Shown: piece after piece, positions 1 through 64,000 of the stretch
Numbering within the stretch: position 1 is the first letter of the stretch
How the letters are laid out: each line of letters opens with the position of its first letter
Assembly: GCA_947447265.1 (NCBI GenBank)
Contig: CANFKC010000028.1
Location: 1-64,000 of the forward strand
Length of the DNA stretch: 64,000 nt
Direction of reading: 5' to 3'
Origin: Chitinophagaceae bacterium
Lineage (GTDB): Bacteria > Bacteroidota > Bacteroidia > Chitinophagales > Chitinophagaceae
The notes under the pieces: generated by a model
What the model saw: only the letters and a program-made list of their open reading frames with translations
What the model was told of the DNA's origin: nothing
The model's database searches: none
Made by a program: the position numbers and the translations under genes

Positions 1-10
1 ACAAGCCTTT

Positions 11-27
11 GTGGCAGATTTGTGGCA
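11..27. repeat. Paired GTGGCA motif, possible integrase arm site (left)
   Basis: GTGGCA occurs at 11-16 and again at 22-27, 11 bp apart. The opposite edge of the island has the inverted counterpart (GCCACC at 9418-9423 and 9430-9435). Paired short repeats at element ends are typical of recombinase arm-type sites. This assignment is inference from position and symmetry only. Confidence 0.3.
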
Positions 28-65
28 AGTGCGACTCAATTTGTTTCATCTTAATTCACATTAAC

Positions 66-1514
66 TCAGGTTGCATTATGACCAAGGCGAAGCCCGGTAA
101 GAGTTAGGTCTATATTAGCTGATTTTATATAAATAATTTTACATCCAATTTCAATTTTTGTAACAATGGCCCTAAATAGCCTCTCATTAATACCATCGTC
201 TTTTCCACTTCCAGTATGCAAAAAGGTGCGTGAACTACCCTTATAAAAGGCATTTGAATGCAGAATGTAGTTAAAATTGTGAACCTCTTCTGAAAGTGGG
301 AAATATAGATAGAAATTAGGCGCGCCCTTAAAATAATCGCCAATCTCGTTATGTTTTCGAAAGCCAAAAAGTGCTTCAATACTAGCCTCTTCCGCTATTT
401 TCTTTTTTTGTTCTGTCGTTAGCTCACTAAATGCATTTACTCCGAAACGAATGAGGCTATATGTATCTTTTTCTTCCTCTTTGTCAATTGTAAATTTGAT
501 ATATTCCAAGTCTGGATAGGTAATGGGCTCTTCATTATTTAGTTGAACTGTTCTTAATATTTTGCCATCTTTTTTCTCATCATCAGCGGTCTCCTTTAAT
601 ATTGCTATCGCAAACCTTACGCCTTCCTTCAAATTGGTTTCTGCGAGATCATTTTCCTTCCCATTTCCTAATTTGATAAAGAACAAAGAACCTTCATTAT
701 AGGTCTCTTTATTTAAAATGCCTTTATTGGCTTTCACCCATCGACATAGAACATCATATTCAGATTTGCTAAATGGTGCGCCTTCAGCGATATTACCGCT
801 TGCCATTCTTGGTATTTCTTCTACCAAATCGTTTTCAGGTAGACAAGGAAAGCAAGTTATTAGTATTTTAAATAGCCAAGGGTTGTCGTCACCAATTACA
901 ATCTCTCCGTTCTTGTTATCTGATAGATTAATATCTGAGGGTATTGGCTTCTCCCTGCTAGCTAAGTTCTCTAACTCATAATTTTTCCAGCTAAATAGCA
1001 ATGGGCCGGAGTTTTCGTTGATTAGTTCTTGTAAACCATTGTCTTTTCCTACCAGTCGATGCGCTAGCTTAAATCCAATGCCAAATTTACCGATGGTTTG
1101 ACTATCTGCATTCTTTGTGGACGAGCCAACATTAAGAATAGAGCGGATGCTGTTTGGTGTGAACATTTCACCATTGTTTGCCACCAATAAGTAATAATTT
1201 TCATCTTCTGGGTCTTTGCCCCAAACCATTGTATAATGCGTGCTACCTGCATCAACTGCATTTTGTAAAAATTCATAAACAGCTTGCCCATCTTTAGCCA
1301 TATCGAGAAAACTTTGCAAGAAGTTTTCTATACCTGCTTCTGGTGTGCTAAAACCATCCCGGTCACCGTGATACATTGTGAACCACCCAAATCTCTTTCT
1401 ACTACTCTCCTTATCTAAACAGTAATTACCGATAAAATGTTCGTCCAGTTCTAATGAAACTGGACGAGTAGTTTTATAGAAACTTCGATACTGTTTAATA
1501 TTCTTAATTTTCAT
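66..1514 (-). CDS. GHKL-fold ATPase (sacsin/Hsp90-like N-terminal domain), probably C-terminally truncated
   Basis: This 482-aa protein has the three Bergerat-fold ATP motifs: an N box around E81-N85-D88 (EFLQNAVDAG), a G1-like box at 111-119 (VANNGEMFT, with Asn where Asp is commoner) and a G2 box at 142-149 (GKFGIGFK). Proteins of this type combine the ATPase with long C-terminal regions, and several lie in defence islands. Here the ordinary sequence runs to about residue 452 (NERLFRAIVTKIE) and is followed by some 30 residues of different character before the stop, close to the element edge. The C-terminus may therefore have been replaced by recombination. The gene is transcribed toward the element end. 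Function is unknown; a defence or chaperone-like role is a guess from the family. Confidence 0.6.
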   Translation of the reverse strand: MKIKNIKQYRSFYKTTRPVSLELDEHFIGNYCLDKESSRKRFGWFTMYHGDRDGFSTPEAGIENFLQSFLDMAKDGQAVYEFLQNAVDAGSTHYTMVWGKDPEDENYYLLVANNGEMFTPNSIRSILNVGSSTKNADSQTIGKFGIGFKLAHRLVGKDNGLQELINENSGPLLFSWKNYELENLASREKPIPSDINLSDNKNGEIVIGDDNPWLFKILITCFPCLPENDLVEEIPRMASGNIAEGAPFSKSEYDVLCRWVKANKGILNKETYNEGSLFFIKLGNGKENDLAETNLKEGVRFAIAILKETADDEKKDGKILRTVQLNNEEPITYPDLEYIKFTIDKEEEKDTYSLIRFGVNAFSELTTEQKKKIAEEASIEALFGFRKHNEIGDYFKGAPNFYLYFPLSEEVHNFNYILHSNAFYKGSSRTFLHTGSGKDDGINERLFRAIVTKIEIGCKIIYIKSANIDLTLTGLRLGHNAT

Positions 1515-2074
1515 AGTCGGTATATTTTAGTTTTAAAATGTATGGTCAATTTTAATATTCTGTATTCAGTGTTTTGCACTTCTTGGAGCAAATCGGCAAA
1601 GTCATCTCCAGCGTACTTCGAATGATTTTGGTTAAGCTATTTCAAATGTAGTTATGAAAACCAAAAAACAATAATCGCACTAAACAATTATTTAAATTGA
1701 ATTCAAATTTTATATTTTTCATAGCAACCAGTGGGTGAATTACCTCCAAAAACCATTGTTGATCGCTTAATAGGGTGATGTGGTTCCAGTATAGCTTTCC
1801 GGTTATCTTAACAAGCATTAAAAGTAGTGCAGTAGAACAACGCACTGAATCTGCATTCTTTGCTACCCCATTTTTGATTTGGGAGCGTTTGGGACAAAAG
1901 TGACACTTCCGCTTGCATGATAAATTTGAAGCTTAAAATCAGTTTGTTTTGAAAAAGCATAGACCTCCCTTCATGTGAAGGGAGGTTTGTGCTTAATCGT
2001 CGCTCGCTGGTGCTGCGCTCCTTTATGGGATTGCTTGATTAAAGTAGCTCTTTTTAAAAGCCAGCGAATTTCGC
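1515..2074. other. 560-bp intergenic stretch without a convincing gene
   Basis: The stretch separates the GHKL gene from the polymerase-like gene. Open frames inside it are short and unlike their neighbours. The only structured feature I see is the long imperfect palindrome at 1956-1994. Confidence 0.5.
1956..1994. terminator. Long hairpin, probable terminator of the polymerase-like gene
   Basis: Arms of 19 bases, with 16 pairing, surround a 2-base centre; the perfect core is ACCTCCCTTCA (1963-1973) against 1976-1986. It lies about 80 bp past the stop of the minus-strand gene ending at 2075. The T-rich tail is weak on both strands, so it could instead be a protein-binding palindrome. Confidence 0.5.
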
Positions 2075-3058
2075 CTATTCGCCAATTTCCTTTCGCTTAA
2101 ACCTTAGTTCCGGATATTTCTGCTGACAATAGGCTAGAACTTGATCGCAATCTGATTCTTTTATGATTAGGGAGTCGTGAACTGGTAGCGCAAAATCAAC
2201 AGGGATATTCTCAAGTAAGTCGTCAATAAAAATTGCGGCTTCTTTTCGTTGCAAAAGTGCAGAGCTATCTTTATAGTGCATTTTTTTAAGCCCCAAAATG
2301 AATGAGGATGCAACCGGAAACAATTTTTGTATACCAGAATTAGGTACAAAACCATTGCCATTGACCCAATGAGAAAATAAATCTCTCCCTGCTTTTCTAT
2401 CTGCTAAATTGAATCTTTTAGCCAGCTGTTTATACAAGTCCAGCTCACAATTGAATATCTGATGATAGTTAACATCTATTATGTTCTTTTCTTTCATCAA
2501 CAACCACAGTAATCTGGGGTGACTTGTCTTAGCATCAATGATGCACAGCCCTTTATTCAAAAACTCTGTTTTATAATTCTTTATTTGTGGGTAGTGCACC
2601 CTTCTGCCAAAACTGTCTCTGGTAATTTGGGGTTCATATCCCATTTCTTTCAAGCTATTAGACAATACATCGTACCAACGCCTTTGTCTGCCAGAAGCCA
2701 TATCGACTTCGATTTCTTCACCGATTGATACATCAACCAGAAACCTGTACTTCATACAATATCCCATATCAGACGAATAAGTTTTAGATGGGATTGTTTT
2801 GAAAATATCATTGGGGTCTATCTTTTTTGTTTGTAAGAACTCGATAATACCGGCTTCTATTAAGGCTCTGATAATAGTAGAATACCTTGAATTGATTGCC
2901 CTTAGGTAAGTTGATGGGCAGTCAAAATATCCATCTTTGTTTTTACGACTGTTTCTGACGTATAATGCGGCATAAATTTTATATCCGCTTTTGATTTTAG
3001 TCTTATTCCCAAGACTATTTAGTGTGCTTTGTGTAGCTGTTGTTATTTTAATTTTCAT
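2075..3058 (-). CDS. Compact family A DNA polymerase-like (palm) protein of a mobile element
   Basis: This 327-aa protein keeps the spacing of the family A polymerase core. Motif A is IIDAKTSHPR with D175 and R182, matching the D-x6-R spacing of DYSQIELR. A motif-B-like helix lies at 219-234 (ADRKAGRDLFSHWVNG). The segment LQRKEAAIFIDDLLENI (269-285) parallels the QGTAADIIK helix of Pol I. Motif C is ALPVHDSLII with H294 and D295. No 3'-5' exonuclease domain precedes it. Residues 50-75 (YLRAINSRYSTIIRALIEAG) look like a winged-helix DNA-binding region. Two 22-bp direct repeats lie 47-122 bp upstream. I infer an element replicase or initiator. Motif B is not canonical, so catalytic activity is uncertain and a structural relic is possible. 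Confidence 0.6.
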   Translation of the reverse strand: MKIKITTATQSTLNSLGNKTKIKSGYKIYAALYVRNSRKNKDGYFDCPSTYLRAINSRYSTIIRALIEAGIIEFLQTKKIDPNDIFKTIPSKTYSSDMGYCMKYRFLVDVSIGEEIEVDMASGRQRRWYDVLSNSLKEMGYEPQITRDSFGRRVHYPQIKNYKTEFLNKGLCIIDAKTSHPRLLWLLMKEKNIIDVNYHQIFNCELDLYKQLAKRFNLADRKAGRDLFSHWVNGNGFVPNSGIQKLFPVASSFILGLKKMHYKDSSALLQRKEAAIFIDDLLENIPVDFALPVHDSLIIKESDCDQVLAYCQQKYPELRFKRKEIGE

Positions 3059-3104
3059 AAGTATTCTACTTCGGAAAATTGAAAAGTTGTCTTTTTTTTA
3101 AAAT

Positions 3105-3126
3105 AAAGTGAGCAACATTACTTATA
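3105..3126. repeat. 22-bp direct repeat, copy 1 (iteron-like)
   Basis: Identical to 3159-3180, with a start-to-start distance of 54 bp; the core is GTGAGCAACATTACTTATA. It sits 47 bp upstream of the polymerase-like gene start. Paired repeats here could be replication iterons or an operator for that gene. Confidence 0.75.
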
Positions 3127-3158
3127 CTTGATGTTACTTCTTAATGCTTGAAGACTCA

Positions 3159-3180
3159 AAAGTGAGCAACATTACTTATA
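3159..3180. repeat. 22-bp direct repeat, copy 2 (iteron-like)
   Basis: Exact second copy of 3105-3126. Between the copies, ATGTTACTT (3131-3139) resembles the repeat core and may be a degenerate third half-site. Confidence 0.75.
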
Positions 3181-3375
3181 CAGTTTATTACCTCTTACTA
3201 CTTTGAGCTTATTGGGTATTTACCCTATTGTGTTCTGAGCAGGGTGGCGTTAAAATTGGTGTGCGCTTTTAGGTTACGCCATCTTTATTTGGCTGTCGGT
3301 GTCTCAGATGCAATCAACTTCTGTTTACGTGAAGGGAAGTAGGAGCAAGCACGAAGGTGCGCTGCGTTCTCATCA
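3181..3375. other. Spacer between the small-gene cluster and the repeats
   Basis: About 195 bp between the stop of the 51-aa gene and the second direct repeat. I see no gene on either strand and no strong hairpin. It probably carries the promoter of the polymerase-like gene, but I could not pick a clear TAnnTTTG box. Confidence 0.35.
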
Positions 3376-3531
3376 TTACTTTATGGTCAGAACCATAATT
3401 TTAAGTTCGCAAATCTTAATCTGGATGCCTAACTTTCTCTTTTCGCTGTCTTCTTTTTCATTAGCCATTTTTAAACGTATACCTGCTATCTGTTGCCTGA
3501 GGCACCTTATTTTGTCATAGTCAATATTCAT
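3376..3531 (-). CDS. Small charged protein (51 aa), third gene of an overlapping cluster
   Basis: The ATG at 3531-3529 overlaps the TGA of the upstream gene (3530-3528) as ATGA, the signature of translational coupling. The product starts MNIDYDKIRCLRQQIAG and ends ELKIMVLTIK. It is rich in Lys, Glu, Arg, Ile and Leu and could form one or two amphipathic or coiled-coil helices. I do not recognise a family. The coupling, rather than any homology, is the main reason to call it. It sits between the HTH-like gene and the repeat/polymerase module, so an accessory role in replication or regulation is possible. Confidence 0.5.
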   Translation of the reverse strand: MNIDYDKIRCLRQQIAGIRLKMANEKEDSEKRKLGIQIKICELKIMVLTIK

Positions 3532-3791
3532 TGTTTGTTTTCATTTTTGTCGGCTGCAACCTTTTTACTATCGGTGTCAGCTTGCTTTTTTTGAGTTACC
3601 AGAAAAACAATGAAATCAACTATTGCCTGTTGGCTATAAAGATGCCTGTTCTTGTACTTCTGGTATTCGGTGGCCGCAAAGCCATATTTCTTAATCTCTC
3701 GTTTCAGATATGAGGGGTGAATCTGGAGAATATCTGTAATCATGTTGAAGTCGTAAAACACTTCGTTGTCGTTATTTATATAGGTCATCAT
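3528..3791 (-). CDS. Small winged-helix/HTH-like protein (87 aa)
   Basis: The region VFYDFNMITDILQIHPSYL (residues 11-29) followed by KREIKKYGF and a YKNRHLYS segment resembles an HTH_17/MerR-type DNA-binding fold, in which a helix-turn-helix is followed by a small wing and a Tyr-Ser step. The C-terminal 20 residues are charged and look disordered. The start (Met-Met) overlaps the end of the upstream 62-aa gene by 20 nt, and its stop overlaps the next start as ATGA, so three tiny genes form one tightly packed unit. A likely role is an element regulator or a DNA-binding accessory to the nearby polymerase-like protein; this is inference. Confidence 0.6.
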   Translation of the reverse strand: MMTYINNDNEVFYDFNMITDILQIHPSYLKREIKKYGFAATEYQKYKNRHLYSQQAIVDFIVFLVTQKKQADTDSKKVAADKNENKQ

Positions 3792-3960
3792 AATCTTTGG
3801 TTATTTCTTCGAATTTTTCCTTTAGCTCATCAATCCAGCTTCTAGCGTCGTTTATTTGTTGGAGCTGTGTTTCTGCTGGGTTAAGACTCTTGTTTGTTTC
3901 ATTGAGCTTATCGTTGATAAAGTCTCGAAACTTGGTTTGTATGTAGTGCATCGTAGGCAT
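3772..3960 (-). CDS. Small coiled-coil protein (62 aa), first gene of the overlapping cluster
   Basis: This short acidic protein (MPTMHYIQTKFRDFINDKLN at the N-terminus, ending ITKDYDDLYK) has a helical pattern with regular hydrophobic spacing (LQQINDARSWIDELKEKFEE). No family is recognised. It is the first gene of a three-gene unit reading left and overlaps the next by 20 nt. A 127-bp gap separates it from a divergent gene at 4088, and that gap should contain both promoters. It may be a structural partner for the HTH-like protein that follows. Confidence 0.5.
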   Translation of the reverse strand: MPTMHYIQTKFRDFINDKLNETNKSLNPAETQLQQINDARSWIDELKEKFEEITKDYDDLYK

Positions 3961-4076
3961 ATTTATTTTAGTCCGAACCGGATAAGATATATATTAAAAA
4001 TAAAAAGCGCCTTTTTGTGTGAATTTAGAAGTCTAAATGACCTATTTTGGACGATTATAAACTCGATTACTTTGAA

Positions 4077-4082
4077 GGAGGA
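4077..4082 (+). promoter_or_regulatory. Strong Shine-Dalgarno sequence before the 367-aa gene
   Basis: GGAGGA lies 5 bases before the ATG at 4088. Most genes in this window have no such match, in line with the weak use of Shine-Dalgarno sequences in Bacteroidota, so this one stands out. It fixes the start and hints at an imported gene. Confidence 0.65.
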
Positions 4083-4087
4083 TAACT

Positions 4088-5191
4088 ATGGAGGAGCCGT
4101 TATTAAGGCAGAAAGTCAATACCGATTATGCTGAGATGGCTGTTGAGTTGTATCAACCCTATACTCATAAAAAACTAATTCCGTTCATAATTGAACGTCA
4201 TCTGAAAGTGAGTAGCGACGACTCTGAGATTTTCTTTGATAAACTAATGAAGGCATTAGTTAACGACCCCTTCTACCAAGCCTGTACTTATGGTGACGTT
4301 TCTGAAAAAACGATTGTCAGAAGTTTCGAAAGTTCGATTAAATATCAAAACCCATTTGCTAAAGAAAACGAAATTTTGCTTATTGCAAGTGCAAATCATG
4401 AAATTGACCTAATCGAAATTGCAAACAAGCTAATTGAGGTAAAAAATACTGAATGGTCTAAAGAAAACGATTTAAAGTGGAGTGCATTGCAAAAGATGTG
4501 TAAAAAGAGAAAGATTCAGATTGAATTTGGACCTCAAAGTTTACCATTTTTAAGTCAATATACTGTGACTTTTGTAGCTCAAAAAAGATCGGTTATGGAA
4601 GCTGGAGCACCAATCGCAACTGTCAGTACAATTGGCGATAATAGAGCTGCTTGGCGTATTATATATAGAATAGTTTTAGTTTTAGAATACTTCAAAAAAA
4701 ATGCTACTAGTGCTGATTATTTCCCAGATATAGCTGCCAATGTGAACAAAAATGATATTGAATTAGGAGATGGCTGTGAAAGTCCTGAAATTAATGTCTC
4801 TAAACCGAATACTATTATAGTAAAGAGCAATTTTGATATTTATTTTCCGGAAATAGATATGATACTTGAGTTGAGCGCAATTCGTAAAGCACTTTATATT
4901 TTCTTTCTAAAAAGAAGCGAAGGAGTCGTCCTAAAACAGCTTAGTGAGCATAAAGATGAGCTAAAACAGATTTACGTAAAAATTAGACCAGGGGTTGAAG
5001 CTGCGGATAAACCCATAAATAACCTTTTTGACCTTAAAAGCCCAACTTTGAACGCAAATTTGTCAGAAATCAATAAAGCAATCAAAATTCTGCTTAAAAA
5101 TACCGATTCCGCTCCATATTTGATTTCTGGAGAGAAAACAAAGGCATATTCAGTCAAAATCCCACGAGATTTGGTCACATTTGAGCTATAA
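4088..5191 (+). CDS. Uncharacterised 367-aa protein of the element
   Basis: There is no signal peptide or membrane segment, so it should be cytoplasmic. The first 120 residues are charged and mostly helical. The middle has a beta-rich patch (FLSQYTVTFVAQKRSVMEAG). The last 120 residues, from about 245 (SNFDIYFPEIDMILELSAIR through LSEHKDELKQIYVKI to APYLISGEKTKAYSV), resemble a conserved C-terminal region I recall from other uncharacterised Bacteroidota proteins, probably alpha-helical with a final wing. I cannot name a function. It is transcribed away from the small-gene cluster, starts after an unusually good ribosome binding site and ends in a clear hairpin terminator, so it is a single-gene transcription unit. 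Confidence 0.7.
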   Translation: MEEPLLRQKVNTDYAEMAVELYQPYTHKKLIPFIIERHLKVSSDDSEIFFDKLMKALVNDPFYQACTYGDVSEKTIVRSFESSIKYQNPFAKENEILLIASANHEIDLIEIANKLIEVKNTEWSKENDLKWSALQKMCKKRKIQIEFGPQSLPFLSQYTVTFVAQKRSVMEAGAPIATVSTIGDNRAAWRIIYRIVLVLEYFKKNATSADYFPDIAANVNKNDIELGDGCESPEINVSKPNTIIVKSNFDIYFPEIDMILELSAIRKALYIFFLKRSEGVVLKQLSEHKDELKQIYVKIRPGVEAADKPINNLFDLKSPTLNANLSEINKAIKILLKNTDSAPYLISGEKTKAYSVKIPRDLVTFEL

Positions 5192-5221
5192 AATGCAATG
5201 TTGCATACAACGTTGCATTTT
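5190..5221 (+). terminator. Hairpin terminator after the 367-aa gene
   Basis: A 14-bp stem with one G-T pair (5190-5203 against 5208-5221) and a 4-base loop overlaps the stop codon region. The 3' arm ends in TTTT. Confidence 0.7.
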
Positions 5222-5296
5222 CATTCCTGATTTTCCCTGCCATTTTCAAACCTTTTCGGAACACAAACTCATTTTAGGAAATACAATCTTTTATAA

Positions 5297-5328
5297 ATTG
5301 AGTAGGTGTACCCCAAGTTATAATTTTG
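5297..5328 (+). promoter_or_regulatory. Bacteroidota-type promoter for the ParB/methyltransferase gene
   Basis: The -7 box TAATTTTG (5321-5328) fits TAnnTTTG, and a -33-like ATTG (5297-5300) lies 20 bases upstream. Transcription should start near 5334, just before the first ATG at 5343. Confidence 0.5.
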
Positions 5329-5342
5329 TGCTTGTTAGTTAG

Positions 5343-6863
5343 ATGATTAGCAAACAAAATAATAACCACATGACAAATAAAAGTATCAAAATTCAGGTAA
5401 TCTACAAAGACCCACAGTCACTTACTGCCAACCAACTTAATCAGTTGACTTACGGCAGTGCAGAAAATGAAGCATACCAAGCGATGCTAGAAAACGTAAA
5501 AACAAATGGAATTTTACAGCCATTGGTAATTACCGAAAACGACTATGTACGGTCTGGGAATTTGCGACTGCAGGTTGCCCTGGCACTTGGTCTGGATATT
5601 GTACCATGTATTGTTGAAGCTGATTCCGAAGAAGTTAATAATGTTCTTGAGGTACCGAACTCAAAGGAAATTGTTGATAATTTCAAAACAGCCTCACATA
5701 ATATTAAAAGGACAGAAACGCCATATTCCATTTTACGTAGGGCGATGCAGCTAGAAGAATATGCTGGTATAAAACAAGGTGTTAGGAGCGATAAGGATAG
5801 CGAGATGAAAGCAGTGGTAGCCGAACGACAAAAGCTGGTTTCCGACAGTATGTTGAATAAACTCAAGGCTACTGAAAAAAACCTCAAAATCATTTATCAG
5901 GATAGCCCTAAAGAAAGAACTGCATACTGGAATAAGGTCGGAAAAGCAATATCGGTAAACGGCGCATATAAAGAGACAACGAAATTAGCGATGCAATGCG
6001 AGGAACCTATGTCCATGAAGGATCCATATAGCTTTATCACCGACCAGATAAAGATTTACAATCAATCCTGCTTTGACACCTCACATATTCCGGATGCCAG
6101 CGTAGCGGCAATCGTTACTTCGCCACCTTACTATAAAATGAGGAATCAGGGTATGGTAGATGAAATAGGCCAGGAAGAAACTGTTGACCTCTATATCCAG
6201 AATTTGGTTACTCTGTTCTCAACGAACAAACGGATCCTCAAAAGTGATGGCTGCATTTGGGTTAACCTTGGCGACTACGTTAAAGACGGTCAATATTCGC
6301 TTGTCCCTGAAAGACTTATGATAAAAATGGTTGAGGCTGGCTTTTTGGTGAATGATATTGTTCACTGGGTAAAGACTACTGCCCAATACTGTGACGGAAA
6401 TAGAAGTACAAGGAATTTCGAGCACCTGATTCAATTTACACTGGATAAGAATTACTATAATGACCAAACTTGGTTGAACAATGCAGAAGGCTTCGAAGAC
6501 AATAAATTCGGAGACGGTACCAGAATCAAACTGTCTGCTTTCTTAAACTTGAAAGATGGTATCGTTAAGACCAGCTCTGCAAATACCCTGAGGCTAAAAG
6601 AAGCCTGCAAAAACGAACAATTTTTTCTTGACCATTCGTCAACGTACCCTGTTGAAATACCTTTCCTGTGCATAAAAAATTCAAGTCGTGAAGGAGACAC
6701 CATTGTCGATTTGTTTAATGGCTGCGGTACTTCTGCGAAAGCTTGCCTTGAGACAAATCGCAATTACATAGGCTTTGAAGTAAATCCACTTTACGTAAGA
6801 GCATCCAAAGTAAATATTGAACTTGATTTTGGTGCGGTTGCCACCGAAAAGATTGCTGCATAG
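5343..6863 (+). CDS. ParB-like domain fused to a DNA methyltransferase (N4-cytosine or N6-adenine)
   Basis: This 506-aa protein has two parts. Residues about 25-92 form a ParB/sulfiredoxin-like fold (NGILQPLVITENDYVRSGN, then LRLQVALALGLDIVPCIV). Residues about 235-500 form a methyltransferase with motif IV TSPPYY at 259-264 and the SAM-binding motif DLFNGCGTS at 456-464, in the order IV then I used by beta-class N4/N6 enzymes. TSPPY is commoner in N4-cytosine enzymes. No restriction endonuclease lies nearby, so it is an orphan methylase. Such ParB-methylase fusions are familiar in phages and integrative elements. The start could be the ATG at 5343 or the in-frame ATG at 5370. Confidence 0.85.
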   Translation: MISKQNNNHMTNKSIKIQVIYKDPQSLTANQLNQLTYGSAENEAYQAMLENVKTNGILQPLVITENDYVRSGNLRLQVALALGLDIVPCIVEADSEEVNNVLEVPNSKEIVDNFKTASHNIKRTETPYSILRRAMQLEEYAGIKQGVRSDKDSEMKAVVAERQKLVSDSMLNKLKATEKNLKIIYQDSPKERTAYWNKVGKAISVNGAYKETTKLAMQCEEPMSMKDPYSFITDQIKIYNQSCFDTSHIPDASVAAIVTSPPYYKMRNQGMVDEIGQEETVDLYIQNLVTLFSTNKRILKSDGCIWVNLGDYVKDGQYSLVPERLMIKMVEAGFLVNDIVHWVKTTAQYCDGNRSTRNFEHLIQFTLDKNYYNDQTWLNNAEGFEDNKFGDGTRIKLSAFLNLKDGIVKTSSANTLRLKEACKNEQFFLDHSSTYPVEIPFLCIKNSSREGDTIVDLFNGCGTSAKACLETNRNYIGFEVNPLYVRASKVNIELDFGAVATEKIAA

Positions 6864-6914
6864 TCAGTTCTTCCCTCCTAATTCTTCCCAAACATTCCAT
6901 TCCAAAAAAACTAA

Positions 6915-7094
6915 ATGAGCAATCATATGAACACCGTTATGCTATTAAGTGATGACCAGCTAAAGTCAAAAATAAAAGAAGCAATGCTAGAGGTGATATC
7001 GGAATTATTTCCATATCCTAGCCAATCAAAAGCTGTTGATGAATTTCTCACACGAAATCAAGCTGCAACGTTTCTAAACATTACGCCTAATTAG
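6915..7094 (+). pseudogene. Truncated excisionase-like HTH_17 protein
   Basis: The 59 codons run from ATG 6915, with an in-frame ATG at 6927. The last residues, DEFLTRNQAATFLNITPN, are the first half of an HTH_17/excisionase motif, which normally continues with a second helix such as TLYxW and a wing. A TAG at 7092 ends the frame right there, and the integrase frame opens six bases later. The 3' half of this gene appears to be lost. A short functional peptide is possible but would lack the recognition helix. Confidence 0.6.
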
Positions 7095-7099
7095 ATTGC

Positions 7100-8227
7100 T
7101 TGGCTTTCTACGCAAAATTGATTCGTGACACCTATCAACACTTACTGGTTAAAACCCCTAATGGTATTGTAGATCCGGCTCTGTTAAAGAAAGCGGTTTA
7201 TGCCAAGCACCTCGGTGAACAGGTTGAGAAAGCGATTGCACCAAAGAAAGAAGGTCGTGTTTTAATTGCCGATTTCTTCCAGACCATGATAGACGATAGC
7301 AAAAATAGAAAAAGGTTGAGCCAAGACGGCAAGGCATTAACTCCAGCGACAATATCAAGTTACGAGTCTACGAAGAAACACTTTCTTGAATTTCAATCGG
7401 AGCGAAGGCGTAAATATTATCTAACGGACATAGACCAAAAGTTATTAGACAGCCTGTATTCATATTTTACAGACGACCTAAAAATGGCGTTCAATGGCGT
7501 AGGTAAGTATATGAAAACCTTTCGCACTATGATGAACTATGCCCGACAAAAAAAATTGATTGGGGCTGATGTTCTAACGGACAATAAGGTTAAGGTTACT
7601 CACGAAAGCCCCGACAACATTTATCTAACCGAAAAAGACATTGCAGATTTATATGCTATTAAAGAATTTGACTCGCCGCTTTATGAGGTAGTTAAGGATT
7701 TGTTTGTAATAGGGTGTTTAACTGGGCTTCGTTTCTCGGACTATTCAACATTATCAAAGGCAAGAATTAGTAATGGTTTTATTTCTCTTACTCAACAAAA
7801 GACACAGAGCCGGGTGACTATACCGATACATCCAACGGTGCAGGAGATACTGGCTAAATACCCTAATGGGTTGCCTAAATGTCCGCCGAACCAAGTATTC
7901 AACCGCTACTTGAAAGATTTGGGAAAGAAACTACCGCAGTTAGACACTGATTTTGAAAAGGTATTGACGAGGGGTGGTGTTGCTGACCCTAAAACATATA
8001 AAAAATATGAATTGTTGCAGTCGCATACGGCACGCCGCTCGCTGGCAACTAATCTATATCTAAGTGGTGTGCCGGCAATAACAATTATGGCTATTACTGG
8101 TCATAAAACCGAAAAATCTTTTTTGGCTTATATCAAGGCTGACTCTTTACAACACGCTATGTTATTGGCTGAGCATTGGAAGAAGCAAAAGAAGGACGAT
8201 GTAGGAGAAAAGGGAGCAGCAGCATAA
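7100..8227 (+). CDS. Tyrosine recombinase / integrase, probably lacking its N-terminal arm domain
   Basis: The catalytic residues are all present: R211 (TGLRFSDY), a beta-hairpin lysine at K234 (TQQKT), H309-x-x-R312 (SHTARRS), H335 (ITGHK) and Y344 (FLAYIK). Residues about 55-160 fit the SAM-like core-binding domain. Full-length Bacteroidota integrases usually begin with an arm-binding domain of some 80-100 residues, only partly represented here. The first available start is TTG at 7100, six bases after the stop of the HTH fragment, and an in-frame stop lies at 7088-7090. The catalytic core is intact, but regulated integration and excision may be impaired. A strong terminator follows. Confidence 0.85.
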   Translation: MAFYAKLIRDTYQHLLVKTPNGIVDPALLKKAVYAKHLGEQVEKAIAPKKEGRVLIADFFQTMIDDSKNRKRLSQDGKALTPATISSYESTKKHFLEFQSERRRKYYLTDIDQKLLDSLYSYFTDDLKMAFNGVGKYMKTFRTMMNYARQKKLIGADVLTDNKVKVTHESPDNIYLTEKDIADLYAIKEFDSPLYEVVKDLFVIGCLTGLRFSDYSTLSKARISNGFISLTQQKTQSRVTIPIHPTVQEILAKYPNGLPKCPPNQVFNRYLKDLGKKLPQLDTDFEKVLTRGGVADPKTYKKYELLQSHTARRSLATNLYLSGVPAITIMAITGHKTEKSFLAYIKADSLQHAMLLAEHWKKQKKDDVGEKGAAA

Positions 8228-8230
8228 AAA

Positions 8231-8262
8231 GAGCCTGACTATTAACGGTCAGGCTCTTTTTT
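8231..8262 (+). terminator. Intrinsic terminator of the integrase gene
   Basis: GAGCCTGAC (8231-8239) pairs with GTCAGGCTC (8248-8256), followed by six T's. It lies directly after the integrase stop codon. Confidence 0.9.
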
Positions 8263-8288
8263 CGTTTGGTCGTTACCAATTACCGTCT

Positions 8289-8432
8289 TTAAGGTTTCGG
8301 CTTTGATGGAGTTGCTGGCTTCGGTGCTGGTGGCGGTGTTTTGCCGGGTCCAGGGGGGTAGTTTGTTCTATCGTCTCCTGATTTTTTACCGGGCTGCTTA
8401 CTTGGCAAGTTTGGCCGTTTTGTCGATGACAT
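8289..8432 (-). CDS. Small proline-rich basic protein (47 aa)
   Basis: A minus-strand frame from ATG 8432 to TAA 8289 gives MSSTKRPNLPSKQPGKKS, then GDDRTNYPPGPGK and a tail of Pro, Lys, Ala and Thr (TPPPAPKPATPSKPKP). There is no signal peptide. The composition would suit a disordered, nucleic-acid-binding or linker-like peptide. It lies 46 bp after the stop of the LytTR-like gene on the same strand, so the two may be one transcript. I recognise no family, and low-complexity frames can arise by chance. Confidence 0.4.
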   Translation of the reverse strand: MSSTKRPNLPSKQPGKKSGDDRTNYPPGPGKTPPPAPKPATPSKPKP

Positions 8433-8478
8433 ACAATTTGTTTTTAATTGTTAACAATAGAGCAAAGGAAACAAACAA

Positions 8479-9327
8479 TTACTGCTGGAAACTGTTGATG
8501 TAATATTCCGCCTTTTCGTGTGAGAACACTCTTGCATCCCTATTATGGCGAATTTTCAATATTTCTTGCTTTAATTGTCTTATGTCAACATTTCGATCTG
8601 GAGTAATAATACTTATTGCATCAGAATCAACATTATTGCCCTCTATATTCAATAGCAAACTATTCTCAGTTTCAAAATCGTAATAGTCGATGTTAACAAT
8701 TGCACTCTGAGAAACTTTTGCAAGATACTCGCCGAATAGATCAACATACTGTTTTAGAGTATCAAAGTTCAATGGTACTGGATGTTCTTTGTTGTTGTTG
8801 TAATAAAGCGTTTGAGAATTAAGATTATATCTAATTATCTCAAATGAATTTTCAGCCTTGGTTTTCCTTATGTAGATAGCCTTTCTTCTGCTGTCTTTCT
8901 TTTCAACAACGGGTGCGGTGATAATGCAAATAATATCCTTTGGATGAAATCCTGTCGGTAAAAACTCTTCTTCACCTTCTTTCTGCACATTTAGCGTTCT
9001 GAGAACTTCGTAACGATTGCTGTCATGCAGCAAAATATTTTCAATATCGTGGTAATACCTCGCTTGATTATTTAATTCGTTATAAAGTTCTTTTATGACT
9101 TCGCGTTGGTCTTCAATGATTAACATGGTTGCTGCCAGTTCATTTGCTAATTGTAATACCAACGGGTTATTTCTCTTGCTTCGGGATATATTTTCTTTGA
9201 CCGCCTGAATGAATAGTTGTTTTCTATTGATGCCAATATCACTATGGGCATTGAGCAGATTGTATAAGTAATACAATTGCTTTTGAATGGTTTTGAAGTT
9301 ATATTTCATGTAAGACATTGAGCGCAT
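8479..9327 (-). CDS. LytTR-like DNA-binding regulator with a helical N-terminus
   Basis: In this 282-aa protein, residues 1-115 are helical and charged. Residues about 130-260 resemble a LytTR domain: an initial strand (DIICIITAPVV), a central strand pair, then FGEYLAKVSQSAIVNIDYYD at 198-217, comparable to the 'rvHRSyiVNl' signature, and a final IRQLKQEILKIR helix. There is no receiver domain or membrane segment, so it is not a standard two-component regulator. Three close Met codons (residues 1, 4 and 7) leave the exact start open. It is the gene nearest the tRNA end of the island and reads away from the tRNA. A role in controlling element genes is inference. Confidence 0.5.
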   Translation of the reverse strand: MRSMSYMKYNFKTIQKQLYYLYNLLNAHSDIGINRKQLFIQAVKENISRSKRNNPLVLQLANELAATMLIIEDQREVIKELYNELNNQARYYHDIENILLHDSNRYEVLRTLNVQKEGEEEFLPTGFHPKDIICIITAPVVEKKDSRRKAIYIRKTKAENSFEIIRYNLNSQTLYYNNNKEHPVPLNFDTLKQYVDLFGEYLAKVSQSAIVNIDYYDFETENSLLLNIEGNNVDSDAISIITPDRNVDIRQLKQEILKIRHNRDARVFSHEKAEYYINSFQQ

Positions 9328-9417
9328 GTCAAAGTTCTACATTAAACAAACATGATTGTTAAAAAAGCAATTCATGAATGAAGATTTTCGTAAATGCAAT
9401 ATTTGCACTTGAAAAAC

Positions 9418-9435
9418 GCCACCTATTCCGCCACC
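9418..9435. repeat. Paired GCCACC motif, possible integrase arm site (right)
   Basis: GCCACC occurs at 9418-9423 and 9430-9435, 12 bp apart. It is the inverted counterpart of the GTGGCA pair at 11-27 and lies about 45 bp from the tRNA 3' end, where an attachment site would be expected. Confidence 0.3.
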
Positions 9436-9443
9436 TCACTTCT

Positions 9444-9478
9444 AAAAATGACGAAGACCCGCACTGGGTGCGGGTCTT
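9444..9478 (-). terminator. Terminator of the tRNA-Asp transcript
   Basis: A 10-bp stem (9454-9463 with 9469-9478) with a 5-base loop lies immediately after the tRNA 3' end. A T-run follows on the minus strand (9448-9444). Confidence 0.7.
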
Positions 9479-9480
9479 AG

Positions 9481-9554
9481 CGGACTGGACGGGACTCGAA
9501 CCCGCGACCTCCGCCGTGACAGGGCGGCATTCTAACCAACTGAACTACCAATCC
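9481..9554 (-). tRNA. tRNA-Asp (anticodon GTC)
   Basis: Read on the minus strand, the acceptor arm GGATTGG pairs with CCAGTCC (one G-T). The D-loop has AGTTGGTTAGA, the anticodon loop is CTGTCAC between CCGCC and GGCGG, and the T-arm is CGGGTTCGAGTCCCG. The discriminator base is G, as expected for Asp, and the 3' CCA is not encoded. The gene marks the boundary between the mobile block on its 3' side and the conserved chromosome on its 5' side. Confidence 0.95.
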
Positions 9555-9624
9555 AAAGTTCAATATCTTTATAAAAGAGCTGTTATTATTTGTTCTATTG
9601 TGCCGTTCTTTTCAGTTCGGGCTG

Positions 9625-9657
9625 CAAAGATAAATGCATTTTGGGGAATTTTACAAA
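9625..9657 (-). promoter_or_regulatory. Bacteroidota-type promoter of tRNA-Asp
   Basis: On the minus strand a -33 TTTG (9657-9654) lies 21 bases before a -7 TATCTTTG (9632-9625), matching the phylum consensus. It is about 70 bp upstream of the tRNA. Confidence 0.7.
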
Positions 9658-9776
9658 TTTATTTTGCGATTTGTTTGAATTTTTTTGTGACGAAGGCAAC
9701 GCATATCAGTACAAGATACCCCTAAACAAAAAAATGGAGCATTGCTGCCCCATTTTCCACTTTATACCTCACTCAC

Positions 9777-10067
9777 TTATTTCTTTTCTTCTGCTTGTAT
9801 TTTCTTCACTTCGCGGCGTTGGTCGTTTACCTTCACCTGCTTTTTATTCACTTTGTGCACTTCTTTGTTTTCCATTTTTACCTGTGTGTTGTCGCGCATA
9901 TCTTTCTTCTTTTCCAGCTTTTCTTTTGCTTTGTGAAGTTTCTTTGCGTGTTTAACTTCATGCTTGTCTTCTTTCTTTTCTTCTCTCATTTCCTTTTTTG
10001 TCTCCTGGGCAAAAGCACTACCCGCTATACTTGCAGCCATCATGGCTATGAGCATCATTTTCTTCAT
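9777..10067 (-). CDS. Secreted Lys/Glu-rich protein of unknown function
   Basis: This 96-aa protein has a clear signal peptide (MKKMMLIAMMAASIAGSAFA, cut before QETKKE). The mature part is almost wholly Lys, Glu, Asp, His, Val and Gln (for example KHEVKHAKKLHKAKEKLEKK), so it is predicted to be a highly charged single helix or disordered. It probably lives in the periplasm. Similar short Lys/Glu-rich exported proteins are common in Bacteroidota and have no assigned role. It stands alone between the tRNA and a divergent gene, and a TACTTTTG box lies about 95 bp upstream. Confidence 0.75.
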   Translation of the reverse strand: MKKMMLIAMMAASIAGSAFAQETKKEMREEKKEDKHEVKHAKKLHKAKEKLEKKKDMRDNTQVKMENKEVHKVNKKQVKVNDQRREVKKIQAEEKK

Positions 10068-10161
10068 CTTGTTTGATTTTTGTTTGAGTGATTATTAAGT
10101 GTAAAAATTAATTGTTGACATTGGTTAAAACAGGTAAGTAATCCTTCGCCTATTTCTTTCA

Positions 10162-10169
10162 CAAAAGTA
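10162..10169 (-). promoter_or_regulatory. -7 box of the Lys/Glu-rich protein gene
   Basis: TACTTTTG on the minus strand fits TAnnTTTG. I could not find a good -33 element at the usual 19-21 base distance, so the call is tentative. The surrounding gap (10068-10314) has nothing else that I recognise. Confidence 0.4.
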
Positions 10170-10314
10170 GGTGGTCGTGCCATCCGGTATGTTACACCCA
10201 ATTGCAAATCAATTATATCATTCACACATTTAGGGTATTATCGCTGTTTCACTTGCTGTTTTACGGGTGTATTATTTTTTTATCTTAATTTGGGGTGTTT
10301 CAGAAAAATTTTAA

Positions 10315-10998
10315 ATGCTGAGTGACCAGTTTGAATTTCCGGGTAGAATAAAAGGTACGTTGCTGGATAAATACCTTGAGAAAGGTTGGTACAGAACCGG
10401 CTGCGTTATTTTTACCACCCATTACCTGGCACCTTTTGACGATGGTAATAAATACAGGGTATACTGGCTTCGCTACATCGTAAAAAACGTGCAGCCCGGC
10501 TCTACTGCTAAAAAGTTACTGCAACTCAATAAAGGCTTTACGGTATCGTACAGGCGGTTCAGCCTTACTGCCGAACTAGATGCACTGCACAAACGCTATG
10601 CGGCCTCGGTTAAGTTTGCCGCCTGCAACGACCTGGAAACAATTTTGGTAGATATCGGCAACGATATTTATGACAGTTACCTGATCGAGGTTCGGGATAA
10701 TGGTAAACTTATAGGCGCCGGCCTGCTTGACCTTGGTAACAGCTCAATTGAAGGGATAATTAATATTTATGACCCTGACTACAAAAAACACAGCCTGGGC
10801 AAGTACCTTATTTTAATGAAGTACCGTTTTTGTGTGGCCCACAACATTCCCTACTACTATCCGGGTTATTATATGCCGGAGCACCCGCTCTTCCATTATA
10901 AATTATTTTTAGATATTGCCGCTACGGAGGTATATGTGCCTGAAAGCAACTTATGGGTGGGTTATGATACGTTTGTGGCCATGGAGTTAGGGCACTAA
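10315..10998 (+). CDS. Arginyl-tRNA-protein transferase-like (Ate1/Bpt-type, GNAT fold) protein
   Basis: This 227-aa protein matches the C-terminal half of Ate1/Bpt aminoacyl-tRNA-protein transferases: DSYLIEVRDNGKLIGAGLLD, then KKHSLGKYLILMKYRF and the hallmark HNIPYYYPGYYMPEHPLFHYK-type stretch, in which SLG, YYYPGYY and YK are the conserved elements. The family transfers an amino acid from tRNA to protein N-termini, marking them for degradation by ClpAP-type proteases. The N-terminal cysteine cluster of eukaryotic Ate1 is absent, so true transferase activity is uncertain; it may be another peptidyl or aminoacyl acetyltransferase-like enzyme. It is convergent with the LOG gene. Confidence 0.65.
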   Translation: MLSDQFEFPGRIKGTLLDKYLEKGWYRTGCVIFTTHYLAPFDDGNKYRVYWLRYIVKNVQPGSTAKKLLQLNKGFTVSYRRFSLTAELDALHKRYAASVKFAACNDLETILVDIGNDIYDSYLIEVRDNGKLIGAGLLDLGNSSIEGIINIYDPDYKKHSLGKYLILMKYRFCVAHNIPYYYPGYYMPEHPLFHYKLFLDIAATEVYVPESNLWVGYDTFVAMELGH

Positions 10999-11021
10999 AA
11001 AACCCACCAAAATGGTGGGTT
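10997..11021 (-). terminator. Terminator of the LOG-family gene
   Basis: AACCCACCA (11001-11009) pairs with TGGTGGGTT (11013-11021). On the minus strand the stem is followed by a run of T's (11002-10997), so it serves the leftward transcript. Confidence 0.8.
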
Positions 11022-11043
11022 ACAGTAGGTGTTAAGTTTGCTA

Positions 11044-11742
11044 TTAAAAATTTGGTTGCAATTTATTGTGTGAGTAGAACTCCGTCATATAATTGACTAC
11101 TTCGTCTGCAGTGTCAAATATTTTTATCATATCCAGGTCGCCGGGGCTAATGTTGTGCTCCTGCAGTTCCATGGTTTCGTGCATCCAGTCGAAAAGGCCT
11201 TTCCAATAGGCTGAACCCATACATATCATTGGGGTTTGCGTAAATTTCTTGGTTTGTATCAGGGTGGCTACTTCAAAAAATTCGTCCATAGTGCCCCAGC
11301 CGCCCGGCATCATTATAAATGCCTGCGAATACTTAGTGAACATTACTTTGCGCACAAAAAAGTAGTCAAAGTTCAGGTTGTGGCTGCCATCAATAAACTC
11401 ATTGCTGGTTTGTTCAAACGGAAGTTCAATATTCAGACCCACGCTTTTGCCACCGGCAACCCGTGCGCCTTTATTGGCGGCTTCCATAATGCCGGGTCCT
11501 CCGCCCGATATGATGCCAAAGCCTTCTTCAGCAAGCCTTTTTGCTATGTCAGTTGCCAGTTCGTAGTATTTATTGCCGGGCTTGGTGCGTGCAGAGCCGA
11601 ATATAGTAACACATGGCCCAACTTTCGCCATCACTTCGAACCCCTGTACGAATTCGGCCATTATTTTAAATATCTGCCAGCTTGAATGCGCTCTTGTTTC
11701 TGTCCAGTCGCGGTTGCGGAGTTTATTAATTTGATCCTTCAT
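11044..11742 (-). CDS. LOG family protein (nucleotide 5'-monophosphate phosphoribohydrolase-like)
   Basis: This 232-aa Rossmann-fold protein has the two family signatures: GGGPGIMEAANKGA around residue 80-93 and PGGWGTMDEFFEV around residue 146-158, the PGGxGTxxE motif that forms the active site. Members cleave nucleoside monophosphates to base plus ribose 5-phosphate. Plant and bacterial LOG enzymes activate cytokinins, but in most bacteria the physiological substrate is unknown. The older name 'lysine decarboxylase' is misleading. Its start lies inside the end of the upstream symporter gene (17-nt overlap), so the two are translated from one message. Confidence 0.9.
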   Translation of the reverse strand: MKDQINKLRNRDWTETRAHSSWQIFKIMAEFVQGFEVMAKVGPCVTIFGSARTKPGNKYYELATDIAKRLAEEGFGIISGGGPGIMEAANKGARVAGGKSVGLNIELPFEQTSNEFIDGSHNLNFDYFFVRKVMFTKYSQAFIMMPGGWGTMDEFFEVATLIQTKKFTQTPMICMGSAYWKGLFDWMHETMELQEHNISPGDLDMIKIFDTADEVVNYMTEFYSHNKLQPNF

Positions 11743-13264
11743 TAATTATCGTGTTTGTATTATTCCCTTTCTTCGATGTTAAAAGTAGCAGTAAAAATGT
11801 AAAAGTTGCATTGATAATGAGTAATTCATTGCCTATTACATAGCCCCCCAACAATTTGCTGTCGTTTTGTTTAAGCATATAGCAAAGGGCCGGCGCGGCA
11901 ATGCATATTACAGGCACAAGGCTGCTGTTTACATTTCGTTTGGTAATGATGCCAAATGCAAATAATGCCAGCAATGGTCCGTAGGTGTAACCGGCAACGA
12001 CCAGCAACGTTTGTATAAGCGAGCCATTATCAACCATCCTGAAATAGAACACACAGATAAGGAACACCACCGCAAATGTATAATGCACAATCAGGCGGGT
12101 GCGTTTCTGCTGTTGTTCAGTCATTCCTTCTTTGCGCCTTATACCCAGTATATCAATGCAGAACGATGACGTTAGCGCAGTAAGCGCTCCGTCGGCACTC
12201 GGGAATAAAGCGGAAATAAGGCCAATGATAAATATAATACTAATAACCGGCGGCATATACTGTAGCGCCAGAACCGGGAAAATGTCGTCGCCAATAATGT
12301 TCTTACCGTCCAGCAAAAACTGCACCGTGTCTTTGCCGTTTACCATTACGTGGGTAAAGGCACCCCCCTTGCTCATACCATACAAATACAGCAACCCACC
12401 CAGCATTAAGAAAACAAAAACAACGAAAACCTGCAAAAAGCTGAGTGTAAGCATGTTTTTGCGGGAATCTTTAAGGTTGCTTACACTAATGTTTTTCTGC
12501 ATCATTTCCTGGTCAAGCCCGGTCATAGAAATGGTAATAAAGGCACCGCCCAACAATTGCTTCATAAAGAAGTTACCCTTCAGTGCATCTGTCTGCCAAA
12601 GATTGGTGTAACCTTTTCCGGCCATGGCCTGCCAGCCATCAGCCACACTAAAGTTGAGGCTATGTAAAATATAACCGACGCAAATAATAAGTGCCAGTAA
12701 CATACAGGTAGTTTGCAAAGTATCAGTCCACACAATTGTTTTTACGCCACCTTTATAAGTATAGAGTAAAATGAGCACCAATATAATAATTGCAGTAAGT
12801 TCAAACGGAATGCCCATTGCTTCCAGCACAAATTTTTCCAGCACTTTTATAACCAGGTATAGCCGGAGCGTAGCGCCCAGTGTGCGGGAAAGTATAAAAA
12901 ATAGCGCGCCTGTTTTATAAGAGGTCTCTCCCAGCCTGCCCTGCAGGTAGGTATATATTGAAGTTAGCTTTAGCCTGTAGTATAAAGGAAGTAAAATAAA
13001 TGCTACCGCAAAGTAGCCGAGCCAGTAACCAATAACCACCTGGAAATAATCGAACCCTTTCAGACCCACCGTACCGGGCACGGAAATAAAAGTCATACCC
13101 GAAAGGGATGTACCCACCATTCCAAAAGCTACCAACCACCACTTACTGTTACGGTTACCTATGAAAAAAGATTCGTTCGATGAATTACGCGAAGTATAAA
13201 ACGCTATACCCAGCAAAACCGAGAAGTATATTAAAATTATGGAAAGCAACATTAAAGGACTCAT
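11726..13264 (-). CDS. Sodium:solute symporter (SSS family)
   Basis: This 512-aa inner-membrane protein has about 13 hydrophobic segments and the SSS hallmark features: an N-terminal IGNRNSKWWLVAFGMVGTSL segment in the first helices and a GQR-like region replaced here by YLQGRLG. It uses the sodium gradient to take up a small solute; sugars, amino acids, sialic acid or others are all possible and the sequence does not say which. It is the first gene of a two-gene unit with the LOG-like enzyme, which overlaps its 3' end, so the substrate might be linked to nucleotide or sugar salvage. That link is inference. Confidence 0.9.
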   Translation of the reverse strand: MSPLMLLSIILIYFSVLLGIAFYTSRNSSNESFFIGNRNSKWWLVAFGMVGTSLSGMTFISVPGTVGLKGFDYFQVVIGYWLGYFAVAFILLPLYYRLKLTSIYTYLQGRLGETSYKTGALFFILSRTLGATLRLYLVIKVLEKFVLEAMGIPFELTAIIILVLILLYTYKGGVKTIVWTDTLQTTCMLLALIICVGYILHSLNFSVADGWQAMAGKGYTNLWQTDALKGNFFMKQLLGGAFITISMTGLDQEMMQKNISVSNLKDSRKNMLTLSFLQVFVVFVFLMLGGLLYLYGMSKGGAFTHVMVNGKDTVQFLLDGKNIIGDDIFPVLALQYMPPVISIIFIIGLISALFPSADGALTALTSSFCIDILGIRRKEGMTEQQQKRTRLIVHYTFAVVFLICVFYFRMVDNGSLIQTLLVVAGYTYGPLLALFAFGIITKRNVNSSLVPVICIAAPALCYMLKQNDSKLLGGYVIGNELLIINATFTFLLLLLTSKKGNNTNTIINEGSN

Positions 13265-13303
13265 AGCAGCACTTTTCTTGATCCTGTTACGGCAGGAGTG
13301 TAG

Positions 13304-13338
13304 TAAAAAAATAATCCCGATAGCAAATGCTATCGGGA
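13304..13338 (-). terminator. Terminator of the 207-aa outer-membrane protein gene
   Basis: TCCCGATAGC (13315-13324) pairs with GCTATCGGGA (13329-13338) across AAAT. A T-rich tail follows on the minus strand. Confidence 0.85.
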
Positions 13339-13394
13339 CAAATGTAGTATAGAATTAGTAATCTGAAACAAAATGAGCGGATGCAGCCGTTAGT

Positions 13395-14018
13395 TTATAA
13401 GCCTACATATATACTTGCACGCCAAACCAATTGTTGTTTGTATGGGCTGTAGTCAGCCTGCAGCACATCGTATAAAATTTCGAGCGTACCAGATGCGCGG
13501 CCACCCAAAGCTTGCTTAAGGCCGGGGCCGACAAGCCATGATACTGCACTTACATTAACCTTATCTCCCGTAATATAATATTGGTACGTTACAGGGTCAA
13601 TGGCCGGCTTCGAACCCCGCAGGTTAATTATGTTTAATTCCAGGTCGGTACTCAGGAACACGGGGTTGTACACAATACATTTTGCCCAAAGGCTTGGGGT
13701 AATTATGTTTTCGTGTACGTAGTATGTTTTGTTATCGTAGGTAAAGTCGTAAGCCCTGTAGTATTGGTAACCCAACCCGACACCAGCGGCCAGGTAGCTT
13801 TTTAACTTGTACCCTACTTTTGGCGATAAGCCAAGGTTAACATAATCTCCGGCATAGCCGAGATTGAAACCACCGCCCAATACCAGTTTATCAGGGTCGT
13901 ATCCGCTTTTCTGCTGTTTTTTGTAGCCACCGGCCCTACCAGAGCTATTGTAGGTATCCTGGGCTGATGCGCTTAAAACGACGGAGCATACTAAAAGCAA
14001 ACAAAAAATCCGCTTCAT
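13395..14018 (-). CDS. Secreted outer-membrane beta-barrel-like protein
   Basis: This 207-aa protein has a signal peptide (MKRIFCLLLVCSVVLSASAQ). After a Gly/Lys-rich stretch it has alternating hydrophobic strands (LVLGGGFNLGYAGDYVNLGL, then KVGYKLKSYLAAGVGLGYQY) and ends in an aromatic/Gly strand with WRASIYVGL, as an 8-stranded barrel would. It belongs to the broad group of small porin-like barrels of Bacteroidota with no assigned function. It is a single gene with its own terminator. Confidence 0.75.
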   Translation of the reverse strand: MKRIFCLLLVCSVVLSASAQDTYNSSGRAGGYKKQQKSGYDPDKLVLGGGFNLGYAGDYVNLGLSPKVGYKLKSYLAAGVGLGYQYYRAYDFTYDNKTYYVHENIITPSLWAKCIVYNPVFLSTDLELNIINLRGSKPAIDPVTYQYYITGDKVNVSAVSWLVGPGLKQALGGRASGTLEILYDVLQADYSPYKQQLVWRASIYVGL

Positions 14019-14313
14019 TTATTAAAAATTTGGTACTACGAAGTTATCGTAATTTAGTTGCATGACAATACCGCTTTGTGTCGAATGGCATTTTTTAACA
14101 GTTAAATGTATTGCCCGCAAATGCTTATACTTTTGTTGGGTATTAGCTAACGCGACTTCATTTTATGAAATGTTTTGACGGCTGGCAGCTGTAGCACCCC
14201 CATTATATAGTTATTCATTGCTCACTTAACCATAATTAACCTCCTGTTTCGGCGATTTATTTCTAATTTTAAAATGCATATCGACTAGTAAAAAACAGCA
14301 ATTTATTAAAACC
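14019..14313. other. Divergent intergenic region
   Basis: It separates the leftward barrel gene from the rightward membrane-protein operon. A plus-strand TACTTTTG box lies at 14128-14135, some 180 bp before the operon, without a good -33 element. I see no small gene. Confidence 0.35.
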
Positions 14314-14826
14314 ATGCGGCCTGCACCTCACCCTTTCCGGCAATACCTTTCCCTAATCCTGCTTTTTGCACCAGCGGTACTCTTTGTTGTTTTATGGTTC
14401 ATTTTCAGGCAGCGGCCTGGGTTACAAATCAATAGTAAATTTCCATTTGCGCCCTGGCAATTTATAGCGATTGGCGTGTGTGGTGTTGTGGCAACTATTG
14501 GCGGCGTGCTGGACTGGCGTTACCACCGAGATCCGCTACAACTTAAAATTCCTAAAAAGGAAAGGGATGCCGAAGCTGCCGCTTTAGGCCTGGGTGGTTT
14601 ACCTATGTTTACTCTTATGTGGCTGGCTATGCTTAGTGCAAAACCAACTCTGTATCTTATACCCATTCTATTAGTGCTTATTTATACGGTTGCCGCAATC
14701 AGTTACGACGAATTTGTATTTCATATAAAACGCTGCAATAAACAAGAAACCCTTTACCACCGTATGCTGGTTTTGGGTAATGGCTTTGCCTGGCTTTCAT
14801 GGTTTCACTTTATTTATTACAAATGA
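14314..14826 (+). CDS. Integral membrane protein of unknown function (170 aa)
   Basis: There are four likely transmembrane helices: about residues 11-31, 46-66, 91-109 and 113-131, plus a hydrophobic C-terminus (GNGFAWLSWFHFIYYK). The loop with DWRYHRDPLQLKIPKKERDAEAAAL is cytoplasmic by the positive-inside rule. I do not recognise the family. It starts a three-gene operon: its TGA overlaps the ATG of the next gene (ATGA at 14823-14826). The third gene is a metallophosphoesterase, so this may be a membrane partner in lipid or envelope metabolism. Confidence 0.7.
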   Translation: MRPAPHPFRQYLSLILLFAPAVLFVVLWFIFRQRPGLQINSKFPFAPWQFIAIGVCGVVATIGGVLDWRYHRDPLQLKIPKKERDAEAAALGLGGLPMFTLMWLAMLSAKPTLYLIPILLVLIYTVAAISYDEFVFHIKRCNKQETLYHRMLVLGNGFAWLSWFHFIYYK

Positions 14827-15350
14827 AATACAGGCAACTACTTCGGCAAGCAGCAATACACCTGCAGCACAATCCAGGCTATCTGGCTAAAACTGCAACA
14901 GTGGCGGTGTTCAGCACCGGTGGGCTGTGGATGCAACATCGGTTAAGTGAATTGAGGAATGTTGAAACAGCTACTAACAATGCTATTCGGTTCAACTTTT
15001 ATGGTCTCATAAAATATGGTATTTGCATGAGCGCTTTTGTTTGTTCCCTATTTGTTTTGGCAAAAGTTAGCATCACGTTATTACCATTAGCAATAATCGT
15101 TTTTTACATTTTTGAAGTACAGTTCCTATTTCTCTTTCCTTTGTTAATAGATGGTGCTGGCACCCCAATTCGCGAAAGTTTAAAACTAACCTACAAAGTC
15201 GGTGTTACAAATGCAGTAGCGACAGTACTGCCTATAGGGCTTTTCATGGTGTACGGTTTGCTGAACTTACGGGAACCCTTTAAAAATTGGCACATTGGCT
15301 GCATGGCTGTTTTAATATGGTATAACAATGAAGTGGGAAATAGGATTTGA
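14823..15350 (+). CDS. Membrane protein of unknown function, coupled to its neighbours
   Basis: I take the start as ATG 14823 because it overlaps the upstream TGA; a longer frame reaches 14799 but has no better start. The product of about 175 aa has an amphipathic N-terminal region and three or four membrane helices, including LIKYGICMSAFVCSLFVL, LPLAIIVFYIFEVQFLFLF and AVATVLPIGLFMVYGLL. Its end overlaps the metallophosphoesterase start by 23 nt. No known family. Tight coupling on both sides suggests one functional unit. Confidence 0.65.
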   Translation: MKYRQLLRQAAIHLQHNPGYLAKTATVAVFSTGGLWMQHRLSELRNVETATNNAIRFNFYGLIKYGICMSAFVCSLFVLAKVSITLLPLAIIVFYIFEVQFLFLFPLLIDGAGTPIRESLKLTYKVGVTNAVATVLPIGLFMVYGLLNLREPFKNWHIGCMAVLIWYNNEVGNRI

Positions 15351-16032
15351 TCATGATTTTGAAGTGCGGCGCGAAAATTACGATAGTGACTTGCAGTTCA
15401 CGGTACTCTTCGTGTCCGATCTGCATTTTAATAAATTCAGCGGCCCAATAGTAAACCGGCTTATAAGCGCAATTAGCGAACTGAACGCCACTATAATTTT
15501 ATTCGGTGGCGATTACGTTGATACACGCAACGGTTTCATGCATCTCGAAAAGCTATTGCAATCAGTGGCAGCGAGAAACAACGTTTTTGCTATTGCCGGA
15601 AATCATGATATTTTCTACGGTATAGAAAAGATCCGTTCAGTTATGATAGCCAATAATGTTTACTGGCTGGAAAAGCCTGCGGAAGTGATTGTTGCCGGAA
15701 AGCGGATAGCAATAAATGCCGGCGCCAATATTAATGCTGATTTTTCTATTTTGCTAGTTCATAAACCTGCAGATGTTCAACCGCTGCGGCATATTCATAA
15801 CCTTGTTTTCGCAGGCCATCTGCATGGCTGCCAGTTTGTGTTTAGCGAAAACGAAAAGGGTTTGTACCCCGGCCGGCTATTTTATAAATGGAATATTTTA
15901 AAGAAGACCTACGGCAAATGCACCTATCTTGTAAGCAAGGGTATGGGGGATACACTTCCGGTACGTTATAATTGCAAACGTGATATTATTTTTGTTGAAG
16001 TGGGTGCTATAGCGGGTAAGGAATCTTATTGA
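15328..16032 (+). CDS. Calcineurin-like metallophosphoesterase
   Basis: The 234-aa product has all five metal-binding motifs: D31-x-H33 (SDLHF), G60-G61-D62, G91-N92-H93-D94, H145 (LLVHK) and G163-H164-L165-H166 (AGHLHG). There is no signal peptide or membrane anchor, so it is cytoplasmic or peripheral. Relatives include YkuE-like phosphoesterases and LpxH, which removes UMP from UDP-diacylglucosamine. Pairing with two membrane proteins makes an envelope-lipid substrate plausible, but the substrate cannot be read from sequence. It is the last gene of the operon. Confidence 0.85.
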   Translation: MKWEIGFDHDFEVRRENYDSDLQFTVLFVSDLHFNKFSGPIVNRLISAISELNATIILFGGDYVDTRNGFMHLEKLLQSVAARNNVFAIAGNHDIFYGIEKIRSVMIANNVYWLEKPAEVIVAGKRIAINAGANINADFSILLVHKPADVQPLRHIHNLVFAGHLHGCQFVFSENEKGLYPGRLFYKWNILKKTYGKCTYLVSKGMGDTLPVRYNCKRDIIFVEVGAIAGKESY

Positions 16033-16046
16033 TTGATTGATTGATT
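16031..16046. repeat. GATT tetranucleotide repeat
   Basis: Four perfect GATT units lie directly after the metallophosphoesterase stop codon. Slippage here would not change any reading frame. Confidence 0.8.
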
Positions 16047-16089
16047 GAATTTTCTATTTTTTATTAGTTTACTTTGAAAAAGCACTAGC

Positions 16090-17052
16090 ATGAAAATAAC
16101 CTTAGCCGTATTACTGGCATCATTATATGGATTGTCGCTCCGGGTTATGTTTGATATTTTTGGACCGTTCATGCAAGTCATGAGCATGTCGTTCCTTTTC
16201 TTTGGGCCGCTTATCGTTGGGTATGTAACCGTCATCCTCATTCCTAAAAATAGAGACCTCAGCTATGGCAACGCTTTTTTTCTTCCCTGGCTTTCGTGCC
16301 TTGCTATATTGGTGCTGACCATTTTATTTAACCTTGAGGGATCCATATGCTGGATAATGATTTATCCGTTCTTCGCTGTTGTTGCCGGCATTGGCGGCAT
16401 TATAGCTAACAAAAGAAGAAAAGACCGTTGGAAAATAACTAACGACTTTGATTCTATTAATATAAGCCTGTTGGCTTTACTGCCTATTCCAATAATTCTG
16501 GGACTTTTTGAAAAAGAAACCCTATCGAGAACCAAAGAATACACGATATGCAGGGAGGTAGCAATTGCAGCGCCTGCCGAAAAAGTTTGGCATAACCTCG
16601 CTAATGTAAACAAGATCAATAAAACTGAACATAGTGCTTCGCTCTCTACAGCAATTGGTTTCCCCAGGCATATTTACACCACGCTCGATTCAATGGTTGT
16701 AGGCGGCCACCGTACTGCCTATTTCGATAAAGGTTTATATTTTAACGAAACAATTACCCGGCTTGTTCCGGGCCGGCTACTTGCGCTGAACATAAAAACC
16801 GACCCTACTAAAATACCACCAACCACTATGGATGAGCATATACTTATTGGCGGTAAACATATTGACGTGATGGAAGACATTTATACCATTGAGCCGACAG
16901 GTAACAACAGCTGTAAACTGCAGGTGTCTTCGCGTTACAAAATTTGCACACCTTTTAACTGGTATGCTGTGCTATGGACCGATCTTCTACTCAGCGATAT
17001 GCTTAAAGGAGAATTAAACATTATTCAGCAGCGCTCTGCTCTAATTAACTAA
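16090..17052 (+). CDS. Membrane protein with a C-terminal SRPBCC (START-like) domain
   Basis: In this 320-aa protein, residues 1-145 hold four or five hydrophobic helices (the first at 2-22). Residues about 150-315 form a polyketide-cyclase/SRPBCC-like domain, beginning with the usual REVAIAAPAEKVWHNLANVN (strand, then helix), with later strands around HRTAYFDKGLYFNETI and a final long helix. SRPBCC domains form a hydrophobic pocket for lipids or other apolar ligands. It follows the metallophosphoesterase operon by 57 bp in the same direction and may belong with it. Confidence 0.65.
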   Translation: MKITLAVLLASLYGLSLRVMFDIFGPFMQVMSMSFLFFGPLIVGYVTVILIPKNRDLSYGNAFFLPWLSCLAILVLTILFNLEGSICWIMIYPFFAVVAGIGGIIANKRRKDRWKITNDFDSINISLLALLPIPIILGLFEKETLSRTKEYTICREVAIAAPAEKVWHNLANVNKINKTEHSASLSTAIGFPRHIYTTLDSMVVGGHRTAYFDKGLYFNETITRLVPGRLLALNIKTDPTKIPPTTMDEHILIGGKHIDVMEDIYTIEPTGNNSCKLQVSSRYKICTPFNWYAVLWTDLLLSDMLKGELNIIQQRSALIN

Positions 17053-17155
17053 CCAAACAAATAAGAAAGGTGTTTTAGTGCTAGCGATGTTTTAAGGATA
17101 TTTAGCCTAATATTGTTACCTGCACGGTTAATTCCTGCATCGCTTATTATTACTC

Positions 17156-18397
17156 ATGTCTGCAATAAAATCAATACGGCTTTCTGAACTTACTGCAATC
17201 ATTAATGCTACCATTCAGTATGCATTTGAAGGAAGTATATTCTGGGTAGTTGCCGATGTTACCAGCCACAGCTATAAAGCCCAGGACGACCGTCATTTTT
17301 TTGTACTTGCAGAAAAAGGAGAAGGCACCAATTCATTAACTGCTAAAATTGATGCAGTAGCCTGGAAACCGGCTGCAGCCAAAATAAGAAATTTTGAAAC
17401 TGTTACCGGTCAAAAATTCCAGAGCGGTATTCATGTATTGGTAGCAGTTTCTGTTACCTACAATGGCGCATACGGCCTGAAGCTAAACATGCACGATATT
17501 GACATCAACTTTACAATTGGTGCGCTGGAAAATGAAAAGCAAAAGATACTTCAAAGGCTGGAAAATGAGTGTGCAGATTTTATCCAGAAAGACGGAGACA
17601 GGTACATTACACGCAATAACCAACTTCAACTAAACCTTGTTATCCAGAAAATTGCAATTGTAGCATCGAGCGGCACAGCAGGTCATGAAGATTTTATGCA
17701 TACGCTGCAAGATAACCCGTACGGGTATTCGTTTTTTGCTGACAATTATTTCACGCCTGTTCAGGGCGAAAATAATTCACACCTCATTAAGCAAATGCTC
17801 ATTGATATTTTTAAAAGTGGCAAGCCTTATGATGCAGTTGTGATTATACGGGGCGGGGGTGCACAAACGGATTTTCTTATTTTTGAAACCTTTGAACTTG
17901 GGCAGGTTGTAGCAAAATTCCCAATACCCATCATAACTGGTATTGGCCATCAGCGTAACGAAACTATTGTTGATATCATGGCCCACTCTCCAACTTTTAC
18001 CCCCACCAAGGCGGCCGAATTTATTATTGCTCATAACCGGTATTTTGAAGAAGGTGTTGCTGATTTGCATAATACAATTATCTACAGGGCTCAACAACAG
18101 TTTCAATCAAGGCGCCAACAACTTGAGCCCGTAATACAGACTATAAAAAATTACAGCCGGCTGTTGCTCCAGAAACAAAAAGGACAGATAGCCCACTTTG
18201 AGTCGGTGTTTGCAATAATGAGCCCTGACAATATTTTGAAAATGGGATTTGCTGTGCTTAAACACAAAGGGAAAATTATCAGCAATGCGGACAATGTATT
18301 AATCGACGACGAAATAAAACTAACGCTATCCGGAGTTGAAATAACTGCAACAGTAACGTCAAAAAATGAATCAGATGGATCAGAATTTAAATTATGA
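17156..18397 (+). CDS. xseA: Exodeoxyribonuclease VII large subunit
   Basis: The 413-aa product has an N-terminal OB fold (residues about 6-110, containing IFWVVADVTSHSYKAQDD) and the catalytic XseA domain (about 125-380) with AIVASSGTAGHEDFM, the glycine-rich VVIIRGGGAQTDFLIFE and PIITGIGHQRNETIVDI. Exonuclease VII degrades single-stranded DNA from both ends in repair of damage and mismatches. Its 3' end overlaps xseB by 32 nt, so subunit synthesis is coupled. It is slightly shorter than the E. coli protein, as is common in Bacteroidota. Confidence 0.93.
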   Translation: MSAIKSIRLSELTAIINATIQYAFEGSIFWVVADVTSHSYKAQDDRHFFVLAEKGEGTNSLTAKIDAVAWKPAAAKIRNFETVTGQKFQSGIHVLVAVSVTYNGAYGLKLNMHDIDINFTIGALENEKQKILQRLENECADFIQKDGDRYITRNNQLQLNLVIQKIAIVASSGTAGHEDFMHTLQDNPYGYSFFADNYFTPVQGENNSHLIKQMLIDIFKSGKPYDAVVIIRGGGAQTDFLIFETFELGQVVAKFPIPIITGIGHQRNETIVDIMAHSPTFTPTKAAEFIIAHNRYFEEGVADLHNTIIYRAQQQFQSRRQQLEPVIQTIKNYSRLLLQKQKGQIAHFESVFAIMSPDNILKMGFAVLKHKGKIISNADNVLIDDEIKLTLSGVEITATVTSKNESDGSEFKL

Positions 18398-18587
18398 AAC
18401 CGCCTTCGCAGAGCTACAGGAAATAGAAAGCGAAATAGTAAACGAGTCCATAACCATTGATTTGCTTGCAGATAAAATCAGGCGTGCTTCTCAACTCATT
18501 GCTTTTTGTAAAAGCAGGTTGCGCGCTACGGAAGAAGAAGTGAATAATGTAATAAACGGGATGGACCGTGATGACCAGGCATCATAA
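18366..18587 (+). CDS. xseB: Exodeoxyribonuclease VII small subunit
   Basis: The 73-aa helical protein has the XseB pattern: YETAFAELQEIESEIVNESI, then a spaced helix with IRRASQLIAFCKSRL and a short acidic tail. Several small subunits bind the long helices of XseA and restrain or stabilise the nuclease. The start codon lies inside xseA (32-nt overlap). Two Met codons (residues 1 and 4) are possible starts. Confidence 0.9.
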   Translation: MNQMDQNLNYETAFAELQEIESEIVNESITIDLLADKIRRASQLIAFCKSRLRATEEEVNNVINGMDRDDQAS

Positions 18588-18616
18588 AATTTCTATGTGC
18601 CATTGGTTCACCTTCA

Positions 18617-19927
18617 TCATATTTCTATATGCAGCCTGAAAGAAAACACATTAACCGGCCCCCTGTCTTCATTGTAACCAGGATTTAACGCAAACTGGTA
18701 ATCGCCACTGAACCAGATTCCTGCATTCATTGGTTTATAACTATAAAACAATTCGGTCACAGCTTCATTTCCATAGCTGAGTTTTCCATCTCCCAGCTGA
18801 AAACCATAGCCACCGGCCGCCAGGTAATTCCTATGTTCTTTTGAAATTCCATTCATCACGATGGCCGCGCCAAAATTGTCGTTTTCTCTTTTCCACTTCA
18901 TGCCGTTTAATGAGAGCCCCAATGAAAATGTTCTATCAGCTTCAGTAAATGCCCATGTTTCAGTTTTACCGTCGTTCCAACCCACCCTCGCAAATAAAGC
19001 AAGCCAGTTATTTAATTTTTGATCAGCATTAATGCCAAAGCCCGTCTTCGTTCTACCATTTTTTTCTGTTAATACCACATCCGGTCTGTTGTTGCTATTA
19101 ATAGTTGTCAGTGCCTGACTGTATAAACCCATATTAGTCTGGTTATAATAGCCGAGTAACCTAATGTTTCCTTCCTGCCCTTTTATTTTGTAGTTCCTGT
19201 TTATCTCTGCATTAATGCCCCGAGCGATTCCAATTTTAGTATTCAGTTTAGCGCCGTTTGCTACTTCAGGTAAGGCAGCCAAACCTAATTTGTAAGATGT
19301 GCGGTCATATTTCAGCATGGCTATAGCGCCCACAGTATACCCTCTTAAGTTGGCAGCATAGTCCCAGGCAGGGTTGCTCATTAAAGCCCAGTTCAGAAAT
19401 TGAGTACGTGGCGAATTGCTGTAATTATTGTTATCAAAAAAATCGCCTAGCGAAAATTTACCAGCGCTAACACTAAAAGATCGGTTATCACTCGCCCCAC
19501 CTAATTGGTTTGGTTGGTCCTGCAAGGTGTCATAACTATTACCCAATGAGAAAGACTGACGAAAATATGCCCGTGCGATGTAAAGTGATGGTGCAGGGTC
19601 TCCCACTCTGAATGTTTCTCCATTAGTTGAGCCCGCCATTCCAAATGCACCACTGAGCCCGCTGCCACCAGCAACTTCGGGGTTAAAGTATATTTGTCCA
19701 CCCTTCCATATTCTTACGCCAAGGTAAAGCGTCGCAGTGAGGGAATTTTGTTTCTCTTCGTCCTTCAGTATGCTGTGGTCCGCACCGTAAGATGCATTAA
19801 ACGCAGGTTTGTATTGATATATGTAAGTGGTTTGAAAATGCAGGTTTATTTTTTGCTGCAGGCTATCTGTAGCAGTTGCTGTAAATGTTGATGAAAGGAA
19901 AAGTGTAAAGAGTAGAATTAACCTCAT
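18617..19927 (-). CDS. OprB-like carbohydrate-selective porin
   Basis: This 436-aa protein has a signal peptide (MRLILLFTLFLSSTFTATAT) and OprB-family features: the early LHFQTTYIYQYKPAFNASY segment, LTATLYLGVRIWKGGQIYFN, a SVSAGKFSLGDFFDNNNYS block and WAYD-like WALMSNPAWDYAANLRGYT. The barrel ends with SFRLHIEI. OprB porins let sugars cross the outer membrane, though in Bacteroidota some relatives are linked to other solutes. It is convergent with xseB and read alone, so no substrate can be inferred from context. Confidence 0.85.
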   Translation of the reverse strand: MRLILLFTLFLSSTFTATATDSLQQKINLHFQTTYIYQYKPAFNASYGADHSILKDEEKQNSLTATLYLGVRIWKGGQIYFNPEVAGGSGLSGAFGMAGSTNGETFRVGDPAPSLYIARAYFRQSFSLGNSYDTLQDQPNQLGGASDNRSFSVSAGKFSLGDFFDNNNYSNSPRTQFLNWALMSNPAWDYAANLRGYTVGAIAMLKYDRTSYKLGLAALPEVANGAKLNTKIGIARGINAEINRNYKIKGQEGNIRLLGYYNQTNMGLYSQALTTINSNNRPDVVLTEKNGRTKTGFGINADQKLNNWLALFARVGWNDGKTETWAFTEADRTFSLGLSLNGMKWKRENDNFGAAIVMNGISKEHRNYLAAGGYGFQLGDGKLSYGNEAVTELFYSYKPMNAGIWFSGDYQFALNPGYNEDRGPVNVFSFRLHIEI

Positions 19928-20078
19928 GCTGTTATTTAAAAATAAATATATAAAACGTGCAAATGTAGACTGATGGTTTTACACCGTCAAATTATTTATA
20001 GATGATTAGTCCTGTTTAAATACGGTATAGGCAGCATTCTGTATTCCGCTTAAATATAAAGTTCCTATTTTTACAGCA

Positions 20079-21902
20079 ATGAGCCTGACCGCATTCTCTT
20101 CACCCACTGAAAATAACGATAAAGAAAATGTTGCCTTCCAAAAGGCTGCTACTTTCGTTTGTGACACTGACGAAAATATATTTCTTACCGGTAAAGCAGG
20201 TTCAGGCAAAACAACGTTTCTTAAATTTATCCGTACACAAACCAAGAAAAAGTGCGCGGTTGTTGCCCCGACAGGAATTGCTGCTATAAACGCGGGCGGA
20301 GAAACTATTCATTCGTTTTTGCAATTACCTTTCGGTCCTTTTGTTCCAGGTAGTGCTGGTGGATTTGGTGCGCAACCCGAAAACGTGTCTGACAAGCACT
20401 CATTACTTGGCAGGCTTAAATTACGCGATACCAAAATACAGCTGCTCAGAAAGCTTGATCTTTTAATAATAGATGAGGTAAGTATGGTACGTGCAGATCT
20501 GCTAGATGCTATGGATACCGTTCTGAGGCATATCCGCAGAAAATATGATGCGCCTTTCGGCGGACTTCAAATGGTATTTATCGGAGATCTTTTTCAGTTA
20601 CCCCCCGTTGCACAGCAAGAAGACTGGGAGATATTGAGACAGTTCTATCCTGGTACTTACTTTTTTGACTCTGTGGTGATGCGGCAGTACCCGCCTATGT
20701 ATATTGAATTAACTAAAGTTTACAGGCAAAAGGATCCGGTTTTTATTGATTTGCTCAATCGTATACGAACCGGTAATACTACTCATGAAGATATTGAGAC
20801 GCTGAATGCCCGTTTCGAAAATGACGTTAGTGAAAGAAAGGGATACATTGTTCTTAGTACCCACAATCACATTGCTGATACTATAAATAAACAACAACTT
20901 GATGCATTAACTACGCCCGCCCACAAATATGAAGGCAAAATAGTTAATGATTTCAATCTTAAAAATTTGCCAACTGAAATGGTGTTAGAACTAAAAGTAG
21001 GTGCGCAAATAATGTTCATTAAGAATGATACCCAAACTCCGCGGAGGTATTTTAATGGTAAAATAGGTGTTGTTAAAGCTATTAGTCCGGAAGGTGGAAT
21101 TAAAGTGAGTTTTCCTTCCGAGCCTACTTCGGATACGCTGCAAGTAGAGTTGGAAACATGGCGAAATGTTCGGTACGCATTGGATGCCAAAACCGGTACT
21201 GTTGTTGAAGATGAAATAGGTTCGTTCTCGCAATATCCTATTAGGCTAGCATGGGCTATCACAGTTCATAAAAGCCAGGGACTTACACTTGATCGCGCAA
21301 TTGTTGATCTTAACCGTTCCTTTGCTTGCGGTCAAGTCTATGTAGCACTAAGCCGGTGCACTAGCATCGAGGGCCTCGTTTTGCAAAGCAGGTTAAATAT
21401 TGATAATGTTCTTGTTGATAACCGTGTTTTAGAATTTGCCGAAACAGCTGGTGATGAGGCGGAGCTGGATGCACTGCTGGAAAAAAGCAGGCGGTTTACA
21501 GCTGTAAATAAAATAGTGAATAATTTTAATTTTTCAGAACTCATAACTGCAACTGAGAAACTGGCGGTAGAGTTGGAAAAAAGAAAGGGCGGCCCTGCAA
21601 AAGAAAATAAGGAATTATCGCAAAAAATATTGGTTGAGATAAAATCTGCACAAAAGCACGTTGAAAATTTTCATATTCAAGTGCGTCAACTTTTCAATAA
21701 TGGGGAAGACATAAAAATACAGGAGCGGACGAAAGCTGCATTTATTTACTTTTCTGAAAAAATTTTCAACCCATTTATACTAGAAATAACGCAACATATT
21801 AAAGCTAACATTGACAGGCCGGGAATAACAAGGCAAATAAAATTATGGAAAGAACACAAAGACCTTTTGATACAAAAGGTTGCTGACATTAATATCAGCT
21901 AA
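20079..21902 (+). CDS. Pif1/RecD-like DNA helicase
   Basis: This 607-aa SF1B helicase has Walker A LTGKAGSGKTT (37-46 region), the Ia-like VVAPTGIAAINAGGETIHSF, Walker B LLIIDEVSMVRADLL, motif III FIGDLFQLPPV and the C-terminal VHKSQGLTLDRAIVDL and YVALSRCTS motifs (V/VI) of the Pif1 group. Such helicases unwind 5'-3' and help with forks, G-quadruplexes and recombination intermediates. The last 150 residues are helical and not assigned. It ends 4 bp before the convergent SnoaL-like gene. Confidence 0.9.
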   Translation: MSLTAFSSPTENNDKENVAFQKAATFVCDTDENIFLTGKAGSGKTTFLKFIRTQTKKKCAVVAPTGIAAINAGGETIHSFLQLPFGPFVPGSAGGFGAQPENVSDKHSLLGRLKLRDTKIQLLRKLDLLIIDEVSMVRADLLDAMDTVLRHIRRKYDAPFGGLQMVFIGDLFQLPPVAQQEDWEILRQFYPGTYFFDSVVMRQYPPMYIELTKVYRQKDPVFIDLLNRIRTGNTTHEDIETLNARFENDVSERKGYIVLSTHNHIADTINKQQLDALTTPAHKYEGKIVNDFNLKNLPTEMVLELKVGAQIMFIKNDTQTPRRYFNGKIGVVKAISPEGGIKVSFPSEPTSDTLQVELETWRNVRYALDAKTGTVVEDEIGSFSQYPIRLAWAITVHKSQGLTLDRAIVDLNRSFACGQVYVALSRCTSIEGLVLQSRLNIDNVLVDNRVLEFAETAGDEAELDALLEKSRRFTAVNKIVNNFNFSELITATEKLAVELEKRKGGPAKENKELSQKILVEIKSAQKHVENFHIQVRQLFNNGEDIKIQERTKAAFIYFSEKIFNPFILEITQHIKANIDRPGITRQIKLWKEHKDLLIQKVADINIS

Positions 21903-21905
21903 GTT

Positions 21906-22286
21906 TCACCCATGATACACGCGGGAAGCAAAAATTAAACCATTTTTAATTTCCAGAACTTCTGCAATAAGCATATCCTGCTCTCCATCTACCTTCCTTA
22001 TATATTCCATAAAAACCCTCAACTCATTGCTTGTATAGGTCGTTGGTGAATATTGGAGTGTTGGCAATCTTTTAAAAGCATCATCCCACCAATCATGCAA
22101 TGCCTGCTTTCCTTTAATTAGACCTTCTGTTTCCGGCTGTCTTATTTTTAACTTGGGGCTAAAGTGTATTGCCTCATCATCATACAACGCCAAGAGCGAA
22201 TTCAGGTCTTTATTATTAAATGCATGGAACCATTTTTCTGCTATTGTTATATTATTACTGATTAAGTCTTGAATATCCATAGCCAA
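21906..22286 (-). CDS. SnoaL-like / NTF2-fold protein
   Basis: The 126-aa single-domain protein fits the NTF2/SnoaL fold: helix AEKWFHAFNNKDLNSLLALY, a strand with DDEAIHFSP, then GLIKGKQALHDWWDDAF and alternating strands ending FASRVYHG. These cone-shaped domains bind small molecules or act as isomerases, and the function here is unknown. The upstream side borders the gene-free region with DnaA-box-like sites. Confidence 0.8.
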   Translation of the reverse strand: MAMDIQDLISNNITIAEKWFHAFNNKDLNSLLALYDDEAIHFSPKLKIRQPETEGLIKGKQALHDWWDDAFKRLPTLQYSPTTYTSNELRVFMEYIRKVDGEQDMLIAEVLEIKNGLIFASRVYHG

Positions 22287-22331
22287 TTATAAGGCAACTT
22301 GTTTGTAAAAAGTAATTTTGAAAAAGAATTT

Positions 22332-22635
22332 TTATCCCCAAGCGCTGTTAATTGTGGTGTATAGAATGGTGAGAAATCGTTGAAAATCAACACATAATAA
22401 AAATATCAAACCAATTTGGTAGTTATCCACCGGTTTAAAAACAATTATCCCCACGTTACCACGATATCCACAGGAGGCAATTTACTCACAGTTCTTTTTT
22501 GTTGATTTCACAATTTCGTTTTAAAAGCAACGTTCCATCATAAAATATTGTGGAAAACCCTTAGTTAGGGTGTTGATAAACTATTAGTAGCTAATTTTGC
22601 AATAGCAGCGCTGTTTATTATTCCCCATATCCCCA
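22332..22635. other. Candidate replication origin: cluster of DnaA-box-like sites
   Basis: This 398-bp gene-free region (22287-22684) contains seven 9-mers close to TTATCCACA: TTATCCCCA (22332, 22445), TTATCCACC (22423), ATATCCACA (22464), minus-strand TTTTCCACA (22549-22557) and TTATCAACA (22571-22579), and ATATCCCCA (22627). Six differ from the consensus by one base and one by two. AT-rich stretches lie between them. About 10 kb away are five parS-like sites before mnmG, and parS sites are typically near the origin. None of the boxes is a perfect TTATCCACA, and no dnaA gene is in the window, so this stays a candidate. Confidence 0.5.
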
Positions 22636-22684
22636 CTGCTAATAGTAGTAAGTTCTTTCTTTAAGAAAATTAATTATTTTTATT

Positions 22685-23692
22685 ATGGATGTGAATATCG
22701 TTGAAGCAACTGATAAATTAGAAAAAAATGGATTTCTTGATTTAGAGATCGATCCTACACTTGATTTGTTTGAAGAGATAAATAAATTGAAGAAGGAGAA
22801 GAATGCTGTCATTCTTGCGCATTATTATCAGGAGCCGGATATACAGGATATTGCTGATTATATAGGCGATAGTTTGGGGCTAGCTCAGAATGCTGCAAAG
22901 ACGGAGGCTGATATCATTGTTTTTGCTGGCGTACATTTTATGGCCGAAACCGCAAAAATATTGAACCCTGGAAAGAAAGTACTATTGCCAGATTTGAGAG
23001 CTGGTTGTTCATTAAGTGATAGTTGTCCTCCGGGTTTATTTAAAATATTTAAAGATAAGTATCCTGATCATCTTGTTATATCCTATATTAATTGTTCTGC
23101 TGGCATAAAGGCGCTCAGCGATATAATTTGTACGTCTTCTAATGCACAGGCTATTGTTGAAAGTTTGCCTGTTGAACAAAAAATAATTTTTGCGCCTGAT
23201 CGCAATTTGGGTTCATTTATTAATAAGCAGACGGGTAGAAATATGTTGTTGTGGGATGGCGCTTGTATGGTTCATGAGATATTTTCGCTGGAGAAGATAT
23301 TTAAAATTAAAAGCCGCCACCCTGAAGCTAAATTTATCGCACATCCAGAATGTGAGGAGGCTGTATTAGCTGTGGCCGATTTCATAGGTTCTACAACGCA
23401 GCTTCTGAAATTTGCCAAGGAAGATGAGGCAATGGTGTTTATTGTTGGTACAGAAGCTGGTATTCTACATAAAATGCAAGCCAATAATCTTACTAAAACA
23501 TTTATTGCTGCGCCGCCGAATAATGCGTGCGCATGCAATGATTGTCCGCATATGAAGCTGAATACCTTGGAAAAGCTTTATTTGTGCATGAAGTATGAAT
23601 TACCGGAAATTATTATGGATGAGGTTTTACGACTTGCTGCAAAAAGACCAATCGATAAGATGCTCAAATTGAGTGAAGAATTGGGTTTATAA
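22685..23692 (+). CDS. nadA: Quinolinate synthase
   Basis: The 335-aa enzyme condenses iminoaspartate with dihydroxyacetone phosphate to quinolinate in NAD synthesis, using an oxygen-sensitive [4Fe-4S] cluster. The three conserved cysteines are visible: C108 (RAGCSLSD), C194 (DGACMVHE) and C287 ([11 protein letters not shown]). The substrate-binding [20 protein letters not shown] is near the N-terminus. The start at 22685 gives the usual length. nadB and nadC are not adjacent. Its codons are strikingly T- and G-ending compared with genes left of 22 kb. Confidence 0.96.
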
Positions 23693-23801
23693 TTGATGTC
23701 TAGCTTGTATTTTGTTTAATGAATTCAGCCATTCGATGTTATTTTTTTGTTTTTTTTCAAAATTGTTATACCTTGCTTAGCTAAAAATAAAATATTTTAT
23801 T

Positions 23802-25787
23802 ATGAAGTACATCAACACTATCAGAAATTTTGTTGTGGCGTCTTTTATAGGCGTTGCAGGTGTTGCGTCCGCGCAGCATGTAGTACAACCACTTAGTTTC
23901 GGCACGAATGGTACGGCCGCTGTTCCTAACTTTTATAAGGATTACGTTGGGGTTAGATTTCAGGTTTGTAGTCCATCTGCTATAGCAGGTGATAAGGTTT
24001 ATACTACAGGTTATAACACTGGGACTTCTAGCTGGGGTGGTGCTCCAACGAATATGTTTTGTAAGGCTGTGAAATTTGCTACGCCAGACACAGACGCTTG
24101 TGCAACAACTGCTTTTTCTTCTGGTTTATTTACTGGTAAAATTGCGTTGATTTGGAGGGGTAATTGCCAATTTGGTACAAAGGCGTTAAAGGCACAGAAT
24201 GCAGGTGCTGATGCTGTTGTTATCGTTAATAATGTTGACGGTGGTCCTGTTGGTATGGCAGCTGGTACCGATGGTGCTTCTGTGCATATTCCGGTGTATA
24301 TGATTTCGCTGGCAGATGGTACAGATATCATTAATCAAATTCATGCTAGTACTTCTGTCACCATGACTATTATTGTTAACTGGTCAACTGGTAATGGTAG
24401 TGATTTGGGTTTTGTGCCTGCTGGTTTTAGCATTTCTGCTAACAATGCAATGCCATGGAGCCAAATTAATGCAAATCCGGCTAATGGTGCCTATGCAATG
24501 AAGCCGGGTGCTTACGTGGCTAACTATGGTGTTCATAATCAAACTGGTGTAAAGTTATCTTCTACACTAAATTGGACTCCTGCCGGTGGTTCTAGTTCTC
24601 AAATTCATGCTGACACAGTCATTAAAGGTGCGTTCCCGACTGCAGATTCTATCTGGGCTATGTTTATGCCTAAGTATAGCCTTCCAACTACATTAACCGG
24701 TCCTGGTAAATTTGATTTGAAATACACTATTTCTTCTGATTCAACAGATGGTTTTACTGGTGATAATGCATTAACTTATTCTTTTTACGCTACTGATAGT
24801 TTGTTCTCCAAGGGTAGGTATGATTTTGCTAATAACAGGCCTGTTACTACTGAGTATACTGGTCCTAGTTCTTTATCAACAGATCCTTATATCTGGTCTG
24901 TACCGTATTATGTTGCAAATGGTGGTTCTTATGCTAACAGCGTTCAGTTTTCTGTTGTGAATGGTACTGGTTTGTTGCCTACTGGTGATCAGTTTTATGT
25001 CTATTTGTTTAAGTGGGTTGATGCTGCAGCAACAATGGATTCTTTTATGGAAAATAGCGAGTTACAATTGGTAGGTACTGCATTGTATACTTTCGGCGGT
25101 ACTGATTCTGCATTTAAAACTTATACTGCTATTGTTGCGGATACCAATGGTAACCCTGCTGCTATACCTCTTAACGCTAACAGTTGGTATGTTGTTTCTG
25201 CTGAAGCACCTTCTACGCTTGGTTATGCATTAGGTTGTGATGGTGTATTGAGTGGATATCCTCGTTCATTTGGTTTAAGGCATTTTGAACACATCGCTGA
25301 GTACTATAACCCTATTTGGTACACTGGTAACAGGAAAGATTGGGTGACTTCAGCTGGTGCGGCTGCTAGCATGTGGGCTAATCCAGGTGCGGCGTTGTAT
25401 CCTTGGGCTTTTGACGGAACAGGTTCTTATGAAGTTGATTCGGTTGTGTATACTTATCAGAAAGGTTTAATTCCTTCATTGCCTTTGATTACTACTTCTC
25501 ATGTTAATAGCGTAGCTAGTGTTAACAGTGTGTTTTCTAAGTTAGAATTATATCCTAATCCTACTGCTAACCAGTTGAATGTTAGTATTGGACTTGATAA
25601 GCCTGCAAGCCTCGTTACTTATTCTGTGATTGATGCGACTGGCAAGTTTGTTAGCCGTGAATCTCACAACAATGTGCAGAGCGAAGTGTACAGCCTTAAT
25701 ACTTCTAATCTTGCTAATGGTGTCTACTATATGATAGTTGCAGCTGATGGAAAAACTTCAAGCAGGAAGTTTACTGTTCTGAAATAG
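23802..25787 (+). CDS. T9SS-secreted protein with a PA (protease-associated) domain
   Basis: The 661-aa product has a signal peptide ending VAGVASAQ. Residues about 95-190 look like a PA domain: GKIALIWRGNCQFGTKALKA, then NAGADAVVIVNNVDG and ASVHIPVYMISLADG. The middle is beta-rich and unassigned. The last 80 residues are a type A T9SS sorting domain (ELYPNPTANQLNVSIG, then LANGVYYMIVAADGKTSSRK). It should be exported through the Sec and type IX systems and anchored or released at the surface. No catalytic domain is evident. The gene has T-rich third codon positions like nadA next door, suggesting high expression or strand skew. Confidence 0.85.
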   Translation: MKYINTIRNFVVASFIGVAGVASAQHVVQPLSFGTNGTAAVPNFYKDYVGVRFQVCSPSAIAGDKVYTTGYNTGTSSWGGAPTNMFCKAVKFATPDTDACATTAFSSGLFTGKIALIWRGNCQFGTKALKAQNAGADAVVIVNNVDGGPVGMAAGTDGASVHIPVYMISLADGTDIINQIHASTSVTMTIIVNWSTGNGSDLGFVPAGFSISANNAMPWSQINANPANGAYAMKPGAYVANYGVHNQTGVKLSSTLNWTPAGGSSSQIHADTVIKGAFPTADSIWAMFMPKYSLPTTLTGPGKFDLKYTISSDSTDGFTGDNALTYSFYATDSLFSKGRYDFANNRPVTTEYTGPSSLSTDPYIWSVPYYVANGGSYANSVQFSVVNGTGLLPTGDQFYVYLFKWVDAAATMDSFMENSELQLVGTALYTFGGTDSAFKTYTAIVADTNGNPAAIPLNANSWYVVSAEAPSTLGYALGCDGVLSGYPRSFGLRHFEHIAEYYNPIWYTGNRKDWVTSAGAAASMWANPGAALYPWAFDGTGSYEVDSVVYTYQKGLIPSLPLITTSHVNSVASVNSVFSKLELYPNPTANQLNVSIGLDKPASLVTYSVIDATGKFVSRESHNNVQSEVYSLNTSNLANGVYYMIVAADGKTSSRKFTVLK

Positions 25788-25810
25788 TCAATATTCTAAT
25801 TTCAATTGAA

Positions 25811-25844
25811 AAGCAGGCAATCAATTTGATTGCCTGCTTTTTTT
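25811..25844. terminator. Bidirectional terminator between the PA-domain protein gene and phoU
   Basis: A 14-bp perfect stem (25811-25824 with 25826-25839) is followed by a T-run on the plus strand. Both flanking genes end here. Confidence 0.9.
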
Positions 25845-25852
25845 GCGCTCTA

Positions 25853-26524
25853 TTAGAGACTTTTATTATTATTCTTATGCTTTAATACAAGTGCTTCAAA
25901 ACAGAAAATCAGTTCTTCGGCAATGTTGGTATTATAATCGCCCACCCTTTCTATCCTACGTATGGTAGATGCAAGGTCTATCAGCGATTTAGTTTTATCG
26001 GTGTGCTGTTTTATTTCTTCGACAATAACGTCCAGGTTCTTTTTGTGCAGGCTATTAAGTTCAATATCCATTTCAAAAACGCTGTGGGCCGATTCGGGGT
26101 TGCCTGATACCAGCGCCACAATATTCTCATCAATCATTTCGTTCGCAATATCAAACATGCGGCCCATGTTCAGCCGTTCCAGCAGGCTGCCGCTGTATTC
26201 CTCTTCAAGGTCCAGTACATTATACGCTATGTTCTTCGCATAGTCGCCCATCCTTTCCAGGTGGGAGTTTATTTTGAAGAAGGCGAAAACCATCCTCATA
26301 TCGGTAGCTACCGGGTTGTAGAGGGCTACAATATTTTCGCACAGTTTATCAATCTGCAGCTCCATGGCATTGACACGTTTTTCGGTGTGCAGCACTTCAT
26401 TAGCCATGCTTTGGTCAAATTCAAGCAATGCAACCCTGCTCCTGTTGAGCTGGTTTTTTACCAGTACTGCCATCTCCTGCAGGTTTGACTTCAAGTCCTT
26501 AAAGACTTGTTCTAAGTGTGTCAT
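25853..26524 (-). CDS. phoU: Phosphate-transport regulator PhoU
   Basis: The 223-aa protein consists of two repeated three-helix bundles: the first with VNAMELQIDKLCENIVAL and the metal-site-like FAFFKINSHLERMGDYAKNI, the second with ASTIRRIERVGDYNTNIAEE. PhoU restrains phosphate uptake through PstSCAB and signalling to the PhoR-type sensor. It is the last gene of the leftward pst operon, 70 bp after pstB. No phoBR genes are in the window. Confidence 0.95.
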   Translation of the reverse strand: MTHLEQVFKDLKSNLQEMAVLVKNQLNRSRVALLEFDQSMANEVLHTEKRVNAMELQIDKLCENIVALYNPVATDMRMVFAFFKINSHLERMGDYAKNIAYNVLDLEEEYSGSLLERLNMGRMFDIANEMIDENIVALVSGNPESAHSVFEMDIELNSLHKKNLDVIVEEIKQHTDKTKSLIDLASTIRRIERVGDYNTNIAEELIFCFEALVLKHKNNNKSL

Positions 26525-26594
26525 TAGTATTGTTTTAGGTTGCCTTTAAAAATTATGCACCATAGTAATTAACATGCTGTTCCCCCTGCGCCTA

Positions 26595-27347
26595 TTAGCC
26601 AAACCTGCCCATTACATAATTCAGGGTCCGCTCTTGCTTTGGGTTGGTAAAGATATTGGTTGTGGCATCAAACTCCACCAGCTCGCCCATGTAAAAGAAT
26701 GCGGTCTTGTCGCTAACGCGCGCCGCCTGCTGCATATTATGGGTTACAATAATAATGGTGAAGTTCTCTTTGAGCTGGAATATCAGTTCCTCGATCTTAG
26801 AAGTAGAAATAGGGTCCAGTGCCGATGCCGGTTCGTCCATTAGTACAACCTCTGGCTGCACAGCCAGTGTGCGGGCTATGCACAGCCTTTGCTGCTGCCC
26901 GCCTGAAAGCTGCAAGGCGCTTTTGTTAAGCTGGTTTTTCACCTCGTCCCATAGAGCCGCCTGCTTTAAGGAAGCTTCAACCGTACTATCAATTTCCGTT
27001 CTGGAAGTTACACCATTTACACGCAGCCCGAAAGCCACATTTTCGTAAATGCTTTTAGGGAAGGGGTTAGGCTTCTGGAACACCATGCCCACCTTTTTCC
27101 TCAGGTTCTCTACGTTTATTTTCTTATTGTAAATATCCTCACCGTTTATCTTTACTTCCCCCTCAACCCTTGTCCCTTCTATAAGGTCGTTCATGCGGTT
27201 AAACAGTCGCAGCAAGGTTGATTTGCCGCAACCCGATGGGCCTATGAAAGCGGTTACGCTGTGGCTATCCATAGAGATATTAATATCCCTCAAGGCCTGC
27301 ACTTTGCCGTAATAAAAATTGAGCTTTGATGTTTCTATTTGCGACAT
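26595..27347 (-). CDS. pstB: Phosphate ABC transporter ATP-binding protein
   Basis: The 250-aa ATPase has Walker [10 protein letters not shown] (36-44), the signature [15 protein letters not shown], Walker [14 protein letters not shown] and the switch histidine in [18 protein letters not shown]. The PstB-specific [20 protein letters not shown] is present. It powers import of inorganic phosphate through PstCA. It starts 1 nt after the stop of pstA, so the two are coupled. Confidence 0.97.
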
Positions 27348-27348
27348 T

Positions 27349-28206
27349 CTATTTTTTGTATTTATTGTTATAATAAGCCCTTATCCCGTTGGCAAATAAG
27401 TTGGTGATCAGCACTATGAGGATAAGAACCAATGCTGTGCCAAATGCTACGGGCCTTGCTTCCTCAATATTTGTGCCGCTGGTTGCCAGTACATACAGGT
27501 GATAGGGCAGCGCCATAACCTGGTCGTACCAGCTATGCGGCAGCCTGGGCAAAAAGTAAGCTGCAACTGTAAATAATATAGGTGCCGTCTCGCCCGATAC
27601 CCTGCCTATAGAAAGGATAAGGCCGGTAATAATATCGGGCATGGCTATGGGTAATACTATCTTTTTTATGGTGTAGAGTTTACTGGCGCCCATGGCAAAG
27701 CTGGCCAGCCTGAAACTGTTATCAACTGCCTTCAGCGCTTCTTCGGTGGTACGTATGATTACCGGCAGCGCCAGCAAGCCCAGCGTCAACGAGCCGGCAA
27801 GTATAGAATCGCCGAATTTCATTTTATTGACGAACAATGCCATGCCAAACAAGCCAAATACTATGGATGGCACGCCCGCAAGGTTATTGGTCATTAATTG
27901 CAGAAAGCTTTTCAGCCTGCCTTCTTTCATGTATTCATGCATATATATTGCAGACGATACGCCTATAGGGAAGGCAAATATCAGGCTGCCTACAATGAGG
28001 CACAATGTACCAACGATGGCAGGGAAAATACCGCCTTTAACCATACCCTGTTCCGGCCCTTTTGTAATAAAGTCCCAGTTGATAGCCGAAATGCCCCGTG
28101 ACACAATAAAGTACAGGATGGCCACAAGTGTAAGCACCACAAAAAGGCTCATGGCCCTGAACAGCCAAAAGGCAACGGTCTGGTTTAAATGTTTCTTGCT
28201 AACCAT
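27349..28206 (-). CDS. pstA: Phosphate ABC transporter permease PstA
   Basis: This 285-aa inner-membrane permease has six helices, a typical first periplasmic loop ([20 protein letters not shown]) and the EAA-like coupling loop [20 protein letters not shown]. It forms the transmembrane channel with PstC. Its ATG shares a base with the pstC stop (TAATG). Length and motifs are standard. Confidence 0.96.
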
Positions 28207-29444
28207 TATTTATATGCCTTTTTTAACCGCAATTGCACATACAGGTTAAGTGCCATTGTGAGTAAGAATAAAATACAACCTAGTGCAAAAAGCGCGCTAT
28301 AGTGTAGGCCCCCGTTCGATGCCTCGCCCAGTTCAGCCGCAATAGTGGCTGGTATGGTGCGGACCGGCTGCAGGAAGGTGTGCGGCATATTTGCAGCATT
28401 GCCCGTTACCATAAGTACGGCCATAGTTTCGCCTACAGCCCTGCCTATGCCCAGCACTACGGCCGTCATAATACCTGACCTTGCATAGGGCATTACTACC
28501 TTCTGTATGGTTTGCCATTGCGTGGCACCCATTGCCAGGCTGGCTTCCCGCATGTTCTTGGGTACATTCCTTATGGCATCCTCGGCTATGGATATAATAG
28601 TGGGCAGCGCCATTATGGCGAGTATAATACTACCAGATAAAGCGGTTTCGCCTACATCAAGCCTGAAAACGCTTTGCACAAACGGTACAATAACTATAAG
28701 CCCGAAAAAGCCGTAAACTACGCTGGGGATACCCGCCAGCAGCTCTATAACCGGGCGCAATACCTTTCTTGCGGTAGGGTGGGCTATTTCAGCCATAAAT
28801 ATGGCTGTTGCCAGCCCAAACGGGAGCGCCAGCAGTATTGCGCCAAGGCTTACCCATAAAGTGCCTAAAAGCAGCGGCAAAATGCCCAGTTGCGCCACAG
28901 GCTTGGCAGTAGGTAGCCACTCTTTTCCTTTAATGAATTCATATACCCCTACGCTGCCTACCTTAATCAGCTTGCCCGCGAAATTTTCTAGGTGTTTCTT
29001 TTGCGGGAAGTAGGCGAGTGCCCTGGGGTGGGTAGCCACGTAATTATTCAGGCAGGTACCAATATACTCCAACTCAGTGCCTATCTGCGCTTCAGTATAA
29101 TATTTGGGCAGGTCATCTACACTAAACAATTGTATAGAATCGTCATTGCCGCCTACCTGTTTCCAATTGGTGATTTTCTGGTCAAATATATCCTTAATAT
29201 CAAGTGGCGATATCTCGCTTACCGGGTTCGATTTGCTTACCGAAAGCACATAGCCATCCTCAAGCAGGCTTTTCCTGAAGGTATTTACCCCCTCTTTAAA
29301 CAAAAAAAAGATGATAAGCAGTACAGTGATACTGGTAATAAAGCTACTTGTGGCTAGTACCCCAACCTGGAAAACCTCGAAAACTTTTTTCACACTTTTA
29401 TTTTTGAACAAGGGTTGGACATTGTAGGCCCAATACCCAAGCAT
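28206..29444 (-). CDS. pstC: Phosphate ABC transporter permease PstC with a PstS-like periplasmic insertion
   Basis: At 412 aa this is roughly 90-120 residues longer than typical PstC. The first helix is near residues 29-50 and the core resumes near 183 (AQLGILPLLLGTLWVSLGAI), with the coupling loop MREASLAMGATQWQTIQKVV. Between them, a periplasmic loop of about 125 residues contains SPLDIKDIFDQKITNWKQVGG-like sequence at 79-99 that parallels residues 118-138 of PstS from the same operon (both end NWKQVGG). The loop might contact PstS or phosphate directly. The insertion is clear; its role is inference. It lies 30 bp after pstS. Confidence 0.93.
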   Translation of the reverse strand: MLGYWAYNVQPLFKNKSVKKVFEVFQVGVLATSSFITSITVLLIIFFLFKEGVNTFRKSLLEDGYVLSVSKSNPVSEISPLDIKDIFDQKITNWKQVGGNDDSIQLFSVDDLPKYYTEAQIGTELEYIGTCLNNYVATHPRALAYFPQKKHLENFAGKLIKVGSVGVYEFIKGKEWLPTAKPVAQLGILPLLLGTLWVSLGAILLALPFGLATAIFMAEIAHPTARKVLRPVIELLAGIPSVVYGFFGLIVIVPFVQSVFRLDVGETALSGSIILAIMALPTIISIAEDAIRNVPKNMREASLAMGATQWQTIQKVVMPYARSGIMTAVVLGIGRAVGETMAVLMVTGNAANMPHTFLQPVRTIPATIAAELGEASNGGLHYSALFALGCILFLLTMALNLYVQLRLKKAYK

Positions 29445-29474
29445 TAACTTACTTTAATATACCTGCACGCTATT

Positions 29475-30296
29475 TTAATTAAGTGGTATGTAGCCTACTT
29501 TGCTTACAATTGCCTGCCCTTCCCCCGACTGTATGAAATCAACAAAAGGCTTTACTTTCCCTTCATTATCAGCAGTGTAGTAGGCATAAAGCGGTCGTAC
29601 AATGGGGTATGTACCGTTTTTGGCATTGGCTTTTGTGGGCGCTATGTAAGTTTTACCGTCATAGCTTATCAATAGCTGCCGCACCCTGGCATTTTCGTAA
29701 GCCAGCCCTATATAGCCAACTGCCCCTTTTGTTTGTGCGACGCTTTGCACTATAGCGCCAGTAGCCTGCATAGCCAATACTGTTGCTGCAAAATTCTTGC
29801 GGTTATTCACATACTCCTTGAAAAACTCAAATGTTCCAGAACTGCTCTCGCGTCCATAGACAACTATGTTCATGTCATCGCCGCCCACCTGCTTCCAGTT
29901 CTTTATGATGCCGGTATAAATACCCTCCAGTTGCTCGCGTGTAAGCCTGTCCACCCTGTTGGCGGGGTTTACGATTACCGCAAGCGCATCCTTGCCTATT
30001 ACGGCCTCTACTACCTTTTTGCCAGCCTGCTTAATCTTTAATTTTTCTTCCATTTTAATCTTCCTGGAAGCGGCTGCAATGTCGGTAGTATTGTCAACCA
30101 GCGCTGCCAGGCCTACGCCTGACCCACCTCCAGTAACCGATACCGTGGCTTTGCCCCTCTTGTTGTATACAGATGCCTCTTCCTGCGCAATGGGCAATAT
30201 AGTATCGCTACCTTTCAACTTAATGTTTTGGGCAGCAACGCTTATGGATGCCAATAAAATAATTACGAGTGCCTGTAGTTTTAAATGCGGAGCCAT
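29475..30296 (-). CDS. pstS: Periplasmic phosphate-binding protein PstS
   Basis: The 273-aa substrate-binding protein has a signal peptide (LVIILLASISVAAQN) and the phosphate-binding elements: GSDTILPIAQ near the N-terminus, TGGGSGVGLAALVDNTTDIA and GRESSSGTFEFF (148-159). The hinge-region segment LEGIYTGIIKNWKQVGG is echoed inside PstC. No lipobox cysteine is seen, so it should be soluble in the periplasm. It is the first gene of pstSCAB-phoU. I could not identify a Pho-type operator; the promoter should lie in 30297-30400. Confidence 0.95.
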   Translation of the reverse strand: MAPHLKLQALVIILLASISVAAQNIKLKGSDTILPIAQEEASVYNKRGKATVSVTGGGSGVGLAALVDNTTDIAAASRKIKMEEKLKIKQAGKKVVEAVIGKDALAVIVNPANRVDRLTREQLEGIYTGIIKNWKQVGGDDMNIVVYGRESSSGTFEFFKEYVNNRKNFAATVLAMQATGAIVQSVAQTKGAVGYIGLAYENARVRQLLISYDGKTYIAPTKANAKNGTYPIVRPLYAYYTADNEGKVKPFVDFIQSGEGQAIVSKVGYIPLN

Positions 30297-30549
30297 ACTA
30301 TCAATACATAAATTATATTTATGCGTTTTGTGTGAATTTAGGGTGAGTATATGTCTTTAATATTAAATTTCTATATTTCATATTTAGAGATTGATAACAT
30401 TAGCTATATCTGACGTAATTGCTAAATTCTGGGGCAAATAACACCTATTTTTCTACGTTTTTTGATGATGTGCGTTAGCAATGTTGGTGTTTTTTGTTTG
30501 TGTCTGAAATGGCGTTGTTGGTTCATTACTGTATGAGCAATTATCTGAT

Positions 30550-30557
30550 TACCTTTG
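30550..30557 (+). promoter_or_regulatory. -7 box of truB, predicting a leaderless mRNA
   Basis: TACCTTTG fits TAnnTTTG and ends five bases before the ATG at 30563. Transcription would start at or next to the initiation codon. This also argues against the longer in-frame starts at 30494 and 30533. Confidence 0.55.
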
Positions 30558-30562
30558 CGGCA

Positions 30563-31261
30563 ATGATAAAACATCCAACCATTGCTGAATTAAAGGTCGG
30601 CGGTGTAATACTAATAGATAAGCCAGCTACATGGTCTTCTTTCGATGCGGTGAATAAAGTGAAGGTTATGACCAAGGCCAAGATCGGGCACTGTGGTACA
30701 CTTGATCCTCTGGCTACAGGTTTGCTTATTTGTTGCACGGGCGAGTTGACTAAACGTATTTCTGATTACCAGAAGTTGCCGAAGGAATATACCGGCATCA
30801 TTACCCTAGGTGCTAATACCGCAACTTATGACCTGGAGAGTGAGCCGGAGAATTGTGTTGATATTGCTAATATTACCGAGGATATGGTTCGCGACGCTGT
30901 TGGCCAGTTTGTCGGAGACATTATGCAAACTCCACCAATACATTCTGCAATTAAGAAAGACGGTAAGCGTTCTTATGATTTGGCCAGAGCGGGGAAGGAA
31001 GTAATTCTGGAGTCCCGGCCGGTGACGATTGGTGAATTTGAAATTACAGCTATTGAGTTGCCTGATGTTCATTTCAGGGTAGTTTGTTCAACGGGCACTT
31101 ATATCCGTTCCCTGGCAAATGATTTTGGTGCGGCGCTCGGTTGTGGGGGGTATCTTAAATTATTGAGGCGAACTAAGATTGGTAATTTTAAGGTGGAGGA
31201 TGCATTAACACCTCAGCAATGGAAAGAGGTGTGGAAACCTGGACCGATTATTACTGAATAG
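30563..31261 (+). CDS. truB: tRNA pseudouridine(55) synthase
   Basis: The enzyme makes pseudouridine 55 in the T-loop of tRNAs. The catalytic aspartate is D48 in GHCGTLDPLATGLL, the same number as in E. coli when the start is ATG 30563 (232 aa). Other family elements are GVILIDKPATWSSFD, KEYTGIITLGANTATYDLE and CSTGTYIRSLANDFG. The frame extends upstream to 30494, but those residues (FVSEMALLVHY...) are not family-like and overlap the promoter. A strong terminator follows, so the gene is monocistronic. Confidence 0.95.
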   Translation: MIKHPTIAELKVGGVILIDKPATWSSFDAVNKVKVMTKAKIGHCGTLDPLATGLLICCTGELTKRISDYQKLPKEYTGIITLGANTATYDLESEPENCVDIANITEDMVRDAVGQFVGDIMQTPPIHSAIKKDGKRSYDLARAGKEVILESRPVTIGEFEITAIELPDVHFRVVCSTGTYIRSLANDFGAALGCGGYLKLLRRTKIGNFKVEDALTPQQWKEVWKPGPIITE

Positions 31262-31289
31262 AGGACAGTAAACTACTTTTTTGTGTTTT

Positions 31290-31319
31290 GGTGGATTTTT
31301 TGAAAAATCCACCTTTTTT
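31290..31319 (+). terminator. Intrinsic terminator of truB
   Basis: GGTGGATTTTT (31290-31300) pairs with AAAAATCCACC (31303-31313), followed by six T's. Confidence 0.9.
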
Positions 31320-31439
31320 ATGCCGAAAATCCACTAAAAACGGCTATAAGTGGCATTTTTCGCTGCGAAAATAATTTACTGATATTTGGTGCGGAATATC
31401 TTTATTATAATGCCTCCATTTTTGAGGCATTTTTACTCA

Positions 31440-32072
31440 CTAAGGAATTTTGAAGCCAATACCGAAATTGACACCAATAGTGTTACGACCATTTTCGGTC
31501 ATGAAGTTTACTGACTCTGAAAGTTGGATCTTTGGATTGATCTCGAAAATTATTCCCTGTGTAAAGAAGAGGCTAATATATTTTGTGCTTAATGGCTTTG
31601 TCCTTATTTCCCCGTTATCTAAAATTGAGAGAGAATTTTTTACATCAGAATAGATAACTGTACCCAAACCTGCGTATGGTTGTACTTTGCATTTTTTAGG
31701 GAGGAAGTAATATTGAATGGAAACGGGTAGAGATATTACTGGTGCATTTCTGCTTGGTAGTGTTTTTACTTGGTCGCCGTGTTTCCCGTAATTTAACATC
31801 TGGGCGTAGTCAAGAGATACTTCAGCCTTAAAATGTTTTACTATTGGCATCCGTACAACAATGCCATTACTCATTATTGGTCGACCCGAACAGCATACTT
31901 TGCTCTTAGCAGATTGTACGAAACGGGCTTCTTTGTAAAAGCCTATGTTTGTTTCGCTCAAGTGAAGGAACTGGTTTTTCTTCTTTTTATCGGTTCTTAT
32001 ATGGCCATAGCTTACTGCTGTTACTAACAGTAGCAATATACTAAGGGTTGATATTATTGTGCGCCTGGCCAT
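31440..32072 (-). CDS. Outer-membrane beta-barrel protein (porin-like)
   Basis: This 210-aa protein has a signal peptide (MARRTIISTLSILLLLVTAVSYG). The rest shows alternating strands, including VRMPIVKHFKAEVSLDYAQM, ISLPVSIQYYFLPKKCKVQP and the aromatic/Gly pattern NTIGVNFGIGFKIP at the C-terminus that suits barrel assembly. It resembles the OmpW/opacity-type eight-stranded barrels of Bacteroidota (YYFLP and PYAGLG motifs). Two cysteines (VCCSGR) near residue 60 are unusual. No operon partner. Confidence 0.75.
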   Translation of the reverse strand: MARRTIISTLSILLLLVTAVSYGHIRTDKKKKNQFLHLSETNIGFYKEARFVQSAKSKVCCSGRPIMSNGIVVRMPIVKHFKAEVSLDYAQMLNYGKHGDQVKTLPSRNAPVISLPVSIQYYFLPKKCKVQPYAGLGTVIYSDVKNSLSILDNGEIRTKPLSTKYISLFFTQGIIFEINPKIQLSESVNFMTENGRNTIGVNFGIGFKIP

Positions 32073-32555
32073 TTGTTATATAATATTAACGTTCTATTTC
32101 TAACAATATTGTTAACTGGCCAAATATTTTTTCTATAGTTCGATAGGTTGTTTTTGTTTGGTGATGTTGTTGATCTCTTTTGCCTGTTGTTTTTAGAGTT
32201 TCGTTTCCGGATAAGGACCATGTTTCTTAAGGAATATTGGGGCGCATTTATGTGTGCTTGTACCCTGTTTGGATGTTGTATACTTCCATTAATACGTTTC
32301 TTTGTTTACACCCGCTTTTGTTTTTTCGGTGCTATCGGACCTTTTTCTTGAGCGGAGCGTTAATGGCTTTCTGTTCTTTGAATGGCTTGTTGAATACGGG
32401 AGTATTTCGGGACATGGTATGTGGCTTGCCTGTCTTCCTCTCTATTTGTTTGCTTGTTTGTTATGCCATACATGTTGTGGTTGAAAGTATTTTGCGATGC
32501 TGTTTTGTGCGGCAAAGGTTGCTTAATTGCTGGTATTGTTACTCTGATTTTTGAT

Positions 32556-32571
32556 TGTTTCACGTGGAACA
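32556..32571. promoter_or_regulatory. parS-like site 1
   Basis: TGTTTCACGTGGAACA is the exact reverse complement of the Bacillus-type parS sequence TGTTCCACGTGAAACA, the binding site of chromosomal ParB. Confidence 0.85.
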
Positions 32572-33006
32572 ATGTGTTGTTTTGGTTTGGGTGTTTCCGA
32601 TACTTAGTGAGATTTTGTACGAGTTTCCTTCCTAGAGTTGGCTCTCTGGCGGTACCTTTTCCGATTGGAGTGGGTCGTATTATTGGTTGGGATTTTGATT
32701 ATATGGTACCTTCTTGCTGAAGTGTTGGTTAACTGTCGCAGTGTTTTCTAATTCTTGTGGGTTGCTATCCTTTCATTTTGTATTGCCGGGTTGCTGTGTT
32801 GATGCAAATGGGTTATTGCGAATGACCAGGTTTTGAGACCAACGCTATGGGAAGTGTTTGCATTGCTGAGGTTGAGTTTTCGGTATTTGTATATTCTTAC
32901 TCTCATTTTTTATAGTTTTCTTGTGCTTTATGATTCTATTTTTGGTTAATCTTGAGGCATTTTTCTCCTTCCATCTATTACCTGAAGTTGGTTCCCAGGA
33001 ACGGAA

Positions 33007-33022
33007 TGTTCCACGTGGAACG
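33007..33022. promoter_or_regulatory. parS-like site 2
   Basis: TGTTCCACGTGGAACG: one outer base off the palindrome seen at sites 4 and 5. A shorter palindrome, GTTCCCAGGAAC, lies just upstream at 32991-33002. Confidence 0.75.
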
Positions 33023-33223
33023 TTGGATTGTGTTGTTGTACTTTGGTTTTATAGCCTGTTCGGTAATCACTTATGCCGGGCGAGGTGGGCAATGGTTTCT
33101 ACAGCGTTGAGTTGTTGTGTATCGAAGTTGTACTTTGTTTAGTTGGTTATGTTTGTCTGGATGCTCATTCCAGGATGCTCCCCTCGCCTTTTAGTCTGAT
33201 TATTTGGTTGGGGCTATTCACGT

Positions 33224-33239
33224 TGTTCCACGCGGAACA
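33224..33239. promoter_or_regulatory. parS-like site 3
   Basis: TGTTCCACGCGGAACA: one central base differs (CGCG instead of CGTG), so ParB binding may be weaker. Confidence 0.7.
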
Positions 33240-33334
33240 TTGCTTTATACATTGGGATACTTGTACCTGTGCAGGTTGTCTCCCGGATTCTGAACGCCGA
33301 ATCGTCCTAGTTAAGACTGGTCTTCAATCTATTT

Positions 33335-33350
33335 TGTTCCACGTGGAACA
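33335..33350. promoter_or_regulatory. parS-like site 4
   Basis: TGTTCCACGTGGAACA: a perfect 16-bp palindrome of the parS type. Confidence 0.85.
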
Positions 33351-33638
33351 TTGTCATGCCTAGTCTGTATTGCTGGTTTTAGTCTTGGTTTCACTTTCTT
33401 TCTTGCTTTTCCGCCTGTTGGGGACTTTAGTGCTATACTACACTCCCAGTCGTGCATTGCTTTGATTAGCCTGATGGAGTTGTTCTGATGGCTTATGATA
33501 ATATGCTACTTTGCCAATTGAACCAAGTGGATCCTCTATCGTTGCTATACTGTTTCTGGTTTAGTATTCGTTTCCTTACGGTTCGCCTGATTTTCTGCCC
33601 TGCCTATCCTTTGGTTGTAAGCCCCATTGCCACCATAT

Positions 33639-33654
33639 TGTTCCACGTGGAACA
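33639..33654. promoter_or_regulatory. parS-like site 5, next to the mnmG promoter
   Basis: TGTTCCACGTGGAACA: a perfect palindrome ending 26 bp before the mnmG -7 box. ParB bound here would touch the mnmG promoter. Confidence 0.85.
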
Positions 33655-33680
33655 ACTGAACTTAATATAGGTATAGGCAG

Positions 33681-33688
33681 TATCTTTG
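33681..33688 (+). promoter_or_regulatory. -7 box of mnmG, predicting a very short or absent leader
   Basis: TATCTTTG fits TAnnTTTG and ends four bases before the ATG at 33693. A -33 element is poor at the usual distance, where the ParB site lies. Confidence 0.55.
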
Positions 33689-33692
33689 CACC

Positions 33693-35561
33693 ATGTTTCC
33701 TGAATATGATGTTATAGTGGTTGGTGCCGGACATGCCGGTTGCGAAGCAGCAGCTGCCGCTGCAAATATGGGTTCAAAGGTATTATTGGTTACCATGAAT
33801 ATGCAGACCATCGCACAAATGAGTTGTAATCCAGCAATGGGAGGAATTGCCAAAGGCCAGATAGTGCGCGAAATAGATGCACTTGGTGGTTACAGTGGTA
33901 TTGTTTCAGACATGAGTACCATCCAGTTCAGGATGTTGAATAAGTCGAAAGGCCCCGGAATGTGGAGTCCACGATCACAAAACGACCGTACCCTGTTTGC
34001 CAATACCTGGAGGTTAATGCTCGAACAAACACCTAATGTTGATTTCTGGCAAGATATGGTGAGCGGACTTATCATTTCTGGTGGCGCGGCAAGGGGAATT
34101 ATTACCGGCATGGGCCAGAGAATTATGGGTAAAAGTGTAGTACTTACTAACGGCACCTTCCTGAATGGTGTTATCCATATCGGTGAAAAGCAGATAGGCG
34201 GTGGCAGAATGGGTGAAAAAGGAGCTACCGGTATTACCGAGCAATTGGTTGAAGTTGGTTTTGAAAGCGCCCGCCTGAAAACAGGAACTCCGCCAAGGGT
34301 AGATGGACGTAGCCTGGACTACAGCAAAATGGAGGAACAGCAGGGCGATGATGAAGTTGTGGGATTCTCTTACCTGCCAATAGAAAAAGTAAAACCACAA
34401 AACCAACGTTGCTGCTGGATAACTTATACCAGCCAGGCTGTTCATGATATACTGAAGACTGGGTTCGAACAATCGCCGATGTACCAGGGACGTATTAAAG
34501 GCAGCGGCCCAAGGTATTGCCCGAGTATAGAAGATAAGATAACCCGCTTTGCGGAAAAGGACAGGCACCAGTTGTTTGTGGAACCTGAGGGTTGGGATAC
34601 TGTAGAGATATACGTTAATGGTTTCAGTACTTCCCTGCCGGAAGATGTGCAGTATAAAGCACTGACAATGGTTCCTGGTTTCGAAAACTGTAAGTTCTTC
34701 AGGCCGGGTTACGCTATTGAGTATGACTACTTCCCCCCTACCCAACTTACCTCAACGCTGGAAACTAAGTTGGTAAAGAACCTTTTCTTTGCCGGACAAA
34801 TAAACGGAACTACCGGTTATGAAGAAGCGGCTTGCCAGGGATTGATGGCAGGAATAAATGCCAGCAGGGCTGTTGCCGAAAAAGAGCCGGTAATACTGAA
34901 GCGTAGTGACGCTTATATTGGTGTGCTGATTGATGACCTTATTAATAAAGGTACAGATGAGCCATACCGCATGTTTACCAGCCGTGCCGAATACCGCACC
35001 CTGTTGCGCCAGGATAATGCAGATATGCGCCTCACCCCATTAGGCCACTCCATTGGTCTGGCTTCTGATGAAAGGCTCAATCTTGTGCATCAGAAAGAGG
35101 CAGAAGTAAAACGCGTGAAGAAAGTACTTGCGGAAATACATGCCGAACCAGCAGACTATAACACCTTTCTGGGTGAGAACAATTCATCGCTGATTGTAGA
35201 AAAAACGAGGGCACATAAATTACTGTTGCGTCCGGGTATTGGTATTAAGGAAATGATGGAAGCCATTCCTGCATTGAAGGAACAAATTGGAGCAACTGAT
35301 GCGTTGATTCTGGAGCAGGTAGAAATACAGGTGAAGTACGATATCTATATTGAAAAGGAAAAAGAGCTGATCGCCAAGATGGCAAATCTTGAAGACCTGG
35401 CTATCCCTGAAACCTTCAATTATGATAAGCTGACGGCAATGTCAATAGAAGCGAGGCAAAAGCTGATGAAGATAAAACCACGCACATTGGGTCAGGCCAG
35501 CCGCATTAGCGGGGTTAACCCGAGTGATGTGCAGATACTACTGATATTTATGGGCAGGTAA
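33693..35561 (+). CDS. mnmG: tRNA uridine-5-carboxymethylaminomethyl modification enzyme, FAD subunit
   Basis: The 622-aa enzyme (older name gidA) works with MnmE to modify U34 of tRNAs. It has the FAD dinucleotide-binding motif VVGAGHAGCEAA at the N-terminus, the CNPAMGGIAKGQIVREIDAL signature, FLNGVIHIGEKQIGGGRMGE and the second signature LFFAGQINGTTGYEEAACQG. The C-terminal helical domain that binds MnmE and tRNA is complete. mnmG often lies near the chromosomal origin in bacteria, which fits the parS cluster directly in front of it. recX follows. Confidence 0.97.
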   Translation: MFPEYDVIVVGAGHAGCEAAAAAANMGSKVLLVTMNMQTIAQMSCNPAMGGIAKGQIVREIDALGGYSGIVSDMSTIQFRMLNKSKGPGMWSPRSQNDRTLFANTWRLMLEQTPNVDFWQDMVSGLIISGGAARGIITGMGQRIMGKSVVLTNGTFLNGVIHIGEKQIGGGRMGEKGATGITEQLVEVGFESARLKTGTPPRVDGRSLDYSKMEEQQGDDEVVGFSYLPIEKVKPQNQRCCWITYTSQAVHDILKTGFEQSPMYQGRIKGSGPRYCPSIEDKITRFAEKDRHQLFVEPEGWDTVEIYVNGFSTSLPEDVQYKALTMVPGFENCKFFRPGYAIEYDYFPPTQLTSTLETKLVKNLFFAGQINGTTGYEEAACQGLMAGINASRAVAEKEPVILKRSDAYIGVLIDDLINKGTDEPYRMFTSRAEYRTLLRQDNADMRLTPLGHSIGLASDERLNLVHQKEAEVKRVKKVLAEIHAEPADYNTFLGENNSSLIVEKTRAHKLLLRPGIGIKEMMEAIPALKEQIGATDALILEQVEIQVKYDIYIEKEKELIAKMANLEDLAIPETFNYDKLTAMSIEARQKLMKIKPRTLGQASRISGVNPSDVQILLIFMGR

Positions 35562-35586
35562 AACCGGCAACTATAACTGATTTTGC

Positions 35587-36036
35587 ATGGAGACATTAGC
35601 CGCCATAACCCGATACTGCCAGTACCAGGAACGATGCCACAGCGAGGTGCGCAATAAATTATATGAACTGGGTTGTTATACCCGCGAGGTAGATGACAAC
35701 ATTGCAACGCTCATAGAAGCCGGCCTGCTGAACGAAGAACGGTTTGCCCGCGCGTTTGCCCGGGGAAGGTTCCGCTTAAAGCAGTGGGGACGGGAAAAGA
35801 TAAAGTATGAATTGCGCATAAAAAAGGTATCAGATTATTGCATAAGAAAGGGCCTGAGTGAAATTGATGCCGAAGACTATGATGCAACGTTCAATAAGTT
35901 GTTTGATAAAAAACTCAGTGAACTGAAAGGAGAGCGGAGCAAGGCTACCCTGAAAAGTAAGGTATACCGCTTTCTTTCGCAAAAAGGATATGAGAAAGAT
36001 ATTATATTAGATAAAATTAAAACATCAATAGAATAA
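35587..36036 (+). CDS. recX: Regulatory protein RecX
   Basis: The 149-aa helical protein has three tandem three-helix repeats typical of RecX: ITRYCQYQERCHSEVRNKL, then LIEAGLLNEERFARAFARGR with FRLKQWGREKIKYELR, and a final VYRFLSQKGYEKDIILDKI. RecX limits RecA filament growth. It lies 25 bp after mnmG and far from any recA, as is usual in Bacteroidota. Cotranscription with mnmG is likely since no terminator separates them. Confidence 0.92.
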   Translation: METLAAITRYCQYQERCHSEVRNKLYELGCYTREVDDNIATLIEAGLLNEERFARAFARGRFRLKQWGREKIKYELRIKKVSDYCIRKGLSEIDAEDYDATFNKLFDKKLSELKGERSKATLKSKVYRFLSQKGYEKDIILDKIKTSIE

Positions 36037-36066
36037 AAAACCACCATACGATTTGACGAATATTGT

Positions 36067-36074
36067 TAGATTTG
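36067..36074 (+). promoter_or_regulatory. -7 box of apaG
   Basis: TAGATTTG fits TAnnTTTG, 19 bases before the ATG at 36094. The nearest TTTG upstream is too close to act as a -33 element, so only the -7 match supports it. Confidence 0.4.
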
Positions 36075-36093
36075 TATAACTAAAAAGCGCGGA

Positions 36094-36480
36094 ATGGTAC
36101 AGCAGATAACAGAAGGGATTAGTATAAAGGTGGAGTGCTTCTACCAGGCTGCACAATCGAGTACACTGACGGGTGAGTATATTTTCGCGTACAGAATTAC
36201 CATTGAAAATACATCGATGTACCCGGTGAAATTGCTGAGCCGCCATTGGCACATTATTGACAACAACGGAACAAAGCGCGAAGTGCAGGGCGAAGGTGTC
36301 GTGGGCAGGCAGCCAGTTATAGAGCCTGGCAATAGTTACCAATATACTTCGGCCGCGGGTTTACGCAGCGAGATAGGCAAAATGTATGGTACCTACCTTA
36401 TAGAAAACCTGTTCAATAAGCGCAAGCTTACCGTTGTAATACCGGAGTTTCAATTGATCGTTCCTTCAAAAATGAATTAA
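36094..36480 (+). CDS. apaG: ApaG domain protein
   Basis: The 128-aa protein is a single ApaG domain of the fibronectin-like beta-sandwich type: YIFAYRITIENTSMYPVKLL, SRHWHIIDNNGTKREVQGEG, VVGRQPVIEPGNSYQYTS and the final GTYLIENLF region. ApaG is linked to Co2+/Mg2+ efflux and diadenosine tetraphosphate metabolism in enterics, but its molecular activity is unsettled. It follows recX in the same direction and may have its own promoter (TAGATTTG). Confidence 0.93.
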   Translation: MVQQITEGISIKVECFYQAAQSSTLTGEYIFAYRITIENTSMYPVKLLSRHWHIIDNNGTKREVQGEGVVGRQPVIEPGNSYQYTSAAGLRSEIGKMYGTYLIENLFNKRKLTVVIPEFQLIVPSKMN

Positions 36481-36792
36481 GCCCCCTACCCTGGTTTGTT
36501 GGCGCAGCAGCAACACAAGTATAGGCGGTCGCTTTCCCTGTCTTATTTACCATTATAAGGCGCATTACGCGCTATTCATAGCATGGCCCCCCCAGTAAGT
36601 ATTGCAATGTTTTGCCGTTGCAATTCCAAGGTCTGTAATGGCATTTAACGGTATTAACGCTGCTCATGCCGGGAACATAGCCAATCAGCGGAGTATCAAT
36701 TATAGAGCGCTAATTACCGGAAATAAAATAAAAAGCAGAAAAATAAGCGGAGAAAATAAGAAAAATACGATATAATTGCACTTAATAAGTTG
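36481..36792. other. Intergenic region before the foldase gene
   Basis: The left part is GC-rich with no gene or clear hairpin. The right part becomes A-rich toward the promoter at 36789-36820. I see no small open frame with a credible start. Confidence 0.35.
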
Positions 36793-36820
36793 AAAAATCG
36801 CAATTTTTACTATAATTTTG
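36789..36820 (+). promoter_or_regulatory. Bacteroidota-type promoter of the PpiD/SurA-like foldase
   Basis: -33 GTTG (36789-36792), a 20-base spacer, then -7 TAATTTTG (36813-36820). The leader would be about 30 nt. Confidence 0.65.
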
Positions 36821-36856
36821 CCGTCCTTGATAAAAAAAATATAGAACCTAAATTAA

Positions 36857-39061
36857 ATGGCTGTAATACAAAAAATAAGAAACAAGTATGGGAAAATAGC
36901 GGGTGCGGTTATCGCAATTTCGCTGGTTAGCTTTATTGTATCTGATGCAAGAAATGGTAGTTTCGGAGGTTTATTTGGTGGTCATGATACCCATGTTATG
37001 ACTGTTGATGGTACTAAGATCGAATCGAAGGAATACGAGCAGAGGGTAAAAGAGTACGAGTTACTTACGCAAATATACAGCAACCGTGGCCCTATTACTG
37101 AAGAAGCAAGAGCCCAGATAAGGGAGCAGGTTTTACAGTCAGTTGCTTTCGAAACTGTTGTTGGAAAAATGTGCGACAAATTAGGCATCGATATTTCAGA
37201 GCAGGAAAAGAAAGACTTGTTCTACAGCCCTAACGCACACCAGCTCGTAAGAAATTTCAACTTCGAAGGTCAGCAGATATTCAACAATCCAGAAACAAAA
37301 CAATTCGATCCGGGACGTGTAAAAGGTTTTGAAGATGAACTTGCTAAGAATGGCCAGAAGATGGATCCATATGGTAAATTCACAGAACAATGGTCTGCTG
37401 TTAAAGCATACGTTTTGCGCATGAGCCGTATTGATAAGTTCAATGCCCTGATGAGTGCATCGGTTTACACACCGGGTTATGAAGCAAAATCAATTGCTGC
37501 TGATATGGCGCAGATGGCTTCTATCAGGTATGTAAAAGTTCCTTACAGCGCAATTCCTGATGGCGACATCAAAGTTAGCGACGACGATATTAAAGCTTAT
37601 ATGCAGAAGCATAAAGGTTTCTATGAGTTGGAGCAGGCTTCCCGCGGTTTAGAATATTTGTCTTTCGAAATACAACCTGCATCTGCTGATAGCGGAAGGG
37701 CTAAAGAAGCACTCGATCAGATGAAGGACGAGTTTATGAAAGCTAAAGACAACAAAACTTTCGTTGGTAATAAAACTGACGACATGGCTGTTTACTCTGA
37801 AGCTTATGTAAGCAAAAAGACTTTCGCTTCTCAGAACGCTGATACTATTATGGCTCAGTCTTCCGGCACCATTTATGGTCCTTACCTTGAAGCCGGTGGT
37901 TACAGGATAACTAAGATCGTTGATAAGAAAGTATTACCAGATAGCGCTAAGTGCCGCCACATCTTAATTAAAGTTAAAGATGGTGGTAAAGAAGTTTTAG
38001 CTGATGATCTTGCAAAGAAAAAAATTGACAGTATTGTAAGTGCAATTAACAGCGGTGCTAAATTTGACAGCATGGTTGCTAAATTCTCTGACGATGATGG
38101 CAGCAAGGCAACCAATGGCGAATACTGGTTCAACCTGCAACAGCGCCCACAGATTTCTAAAGAATTCGGTGATTTCATTTTCGAAGGATCTGTAGGAAAG
38201 AAAGGCACTGTAAAAGTTGATAACAGCAAGAACAATGGTTATGTTGGTTACCACTACATTGAAGTATTAGAGCAGAAAGGCGCTGCGCCAACTGTTCAGG
38301 TAGCTACAATTACCAAGAACTTACTACCAAGCGATAGCACAGTAAACGCTATCTATGGCAGGGCTAACGAATTCGCAGCAAAGAGCACAGACGCAGCAAC
38401 ATTTGATGCTAACGCAAAAACTTCAGGTACTGATAAAAGGGTAGCTGAGAACGTAAGGGAAAACAGTTTCAGCATTCAAGGTATTGGTAGTGCACGCGAA
38501 ATTATTAAGTGGGCATTCACGCATAAAGTAGGTGAAGTGTCAAGTGCACCTTTCCGCATTAACGACCAGCGTTATGTTGTTGCAAAAATTACCAGCATCG
38601 AAGAAAAAGGACTTATGCCAATAACTCCGGCTAACCGCCCTATGTTAGAGCAGAAAGTTAAAGAAGAGAAGAAAGCTGAAATGATCATCAACAAGTACAA
38701 AGGCGGAACACTGGAATCAATTGCGCAGGCAACTGCACAAGCTGTTGGCCAAAGCGATTCTGTTACCTTAGGTGGTGGTGTTATTCCGGGTATTGGTTAT
38801 GAGCCAAAAGTATCTGGTTATGCATTCAGTGCTGCTTTAGCGCCTAATGCAGTTTCTCCGGGCATCAAAAGCCAGGGCGGTGTATTCTTTATCAGCCTGA
38901 ACAACAGGACTACAAGGCCATCAAACCCTGCAACTGAGCAAATGGAAATTTTCCAGATGCGCAGGAACCAGGAGTCACAGGTAAGGAACTTTGTGGGCCA
39001 GGCATTACAACAAACTGTTACCAAAAAGGCTGACATTAAGTACAACATCAGTACTTTCTAA
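36857..39061 (+). CDS. PpiD/SurA-like membrane-anchored peptidyl-prolyl isomerase
   Basis: The 734-aa protein has one membrane helix at residues about 12-30 (GKIAGAVIAISLVSFIVSDA), then a SurA_N-type helical chaperone region (residues 45-240). A parvulin PpiC domain starts near residue 363 (KCRHILIKVKDGGKEVLADD, later AKFSDDDGSKATNGEYWFN). A second, more divergent parvulin-like segment may follow around 500-600. It is predicted to fold outer-membrane and secreted proteins at the periplasmic face of the inner membrane. It is monocistronic, with its own promoter and terminator. Confidence 0.92.
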   Translation: MAVIQKIRNKYGKIAGAVIAISLVSFIVSDARNGSFGGLFGGHDTHVMTVDGTKIESKEYEQRVKEYELLTQIYSNRGPITEEARAQIREQVLQSVAFETVVGKMCDKLGIDISEQEKKDLFYSPNAHQLVRNFNFEGQQIFNNPETKQFDPGRVKGFEDELAKNGQKMDPYGKFTEQWSAVKAYVLRMSRIDKFNALMSASVYTPGYEAKSIAADMAQMASIRYVKVPYSAIPDGDIKVSDDDIKAYMQKHKGFYELEQASRGLEYLSFEIQPASADSGRAKEALDQMKDEFMKAKDNKTFVGNKTDDMAVYSEAYVSKKTFASQNADTIMAQSSGTIYGPYLEAGGYRITKIVDKKVLPDSAKCRHILIKVKDGGKEVLADDLAKKKIDSIVSAINSGAKFDSMVAKFSDDDGSKATNGEYWFNLQQRPQISKEFGDFIFEGSVGKKGTVKVDNSKNNGYVGYHYIEVLEQKGAAPTVQVATITKNLLPSDSTVNAIYGRANEFAAKSTDAATFDANAKTSGTDKRVAENVRENSFSIQGIGSAREIIKWAFTHKVGEVSSAPFRINDQRYVVAKITSIEEKGLMPITPANRPMLEQKVKEEKKAEMIINKYKGGTLESIAQATAQAVGQSDSVTLGGGVIPGIGYEPKVSGYAFSAALAPNAVSPGIKSQGGVFFISLNNRTTRPSNPATEQMEIFQMRRNQESQVRNFVGQALQQTVTKKADIKYNISTF

Positions 39062-39083
39062 ACTTCCTTTCTTAATATTTTAC

Positions 39084-39116
39084 AAAAGCCACCCGAAAGG
39101 TGGCTTTTGTATTTTT
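39084..39116 (+). terminator. Terminator of the foldase gene
   Basis: AAAAGCCACC (39084-39093) pairs with GGTGGCTTTT (39099-39108) across CGAAA, followed by a T-rich tail. Confidence 0.9.
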
Positions 39117-39155
39117 AGGTTAAGAATAGGCACCTTCAATAAAAAAAATAACCTC

Positions 39156-39623
39156 ATGACTGATAACAATGCTTCAATATTTGATGAACTAAACCGCGAA
39201 CGATATTTTGACTATGCCACATTAGCACAGCGGCTGCTGAATGCGTTGATAGATGGTATTGTGATACTATTCATATGGATGATTGTTTACAATCTTATAG
39301 ATATCTGCACCATATTATTTTGGCGCAGAAAAGTTGGTGACCCGGCCCCTTTAGGCATCAGCTTTAAAACGGTATACCTTATAACGCTCCTATATTATTT
39401 TGCTATGGAAGCCACAACAAAGGGCCGCACAATTGGTAAATATATTACACGCACAATTGTTGTTGATGAAGATCTGTCGCCTGTTACAACTGCACAGGTG
39501 TTCAAGAGAAGTTGTTGCAGGTTAATACCATTTGAGGCATTATCTATGTTCAGCGGTATACCATGGCACGATAGCCTTTCGCGCACCACTGTCATTAAGA
39601 AAAAGAAGCGGACACTTGCATAG
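39156..39623 (+). CDS. RDD family membrane protein
   Basis: I use ATG 39156; a longer frame starts upstream inside the foldase gene and runs through its terminator. The product of 155 aa has the family pattern: ATLAQRLLNALIDGIVILFI (the 'Rl.A..iD' helix with R and D), two more helices, and EATTKGRTIGKYITRTIVVD, the conserved GxTxGK-like loop. RDD proteins are small inner-membrane proteins, some with Na+/H+ antiport activity and most unassigned. It is convergent with the aminopeptidase gene. Confidence 0.85.
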   Translation: MTDNNASIFDELNRERYFDYATLAQRLLNALIDGIVILFIWMIVYNLIDICTILFWRRKVGDPAPLGISFKTVYLITLLYYFAMEATTKGRTIGKYITRTIVVDEDLSPVTTAQVFKRSCCRLIPFEALSMFSGIPWHDSLSRTTVIKKKKRTLA

Positions 39624-39639
39624 TACAATGTCACAAGAA

Positions 39640-39672
39640 AAAATAACCCCCTTTGCTATCAGGCAAAGGGGG
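39640..39672 (-). terminator. Terminator of the aminopeptidase gene
   Basis: CCCCCTTTGC (39647-39656) pairs with GCAAAGGGGG (39663-39672). The minus-strand tail is TTATTTTTT. Confidence 0.85.
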
Positions 39673-39698
39673 CTTGTATATTATGTTGTTAGTAAAAA

Positions 39699-40988
39699 TC
39701 AGCGCTTCATTGCAGCTTCAATTTCTTCTACAGTAATCGGTATGTTCTTAAAGAGATCTTCATTGCCGTTTTTAGTGATCCAGATATTGTTTTCAATGCG
39801 GATACCCATTTTCTCTTCTTCAATGTAGATGCCTGGCTCAATAGTAAACATCATGCCCTCTTTTACAGCCTCGGTATAAGAACCAACATCATGAACAACC
39901 AGGCCCAGATGGTGACTTACGCCATGATAGAAATATTTACGGAATGCAGGGTTTTCAGGATCCTGGTTTTTGATATCAGCTTTGGTAATAAGGCCAATCT
40001 TTAATAATTGCTTTTCCATCTCCTCGTTAATGCTTTTCACATAATCGGGGAACAGTATGCCTGGTTTCAGTATTTTTTTGCCATGGTTATGCACTGCCAG
40101 GCAGGCATTGTAAACTTCTTTCTGGCGCTTGCTGAATTTGCCGTTTACAGGCACTGTGCGGGTAAGGTCAGCATTGTAGTTGCCATACTCCGCGCCAAAA
40201 TCCATCAGTATCAGTTCTCCATCCTTGCACTCTGCATTGTTTTCTTCATAGTGCAGCGTTCTTGCCCTGTCGCCGGATGCAATAATGCAGCCGTATGCAT
40301 GGCCCGTAGCCCTGTTGCGCAAAAACTCATGTGTAATTTCTGCTTCAATCTCATGTTCCCAAACGCCCGGCTTAATGAATTTTAAAACACGGTCGAAAGC
40401 TTTATGCGTAATGTCGATGGCGACTTTCGTTACATCAACTTCTTCTTTGGTTTTAATGCAGCGTACTTCTTTCATTATACGGGCTGCGCGGTCGTAGTTG
40501 TGTAAAGGGTATTTCCTCATTACATCTTGCACGAAAAACAGGTCGGTGCGTGGCAATTCAGTATCCAGGCGGTTATGTTCATTGCTGTTCAGGTATACCG
40601 TATCAGCGCTGTTCATCATTACCTGCAGCATGGTATCAAAACCATCCAGCCATTGCACATTCTTTATTCCTGATATTGCAGTAGCTTCATCTTTACGGAA
40701 TTTATGTCCAACCCATTTCTCAAGTAATTCGTTTGGCTTCAGTAATACCAATACCTCGCGTGCATTCTTATCCGGATTATCCGGGTACAGAATAACAATC
40801 GTCTTTTCCTGTACTATGCCTGAAAGCCACAGCACATCAGCATCAGGCTTATAGCCATAGGTGCCGTCGCCACTTTTAGGAAAAACCGGACTGCAAGGGA
40901 AGATGGCGACTGAATTCGGTTTCATTTTTTTAATGAACCGTTGCCTGTTCTGTTCGTATAATTTTGATGGAATTGGTAAGTATTTCAT
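39699..40988 (-). CDS. Xaa-Pro aminopeptidase (aminopeptidase P, M24B)
   Basis: The 429-aa enzyme has the aminopeptidase P N-terminal domain (VAIFPCSPVFPKSGDGTYGY, about residues 5-130) and the pita-bread M24 domain with metal ligands in LMDFGAEYGNYNADLTRTVP (two Asp), GVSHHLGLVVHDVG (His), FTIEPGIYIEEE (Glu) and GIRIENN (Glu). It removes N-terminal residues that precede proline and is probably cytoplasmic, as no signal peptide is seen. Length and all ligand motifs are normal for PepP-type enzymes. Confidence 0.93.
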   Translation of the reverse strand: MKYLPIPSKLYEQNRQRFIKKMKPNSVAIFPCSPVFPKSGDGTYGYKPDADVLWLSGIVQEKTIVILYPDNPDKNAREVLVLLKPNELLEKWVGHKFRKDEATAISGIKNVQWLDGFDTMLQVMMNSADTVYLNSNEHNRLDTELPRTDLFFVQDVMRKYPLHNYDRAARIMKEVRCIKTKEEVDVTKVAIDITHKAFDRVLKFIKPGVWEHEIEAEITHEFLRNRATGHAYGCIIASGDRARTLHYEENNAECKDGELILMDFGAEYGNYNADLTRTVPVNGKFSKRQKEVYNACLAVHNHGKKILKPGILFPDYVKSINEEMEKQLLKIGLITKADIKNQDPENPAFRKYFYHGVSHHLGLVVHDVGSYTEAVKEGMMFTIEPGIYIEEEKMGIRIENNIWITKNGNEDLFKNIPITVEEIEAAMKR

Positions 40989-41171
40989 GTGCTTGTATTG
41001 CTTGGAGTTTTTTGAAGGTCAGGAAAATAAATAAGGAACCGGCACGCTGTACAATTGTAAAGAAGTGTATAAGCCACAAACAAAAATAATAAAAAAAGGA
41101 ACACGTAATTTTAAAGGCTGTAATGCTACGCACACCATTTTTTTACCCAGCTATATTGTATTACCTTCACT

Positions 41172-42734
41172 ATGCCCAGTTTAAATTTTATGAGAAATAT
41201 AAAGCAAGTTAATTGTTGTATAGCCCTGCTGCATTTGCTGTTCTTTTCCGTTGTACCAGTTTTTGCGCAAACCTTCCCGCGTAACGGAGATAAATTGAAT
41301 TATACGCTTGTCGGTTTTCGATTACCGGATGCGCCCGGTACCGTTAGTTATGAAGTAGAAGTTGCAAGCGGTGATATTATTACGGAGCAAGACTTTAGCA
41401 AGCACATTATTTATAGCGTAAAGGCTTCCACTAACCATATTAAAGTTGGGCTGCCAGCATTTGGTGCACAGTATACCTGGAGGCCGGTGTATACCAACGG
41501 CAAAGGTGCAACAGTTAAAGGCGATCTGATTCATTTCAGTACGTTAACCTGTCCGAATGTTGATACTGGCATGTCGCATCTTAGAATTTTACAAAAGGCT
41601 TCGCGCTATGCCGGGGCTTATGTGTTTTCAGACTACACCAGAGTGCTGTATGATATGAAGGGTATGCCGGTATGGTTTATGCCCGAATTGCCGGGGCGCT
41701 CCAATACTAATATCTCGGTCAGAGATCTGAAACTGACAAAAGAAGGTACAATTACCTGCCTTGCGAATGACTGGCCTTATGAGATGGATTATAACGGTAA
41801 TATACTGTGGCAAGTGAGGAATATTCCTGATGATTACAACGCTAAAGAAAAATATCATCATGAATTTACGCGCCTTGCTGCTGGCAACTACATGCTACTG
41901 GGCACCGAAATGCTACGGTGCAAATTGAATGCGGACAAAGATAAACTCCCTACGCTTTGCGACAGCAGCGGCTGGACTGACGCACCGCAATCCGGTTACC
42001 GCAAAATGCCATTTGGCACCGTATTAGAATATAACAGCAGCAATGAATTGGTATGGAGATGGAGTTCATCTGCACTTTTCCGGGACAGTAGCCTCTATCC
42101 TTACCTTGGGCACGGCAAGCCGGGGTTCGAGATCCATTTAAATTCCTTTTACCTGGATAAGGCAGCTGGTGTATTATATGTGAGCAGTAAGCGCTACAGC
42201 GTTATCATTAAAATAAAATATCCCGAAGGCGACGTAATGGCCATTTACGGGAACAAAAATACCAGCGCTACCTTCGATCTTTTTTGCGACCAACATAGTA
42301 TAAAGCAAAATGCATCGGGCAAATTGTATGTATTCAATAACAATGAGTGCAATCCGGAAGCAGTGCCAACCGTTATGATGTTGGAAGAAGGGAAAACCGG
42401 TGGCCTGAAAAAGATATGGGAGCTTAAAACACCTGTTAAACCGATAAGCCGCCAGAGCGGGGACAAACACACGGCTACCAGCGGCGGCAATGTACAGGAA
42501 CTTACCGGCGGAGATATATTTGCTTCCTTAAGTTCGCCGTATGGCGACATGTTTATTGCCGGTAAAGATAAAAAGCTCGTCTGGCATGGTATACTGGAAC
42601 GCAAAACAGACACGGCTGGCCAATGGCAGCAACAAGCCCAGTATCGTGCTACGTTGGCGAATGATGCCGCAGCAATTGAAAAATTGTTATTTCGCGAGGC
42701 TTCTCCCCTGCCCCAATTGAATATGAAACCGTAA
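41172..42734 (+). CDS. Arylsulfotransferase (ASST)-like secreted protein
   Basis: The 520-aa protein has a signal peptide (LLHLLFFSVVPVFAQ); ATG 41190 (MRNIKQ) may be the better start. An N-terminal beta-sandwich (residues 30-125) precedes a six-bladed propeller with ASST-like elements: GAYVFSDYTRVLYDMKGMPV, ITCLANDWPYEMDYNGNIL, YHHEFTRLAAGNYMLLGTEM and a DQHSIKQNASGKLYVFNN blade. ASST enzymes move sulfate between phenols. The frame stops at 42734, but a T9SS sorting-domain tail continues in another frame to 42990, so the protein seems to have lost its surface-targeting signal by frameshift. Confidence 0.75.
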   Translation: MPSLNFMRNIKQVNCCIALLHLLFFSVVPVFAQTFPRNGDKLNYTLVGFRLPDAPGTVSYEVEVASGDIITEQDFSKHIIYSVKASTNHIKVGLPAFGAQYTWRPVYTNGKGATVKGDLIHFSTLTCPNVDTGMSHLRILQKASRYAGAYVFSDYTRVLYDMKGMPVWFMPELPGRSNTNISVRDLKLTKEGTITCLANDWPYEMDYNGNILWQVRNIPDDYNAKEKYHHEFTRLAAGNYMLLGTEMLRCKLNADKDKLPTLCDSSGWTDAPQSGYRKMPFGTVLEYNSSNELVWRWSSSALFRDSSLYPYLGHGKPGFEIHLNSFYLDKAAGVLYVSSKRYSVIIKIKYPEGDVMAIYGNKNTSATFDLFCDQHSIKQNASGKLYVFNNNECNPEAVPTVMMLEEGKTGGLKKIWELKTPVKPISRQSGDKHTATSGGNVQELTGGDIFASLSSPYGDMFIAGKDKKLVWHGILERKTDTAGQWQQQAQYRATLANDAAAIEKLLFREASPLPQLNMKP

Positions 42735-42834
42735 CGCCACTACAACTGCAGCCTGCAATATTTACACTGCCTGGAACGATGGGATAAACACGATACTTAA
42801 GGTATATTTTGCACGGACAAAAAATCTAACTGAT

Positions 42835-42990
42835 ATGACGGGGAAGCAATTAGCTACGCAGGCTTATACATTAAAGAGAGGCGAGCAGCTGTTAACATTA
42901 CCGTTACAAGGCCTAGCTGCAGGCACTTATCTCGTTTCGCTGGAAGGGGCGCATGGTATAATTGCTACCCGGGCAGTGGTGGTTCAGTAA
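42835..42990 (+). pseudogene. Detached T9SS sorting-domain remnant of the ASST-like gene
   Basis: In the +1 frame relative to the upstream gene, 51 codons from ATG 42835 read MTGKQLATQAYTLKRGEQLL, then LPLQGLAAGTYLVSLEG and a final RAVVVQ, the typical second half of a type A sorting domain. The same frame runs upstream as far as a TGA near 42728. The first half of the domain (LYPNPA-like) is missing. An independent gene is unlikely: a cytoplasmic half-domain would be useless. Confidence 0.65.
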
Positions 42991-43011
42991 GACTCAAAAA
43001 ATATACTTCCT

Positions 43012-43044
43012 AAAAAAATAAAGCACCGGCCACAGCCGGTGCTT
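43012..43044 (-). terminator. Terminator of the desaturase gene
   Basis: AAGCACCGGC (43021-43030) pairs with GCCGGTGCTT (43035-43044). A T-rich tail follows on the minus strand. Confidence 0.85.
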
Positions 43045-43070
43045 TTGATATAATAGAGTACAAAGTTCAA

Positions 43071-43832
43071 TTACCAGGTGCCGCCACCGCCGGCATAAGA
43101 AGCGCCGTCTTTAGGAAGCTTCACAATGCCTACCACAGCAAAAAAGCGGATAATAGGATAGATCGGGTCAAACTCATGCCACTTTTGGCCAAAGTTGATA
43201 GAAGATGGATTTTTGTGATGGTTATTGTGGTAAGATTCGCCCAGCATAAGAAAATCGACCGGAAGGAGGTTAGAAGAAGTATTTTTCATTTCATGGTTTT
43301 TATAACCATACTTATGCGCATACCAGTTAACAATAGCGCCGTGCACCGGGCTCATTACTATTAAAATAGGTAATAACAGGTATTGCCAAGGCGACGTAGC
43401 AAACTTAACAAAGAAAGCAACATATAAAGCAACCATAATAATACGAGGGATCATAGAACCGAATATCCTGTCAAAAGCGGGCCAATCAGGCACATTTTTA
43501 GTGAATTTCGGGTCAATTGGTGTAGTATTATCTAATATGCCTACATACGATCTGTAGGTCTGCATCATCATATCCATCAGGTTTTTAGAATATGCCGGCG
43601 AGTGCGGATCGTCTTCGGTATCAGTATATGCATGATGCATACGGTGCATAATGGCATAAGCGCGCGGACTTAAATAAGAAGAACCCTGAGTAATAAAAGA
43701 AAGGATAAAGAAAAATTTCTCCCAGCCTTTGCTCATGCTAAAAGCCCCATGCGCCCCGTATCTGTGATGAAAAAATGTTTGGCAAAATAAAGAAGTGTAC
43801 CAGATTGTAAAAAAGAAAATGAGAACGATCAT
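43071..43832 (-). CDS. Acyl-CoA desaturase (delta-9 type)
   Basis: The 253-aa membrane di-iron enzyme has the three histidine boxes: HHRYGAH (22-28), HRMHH (63-67) and ESYHNNHH in the C-terminal half. Four membrane helices lie in two pairs. It introduces a double bond into saturated acyl chains and so sets membrane fluidity. It is shorter at the N-terminus than many relatives, which often have one more helix before the first box. The C-terminus is Gly-rich (SYAGGGGTW). It is a single gene. Confidence 0.92.
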   Translation of the reverse strand: MIVLIFFFTIWYTSLFCQTFFHHRYGAHGAFSMSKGWEKFFFILSFITQGSSYLSPRAYAIMHRMHHAYTDTEDDPHSPAYSKNLMDMMMQTYRSYVGILDNTTPIDPKFTKNVPDWPAFDRIFGSMIPRIIMVALYVAFFVKFATSPWQYLLLPILIVMSPVHGAIVNWYAHKYGYKNHEMKNTSSNLLPVDFLMLGESYHNNHHKNPSSINFGQKWHEFDPIYPIIRFFAVVGIVKLPKDGASYAGGGGTW

Positions 43833-44086
43833 TCAAAAAATTATTTAGTGTGCAAATTTACTGGAAACAAATGATGCAGAAAACATAAGATTTGCCAACT
43901 ATTAATGATAATGGTCATTTTTGACTACAACATGATTATGATTCGCCCCAAACACCCCTATAAATTTAACCAGTAATTAAAAACGCATACATCAACATGT
44001 AATTTATTAGGGAGCCTATAGCGCAATCCTTAAAAATTGCTTAAATTACGCCCAAATTTATATTTAGTCCTTAAACGCTCCTCTAT

Positions 44087-47000
44087 ATGTTTTCTTCTTC
44101 TAAACGGATGATCAGGAATTGTGCGCTCATGGTTGCTGTGTGTGGTTCTTTGTTTGCTAACCAGGTTTTGGCCCAGCAAAACACTGCGGATAATTCCATC
44201 CAGTCTATACAGCGAAATAAAATTGATAACACAACCAAATCAATAACATTTTCACCATCTGCAGGCTGGACCCGTGATCAGGCGAATGAGATCTTTAAAA
44301 AATATTTCAATTTTGAAGGCCCAACCAATAAAATGGTGCTGAAAAACACAACGACTACCAAAACAGGTATTACTGTTGACAGGTATACGCAATACTATAA
44401 AGGAGTTAAGGTAGAACACGGGGATTATACTCTTACTATTAAGGACGGCAAAGTGCGTTTTATTAATGGTAATGTTTACCAGCCTGAAACTGCACTAGCT
44501 ACAACTGCAGCTATTACAGAAAATGCCGCATTCGCAAAGGCGAAACAATATGTAGGCGCAAGTAAGTATATGTGGGAAGACCCCGCAGCTGAGGCTTTTA
44601 TTAAAGCGACCTACCACAAAGCAGATACTTCTTATCTGCCAAAAGGAAACCTTTGCTGGATAGAAGATATGCAGAAGGGCAAAGATGACAGGAAACTGCA
44701 CCTGGCCTATTCGTTTGATATATATGCTACCAACCCGGTTACCCGCCAGGTAATATATGTTGATGCCAATACCGGGCACATATTGTTCGCTAACAACATG
44801 ATACATAATACTGCGGCTTCAGTAAAAACGTTATACAGCGGCGTGGTGGGCACACAAACTGCACATATTGGTGCTAACTATCGTTTATTTGATTCTACCC
44901 GCGGTAACGGCGTTTATACCCGCAGTCTGCACGGCACATCAACCATATCTGGTGCAACAGAAATTACAAGTACTACCAATATCTGGCCTACAGTTGCAGC
45001 TGATACCTGCGCACTGGATGCACATTGGGGCGCTGAAATGGTATATGACTACTGGAACACCCAACATAGCCGCCTGAGCTGGGATGGTTCTAACGGTATA
45101 TTGTTACAGTTTGTACATTATAACACATCTTACGACAATGCATTCTGGGATGGAAGTGAAATGTGTTATGGCGATGGCAGCGGTGTGGCAGCAGGTGGTT
45201 TCAGTCCGCTGACCAGTCTGGACGTTACCGGCCACGAAATAGGCCACGGTGTATGCCAGGCAACAGCCGGACTTGTTTACGCCCGCGAATCAGGTGCAAT
45301 GAATGAAGGCTTCAGCGATTGCTGGGCAGCAAGCATTGAAAACTGGGCCAACCCTCATGAAACTGACGCAGTTGCAAAACAACCCTGGAAAATAGGTGAA
45401 GAAATTGGTGGCGGTGCTCCACTTCGCAGCATGGACAATCCTGCACTTGAAGGAAACCCTTCTTCCATCCGTGATGGTAACTGGGTACCTGCAACGACAG
45501 CTGATGGCTGTGCAACACCAAACACAGCAAACGACCAATGCGGTGTGCATACCAATAGCGGTGTGCTGAACCACTGGTATTATTTTGTTGTAGTCGGTGG
45601 AACCGGAACAAACTCATTGGGCACGGCTTACGCTGTAAGTGGTATCGGCTGGGTAAAAGCATCTGATATCCTCTACCAAACTGAGCTTACCCTAGCAAGC
45701 ACAGATGACTATGCGGCATGCCGTGTAGCATCAATAGCTGCAGCAACTACATTATATGGTGCATGTTCTGCTGAAGTACAATGTGTTACCGATGCCTGGC
45801 ATGCAGTGGGCGTAGGTCCTTCATTTATTCCCTGCACTCCGCAAATCGGGTTTGTTGCTACTAGCATGAATGTTACCGAAAGAGCTACGGCAACATCTTG
45901 TCCTGCAAGCCATACTGTAACTATAGGTCTGAAAGCGATAGGAACACCAATAACAGGTGGTAGCCCAACGGTTACAGTAATTGCGGCTTATGGTACAGCG
46001 GTAGCGGGAGTTGATTATTCTTTGAGCTCTGCTTCTCTTACTTTCTCTCCTGGCGATACCACTACCCATTATGCAACTATGACCATAGTTGACAATGCAG
46101 TAGTACATGACAGCAAGTATGTGAAATTCGGCTTTACCCTGGCTACCGGCGGCAGTACTGCAACAATTTCTCCTCTTTACGATTCTTTACTGGTTAATAT
46201 ATATAATAATGACAGCGTGCCAAGTTCAGGTGGTTTCGAATACCACATGCTGGATACTGCCGATGCGGTTCTCGGCGGCAGCTATGCTACCTGTAACCTT
46301 ACCTCAGCATTCGCAGGTGCAAATAAGAGAGGCCACTCCCAATACTTACTCGATGTAAGCGAAATGGCAGCGGCAGGAGTAAGGGCCGGCGTTCCTATTA
46401 CACAATTAGGCATGAGGGTACTTACTAAAAGCTCAACAGCACCATTTATAGGTTATACCGTTTCCATGGCAAATACAAGTGCGGGTAACCTGGCCACTGG
46501 TTATGCCAGCGGAACTTTCGTAACGGTATTTTCAGGCAACTTCACTACTTATGTTGGTTTAGATACCATCACCTTCAGCACACCGTTCACATGGGATGGT
46601 ACAAGCAATGTAGCCGTAAATGTTTGTTGGGGTAGCAATGCCGCAGCCTTCAGCGGTAACGACCAGATGGCTGGTGTTGATAACAACCCTTATATAATTA
46701 CCAACCGTACAGGTACCAATGGCGGCACCGGTACAGGTTGCTCACTCGGCTGGAGCGGAGCAGGAACGGGTACTGCAAGGCCATTTATGCGCTTCAGGCA
46801 AACAACGCCACCGGCAGCCATTGAAACAGCGGCAGGTAGCACACGCACCTGGGATGTTAAAGCAGGCACAGAAGTTTACTTCTACACCCCGACAGCGGAT
46901 ACCAATGTTATAGCAGGTCTTAATAACGAAACAGTGAATCTTGGTTGCGTAGCTGCTACAGTTACACAGGCAGGTACTGGTTTTACTGCATCTTCTTTCT

Positions 47001-49321
47001 CAGCAGCCAACAGGTCACGTAAAGAAATATCAATAACACCAACCACCGGCACCGGCGCTACTTACGATGTTACCTTCTACATGACCAATGCAGAATTGAG
47101 CGGTACAGCGGCATCAACATTATACCTGCTTAAAACCACATCGCCAACCGATGCCGGTATTAACGGTACTAATACTACTTTAGTAACGCCTACATTAACA
47201 ACAGCTACTACTTACGTAGGCTTTAAAGGAACCTTCACCGGATTTGGCAGGTACTTCCTTACAGATGGCCCGTTATGCACAGCGCCTACTACCACCGTTA
47301 CAGCTTCAGGTGCAACAACCTTCTGCACCGGTGGCAGCGTTGTACTTACCGCGGCATCAGGTGCTGGTTATTCTTACCAGTGGCAAGTGGGTGGCTCGCC
47401 AATTGCAGGCGCAACCACAGCAAGTTACACAGCAAACACAGCTGGTACTTATAATGTAGTAGTAACACAGGGAACCTGTAGCGCAACATCGGCTTCAACC
47501 GTGGTAACTATACTTACTGTTTCAGCATCGCCTATTGGTGGTGCAACCGGTGTATGTGTTGGCTCAACCGCAGTAGCGACAGATGCTACAACCGGTGGTA
47601 CCTGGAGCAGCAGCAATACTTCAGTTGCGTCCATCGATGCTTCAGGGGTTATGTATGGCGTTGCAGTGGGCACCGTTACCATTTCTTATGCGGTAACAAA
47701 TGCATGCGGTACTGCAACAGCAGTGCGCACAATAACTGTTTCCAACCCAACAACTGTTGCAGCAATTACGGGTGCCACACCGGTTTGCCCGGGTAGCACC
47801 ATTACCCTTACCGATGCAACAGCATCAGGTACCTGGAGCGTATCTGCTGCTTCTATAGCTACAGTTAATGCAACCGGTATTGTAACTGGCCTATCGGCAG
47901 GCACGGCGACCATAACCTACAGCGTTACCAATGCTGCAGGTTGTGTATCATTTGCAACAACCAATGTTACAGTATTGGCAGGCCCTACAGCAGTAATTAC
48001 GCCTGTTGGCCCAACAACAGTATGTACTGGTTCAACGGTAACAATGAATGCGTCAACAGGTTCAGGTTATACCTACCAATGGCAAATAGGCGGAGTTAAT
48101 ATTGTTGGCGCAACAACTTCAAGTTATGCCGCAGGTACTACCGGTGTTTACACAGTAGTTATCTCTAATGGCAGTGGTTGTAACACTACTTCAGCAGGTA
48201 TATCAGTAACCATCAGCAGCGCTATGACAGTGGTGCCAGCGGTTACCGTAAACGTTACCCCTGGCGCCGTGCTTTGCACTGGCATGACAGCGGCATCTTA
48301 TACTGCAACTGTAGTAAATGGCGGCAGCAGCCCTACTTACCAATGGTATGTGAATGGCACAGCTGTAGCCACTACTCCAACTTACGCTTATTCACCTGCA
48401 AGCGGCGATATAGTAAAAGTGAAAATTACCAGCAGTGCACCATGTGCATTCCCTGATACAGCAACCAACAGCGTAACCATGAGCTTCAGCCCGTATGTTA
48501 ATCCGTCGGTAGCTATTAACCCTTATCCTAACGATACGGTTTGCCAGGGTACTGTTTCAACATTTACTGCAATACCAACTTATGGCGGCACTGCCCCAAC
48601 CTACTTATGGACTAAGAATGGTATTAACGTAGCTACTGGCCCTGCCTATACTTACGTACCTGTTGATGGCGATATGCTGATCTGCACTATGACCAGCAAC
48701 TTCCTGTGCCGCAACTACGATGTAGCTACCAGCGCACCGCTTACAGTTAAAGTAGATACCAATACCTTGAGTTCTTTAACTATTACTGCTAACCATGCAA
48801 GTATTGTTATTGGTATGCCGGTAACCTTTACGGCACATCCTGTACATGGCGGCCTTACCCCTGGTTATCAGTGGTACGTTAATGGTGCTGCGGTTGCAGG
48901 TGCTACCAATGCTACGTACACTACAACAACACTTATGTATGGTCAGGTAGTTACCTGCCAGATGGTTACCAGCGAATTGTGTGCGTTCCCATCAGCAACT
49001 ACCAGCAGCGGAATAACAGTAATTGTTGTGAGCAGCGTAGACCAACTGGGTGGCAATGGCAGCAATTTTGCTCTCACGCCAAACCCGAATAATGGTACGT
49101 TTGTAATTACCGGTACATTAGGTAACCTTAACGACCAGACCATTGCCATTAAAGTAACCAATATGCTGGGCCAGGTTGTTTACACAACAGAAGCAACCGT
49201 TAATAACGGCAGCATCAATGAGCACATTACTTTAAGAAACTCATTGGCATCAGGTATGTACCTTGTAAACATTACCTCTTCAGATGGCAGCGTTGTATTC
49301 CATGTTGCTATTGAGAAATAG
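44087..49321 (+). CDS. Giant T9SS-secreted M4 (thermolysin-like) metalloprotease with Calx-beta and Ig-like repeats
   Basis: The 1744-aa protein has a signal peptide (ending NQVLAQQ), an FTP-type propeptide with YKGVKVEHGDYTLTIKDGKV, and an M4 catalytic domain (about 260-575). The zinc site is complete: H383-E384-x-x-H387 in GHEIGHGV and E407 in AMNEGFSD, 20 residues on, as in thermolysin. A Calx-beta-like segment (AYGTAVAGVDYSLSSASL) follows, then a region with a jelly-roll look, at least six Ig-like repeats of about 80 residues (SYQWQVGGSPIAGATTASYT is a typical piece) and a type A sorting domain (LTPNPNNGTFVITG). It is predicted to be a surface protease. Its Ig array resembles that of the gene at 51113-56167. 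Confidence 0.9.
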   Translation: MFSSSKRMIRNCALMVAVCGSLFANQVLAQQNTADNSIQSIQRNKIDNTTKSITFSPSAGWTRDQANEIFKKYFNFEGPTNKMVLKNTTTTKTGITVDRYTQYYKGVKVEHGDYTLTIKDGKVRFINGNVYQPETALATTAAITENAAFAKAKQYVGASKYMWEDPAAEAFIKATYHKADTSYLPKGNLCWIEDMQKGKDDRKLHLAYSFDIYATNPVTRQVIYVDANTGHILFANNMIHNTAASVKTLYSGVVGTQTAHIGANYRLFDSTRGNGVYTRSLHGTSTISGATEITSTTNIWPTVAADTCALDAHWGAEMVYDYWNTQHSRLSWDGSNGILLQFVHYNTSYDNAFWDGSEMCYGDGSGVAAGGFSPLTSLDVTGHEIGHGVCQATAGLVYARESGAMNEGFSDCWAASIENWANPHETDAVAKQPWKIGEEIGGGAPLRSMDNPALEGNPSSIRDGNWVPATTADGCATPNTANDQCGVHTNSGVLNHWYYFVVVGGTGTNSLGTAYAVSGIGWVKASDILYQTELTLASTDDYAACRVASIAAATTLYGACSAEVQCVTDAWHAVGVGPSFIPCTPQIGFVATSMNVTERATATSCPASHTVTIGLKAIGTPITGGSPTVTVIAAYGTAVAGVDYSLSSASLTFSPGDTTTHYATMTIVDNAVVHDSKYVKFGFTLATGGSTATISPLYDSLLVNIYNNDSVPSSGGFEYHMLDTADAVLGGSYATCNLTSAFAGANKRGHSQYLLDVSEMAAAGVRAGVPITQLGMRVLTKSSTAPFIGYTVSMANTSAGNLATGYASGTFVTVFSGNFTTYVGLDTITFSTPFTWDGTSNVAVNVCWGSNAAAFSGNDQMAGVDNNPYIITNRTGTNGGTGTGCSLGWSGAGTGTARPFMRFRQTTPPAAIETAAGSTRTWDVKAGTEVYFYTPTADTNVIAGLNNETVNLGCVAATVTQAGTGFTASSFSAANRSRKEISITPTTGTGATYDVTFYMTNAELSGTAASTLYLLKTTSPTDAGINGTNTTLVTPTLTTATTYVGFKGTFTGFGRYFLTDGPLCTAPTTTVTASGATTFCTGGSVVLTAASGAGYSYQWQVGGSPIAGATTASYTANTAGTYNVVVTQGTCSATSASTVVTILTVSASPIGGATGVCVGSTAVATDATTGGTWSSSNTSVASIDASGVMYGVAVGTVTISYAVTNACGTATAVRTITVSNPTTVAAITGATPVCPGSTITLTDATASGTWSVSAASIATVNATGIVTGLSAGTATITYSVTNAAGCVSFATTNVTVLAGPTAVITPVGPTTVCTGSTVTMNASTGSGYTYQWQIGGVNIVGATTSSYAAGTTGVYTVVISNGSGCNTTSAGISVTISSAMTVVPAVTVNVTPGAVLCTGMTAASYTATVVNGGSSPTYQWYVNGTAVATTPTYAYSPASGDIVKVKITSSAPCAFPDTATNSVTMSFSPYVNPSVAINPYPNDTVCQGTVSTFTAIPTYGGTAPTYLWTKNGINVATGPAYTYVPVDGDMLICTMTSNFLCRNYDVATSAPLTVKVDTNTLSSLTITANHASIVIGMPVTFTAHPVHGGLTPGYQWYVNGAAVAGATNATYTTTTLMYGQVVTCQMVTSELCAFPSATTSSGITVIVVSSVDQLGGNGSNFALTPNPNNGTFVITGTLGNLNDQTIAIKVTNMLGQVVYTTEATVNNGSINEHITLRNSLASGMYLVNITSSDGSVVFHVAIEK

Positions 49322-49346
49322 GCATTAATAAACTAAGATAAAAGGC

Positions 49347-49379
49347 AAACAGGCTGCAGCGAAAGATGCAGCCTGTTTT
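49347..49379 (+). terminator. Terminator of the metalloprotease gene
   Basis: AAACAGGCTGCA (49347-49358) pairs with TGCAGCCTGTTT (49367-49378) across 8 bases. Confidence 0.85.
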
Positions 49380-49502
49380 GTGTTTAGGGGGGATGATATA
49401 AAGGGTAGTAAATACTCTTTAGTGAAATGGAAAAACGTAATGCTGACCAAACAACAAATCTGATTATGTTTTTCAGTAGCTTTATTATCAAGCCATCCAG
49501 AT

Positions 49503-51005
49503 ATGTCACCGCAAATACGTGTTTTTCTTCATGTAGTACTTTCCGCATCTGTTTTCTTTATAGAGGGTTGTTCATCGCGCGGGAAGTGGATAGATCAGTA
49601 TCCCGATGACTTTAAGCCGATATCCCGGCCCGAATTAATGTATACTTACAATCGTGATTCAATTTTTGTTACCGGTCTCACCGTGCTACAGATATCCGGA
49701 ATATATGCCAGCAATAACAACGAGGTATGGGCGGCAGACTGTGCCGGCGATATCTATTATTCAAAAGGAGGCACAGCATTCAGGGAACTTAGTGTACCTG
49801 CAAGCACGCAACTTAATGTATTACGTGGCGTAGGCGACGAGGTTTGGATAGGCGGTGTAGATGGAGTTATGCTGCACTGTAAAGGAGCCGTATGCACCAG
49901 AGAAAATTTGCCCGGTGTACCCAATACAATATGGGGGCTAGCTATTGCGAAAAACACCAGGAATGGCTGGGCCTGGAGCAATAATGGAACTGTTTACCGC
50001 AGGCACAACAACCAATGGGAATATGTTGACAGCATTGTAAAATATCGCATACACGATCTCTGGACGGACGAAAGCGGAGAAGAATGCTGGGCAGCAGGTA
50101 ACAATTTTACTTTGCTGCATTTCTTGAACGGAAAGTGGGATACGATACGACTCCATGAAGGGAAAGAGGACCTGTGGAATATTACAATGAGTGCAGATGG
50201 CAAGAGAGGGTGGACAGATGGAGGTCGCAAGACCTTTATGTTTGAAAATGATAAGTGGCGTCAGGATTTTATTTCTGAAAATGGTTGCGGTCTTATTAAA
50301 GCATCGGAGGATGGCACCGAGTGTTGGGCTGTTGGAGACGGAGAAATTTTCGAAACGAAAGGAGATGTTTACCACTACTACGATCATCAGTGGCACAGGT
50401 TACCAATCGTAACTAACTGTTGGGCGCCGCAGGATATCTGGTTTAACAAAAGCGAATGCTGGATTGCCGCTTATAAAGGAACCTATCATTCAAGCGACCT
50501 CAAATATTTTTCTGAAATTGATCCGGGTGAAAAGGAAAAATCAACCACATGCATTGCAAGAAATGACCATCATATGTGGCTGGGAGGCGACGATTACAAT
50601 ATTTTCAGGATTAATAATGAGGTAGTTTTTGGCTACCCTACTCTGGCCGCCATGCGTTACAACTTCAATCGGCAGAAGGATACTGTAATATTTGAATTCA
50701 GGTTTACAGCAAAACAAAGTGGCATCACGAAGAATGCACCAACCGAGCTATGGCTGAATAATTATGTTGCTGCTGATACATTGCACCCGACCAAAATTAA
50801 TTGTCCATTCACCATTACGGAAACAGACAGCATACAATGTGTTTGTAAAACAAGTATACCGTTCGGCGTGCTGCTGGCTGGCGCTCAGAATGTCCAAACG
50901 CTCAAAGCGAAGCTGGCCTTAAGTGTTCGAACCGAAGCCGGAAATGAAGTGATGACCTACGATCTGAAAGACGGTGCTGATCGATTCATCACATTGAGCA
51001 AATAA
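49503..51005 (+). CDS. Predicted beta-propeller lipoprotein
   Basis: The 500-aa protein has a short hydrophobic N-terminus with a lipobox-like FFIEGCSS (Cys near residue 23), so it is probably a lipoprotein. Repeated Trp/Gly units (NNNEVWAADCAGDIYYSKGG, GDEVWIGGVDGVMLHCKG, GEECWAAGNNFTLLHFLNGK, GTECWAVGDGEIFET, HHMWLGGDDYNIFRI) suggest a seven-bladed propeller of the kind seen in two-component Y_Y_Y or photosystem-stability-like proteins. The last 120 residues form a different beta domain. No function assigned. It sits between two giant surface-protein genes that converge on it. Confidence 0.7.
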   Translation: MSPQIRVFLHVVLSASVFFIEGCSSRGKWIDQYPDDFKPISRPELMYTYNRDSIFVTGLTVLQISGIYASNNNEVWAADCAGDIYYSKGGTAFRELSVPASTQLNVLRGVGDEVWIGGVDGVMLHCKGAVCTRENLPGVPNTIWGLAIAKNTRNGWAWSNNGTVYRRHNNQWEYVDSIVKYRIHDLWTDESGEECWAAGNNFTLLHFLNGKWDTIRLHEGKEDLWNITMSADGKRGWTDGGRKTFMFENDKWRQDFISENGCGLIKASEDGTECWAVGDGEIFETKGDVYHYYDHQWHRLPIVTNCWAPQDIWFNKSECWIAAYKGTYHSSDLKYFSEIDPGEKEKSTTCIARNDHHMWLGGDDYNIFRINNEVVFGYPTLAAMRYNFNRQKDTVIFEFRFTAKQSGITKNAPTELWLNNYVAADTLHPTKINCPFTITETDSIQCVCKTSIPFGVLLAGAQNVQTLKAKLALSVRTEAGNEVMTYDLKDGADRFITLSK

Positions 51006-51058
51006 GAAGAAGGTTATACTCCGAAACCACAACAAAAAGAACCAGGTAGCGTAACAAA

Positions 51059-51087
51059 AAAAGCACCCTCTTTTCAGAAGGTGCTTT
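51059..51087. terminator. Bidirectional terminator between the lipoprotein and Ig-repeat genes
   Basis: A stem of about 12 bp with one mismatch (51059-51071 with 51075-51087) lies between two converging genes, with A/T runs on both sides. Confidence 0.75.
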
Positions 51088-51112
51088 TGCAATTTTAAAG
51101 AACTGTTCGTAA

Positions 51113-54100
51113 TTATTTGTTCAGCACCATGTGCATTACATAACTGCCTTCGGCAGAAATGATGTTGATCACGTATATGCCGTTTGCCAGAGTGCGGTCG
51201 AGCGTAATGTGCTCGTTAAGTGTACCGTTAGTTATTTGTGCATCGTTGATGTAGATGATCTGTCCGAGCATGTCCGCTACTTTAATGGTTACCTTGCCAT
51301 CAGCAATGGCATCAATTGTTCCGCTGATCGTGAACGTACCATTGTTAGGGTTTGGAACGAGTAAGAACGAACCCGCTGTGTGCTGTTGATCTTTGATGCC
51401 GGCTGGAACCAATGTTACCAATATGCCATTGCTTATTGCAGGGTTAGGCGATGCGCAAGGGTCGCTGCTTGTTACGCGGCAGGTAACCACTTGGCCAGAA
51501 CCCAGAACAGTGGACACATAAACTGAATTGGTAGCGCCAGGAACAACAAGGCCGTTCAGCAACCACTGGTATGCAGGCGAAGAACCACCATGAGGTGCAG
51601 TAGCAGTAAATGTTACCGGCTGGCCAAGTGCAGTAATAGTCAGGCGGCTTGCAGTAATGGTAACGGTATTGCTTACGTTGGTATCGACAGTTATGGTTAG
51701 TGGGCTGCTTACTGCAGTATCTATAGTAAGGCAAGGGAAACTACTACGTAGGGTTACCAGTATCACATCGCCATTTGCAGGCAAGTAGGTATACGAGCTA
51801 GCTGCAGTAGCGAAGATGCCATTCTTTGTCCAGGTGTAGGTAGGAGCAGAACCACCGTTAACAGCAACCGGAGTAAGCGTAACCGGAGTACCCGAACAAA
51901 CCGTATCGTTAGGATAAGGACTGATGCTAACAGAAGGAGTTATAAAACCACTGATAGTTATGGTAACGCTTGCTGAAGCGGTATCAGGTAATGCGCAGGT
52001 TGCATTGCTGGTAAGTTTTACCTTAACAACATCGCCGGCACCAGGTGTGTAGCGCATGGTTGATGTAGTTGCCGTTGCTGTGCCGTTTACATACCATTGG
52101 TATGCCGGAGCAGAACCACCGTTTACAGGAATTGCTGTAAACGTATCAGACACCGAGCCAGAACAAAGAATAATACCCGGATTAGCAGTAATGGAAACTG
52201 CAGGTACAACTGTTGTGCCAGAAGTAACCGTTATAACCGTACCCGCTGATGTTGTAGCACAGCCGCTTGCGTTGGTAATAACAACCGTCATTACACCCGC
52301 GGTTGATGCATTGTAAGAAGCATTGGTAGCGCCGGAAATATTTGAACCACCAATTTTCCACTGATAGCTCAGGCCACTGCCTGCAGTCGCATTCAGAATT
52401 ACATGGCCACCAGTACAGAATGTTGTAGGGCCCGCTGCGGTAATGGTTGCAGCAGGTGCAGCTAATACTGTTATTACCGTTGTTGCGAACGACGTACAAC
52501 CGCTGGCATTGGTAACACTGTATTTAATAGTATCGCTACCTGCAGCTATACCGCGAACAACACCTGTAGTAGAAACAGTAGCAATCGTAGTATTGGTTGA
52601 ACTCCACACACCACCGGTGGTAGCGTCAGCAAGTGTTATAGTATTACCAGGGCAAACAGTTGTTGCGCCAGTTATTGCTGCCACAGTTGTTGGTGCAGAA
52701 ACGGTCATTGTTCTGGTAGCAACAGCAGTTCCGCAGGCATTGGTTACAGAGTATGATATTACCGCAGTACCTGCCGCAAGACCGTATACAATACCTGCTG
52801 AGCTTACCGAAGCAATACCTGTGCTACCACTTGTCCAGGTGCCACCAGTAGTGGCATCGGTAAGTGTAGTGTTAGCGCCAATACAAACGGCACTCGCGCC
52901 ACTGATTGGCGCGGCATAAGCAGCATTAACAGTAACAGTAATGGTTGAAGAAGAAGCTACACAACTACCTTGTGTAATAACAACGTTATAAACGCCGCTT
53001 GTTGTAACAGTATATGTTGCACTTGTAGCACCTGAAATATTGGTGCCACCAACCTGCCACTGGTATGTATAACCAGAGCCGGTGCTTGAACTCAATGTAA
53101 CACTGCCACCCGCGCAGAACGTAGTGGCGCCTCCTGCAGTAGCAGTTGCGCTGATGCCGGAAGTAACAGTTACAGTTGTTGTAGCGCGGGAAACACAACC
53201 AAATGAATTGGTTACGGTATAAGTAATAGGAGCAGAACCGACAGCAACGCCAGTAACCACACCCGATGTGTTAATAGTTGCAATGCCCGTTGCGCCACTT
53301 GTCCATACTCCACCCGCAGTTGCATCAGCAAGTGTAATACTGCCACCTGAGCAAACAGTTGTAGTACCCGTGATTGCTGCCACAGTTGTTGGGCTGTTAA
53401 CGGTTATACTGCGCGTTGCTACAGCAGTGCCGCAGGCATTGGTTACAGAATAGCTGATAACAGCAGTACCGGCTGCAACACCGGTAATTACACCACTCGA
53501 GTTAATTGTTGCAATACCAGTTGAACCACTGCTCCATACGCCACCGGTTGATGTATCGGCTACTGTAGCTGTAGCGGCAATACAAACTGACGATGCACCG
53601 GTAATAGGTGCGGCATAAACTGTATTGATGGTTACTGTGGTTGCAGAAGAAGTTGCAGCACACGCGCCTGACCGTATAACTACTGTATAGTTACCTGCCA
53701 CGCTTGCCGTGTAGCTGGCATTGGTAGCAGCGGTAATAGGTGTGCCGCCTAACTGCCATTGATAAGTATAGCCAGTTCCGGTATTCGCATTAAGAACTAC
53801 GCTGCCACCTGTGCAGAAGGTAGTAGGTCCGGCTGGAGTGATTGTTGCAGAGATACCAACGTTAACGGTAACCGTTGCAGTAGCGCGTGCCACGCAACCA
53901 AAACCGTTGGTAACGGTATAGCTTATGATAGCAGAACCAGCACCAACACCGGTAACAACCCCCGATGTGTTAACAGTGGCGATGCCTGTGCTTCCGCTGG
54001 TCCATACGCCACCGGTGGTTGCATCAGTTAATGTAATAGTGCCGCCGGCGCATACGCTTGCAGGGCCGGAAATAGAGGCTACCGTTGGTAGCGGATTAAT

Positions 54101-56167
54101 GGTAACAGTAGCAGTTGCCGCTGCTGTGCCGCACGCATTGGTAACAGTATAAGAAATAACAGATGTACCTGCGGTAACACCGGTAACAACACCTGTGCTG
54201 TTTACGGTTGCAACACCGGTAGATACGCTGCTCCAGGTACCACCTGTAGTTGCATCACTGAGTGTAGTTGTTGCGCCAACACAAGCGCTGGTCGTGCCGG
54301 TTATAGTGCCAGCTGATGGCGGAGTATTTACAGTTACTGTAACGGCAGCAGCAAGGCTGTCGCAACTTGTATAGAATACTCTTACGGAATAGCTTCCCGT
54401 TGCACTTGCAGTATAAGATGAGTTTGTTGCGCCTGAAATATCCGTACCACCTAGTTTCCATTGGTAGGTAAGTCCGGTGCCGGTTATGGTGTTAAGTACT
54501 ACGTTACCACCAGTGCAAAATGTTGTAGGACCAGCCGGGGTAATTACTGCCGCAGGCGGAACGCAAACTTTTACATGCGCCCACCATGTATCCCAACGGT
54601 CGGCTGTTGTTGACGCGCATTCCTGCAGTGTCCAGAAGTCAGTAAGATTGATCGGGTCAACAGATGTATTGGAATAATCTCCCCACCTGTTCTTGGTTCC
54701 GGAATATGTTTTGTAATAAGTAGCGCCGCCATGCCTGTAAACGTTAAGCGGCCTCATAGAATCAGCCGGATCGGTATGCAGGTGTAAAGCATAACCAGCA
54801 TTAACGTGTGTGGCTGAAGACGATGTAGAAAAACCTATCAATGCATCGTTATACTTGTTCACCGCAATTGCTGGGAAGTAGTAGAAGTTTGCGCTCGATG
54901 GATCGTCTATCAAACCTATTTGTATTGGTGTTGCGTTAGTATCTATCTGCCACCACTGTGCCGAGCAACGGCTTGCATTGGTAGTAGTGCTGTATGGCAG
55001 AAACACATTGTGTGAGCACCAAACGGTACCATTCATGTATTTACAATCGTATACCCGGTCATCATTGGTCTGCATTTTATTGCTCGTACCTGATTGCGGC
55101 GCAAAGTCGCCACCGGCAGTACCGGAGAACAGGTTCGATTCAAATTGCCATTTTGCTGTGGTTGACGGATACCCGATTGAGGTCATTGTTTCAGAACCCA
55201 CGGCGCCGGTTATCTTCCATAGGCGCATCTGGCCTGCGGTGCCATCCCAGCTTTCTACACAGAACTGGCTTTGTAAAGTAGTATCGTAAGTTATAGCGGG
55301 GGAAATAGTAAATGATGAAGTATAAGTAAAGGCCGTATAAGGAGCACCTGTACCTGCCATTAACTGTGCTTTATTAAATGCCAGTACCCTCGCGTCGCGA
55401 TAGCCACCGGAATTATTAAACCTGTTACCACCCACGGTTATCCATTTTTTATTGTAACCTACAGTCGGGTAGTCTAACCAAGAGGTACCACCGGCGTCCA
55501 TAATAACACGGAACTCATACCAGCTCCCTGTAGGGTTGCTGGTCTGCGAAACAGCTACTAACAGAATGTTCGAATCTGACTGTGCATTTGCATCAGCGAT
55601 AAGGAACCAGCGTTTTGAATATGGGTCATAAATAACACGCGGGTCAAACGCGCCGCCACCCGGAAGTATGGGCAGGAAAAAGTTGCTCAGGCTCACTGAC
55701 GATACATTGGCGCCGGCCCTTGTTTGTATGTGCACACTGGTGTTGATGGCAGTAACAGCATAGTTGCTGTCGACATCGCCATGCGTATCGGGAGGAATAG
55801 AAGTGTTGTTATCATACGTTGCCTGAAACGTGTCGGTTGGCGATGGTGAAGCCGGCAGATACGAAGATGCCGAACTGCTGGAGTAAGATGAATACCCCGA
55901 ATGCCTGAACCTTGCCATTGATGTGTCAGTAGTTTTAGGCAGTGGCGGACGCTCATCTTCGTCTTCATCATTTTCAACACGCATAACCCGCGGAGTGTCG
56001 GGGTGTGCGGCATAATAGGCAGCCAAGGCCGAAAAATTCACAACGGCTGTTGCCGACTCCCTTCCATGTTCAGGAGTCTGGGCCACGGCCTTCAGCGAAA
56101 AAACCAGGAATAGTGCAGCGAAAGTTATCGCAACATTCCTGAAGAGGCAGGTAGAAGTTCTACGCAT
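51113..56167 (-). CDS. Giant T9SS-secreted Ig-repeat surface protein
   Basis: I start at ATG 56167 (MRRTSTCLF) because it gives a normal signal peptide ending SLKAVAQ; a longer frame to 56254 adds only a hydrophobic stretch. The product is about 1684 aa. Residues roughly 40-130 are acidic then Ser/Tyr-rich. The next 400 form a propeller-like region (YDPYSKRWFLIADANAQSD). Then come more than ten Ig-like repeats with the alternating pieces CTGGNVVLNTITGTGLTYQW and ITGTTSACVGATTTLSDATT. A type A sorting domain (LVPNPNNGTFTISG) ends it. No enzymatic domain is evident, so adhesion is the best guess. Confidence 0.88.
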   Translation of the reverse strand: MRRTSTCLFRNVAITFAALFLVFSLKAVAQTPEHGRESATAVVNFSALAAYYAAHPDTPRVMRVENDEDEDERPPLPKTTDTSMARFRHSGYSSYSSSSASSYLPASPSPTDTFQATYDNNTSIPPDTHGDVDSNYAVTAINTSVHIQTRAGANVSSVSLSNFFLPILPGGGAFDPRVIYDPYSKRWFLIADANAQSDSNILLVAVSQTSNPTGSWYEFRVIMDAGGTSWLDYPTVGYNKKWITVGGNRFNNSGGYRDARVLAFNKAQLMAGTGAPYTAFTYTSSFTISPAITYDTTLQSQFCVESWDGTAGQMRLWKITGAVGSETMTSIGYPSTTAKWQFESNLFSGTAGGDFAPQSGTSNKMQTNDDRVYDCKYMNGTVWCSHNVFLPYSTTTNASRCSAQWWQIDTNATPIQIGLIDDPSSANFYYFPAIAVNKYNDALIGFSTSSSATHVNAGYALHLHTDPADSMRPLNVYRHGGATYYKTYSGTKNRWGDYSNTSVDPINLTDFWTLQECASTTADRWDTWWAHVKVCVPPAAVITPAGPTTFCTGGNVVLNTITGTGLTYQWKLGGTDISGATNSSYTASATGSYSVRVFYTSCDSLAAAVTVTVNTPPSAGTITGTTSACVGATTTLSDATTGGTWSSVSTGVATVNSTGVVTGVTAGTSVISYTVTNACGTAAATATVTINPLPTVASISGPASVCAGGTITLTDATTGGVWTSGSTGIATVNTSGVVTGVGAGSAIISYTVTNGFGCVARATATVTVNVGISATITPAGPTTFCTGGSVVLNANTGTGYTYQWQLGGTPITAATNASYTASVAGNYTVVIRSGACAATSSATTVTINTVYAAPITGASSVCIAATATVADTSTGGVWSSGSTGIATINSSGVITGVAAGTAVISYSVTNACGTAVATRSITVNSPTTVAAITGTTTVCSGGSITLADATAGGVWTSGATGIATINTSGVVTGVAVGSAPITYTVTNSFGCVSRATTTVTVTSGISATATAGGATTFCAGGSVTLSSSTGSGYTYQWQVGGTNISGATSATYTVTTSGVYNVVITQGSCVASSSTITVTVNAAYAAPISGASAVCIGANTTLTDATTGGTWTSGSTGIASVSSAGIVYGLAAGTAVISYSVTNACGTAVATRTMTVSAPTTVAAITGATTVCPGNTITLADATTGGVWSSTNTTIATVSTTGVVRGIAAGSDTIKYSVTNASGCTSFATTVITVLAAPAATITAAGPTTFCTGGHVILNATAGSGLSYQWKIGGSNISGATNASYNASTAGVMTVVITNASGCATTSAGTVITVTSGTTVVPAVSITANPGIILCSGSVSDTFTAIPVNGGSAPAYQWYVNGTATATTSTMRYTPGAGDVVKVKLTSNATCALPDTASASVTITISGFITPSVSISPYPNDTVCSGTPVTLTPVAVNGGSAPTYTWTKNGIFATAASSYTYLPANGDVILVTLRSSFPCLTIDTAVSSPLTITVDTNVSNTVTITASRLTITALGQPVTFTATAPHGGSSPAYQWLLNGLVVPGATNSVYVSTVLGSGQVVTCRVTSSDPCASPNPAISNGILVTLVPAGIKDQQHTAGSFLLVPNPNNGTFTISGTIDAIADGKVTIKVADMLGQIIYINDAQITNGTLNEHITLDRTLANGIYVINIISAEGSYVMHMVLNK

Positions 56168-56370
56168 AAGTAAACCAGGATTAAAATAAAGTACTATAAA
56201 AAAACAGCGTAAGATAACTATTTTATAGAATATATAATGAAACAATAAAAACATAATACGTTTTAACCGCTAATAATCATTAAGTTGAGGTTCAGCGCAG
56301 TGGTGTAAGCGGCTGATTCAGCAGGTTTTCCTAAAGTTTGAACTATACAGGGCATCAACGCACTTTTCAT

Positions 56371-56378
56371 TACCTTTG
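56371..56378 (+). promoter_or_regulatory. -7 box of clpX
   Basis: TACCTTTG fits TAnnTTTG, 27 bases before the ATG at 56406. The nearest TTTG upstream (56337-56340) is too far away for a standard -33. The box overlaps the alternative upstream ATG at 56376, which argues for the later start. Confidence 0.5.
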
Positions 56379-56405
56379 CACTCCAAAAAACAGCTAAACA
56401 AAATA

Positions 56406-57647
56406 ATGGCTAAACAAACTGAAAAAAAATGTTCCTTTTGCGATCGCTCGGAAAGCGAAGTGAATATTCTTTTCACCGGCATAAAAGGTAACATCTGCGA
56501 CCAGTGTATTGAAAACGCTCATTCACTGCTTATAGAAGCTACCGGCGATAAAAAAGCCCCGGTAAAGGCAACCCCGGATATACAAAGGAATATCAACTAC
56601 AAGCCACGCGAAGTAAAGGCTTTTCTTGACCAGTATGTTATAGGCCAGGACGATGCAAAAAAAGTATTAGCAGTTGCTATATACAACCACTATAAACGTC
56701 TTACTATGCCTGCTCAGGATGATGTGGAGATTGAAAAATCAAACATCATTATGGTGGGTGAAACCGGTACCGGCAAAACATTGCTGGCTAAAAGTATAGC
56801 CCGTATGCTGCAGGTGCCTTTCGCTATTGTAGATGCAACTGTATTTACTGAAGCTGGTTATGTAGGCGAAGATGTGGAGAGCATACTTTCAAGGTTGTTG
56901 CAGGCGAGCAATTATGATGTGCCTGCGGCTGAAAGAGGTATTGTTTATATAGATGAAATAGATAAGATAGGCCGTAAAAGCGATAACCCTTCAATAACCC
57001 GCGATGTGAGTGGCGAGGGTGTGCAGCAGGCCATGCTTAAGTTGCTTGAAGGTTCTGAAGTGCTGGTGCCACCACAAGGCGGCCGCAAGCACCCGGAACA
57101 AAAAATGATAAAAGTAAACACTACCAACATCCTCTTCATTTGTGGTGGCGCTTTTGAAGGTATTGATAAAATGATTGCCCGCAGGGTGCAAACGGCTTCA
57201 ATAGGTTACAACGCCATTAAAGCATCGAAAGATGTGGACAGGGCAAACCTGCTGCAATACGTAAATGCACAGGACCTGCGTACGTTCGGATTGATACCGG
57301 AATTGCTGGGCAGGTTACCGATAGTTACCTATCTGAATCCCCTCGATACCGCATCGCTTAAGCGTATACTTACAGAGCCGAAAAATGCCTTGATAAAACA
57401 ATACACCAGGCTCTTTGAATTCGATAATATAAAACTTACGGTTGAAGACGGTGCGCTCGACTATATGGTAGAAAAAGCAATTCAGTATAAGTTAGGCGGA
57501 AGGGGCCTGAGGGCTATTTGCGAAATGATACTAACGGATGCTATGTTCGATTTGCCATCAGAAAAGCAGAGCGATTTCCACCTTACACTGGAATATGCCA
57601 AGCAAATTATAGAACATACCAAACTGGAACAACTTAAAGCGGCATAG
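56406..57647 (+). CDS. clpX: ATP-dependent Clp protease ATP-binding subunit ClpX
   Basis: The start at 56406 gives a 413-aa protein beginning [12 protein letters not shown]. The zinc-binding domain has C9, C12, C31 and C34. The AAA+ module has Walker A GETGTGKT (118-125), Walker [14 protein letters not shown], the pore-loop GYVGED and the sensor/arginine-finger LGRLPI region, with the RGLR sensor-2 box near the end. The ClpP-contact IGF-type loop is replaced by IGY. It unfolds tagged proteins for ClpP. clpP is not adjacent. Confidence 0.97.
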
Positions 57648-57713
57648 TTAAAAGTGAATGCCCGGAGTTTCAAATTCAGGTAGCAACATTAACAGCCATA
57701 AAAGCAAACGAAC

Positions 57714-57902
57714 ATGAACGAGCTGATAAACGAATTAAAAAGCAATGCCGGCCTTACAGAAGACCAGGCGATAAAGGCCATAAACATCATGAAAGGGTTT
57801 GTCATGGCTAAAGTACCACCTATGTTCAGCGGTGTGGTAGAAAGTTTTTTCGCAGGCGCTCCGGCTAACAAGGATATAGATATTACCGAGATAACAGGCT
57901 AA
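57714..57902 (+). CDS. Small conserved-looking helical protein (62 aa)
   Basis: MNELINELKSNAGLTEDQAI is followed by KAINIMKGFVMAKVPPMFSG and VVESFFAGAP. The layout (helix, LTEDQA capping box, helix, KVPP turn, helix) resembles short DUF2267/DUF2780-like bundle proteins, but I cannot assign it. No signal peptide. It follows clpX by 66 bp and ends in its own terminator, so it may be read through from clpX. Confidence 0.65.
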   Translation: MNELINELKSNAGLTEDQAIKAINIMKGFVMAKVPPMFSGVVESFFAGAPANKDIDITEITG

Positions 57903-57925
57903 CTGAAATTTAGGCCATACATTTG

Positions 57926-57960
57926 AAACACCTGCTGAATCATTCCGGCAGGTGTTTTTT
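57926..57960 (+). terminator. Intrinsic terminator after the 62-aa gene
   Basis: AAACACCTGC (57926-57935) pairs with GCAGGTGTTT (57948-57957), followed by T's to 57960. Confidence 0.9.
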
Positions 57961-57983
57961 AATTCCACCACAATACACCCCAA

Positions 57984-58787
57984 ATGTTATACCTCATACA
58001 CGAAAACCCCATAAGGGACACCCATCATAAATTACTCATCAGTAACATTGAGAAGATGGGACTGGATTATGAATTGGTACAATTTGCCCCGCTGGATGTA
58101 GAGATTACCTTCCAGACGAAGCGTAAGGATGTTTGGGTTTTTGGTACGTTCAGTCTTGTGCATTTTGTAAATAAATATGGCTTCTATCCCGGGTCGATGT
58201 ATAATTCCAATCACGACTTTGAGGTGTATGCACCCAGGTATGGAGAAAATATGCTTAACCACGATGCAGTCGTTTTCGGTTTCACCGAACCGCTGCCGGA
58301 GGGTAAGCAATGGGATATGTTTTTTGCGCGGCCATGTGGCGATACCAAGGCGTTTACCGGGCAGGTATTTATGCGCCACAGCTGGAATGAGTATGTAAAG
58401 CAGCAGATCAATAATGATAACCTCCGGTATATAAAAGAAAAGCCTGAGACAATCAGGGTACTGATAAGCCCGCTTAAAAACATTGCCTCAGAAATAAGGT
58501 GCTGGATAGTGGGTGGAAAAGTAATTACCATGAGCCAATACCGCGCAGGGAATGCTTTAGTGCCTTTGAATCTGGACCATGATTTGGTACTGAAAGAAAA
58601 GGTGCAGCAGCTGGCAGATATCTATCAGCCTGCCGAAGCATTTGTACTGGATGTATGCAAACTAAGCAACACAGCCCAGCAAGACGAAATTAAAATTGTC
58701 GAGATCAATTGCATGAATTGTTCCGGCTTTTACAAGGCAGATATGAAGTTGCTACTCGGTGCGTTGGAGCACCATTTTAAAAAATAA
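57984..58787 (+). CDS. ATP-grasp (R2K clade) family protein
   Basis: The 267-aa protein fits the R2K group of ATP-grasp enzymes: FFARPCGDTKAFTG (the R-x2-G-D-x-K nucleotide-binding strand), IASEIRCWIVGGKVITMSQY and the metal-binding AFVLDVCKLSN with KIVEINCMNCSGFY. ATP-grasp enzymes ligate a carboxylate to an amine or thiol through an acyl-phosphate. R2K members often act in peptide modification or phage/defence settings, and the substrate here is unknown. It is cytoplasmic and follows a terminator, so it is a separate unit. Confidence 0.8.
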   Translation: MLYLIHENPIRDTHHKLLISNIEKMGLDYELVQFAPLDVEITFQTKRKDVWVFGTFSLVHFVNKYGFYPGSMYNSNHDFEVYAPRYGENMLNHDAVVFGFTEPLPEGKQWDMFFARPCGDTKAFTGQVFMRHSWNEYVKQQINNDNLRYIKEKPETIRVLISPLKNIASEIRCWIVGGKVITMSQYRAGNALVPLNLDHDLVLKEKVQQLADIYQPAEAFVLDVCKLSNTAQQDEIKIVEINCMNCSGFYKADMKLLLGALEHHFKK

Positions 58788-58963
58788 GCCTATTCATTAA
58801 TGGTCATTAAAACTTTGGTTTAGTTACCAGGCCCACGTCCGTTTTTAGATAAATTCTTTCATTTCCCTGCCGCACCATTAATTCACATTAACTATCAGTA
58901 AATATAATAGTTAAACTAACGTTAAAGCACTACAGAGCAAAAATGGTCAGTTCAGGTATTTGT

Positions 58964-58971
58964 TAGATTTG
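58964..58971 (+). promoter_or_regulatory. -7 box of the T9SS repeat protein gene
   Basis: TAGATTTG fits TAnnTTTG, 20 bases before the ATG at 58992. No convincing -33 element at the expected distance. Confidence 0.4.
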
Positions 58972-58991
58972 TTTAACTAAATCCTGAAAAA

Positions 58992-60284
58992 ATGAAACAA
59001 AAAGCCTTTATCGCTCTGCTGCTATCCCTTAATACGTTTGCGAATGCACAAAGCAGTAGTCCATTCTACGGTATAGCGAGAAACAGTACCGCATCTACTG
59101 ATATCTACCTGGCTACAGTTAATTCCGCAACAGGTGTTGTATCTAATATCGGTTCTACGCCAATTGGCACAAGCATTAACCTTACCGGTGCAGCACTCGA
59201 TCCTTACAATAACAACTTTTACTTTGTAGGAGCTAATGACATTAAAACGGTCAATCTGACAACCGGCGCACTAACCCGGTCAGTAGCGATGTATAACCCC
59301 ATTGCTGACAGCTATTTTGATAATTACCGATTTAATAATTCTGATACGTCGCTCTATGGCCTGGCGCGCAGGGTTGTTTATGATTCGACTACAGCTACCA
59401 CTACAGGGCAAGTATATCTGGCTACTGTTAATATAACCACCGGTATCATTAGCCAGATATCATCATCATCGGTAGCGAGCGGCTACTCCATGGGAGGGAG
59501 TGCAATTGACCCGTACATGAAAATATTTTACTTTACTACGGGCTCAGTTCTTGTTGGGCTTGATATGTATGATGGATCGATTTATTCCAGCGCCCCAATA
59601 GGTGTTGCTACAGGAATGATATTTGATAACATTGCGTATAGTTGCGCTGATTCTACCGTATATGGGCTTATAAGAGAAAACTTTTTTGATACTACATACG
59701 ATGCTTCAGATTCTACAATATTCTATGTTAATCTGGACTCTACTACTATTCGACTCGGCAAAATTAACACCGGCACAGGTGCAGTTACTATCATATCTCC
59801 TTACTCTATAGCGTCAGGCGGCTATTCACTTAATGCGGGAGCTACCATCGATCCTTCTGCAATGGTGTATTACTATAACAATGGTCGCGAGCTGATAGGA
59901 GTTTCACTTGCTACCGGGCTCATTGTAACCAGCCCTACGCTCAGCAATACCGATGGAGAGTACTTTGATTTGATGCGCATTCATTCCAATTGTATCAGTG
60001 CAACACTTCCAATGCGGGTAAGGTCAACTACCAACATCACAAATCTTCAGGCCAAAGCGACAGCTAATATTTACCCCAACCCTGCTAGCGACGACATAAA
60101 TATTGATTGTGCTGAAGTTATCAATAAGGTTGAAATGATTGATATGGTTGGCAATGTAGTTAAAGTTCAAGCAGGCAACTCAAAAACAGCTACTATAAAT
60201 ATTCATGATTGCGCACCCGGGGTGTATTTTATAAAATGTTACACGAAAGATAGTATCACTACCGATAGGATACTCAAGAGGTAG
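58992..60284 (+). CDS. T9SS-secreted propeller-like protein
   Basis: The 430-aa protein has a signal peptide ending TFANAQ. Repeats of about 70-80 residues carry a shared pattern: SPFYGIARNST, DIYLATVNSATGVVSNIGST, DPYNNNFYFVG, then QVYLATVNITTGIISQISSS and FYVNLDSTTIRLGKINTGTG. This suggests a beta-propeller. The last 75 residues are a type A sorting domain (NIYPNPASDDINIDCAEV, then CAPGVYFIKCYTKD). Surface location is predicted; ligand unknown. Confidence 0.8.
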   Translation: MKQKAFIALLLSLNTFANAQSSSPFYGIARNSTASTDIYLATVNSATGVVSNIGSTPIGTSINLTGAALDPYNNNFYFVGANDIKTVNLTTGALTRSVAMYNPIADSYFDNYRFNNSDTSLYGLARRVVYDSTTATTTGQVYLATVNITTGIISQISSSSVASGYSMGGSAIDPYMKIFYFTTGSVLVGLDMYDGSIYSSAPIGVATGMIFDNIAYSCADSTVYGLIRENFFDTTYDASDSTIFYVNLDSTTIRLGKINTGTGAVTIISPYSIASGGYSLNAGATIDPSAMVYYYNNGRELIGVSLATGLIVTSPTLSNTDGEYFDLMRIHSNCISATLPMRVRSTTNITNLQAKATANIYPNPASDDINIDCAEVINKVEMIDMVGNVVKVQAGNSKTATINIHDCAPGVYFIKCYTKDSITTDRILKR

Positions 60285-60341
60285 TCTTGAAAACTAGTTT
60301 ATTATTGAAAGGTCTCATAACCGGCCCCAACCCTAGAAGGA

Positions 60342-60377
60342 ACGACCCACCTGATAGATCACAATCAGGTGGGTCGT
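60342..60377 (+). terminator. Hairpin after the T9SS protein gene
   Basis: A perfect 14-bp stem (60342-60355 with 60364-60377) with an 8-base loop; the T tail is weak. Confidence 0.7.
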
Positions 60378-60461
60378 CTCTATAATATCAGTATCAAATA
60401 TTGAAGACACACTGGTAAATAGCAGTATTACCATTTAATCGCTACCAGCAACTAATAAACG

Positions 60462-60971
60462 CTAGTATTTCAGCACAAAGTGCTGCTTTTCTTTAAATTC
60501 CTTTTTGAAAAAGAGTAGGCCAACACCATAGAGGTCTATGCTCATCAGCACCTTGGGGTGTTTGCACAGCCGCAGCCATTTTGTAGTATGTCGCTTCGTT
60601 TTGTGTATACCTGCAACCATTATACCGCTATTGTTTTTGAGGTACGGTATGTGTTTATTAAACATGCGCACCCAATCGCCGGGATTAAGGTCTTTCATTA
60701 ATAAAAGGTCGTAGGCAACCGGGTCGTCCTCGTTATCATGCGTAAGGCATACCAGGCTACTGTAATTATAGTATTCAGTCAGTTTATGTAGTAAGGTAAA
60801 GTAATGTGGCTGCAACCATTTGTAAGGTTGTAGTTTTTCAGGTATGGTGCCGGTATCCTTTACACCAAGCACTTTTTCCTGCAGTTCGTATGCAAAAGGA
60901 GAATGCACCCCATGTAGGTTTTTGGCCTTGTAGCGGTAACTGATGTATTGTTTTAGTGCGTGGAGTGTCAC
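60462..60971 (-). CDS. Shortened methyltransferase-like protein
   Basis: This 169-aa protein has the ends of a Bacteroidota family of class I SAM-dependent methyltransferase-like proteins: YRYKAKNLHGVHSPFAYEL at the N-terminus and HPKVLMSIDLYGVGLLFFKK with a final KQHFVLKY. Full members as I recall are 230-270 aa, with a glycine-rich SAM loop in between. Here the middle is short and no GxGxG-type loop is visible, so catalysis is doubtful. Its ATG overlaps the folA stop (ATGA at 60971-60968), so it is translationally coupled to folA. Confidence 0.6.
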   Translation of the reverse strand: MTLHALKQYISYRYKAKNLHGVHSPFAYELQEKVLGVKDTGTIPEKLQPYKWLQPHYFTLLHKLTEYYNYSSLVCLTHDNEDDPVAYDLLLMKDLNPGDWVRMFNKHIPYLKNNSGIMVAGIHKTKRHTTKWLRLCKHPKVLMSIDLYGVGLLFFKKEFKEKQHFVLKY

Positions 60972-61471
60972 AGTTCTATCCTTTCAAATTGCTGAAAAGT
61001 AAAAGGGAAAGCATGCTTCTCATCAGTCGTGTGCTTTTCTTCCCAGGTAAGTTTCCAATGTGTGTGGTCAACATCAGGGAAAAAAGCATCAGCATCCGGT
61101 ATTTCGGTATGTACGTTAGTTATGTAGAGCCTGTCAGCCAATGGCATGGCCAGTTTAAAAATTATGCCGCCGCCAATTATAAAAGCTTCCTCAATATCGT
61201 CAGCTTCCAGTTTTTTCAAGGCATCGTTTACATCATTGTAAAGCAATACCCCTTCCGGCAATTGCAGGTCTTTCGAATGCGAAAGCACAATATTGAGCCT
61301 GCCGGGCAAAGGTTTCCCGAGTGCTTCAAAAGTTTTACGGCCCATAACTACGGGCTTGCCAAGAGTGGTGCGTTTGAAAAACTTAAGATCATCAGGCAAA
61401 CTCCATGGCAAATTATTATCCCTGCCAATGGCATTATTTTCTGAAACGGCGACTATAAAGGAAACGATCAT
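60968..61471 (-). CDS. folA: Dihydrofolate reductase
   Basis: The 167-aa enzyme reduces dihydrofolate with NADPH. Signatures: SFIVAVSENNAIGRDNNLPW at the N-terminus, LPDDLKFFKRTTLGKPVVMG with the substrate-binding Asp, GRKTFEALGKPLPGRLNIVL and EAFIIGGGIIFKLAMPLADR. A TATATTTG -7 box lies 20 bp upstream. thyA, whose product makes dihydrofolate, lies about 360 bp upstream on the same strand. Confidence 0.96.
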   Translation of the reverse strand: MIVSFIVAVSENNAIGRDNNLPWSLPDDLKFFKRTTLGKPVVMGRKTFEALGKPLPGRLNIVLSHSKDLQLPEGVLLYNDVNDALKKLEADDIEEAFIIGGGIIFKLAMPLADRLYITNVHTEIPDADAFFPDVDHTHWKLTWEEKHTTDEKHAFPFTFQQFERIEL

Positions 61472-61490
61472 TCTTAATAAAACTATACCC

Positions 61491-61498
61491 CAAATATA
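61491..61498 (-). promoter_or_regulatory. -7 box of folA
   Basis: TATATTTG on the minus strand fits TAnnTTTG, 20 bases before the ATG at 61471. Confidence 0.5.
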
Positions 61499-61499
61499 G

Positions 61500-61829
61500 G
61501 CATTTAAGGGGAATGAGGCCAGGTCAACAACTTATTGGAAGAAGGGCGCGCAATGCCGCTATTCAATATCATCCAAGATTTAAGCAGCGTAAGCACAAGT
61601 TTGTGAAATTGATAATGCAAAGCACTGCAAACACTCTAAGATGCCAAATCCCGAAGGGCACTGTTGTTAAGGATTATTTCAAAAGCCTGCGCGACTGCGC
61701 AGACGTCAAATCTCCCTTCTCTGTGGGAGAAGGGCTGGGGATGAGGCTTTATATTGCTTAACTTAATGCCCAATCCCGAAAGGATGACATGATTGTAGCA
61801 ACACGTGACAAACACGCACAAAACCAGCT
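61500..61829. other. folA-thyA intergenic region with dispersed-repeat-like sequence
   Basis: It contains two AATCCCGAA[A/G]GG motifs (about 61659 and 61770) and a hairpin-forming CCCTTCTC...GAGAAGGG segment near 61714-61732 embedded in a TCTCCC...GGGGATGAGG context. Such sequences recur as intergenic repeats in many Bacteroidota genomes. Open frames across it look like repeat read-through, not genes. Confidence 0.5.
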
Positions 61830-62624
61830 CTACACTGCTATCGGGGCTTTTATGCCGGGATGGCTCTGGTAGTTTTCCAGCGTAAAATCTACAAAGTTAA
61901 AATCGAAAAGATCTTTTACGGCAGGGTTGAGGCGCATAACCGGCAACGGATATGGCGTACGGCTCAGTTGCAGCTTAGCCTGATCCATATGGTTCAGGTA
62001 AAGATGCACATCGCCGAAAGTGTGAATAAATTCGCCGGCTTCCAACCCGCAAACCTGGGCCATCATCATGGTAAGCAGCGCATAAGATGCGATATTAAAG
62101 GGAACACCTAAAAATGTATCAGCGCTGCGCTGGTAAAGCTGGCAGCTCAATTTGCCATCACTCACATAAAACTGGAACAAGGCATGGCAGGGGCTGAGCG
62201 CCATTTTAGGCAGGTCACTCACATTCCAGGCGCTTATTATCATGCGCCGGCTATCCGGATTGGTTTTTATCTGGTGCAATACGTCCTTTAACTGGTCATA
62301 GGTTTTTCCATCAGCGCCGGTCCAGCTGCGCCATTGGTGGCCATAAACAGGGCCGAGGTCGCCATTTTCGTCAGCCCATTCATCCCAGATGCTTACATTA
62401 TGGTCTTTGAGGTATTGTATATTGGTATCGCCTTTTAAAAACCACAGCAGTTCATAAATAATAGACTTTAAATGCAGCTTTTTGGTAGTTACCAGGGGGA
62501 AACCATCCTGCAGGTTAAAGCGCATCTGGTAGCCAAAGCAGCTGAGCGTGCCGGTACCGGTACGGTCGCCTTTCTCTACCCCTGTATCCAGTATGTGCTG
62601 TAGTAAGTTTAAATATGCCTGCAT
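61830..62624 (-). CDS. thyA: Thymidylate synthase
   Basis: Starting at ATG 62624 ([10 protein letters not shown]) gives 264 aa with the catalytic cysteine at C146 ([11 protein letters not shown]), the same length and numbering as E. coli ThyA. Other signatures are [20 protein letters not shown], the dUMP-phosphate-binding [31 protein letters not shown] and HLYLNHMDQ. The enzyme converts dUMP to dTMP using methylene-tetrahydrofolate. A longer in-frame ATG at 62645 lies inside the -7 promoter box and is unlikely to be used. Confidence 0.97.
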
Positions 62625-62642
62625 GAAACCAAAATTAGTTAT

Positions 62643-62650
62643 CAAAAGTA
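62643..62650 (-). promoter_or_regulatory. -7 box of thyA
   Basis: TACTTTTG on the minus strand fits TAnnTTTG. It ends 18 bases before the ATG at 62624 and overlaps the ATG at 62645, so it decides the start. Confidence 0.55.
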
Positions 62651-62702
62651 AGAAGAAGTTTCATGCAGTCAATTTTAACGCGTCCACCAAATAAAATCTT
62701 TA

Positions 62703-62710
62703 TACTTTTG
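62703..62710 (+). promoter_or_regulatory. -7 box of the glycosyltransferase gene
   Basis: TACTTTTG fits TAnnTTTG, 30 bases before the ATG at 62741. No good -33 element was found. Confidence 0.45.
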
Positions 62711-62740
62711 CCAGTCAAAACCGGTTTTACTTTATACTAA

Positions 62741-63457
62741 ATGATCACATTATCCATCGTCATACCAGCCTACAACGAAGGTCGTACCATACACAATATC
62801 CTCAATAAGGTGAAAGCCGTAGAGCTTATCGGTGGTATTGGCAAAGAAGTAATAATTGTAAACGACTGCTCGAAAGATAATACCGAAGAGGCTATAATGG
62901 CTTATCAAACGGCTAACCCGGAATTGCCTATTAGCTACTACAAACATCCTGTAAACCAGGGAAAGGGCGCCGCATTGCATACCGGTATTAAAATGGCTAC
63001 CGGTGACTATGTTATAATACAGGATGCCGATCTTGAATACGACCCGGAAGAATACAACATACTATTAAAACCTATCCTCAACGATTTTGCCGATGTGGTT
63101 TATGGCTCCCGCTTTATTGGCGGAAAGCCGCACCGCATCTTATTCTTCTGGCACTCGATAGGCAATAAAATGCTTACCGTGCTTTCTAACATGTTCACCA
63201 ATCTGAACCTTACCGATATGGAAACGTGTTACAAGCTTTTCAGGCGCGAAACCATTCAGGGCATTAAACTGGAAGAGAAGCGTTTTGGATTTGAACCGGA
63301 AGTTACAGCCAAGATGTCGCGCATACCGAAGATACGGGTATACGAAGTGGGTATTTCTTACTACGGCCGTACGTATGAAGAAGGTAAGAAAATAGGCTGG
63401 CGCGATGGATTCCGCGCAATCTATTGCATTCTTAAATACAACCTGTTTAAAAAGTAG
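62741..63457 (+). CDS. Family 2 glycosyltransferase (dolichyl/undecaprenyl-phosphate sugar transferase-like)
   Basis: The 238-aa GT-A enzyme has the nucleotide-sugar-binding [20 protein letters not shown] and [15 protein letters not shown], the metal-binding DXD-like [13 protein letters not shown] and the acceptor-side GSRFIGG with [12 protein letters not shown]. This layout is that of DPM1/GtrB-type enzymes that transfer a sugar to a polyprenyl phosphate. No C-terminal membrane helices are present, so it is the soluble form. Not in an obvious glycan cluster. Confidence 0.9.
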
Positions 63458-63577
63458 AAATCAAAAGTTAAAAGTAAAAATTCCCAGCTTCATTCGGCGC
63501 TTTTTCAATACCACGAAAAGAGCGTACAAAACGTGAAGACTGCTAACTGCCAATTGTAAACTGCCGACTTAAATATT

Positions 63578-64000
63578 ATGCCAGTAATACTACCAGTAAG
63601 GGGATTTCACCCGCAAATACCAGAGGGTTGCTTTATAGCCCCGAATGCCACTATTGTAGGCGATGTAATAATGGGTACCGACTGCAGCGTATGGTTCAAT
63701 GCCGTTATTCGCGGCGATGTGAACAGTATAGTAATTGGCAACAAGGTGAATATACAAGACGGTGCCTGCATACATTGCACTTACGAAAAGACCAAAACCT
63801 TTATAGGCAATAACGTATCTATAGGGCACAATGCCCTGGTACATGGCTGCAAAGTGGGCGATAATGTGCTTATAGGCATGGGCTCCATAGTAATGGACAA
63901 TGTAGAAATTGGCGAAAACAGCATTATAGCAGCAGGGGCTGTGGTATTGGAAGGTACAAAAGTACCAGCCGGAAGTATTTTTGCAGGTGTACCGGCAAAA
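63578..64000 (+). CDS. Gamma-carbonic-anhydrase-like hexapeptide-repeat protein (3' end outside window)
   Basis: The 141 codons visible start at ATG 63578 (MPVILPVRGFHPQIPEGCFI) and remain open at the edge. The sequence forms a left-handed beta-helix of hexapeptide repeats (ATIVGDVIMGTDCSVWFNAV, then NIQDGACIHCTYEKT and VSIGHNALVHGCKVGDNVL). The metal histidines expected in the gamma class are visible in IHCT and GHNALVHG. Relatives include YrdA and PaaY; many bind zinc, some are carbonic anhydrases or thioesterases. About 30 residues should be missing. Confidence 0.9.
   Translation, partial: MPVILPVRGFHPQIPEGCFIAPNATIVGDVIMGTDCSVWFNAVIRGDVNSIVIGNKVNIQDGACIHCTYEKTKTFIGNNVSIGHNALVHGCKVGDNVLIGMGSIVMDNVEIGENSIIAAGAVVLEGTKVPAGSIFAGVPAK

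Follow-up and report, generated by a model that had tools for sequence, protein, structure and literature searches.

A minimal family A polymerase-like protein beside a conserved upstream motif, a candidate one-protein replication module of Bacteroidota tailed phages and satellite-like islands

The window analysed here, by which we mean the whole 64-kb stretch of DNA, carries within its first 8.2 kb an integrase, a methyltransferase, small proteins, a repeated motif and a polymerase-like gene; the left end of this element lies beyond the contig start. On the minus strand, positions 66..1514 encode a HATPase/sacsin-type protein, probably defence cargo, which matches the PADLOC model TmtA (E 2e-97) and aligns to positions 1-389 of the 1552 in that profile, that is, to its N-terminal quarter. 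The polymerase-like gene follows (2075..3058, minus strand), with its ATG at position 3058, and upstream of it lie two copies of an exact 23-bp repeat (3105..3127 and 3159..3181, both on the minus strand). Beyond the repeats come an 87-aa small protein (3528..3791, minus strand), a 62-aa small ORF with no convincing family in Pfam or PHROG (3772..3960, minus strand), a 367-aa protein, probably cargo, that matched no family at E 10 (4088..5191, plus strand), an N6/N4 DNA methyltransferase (5343..6863, plus strand; PF01555, E 9.5e-31) and a tyrosine recombinase integrase with Phage_int_SAM_5 and Phage_integrase domains (7100..8227, plus strand). The methyltransferase has a ParB_N-like N-terminus (PF02195, E 3.2e-4, below the cut-off).

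Several of these genes have counterparts in integrating islands of other bacterial genomes. The window integrase is 45-60% identical to those of the L039, L040 and L042 islands, and the pairing of a methyltransferase with a ParB_N-like domain is found again in L040. The 87-aa protein is a conserved neighbour in other islands, sharing 54% identity with a 111-aa neighbour in L039 and 26-33% with small neighbours in L044, L045 and L047; it had no relative in the viral contigs and no Pfam family above the cut-off, and our guess is that it is an excisionase or a regulator. A search for attachment sites of the window element found none, bases 9-31 of the window not recurring in its own genome, and sites of at least 14 bp were likewise absent from the searched sides of eight host regions.

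The 327-aa product of the polymerase-like gene is, as judged from its ORF, an AlphaFold2 (AF2) model, Foldseek matches and a 23-row family, a minimal family A polymerase-like protein of TV-Pol-like character. An earlier note on this DNA, made from the letters and their translations, had pointed to D175, R182, H294-D295 and a helix with the sequence QRKEAAIFIDD, and these residues stand where it placed them. The protein had zero matches in Pfam and NCBIfam, in agreement with the note's statement that an exonuclease domain is absent. PHROG yielded one match, to a family of unknown function (E 0.0087), and a single-protein sequence search of the PDB gave nothing usable. Close homologues are rare and patchy in their distribution. 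Of 50,697 named phage records two had a match at E ≤ 1, the better one at E 0.1, and of 72,556 plasmid records none did; a near full-length match was present in 2/99 relatives, one of them the window's own genome, and that genome was also the only one among 395 from the phylum with a close homologue. Scans of genomes and of viral sequences for homologues gave 15 loci (10 close) and 20 loci (17 close), respectively.

The AF2 model of the protein, made with 22 homologues, has a mean pLDDT of 87.7 and a pTM of 0.72. Foldseek against the PDB returned 321 matches at E ≤ 10, the best at E 1.9e-3 and none at E ≤ 1e-3. The best 50 of the 321 have probabilities of 0.96-1.00, and going by their titles we take them to be family A DNA polymerases, among them KlenTaq, Bst, Klenow, Pol theta and apicoplast Pol. 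A fold search of predicted viral proteins (BFVD) gave 12 matches at E ≤ 1e-3, two of which are named DNA polymerases, followed by the Zamilon replication protein and other virophage and giant-virus replication proteins at E ~6e-3 to 1.3e-2. The family A palm proposed earlier is thus borne out by structure prediction and fold search, and a palm-less fold was not seen. In the model, the C-terminal part from about residue 145 to 327 (core at 2078..2626, minus strand, by AF2, Foldseek and motif conservation) is predicted to form a family A palm and fingers with an intact two-aspartate active site.

Conservation of single residues fits this prediction. We aligned a close family of 23 rows and a wide family of 25 rows, the latter with a PHROG 4756 protein from a Vibrio phage among its rows. 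Invariant throughout the close family (23/23) are R147, R153, D175, D195, D207, R221, E273, H294 and D295, so that both catalytic aspartates named in the earlier note are kept by every close homologue; R153, D175, Y209 and D295 are invariant in the wide family as well (25/25), with K225, Q270, E273 and H294 nearly so. In order along the protein (all minus strand), R153 is the β-hairpin arginine before motif A (2600..2602), D175 the motif A catalytic aspartate (2534..2536), R221 the first residue of the fingers RxxxK (2396..2398), Q270..E273 part of the helix before motif C (2240..2251; Q in 22/23, E in 23/23) and H294-D295 motif C itself (2174..2179). Short strands flank R153 in the AF2 model, and one helix (residues 127-138) connects the N-terminal domain to the hairpin. 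Position 225 of the RxxxK motif is K in 20 rows and R in three, the window copy being among the latter, and motif C takes the form HDS in 12 rows, HDC in eight and HDA in three. Pol I has a Glu five positions after the motif A aspartate; the corresponding position 180 is here Q in 21/23 rows and H in 2/23, with the window copy again in the minority.

At the level of sequence profiles the relationship is much fainter. Alignment by hhalign of the close family with Bacteroidota Pol I was not significant (E 0.3, probability 0.2%) and that of the wide family was marginal (E 0.0049, probability 7%). The close-family profile had zero matches among PDB sequences. The only PDB match of the wide profile below 0.1 was phage N4 RNAP2 (PDB 6dt7), with a whole-sequence E of 5.7e-4 and a best single stretch of 0.19, and it covers the motif A/fingers region and motif C; the wide profile also matched mitochondrial RNA polymerase weakly, and no DNA polymerase. 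Because N4 RNAP2 is the PDB match of the wide profile, the sequence leans to single-subunit RNA polymerases and the fold to DNA polymerases.

The N-terminal domain, residues 1-113 (2720..3058, minus strand), is predicted to be a winged helix-turn-helix. Modelled separately with AF2 (pLDDT 82.8), it has helices, a helix-turn-helix and wing-like strands. Its top Foldseek match was a RepA_N Rep-DNA complex, at an E of 0.1 and a probability of 0.57, which is not significant; MepR, TFE, a heat-shock regulator and MarR came next, and DnaD, RTP and RepE54 lower down. All of these named matches are winged helices; none in the list was significant, and unrelated folds also occurred in it. The winged helix suggested in the earlier note therefore holds as a prediction and not as a significant fold match, and on the model we consider it likely that the N-terminus is a winged helix. 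It is plausible that this domain would be a winged helix of the initiator type and would bind the repeats upstream.

The repeats are direct, and read on the minus strand each is GTATAAGTAATGTTGCTCACTTT. They lie 47-123 bp upstream of the 327-aa ORF, are spaced 54 bp apart, and each sits within a 45-nt unit, the two units being 82% identical. The earlier note was right that two exact direct repeats lie upstream, although their length is 23 bp and not 22 bp. The 20-mer core, allowing at most 3 mismatches, occurs in two places in the 64-kb window, both of them the upstream repeats, against a mean of 0 occurrences in 100 dinucleotide shuffles of the window. An AT-rich stretch borders the repeats (GC 0.24 at 3050-3149, compared with 0.39-0.44 at 3150-3399). 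No clear origin emerged from GC skew.

Most close homologues have related sites upstream, with a consensus of about ATnATAnTGTTGCTCACTTTT. The seed sites of this motif were picked by eye in 13 records, and because of this hand-picking we built the matrix for each record without that record's relatives. With these leave-relatives-out matrices, 12 of 21 records had their highest-scoring match anywhere in the record no more than 350 bp upstream of the gene, whereas 150 column-permuted matrices averaged 0.29 such records (maximum 2) and 0.31 would be expected from length alone; the records span 15-64 kb, were scanned on both strands and are not fully independent, as L086 and L088 share their upstream region. 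Copy 2 of the repeat (3159..3181) was the best match in the window for the matrix built without the window lineage. Using the full matrix, and hence in-sample, at least one site of 8 bits lay within 400 bp upstream in 17/21 records, against a background rate of 0.064 such sites per 400 bp. These data support the conclusion that the motif stays with the gene across lineages. Sites thus usually lie near the gene; that the repeats are always paired is wrong, because two or more upstream sites were present in only 8/21 records and none in 4/21.

The arrangement of the sites differs among records. Upstream copies number two strong and one weak in the window, three in L039 and four in L041, with a spacing of 48-54 bp. 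No 8-bit site lay within 400 bp upstream in L076 and in the islands L040, L045 and L046; the strong sites of L045 and L046 are 1.2 and 2.1 kb upstream, with genes intervening. The phages L086/L088 and L091 have an inverted repeat as their site, its 10-bp arms separated by 19 nt; when the two lineages are compared, 5/10 arm positions differ, both arms having changed in step so that they still pair. Among the wide-family loci, 1/20 had an upstream match of at least 8 bits (L024, 9.5). Strong matches also occur away from the gene, at +2217 in L039 (18.4 bits) and at -5346 in L042 (19.0 bits), and the window has one of 15.7 bits at -1703; these may be chance matches. The 20-mer core with at most 1 mismatch gave 0-4 matches per viral record. 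An exact 15-mer search of viral contigs found 72 stretches, none of them (0/72) with the polymerase in the available sequence, a result at about the chance level that we would guess.

Homologues of the polymerase recur in two settings, tailed-phage contigs and satellite-like integrating islands. The islands are, besides the window, nine regions of 15-30 kb in bacterial genomes. An integrase is present in 8/9 (one region is cut by the end of its stretch), a methyltransferase in 3/9 and in the window, and small conserved proteins in several, while the cargo varies from one island to another. Relatives of phage structural genes were absent from the matches listed for the nine regions and the window. 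With an integrase, the polymerase gene and no structural genes among those matches, the islands fit the description of satellite-like elements, as far as gene content goes.

The 11 polymerase-carrying viral contigs are 17-38 kb long, and the scanned ones contain a terminase, portal, head protease or methyltransferase. One of them, G390, is a closed genome of 30.78 kb, since its ends overlap by 122 bp. That the polymerase occurs in all of these contigs is no evidence, because they were chosen for carrying the gene. Models for DnaB_C, D5_N, DNA_pol_A and IstB/DnaC matched in 0/12 viral records, whereas in a positive control of 14 genomes they matched in 14, 3, 10 and 14, respectively; as the DNA_pol_A model misses the 327-aa protein itself, other divergent replication genes could escape such a search. 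A Pfam search of 38 of the 41 G390 ORFs and of 12 G393 ORFs showed no replicative helicase, primase or polymerase among the families listed (25 of 44 for 34 of the G390 ORFs); in PHROG, 25 of 72 families were listed. Most early genes have no assigned function.

Because the viral contigs had been selected by the polymerase gene, we also searched for phages by their portal protein. Two portal proteins used as queries gave 17 loci, and the polymerase was present in two of them (2/17), the query contigs themselves. Two of the other portal loci are relatives of G390 (L203 and L204); most of the remaining loci are short or partial, for example the G387-type L209-L217. L203 and L204 are near-identical contigs of 23.1 and 30.8 kb, of which 23,149/23,149 and 28,759/30,840 bases were scanned. 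Compared with G390, their portal is 82% and another head-region gene 92% identical, and the gene order is the same. In these sequences the polymerase was absent with both the close and the wide profile at E 0.01, and with the in-sample matrix the best motif score was 11.0 bits, which is background, while G390 reaches 18.5. A β-propeller gene occupies the position of the polymerase, and nearby lies a gene for a 460-aa protein with a BT4734-like_N domain (PF08800, E 5.7e-4, 20.5 bits, cut-off 22.4).

Archaeo-eukaryotic primases have been divided into four clades, of which the BT4734-like proteins form one (PMC8065100). Relatives of the 460-aa protein were found in 0/11 polymerase-carrying contigs, in 0/9 island regions and nowhere in the window. 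Since a sister phage lineage (n=1) has a primase-type gene instead of the polymerase gene and motif, a priming role of the polymerase is supported; Iyer et al. argued functional equivalence from displacement of this kind (PMC2579912). The BT4734-like relative appears to stand in for the polymerase gene in the sister lineage, and with a fold that is unrelated by family assignment it would be a functional analogue at most.

Among known systems, the closest kind is TV-Pol. These superfamily A polymerases of mobile elements, reduced to a minimal form without an exonuclease, were described in 2008 and predicted to be primase-polymerases; they were placed near the root of both single-subunit RNA polymerases and DNA polymerases and have reported members in Bacteroidetes (PMC2579912). 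With them the window protein shares a minimal superfamily A core that lacks nuclease domains and is found in small mobile elements and viruses, a palm with two catalytic aspartates (D175, D295), a β-hairpin ahead of the palm whose arginine is invariant (R153), and fingers with an aspartate (D195, D207) and RxxxK (R221, with R at position 225 in the window copy). The two-helix antiparallel thumb of TV-Pol is, however, not evident in the AF2 model, the N-terminal domain is all-helical in TV-Pol and a predicted winged helix here, a D5-type helicase is one reported TV-Pol context whereas the viral records had no D5_N match, and the conserved cis motif upstream is a further difference. In the Microcystis phage LMM01, one TV-Pol genome of which 150 of 162 kb were scanned, there was no significant match. 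MAP_030 of LMM01, whose gene neighbours transposases, gave a collinear alignment at no better than E 1.5-1.9, other ORFs scoring better, and that it is the TV-Pol of this phage is a guess on our part. As palm, arginine and fingers agree with TV-Pol while the thumb is doubtful, the viral records lack the helicase context and no direct TV-Pol match was obtained, we call the window protein TV-Pol-like and not a proven member; it would be a divergent, helicase-less variant.

A second comparison is with the CCPol-MP and PolA-SSB primases of SCC elements, which were shown to prime DNA de novo together with a partner protein (PMC7581432, PMC10061031), CCPol-MP with a preference for a putative origin (PMC7581432). 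As described there, CCPol-MP has in common with the window protein an A-family polymerase domain, an integrating element and direct repeats alongside. It differs in that it needs an OB-fold partner and sits with a helicase that itself binds iterons, neither of which was recognised here (no DnaB_C or D5_N in the viral records, and no family for the 62- and 87-aa neighbours in the window), and in being close to Pol I in sequence, which the window protein is not. The 327-aa protein can also be set beside iteron plasmid initiators: it resembles RepA_N and RepE in having a winged-helix-like N-terminus next to direct repeats and an AT-rich stretch, with inverted repeats in some relatives. Such initiators (RepA_N, RepE) have winged helices; here, unlike in RepA_N and RepE, the winged-helix-like domain is fused to a polymerase domain, and its fold match is not significant. 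In the collection and with the terms searched, the literature named no winged-helix family A polymerase with adjacent repeats. Relative to that literature, and as far as we searched, the winged-helix-like N-terminus, the conserved motif and the helicase-less phage contigs as carriers are new; so too are the occurrence of one module in both phages and satellite-like islands and what looks like its exchange for a primase-type gene.

We propose, with a probability of roughly 0.55, that a divergent TV-Pol-like minimal polymerase starts the replication of its own element through the upstream motif. The winged helix would recognise the motif copies upstream of its own gene, next to the AT-rich stretch, and the polymerase domain would synthesise a primer or first strand within that stretch, after which the host helicase (DnaB) and polymerase (Pol III) would take over. 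The upstream sites may also let the protein repress its own promoter. Catalysis, priming, the identity of the motif-binding protein and origin function are all points that we infer. A wider form of the proposal, which we advance tentatively, is that this protein of about 325 aa would combine origin recognition with priming or synthesis as the only replication protein of Bacteroidota tailed phages of ~30 kb and of satellite-like defence islands, that phage and island would share the type of initiator and the kind of origin, and that sister phages would swap the gene and its sites for a primase of the archaeo-eukaryotic type.

Initiators and polymerases are normally separate. If the proposal is true, tailed phages would have in this one-protein initiator-primase, set next to its own sites, one of their smallest replication systems. 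How defence-spreading islands of Bacteroidota may replicate, and whether they have phage-type origins in common with the phages, would become clear as well. The proposal would further bear directly on the idea, put forward in 2008, that priming of DNA synthesis is the task of TV-Pol enzymes; within the literature examined, this has been tested only for CCPol-MP (PMC7581432). The earlier view of an unusual system belonging to an integrative element needs correcting in that TV-Pol has been known since 2008 and the same gene and motif are also carried by tailed-phage contigs.

A different account of the same observations is that the polymerase is a primase/polymerase and the repeats are operators for another protein, such as the small neighbour or a phage repressor, with the origin and initiator located elsewhere or supplied by the host. 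We regard this, the main alternative, as rather unlikely. In its favour, the motif occupies the stretch just ahead of the gene in which one would look for an operator, and the inverted repeat in L086/L088 and L091 would suit a dimeric repressor. Nor does co-variation point to the winged helix in particular: once overall divergence was accounted for, change in the motif did not correlate significantly with change in residues 45-75 (partial r 0.19, p 0.08) or in residues 1-113 (partial r 0.07, p 0.28). On the other hand, the motif accompanies the polymerase in phages and islands alike, whereas relatives of the 87-aa neighbour are missing from the viral contigs, and the distant best sites of L045 and L046, with genes between them and the polymerase, are a better fit to a free-standing cis element than to an operator. 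The co-variation test does not separate an initiator from an operator arrangement.

Improbable in our view is that the protein is a single-subunit RNA polymerase of the N4 RNAPII or T7 type which transcribes the element from the repeats as promoters. The HDS, HDC or HDA form of motif C and the Q or H five positions after D175, where Pol I has Glu, would suit such an enzyme, as would the profile matches described above. N4 RNAP2 is a transcription enzyme with a partner subunit. It is the best sequence-profile match, but promoter-like sites are not spread over the phage genomes here: L078 (30.9 kb) has 7 sites elsewhere compared with about 5 expected from the pooled background rate. A genome-wide promoter function of the motif was rejected, as the density of sites outside the upstream region equals background. 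The fold search, moreover, favours DNA polymerases, and in the sister lineage the gene found instead is of the primase type.

That the protein is a defence or accessory polymerase-like protein, cargo and not core machinery, we consider very improbable: several islands are indeed rich in defence genes and the sister phage lineage is without the gene, but that lineage has a primase-type gene, and the polymerase gene and motif recur in phages and islands whereas island cargo differs. Across the window and five islands, PADLOC models matched 6 of the 10 cargo proteins tested, and the types represented in the islands comprise type IIG restriction, Druantia/Dpd-like helicases, a Cas3/PbeA-like helicase and a PtuA-like ATPase.

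Further polymerase-like sequences were found both in the window's own genome and next to a homologue of its 327-aa polymerase-like protein. The genome carries, on other contigs, two longer genes of the wide family of more distant polymerase-like relatives: L002, encoding 455 aa (G000:C64:22633-23994), and L003, encoding at least 308 aa (G000:C47:74-1006). Scoring of the region upstream of L002 for the direct-repeat motif found no site, the best score being 0.7 bits. At locus L004/L041 (G030/G408 contig C27, about 42459-42665), a 71-aa ORF resembling the C-terminus of a longer wide-family polymerase sits right next to the intact close-family polymerase gene, and is perhaps what is left of a second such polymerase.

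Two islands have tRNA genes near their integrases, tRNA-Val in L118 (island of L039; 1939-2016) and tRNA-Met in L110 (island of L040; 399-473). These are possible attachment targets; a second attachment copy was looked for and not found. L043, on a Mucilaginibacter achroorhodeus contig, and L063 (IMGVR_UViG_2898369367_000001) are the same prophage region, present in both sequence collections with 100% identical genes; the region encodes the polymerase together with an Abi_alpha protein and has an integrase-type gene.

AAGTG, the core of the SCCmec iteron (PMC7581432), also occurs within the window motif (3105-3181, plus strand AAAGTGAG); this five-base match is likely a chance coincidence.

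For a 482-aa protein at the window start (66-1514), the match to the defence protein TmtA (1552 aa) is confined to the first quarter of TmtA, so that it is either a shortened version or the product of a gene that has been split. The ORF at 9378-9725, reading ...DWTGLEPATSAVTGRHSNQLNY..., overlaps a tRNA-Asp gene (9480-9554) and is presumably a known false protein derived from tRNA sequence.
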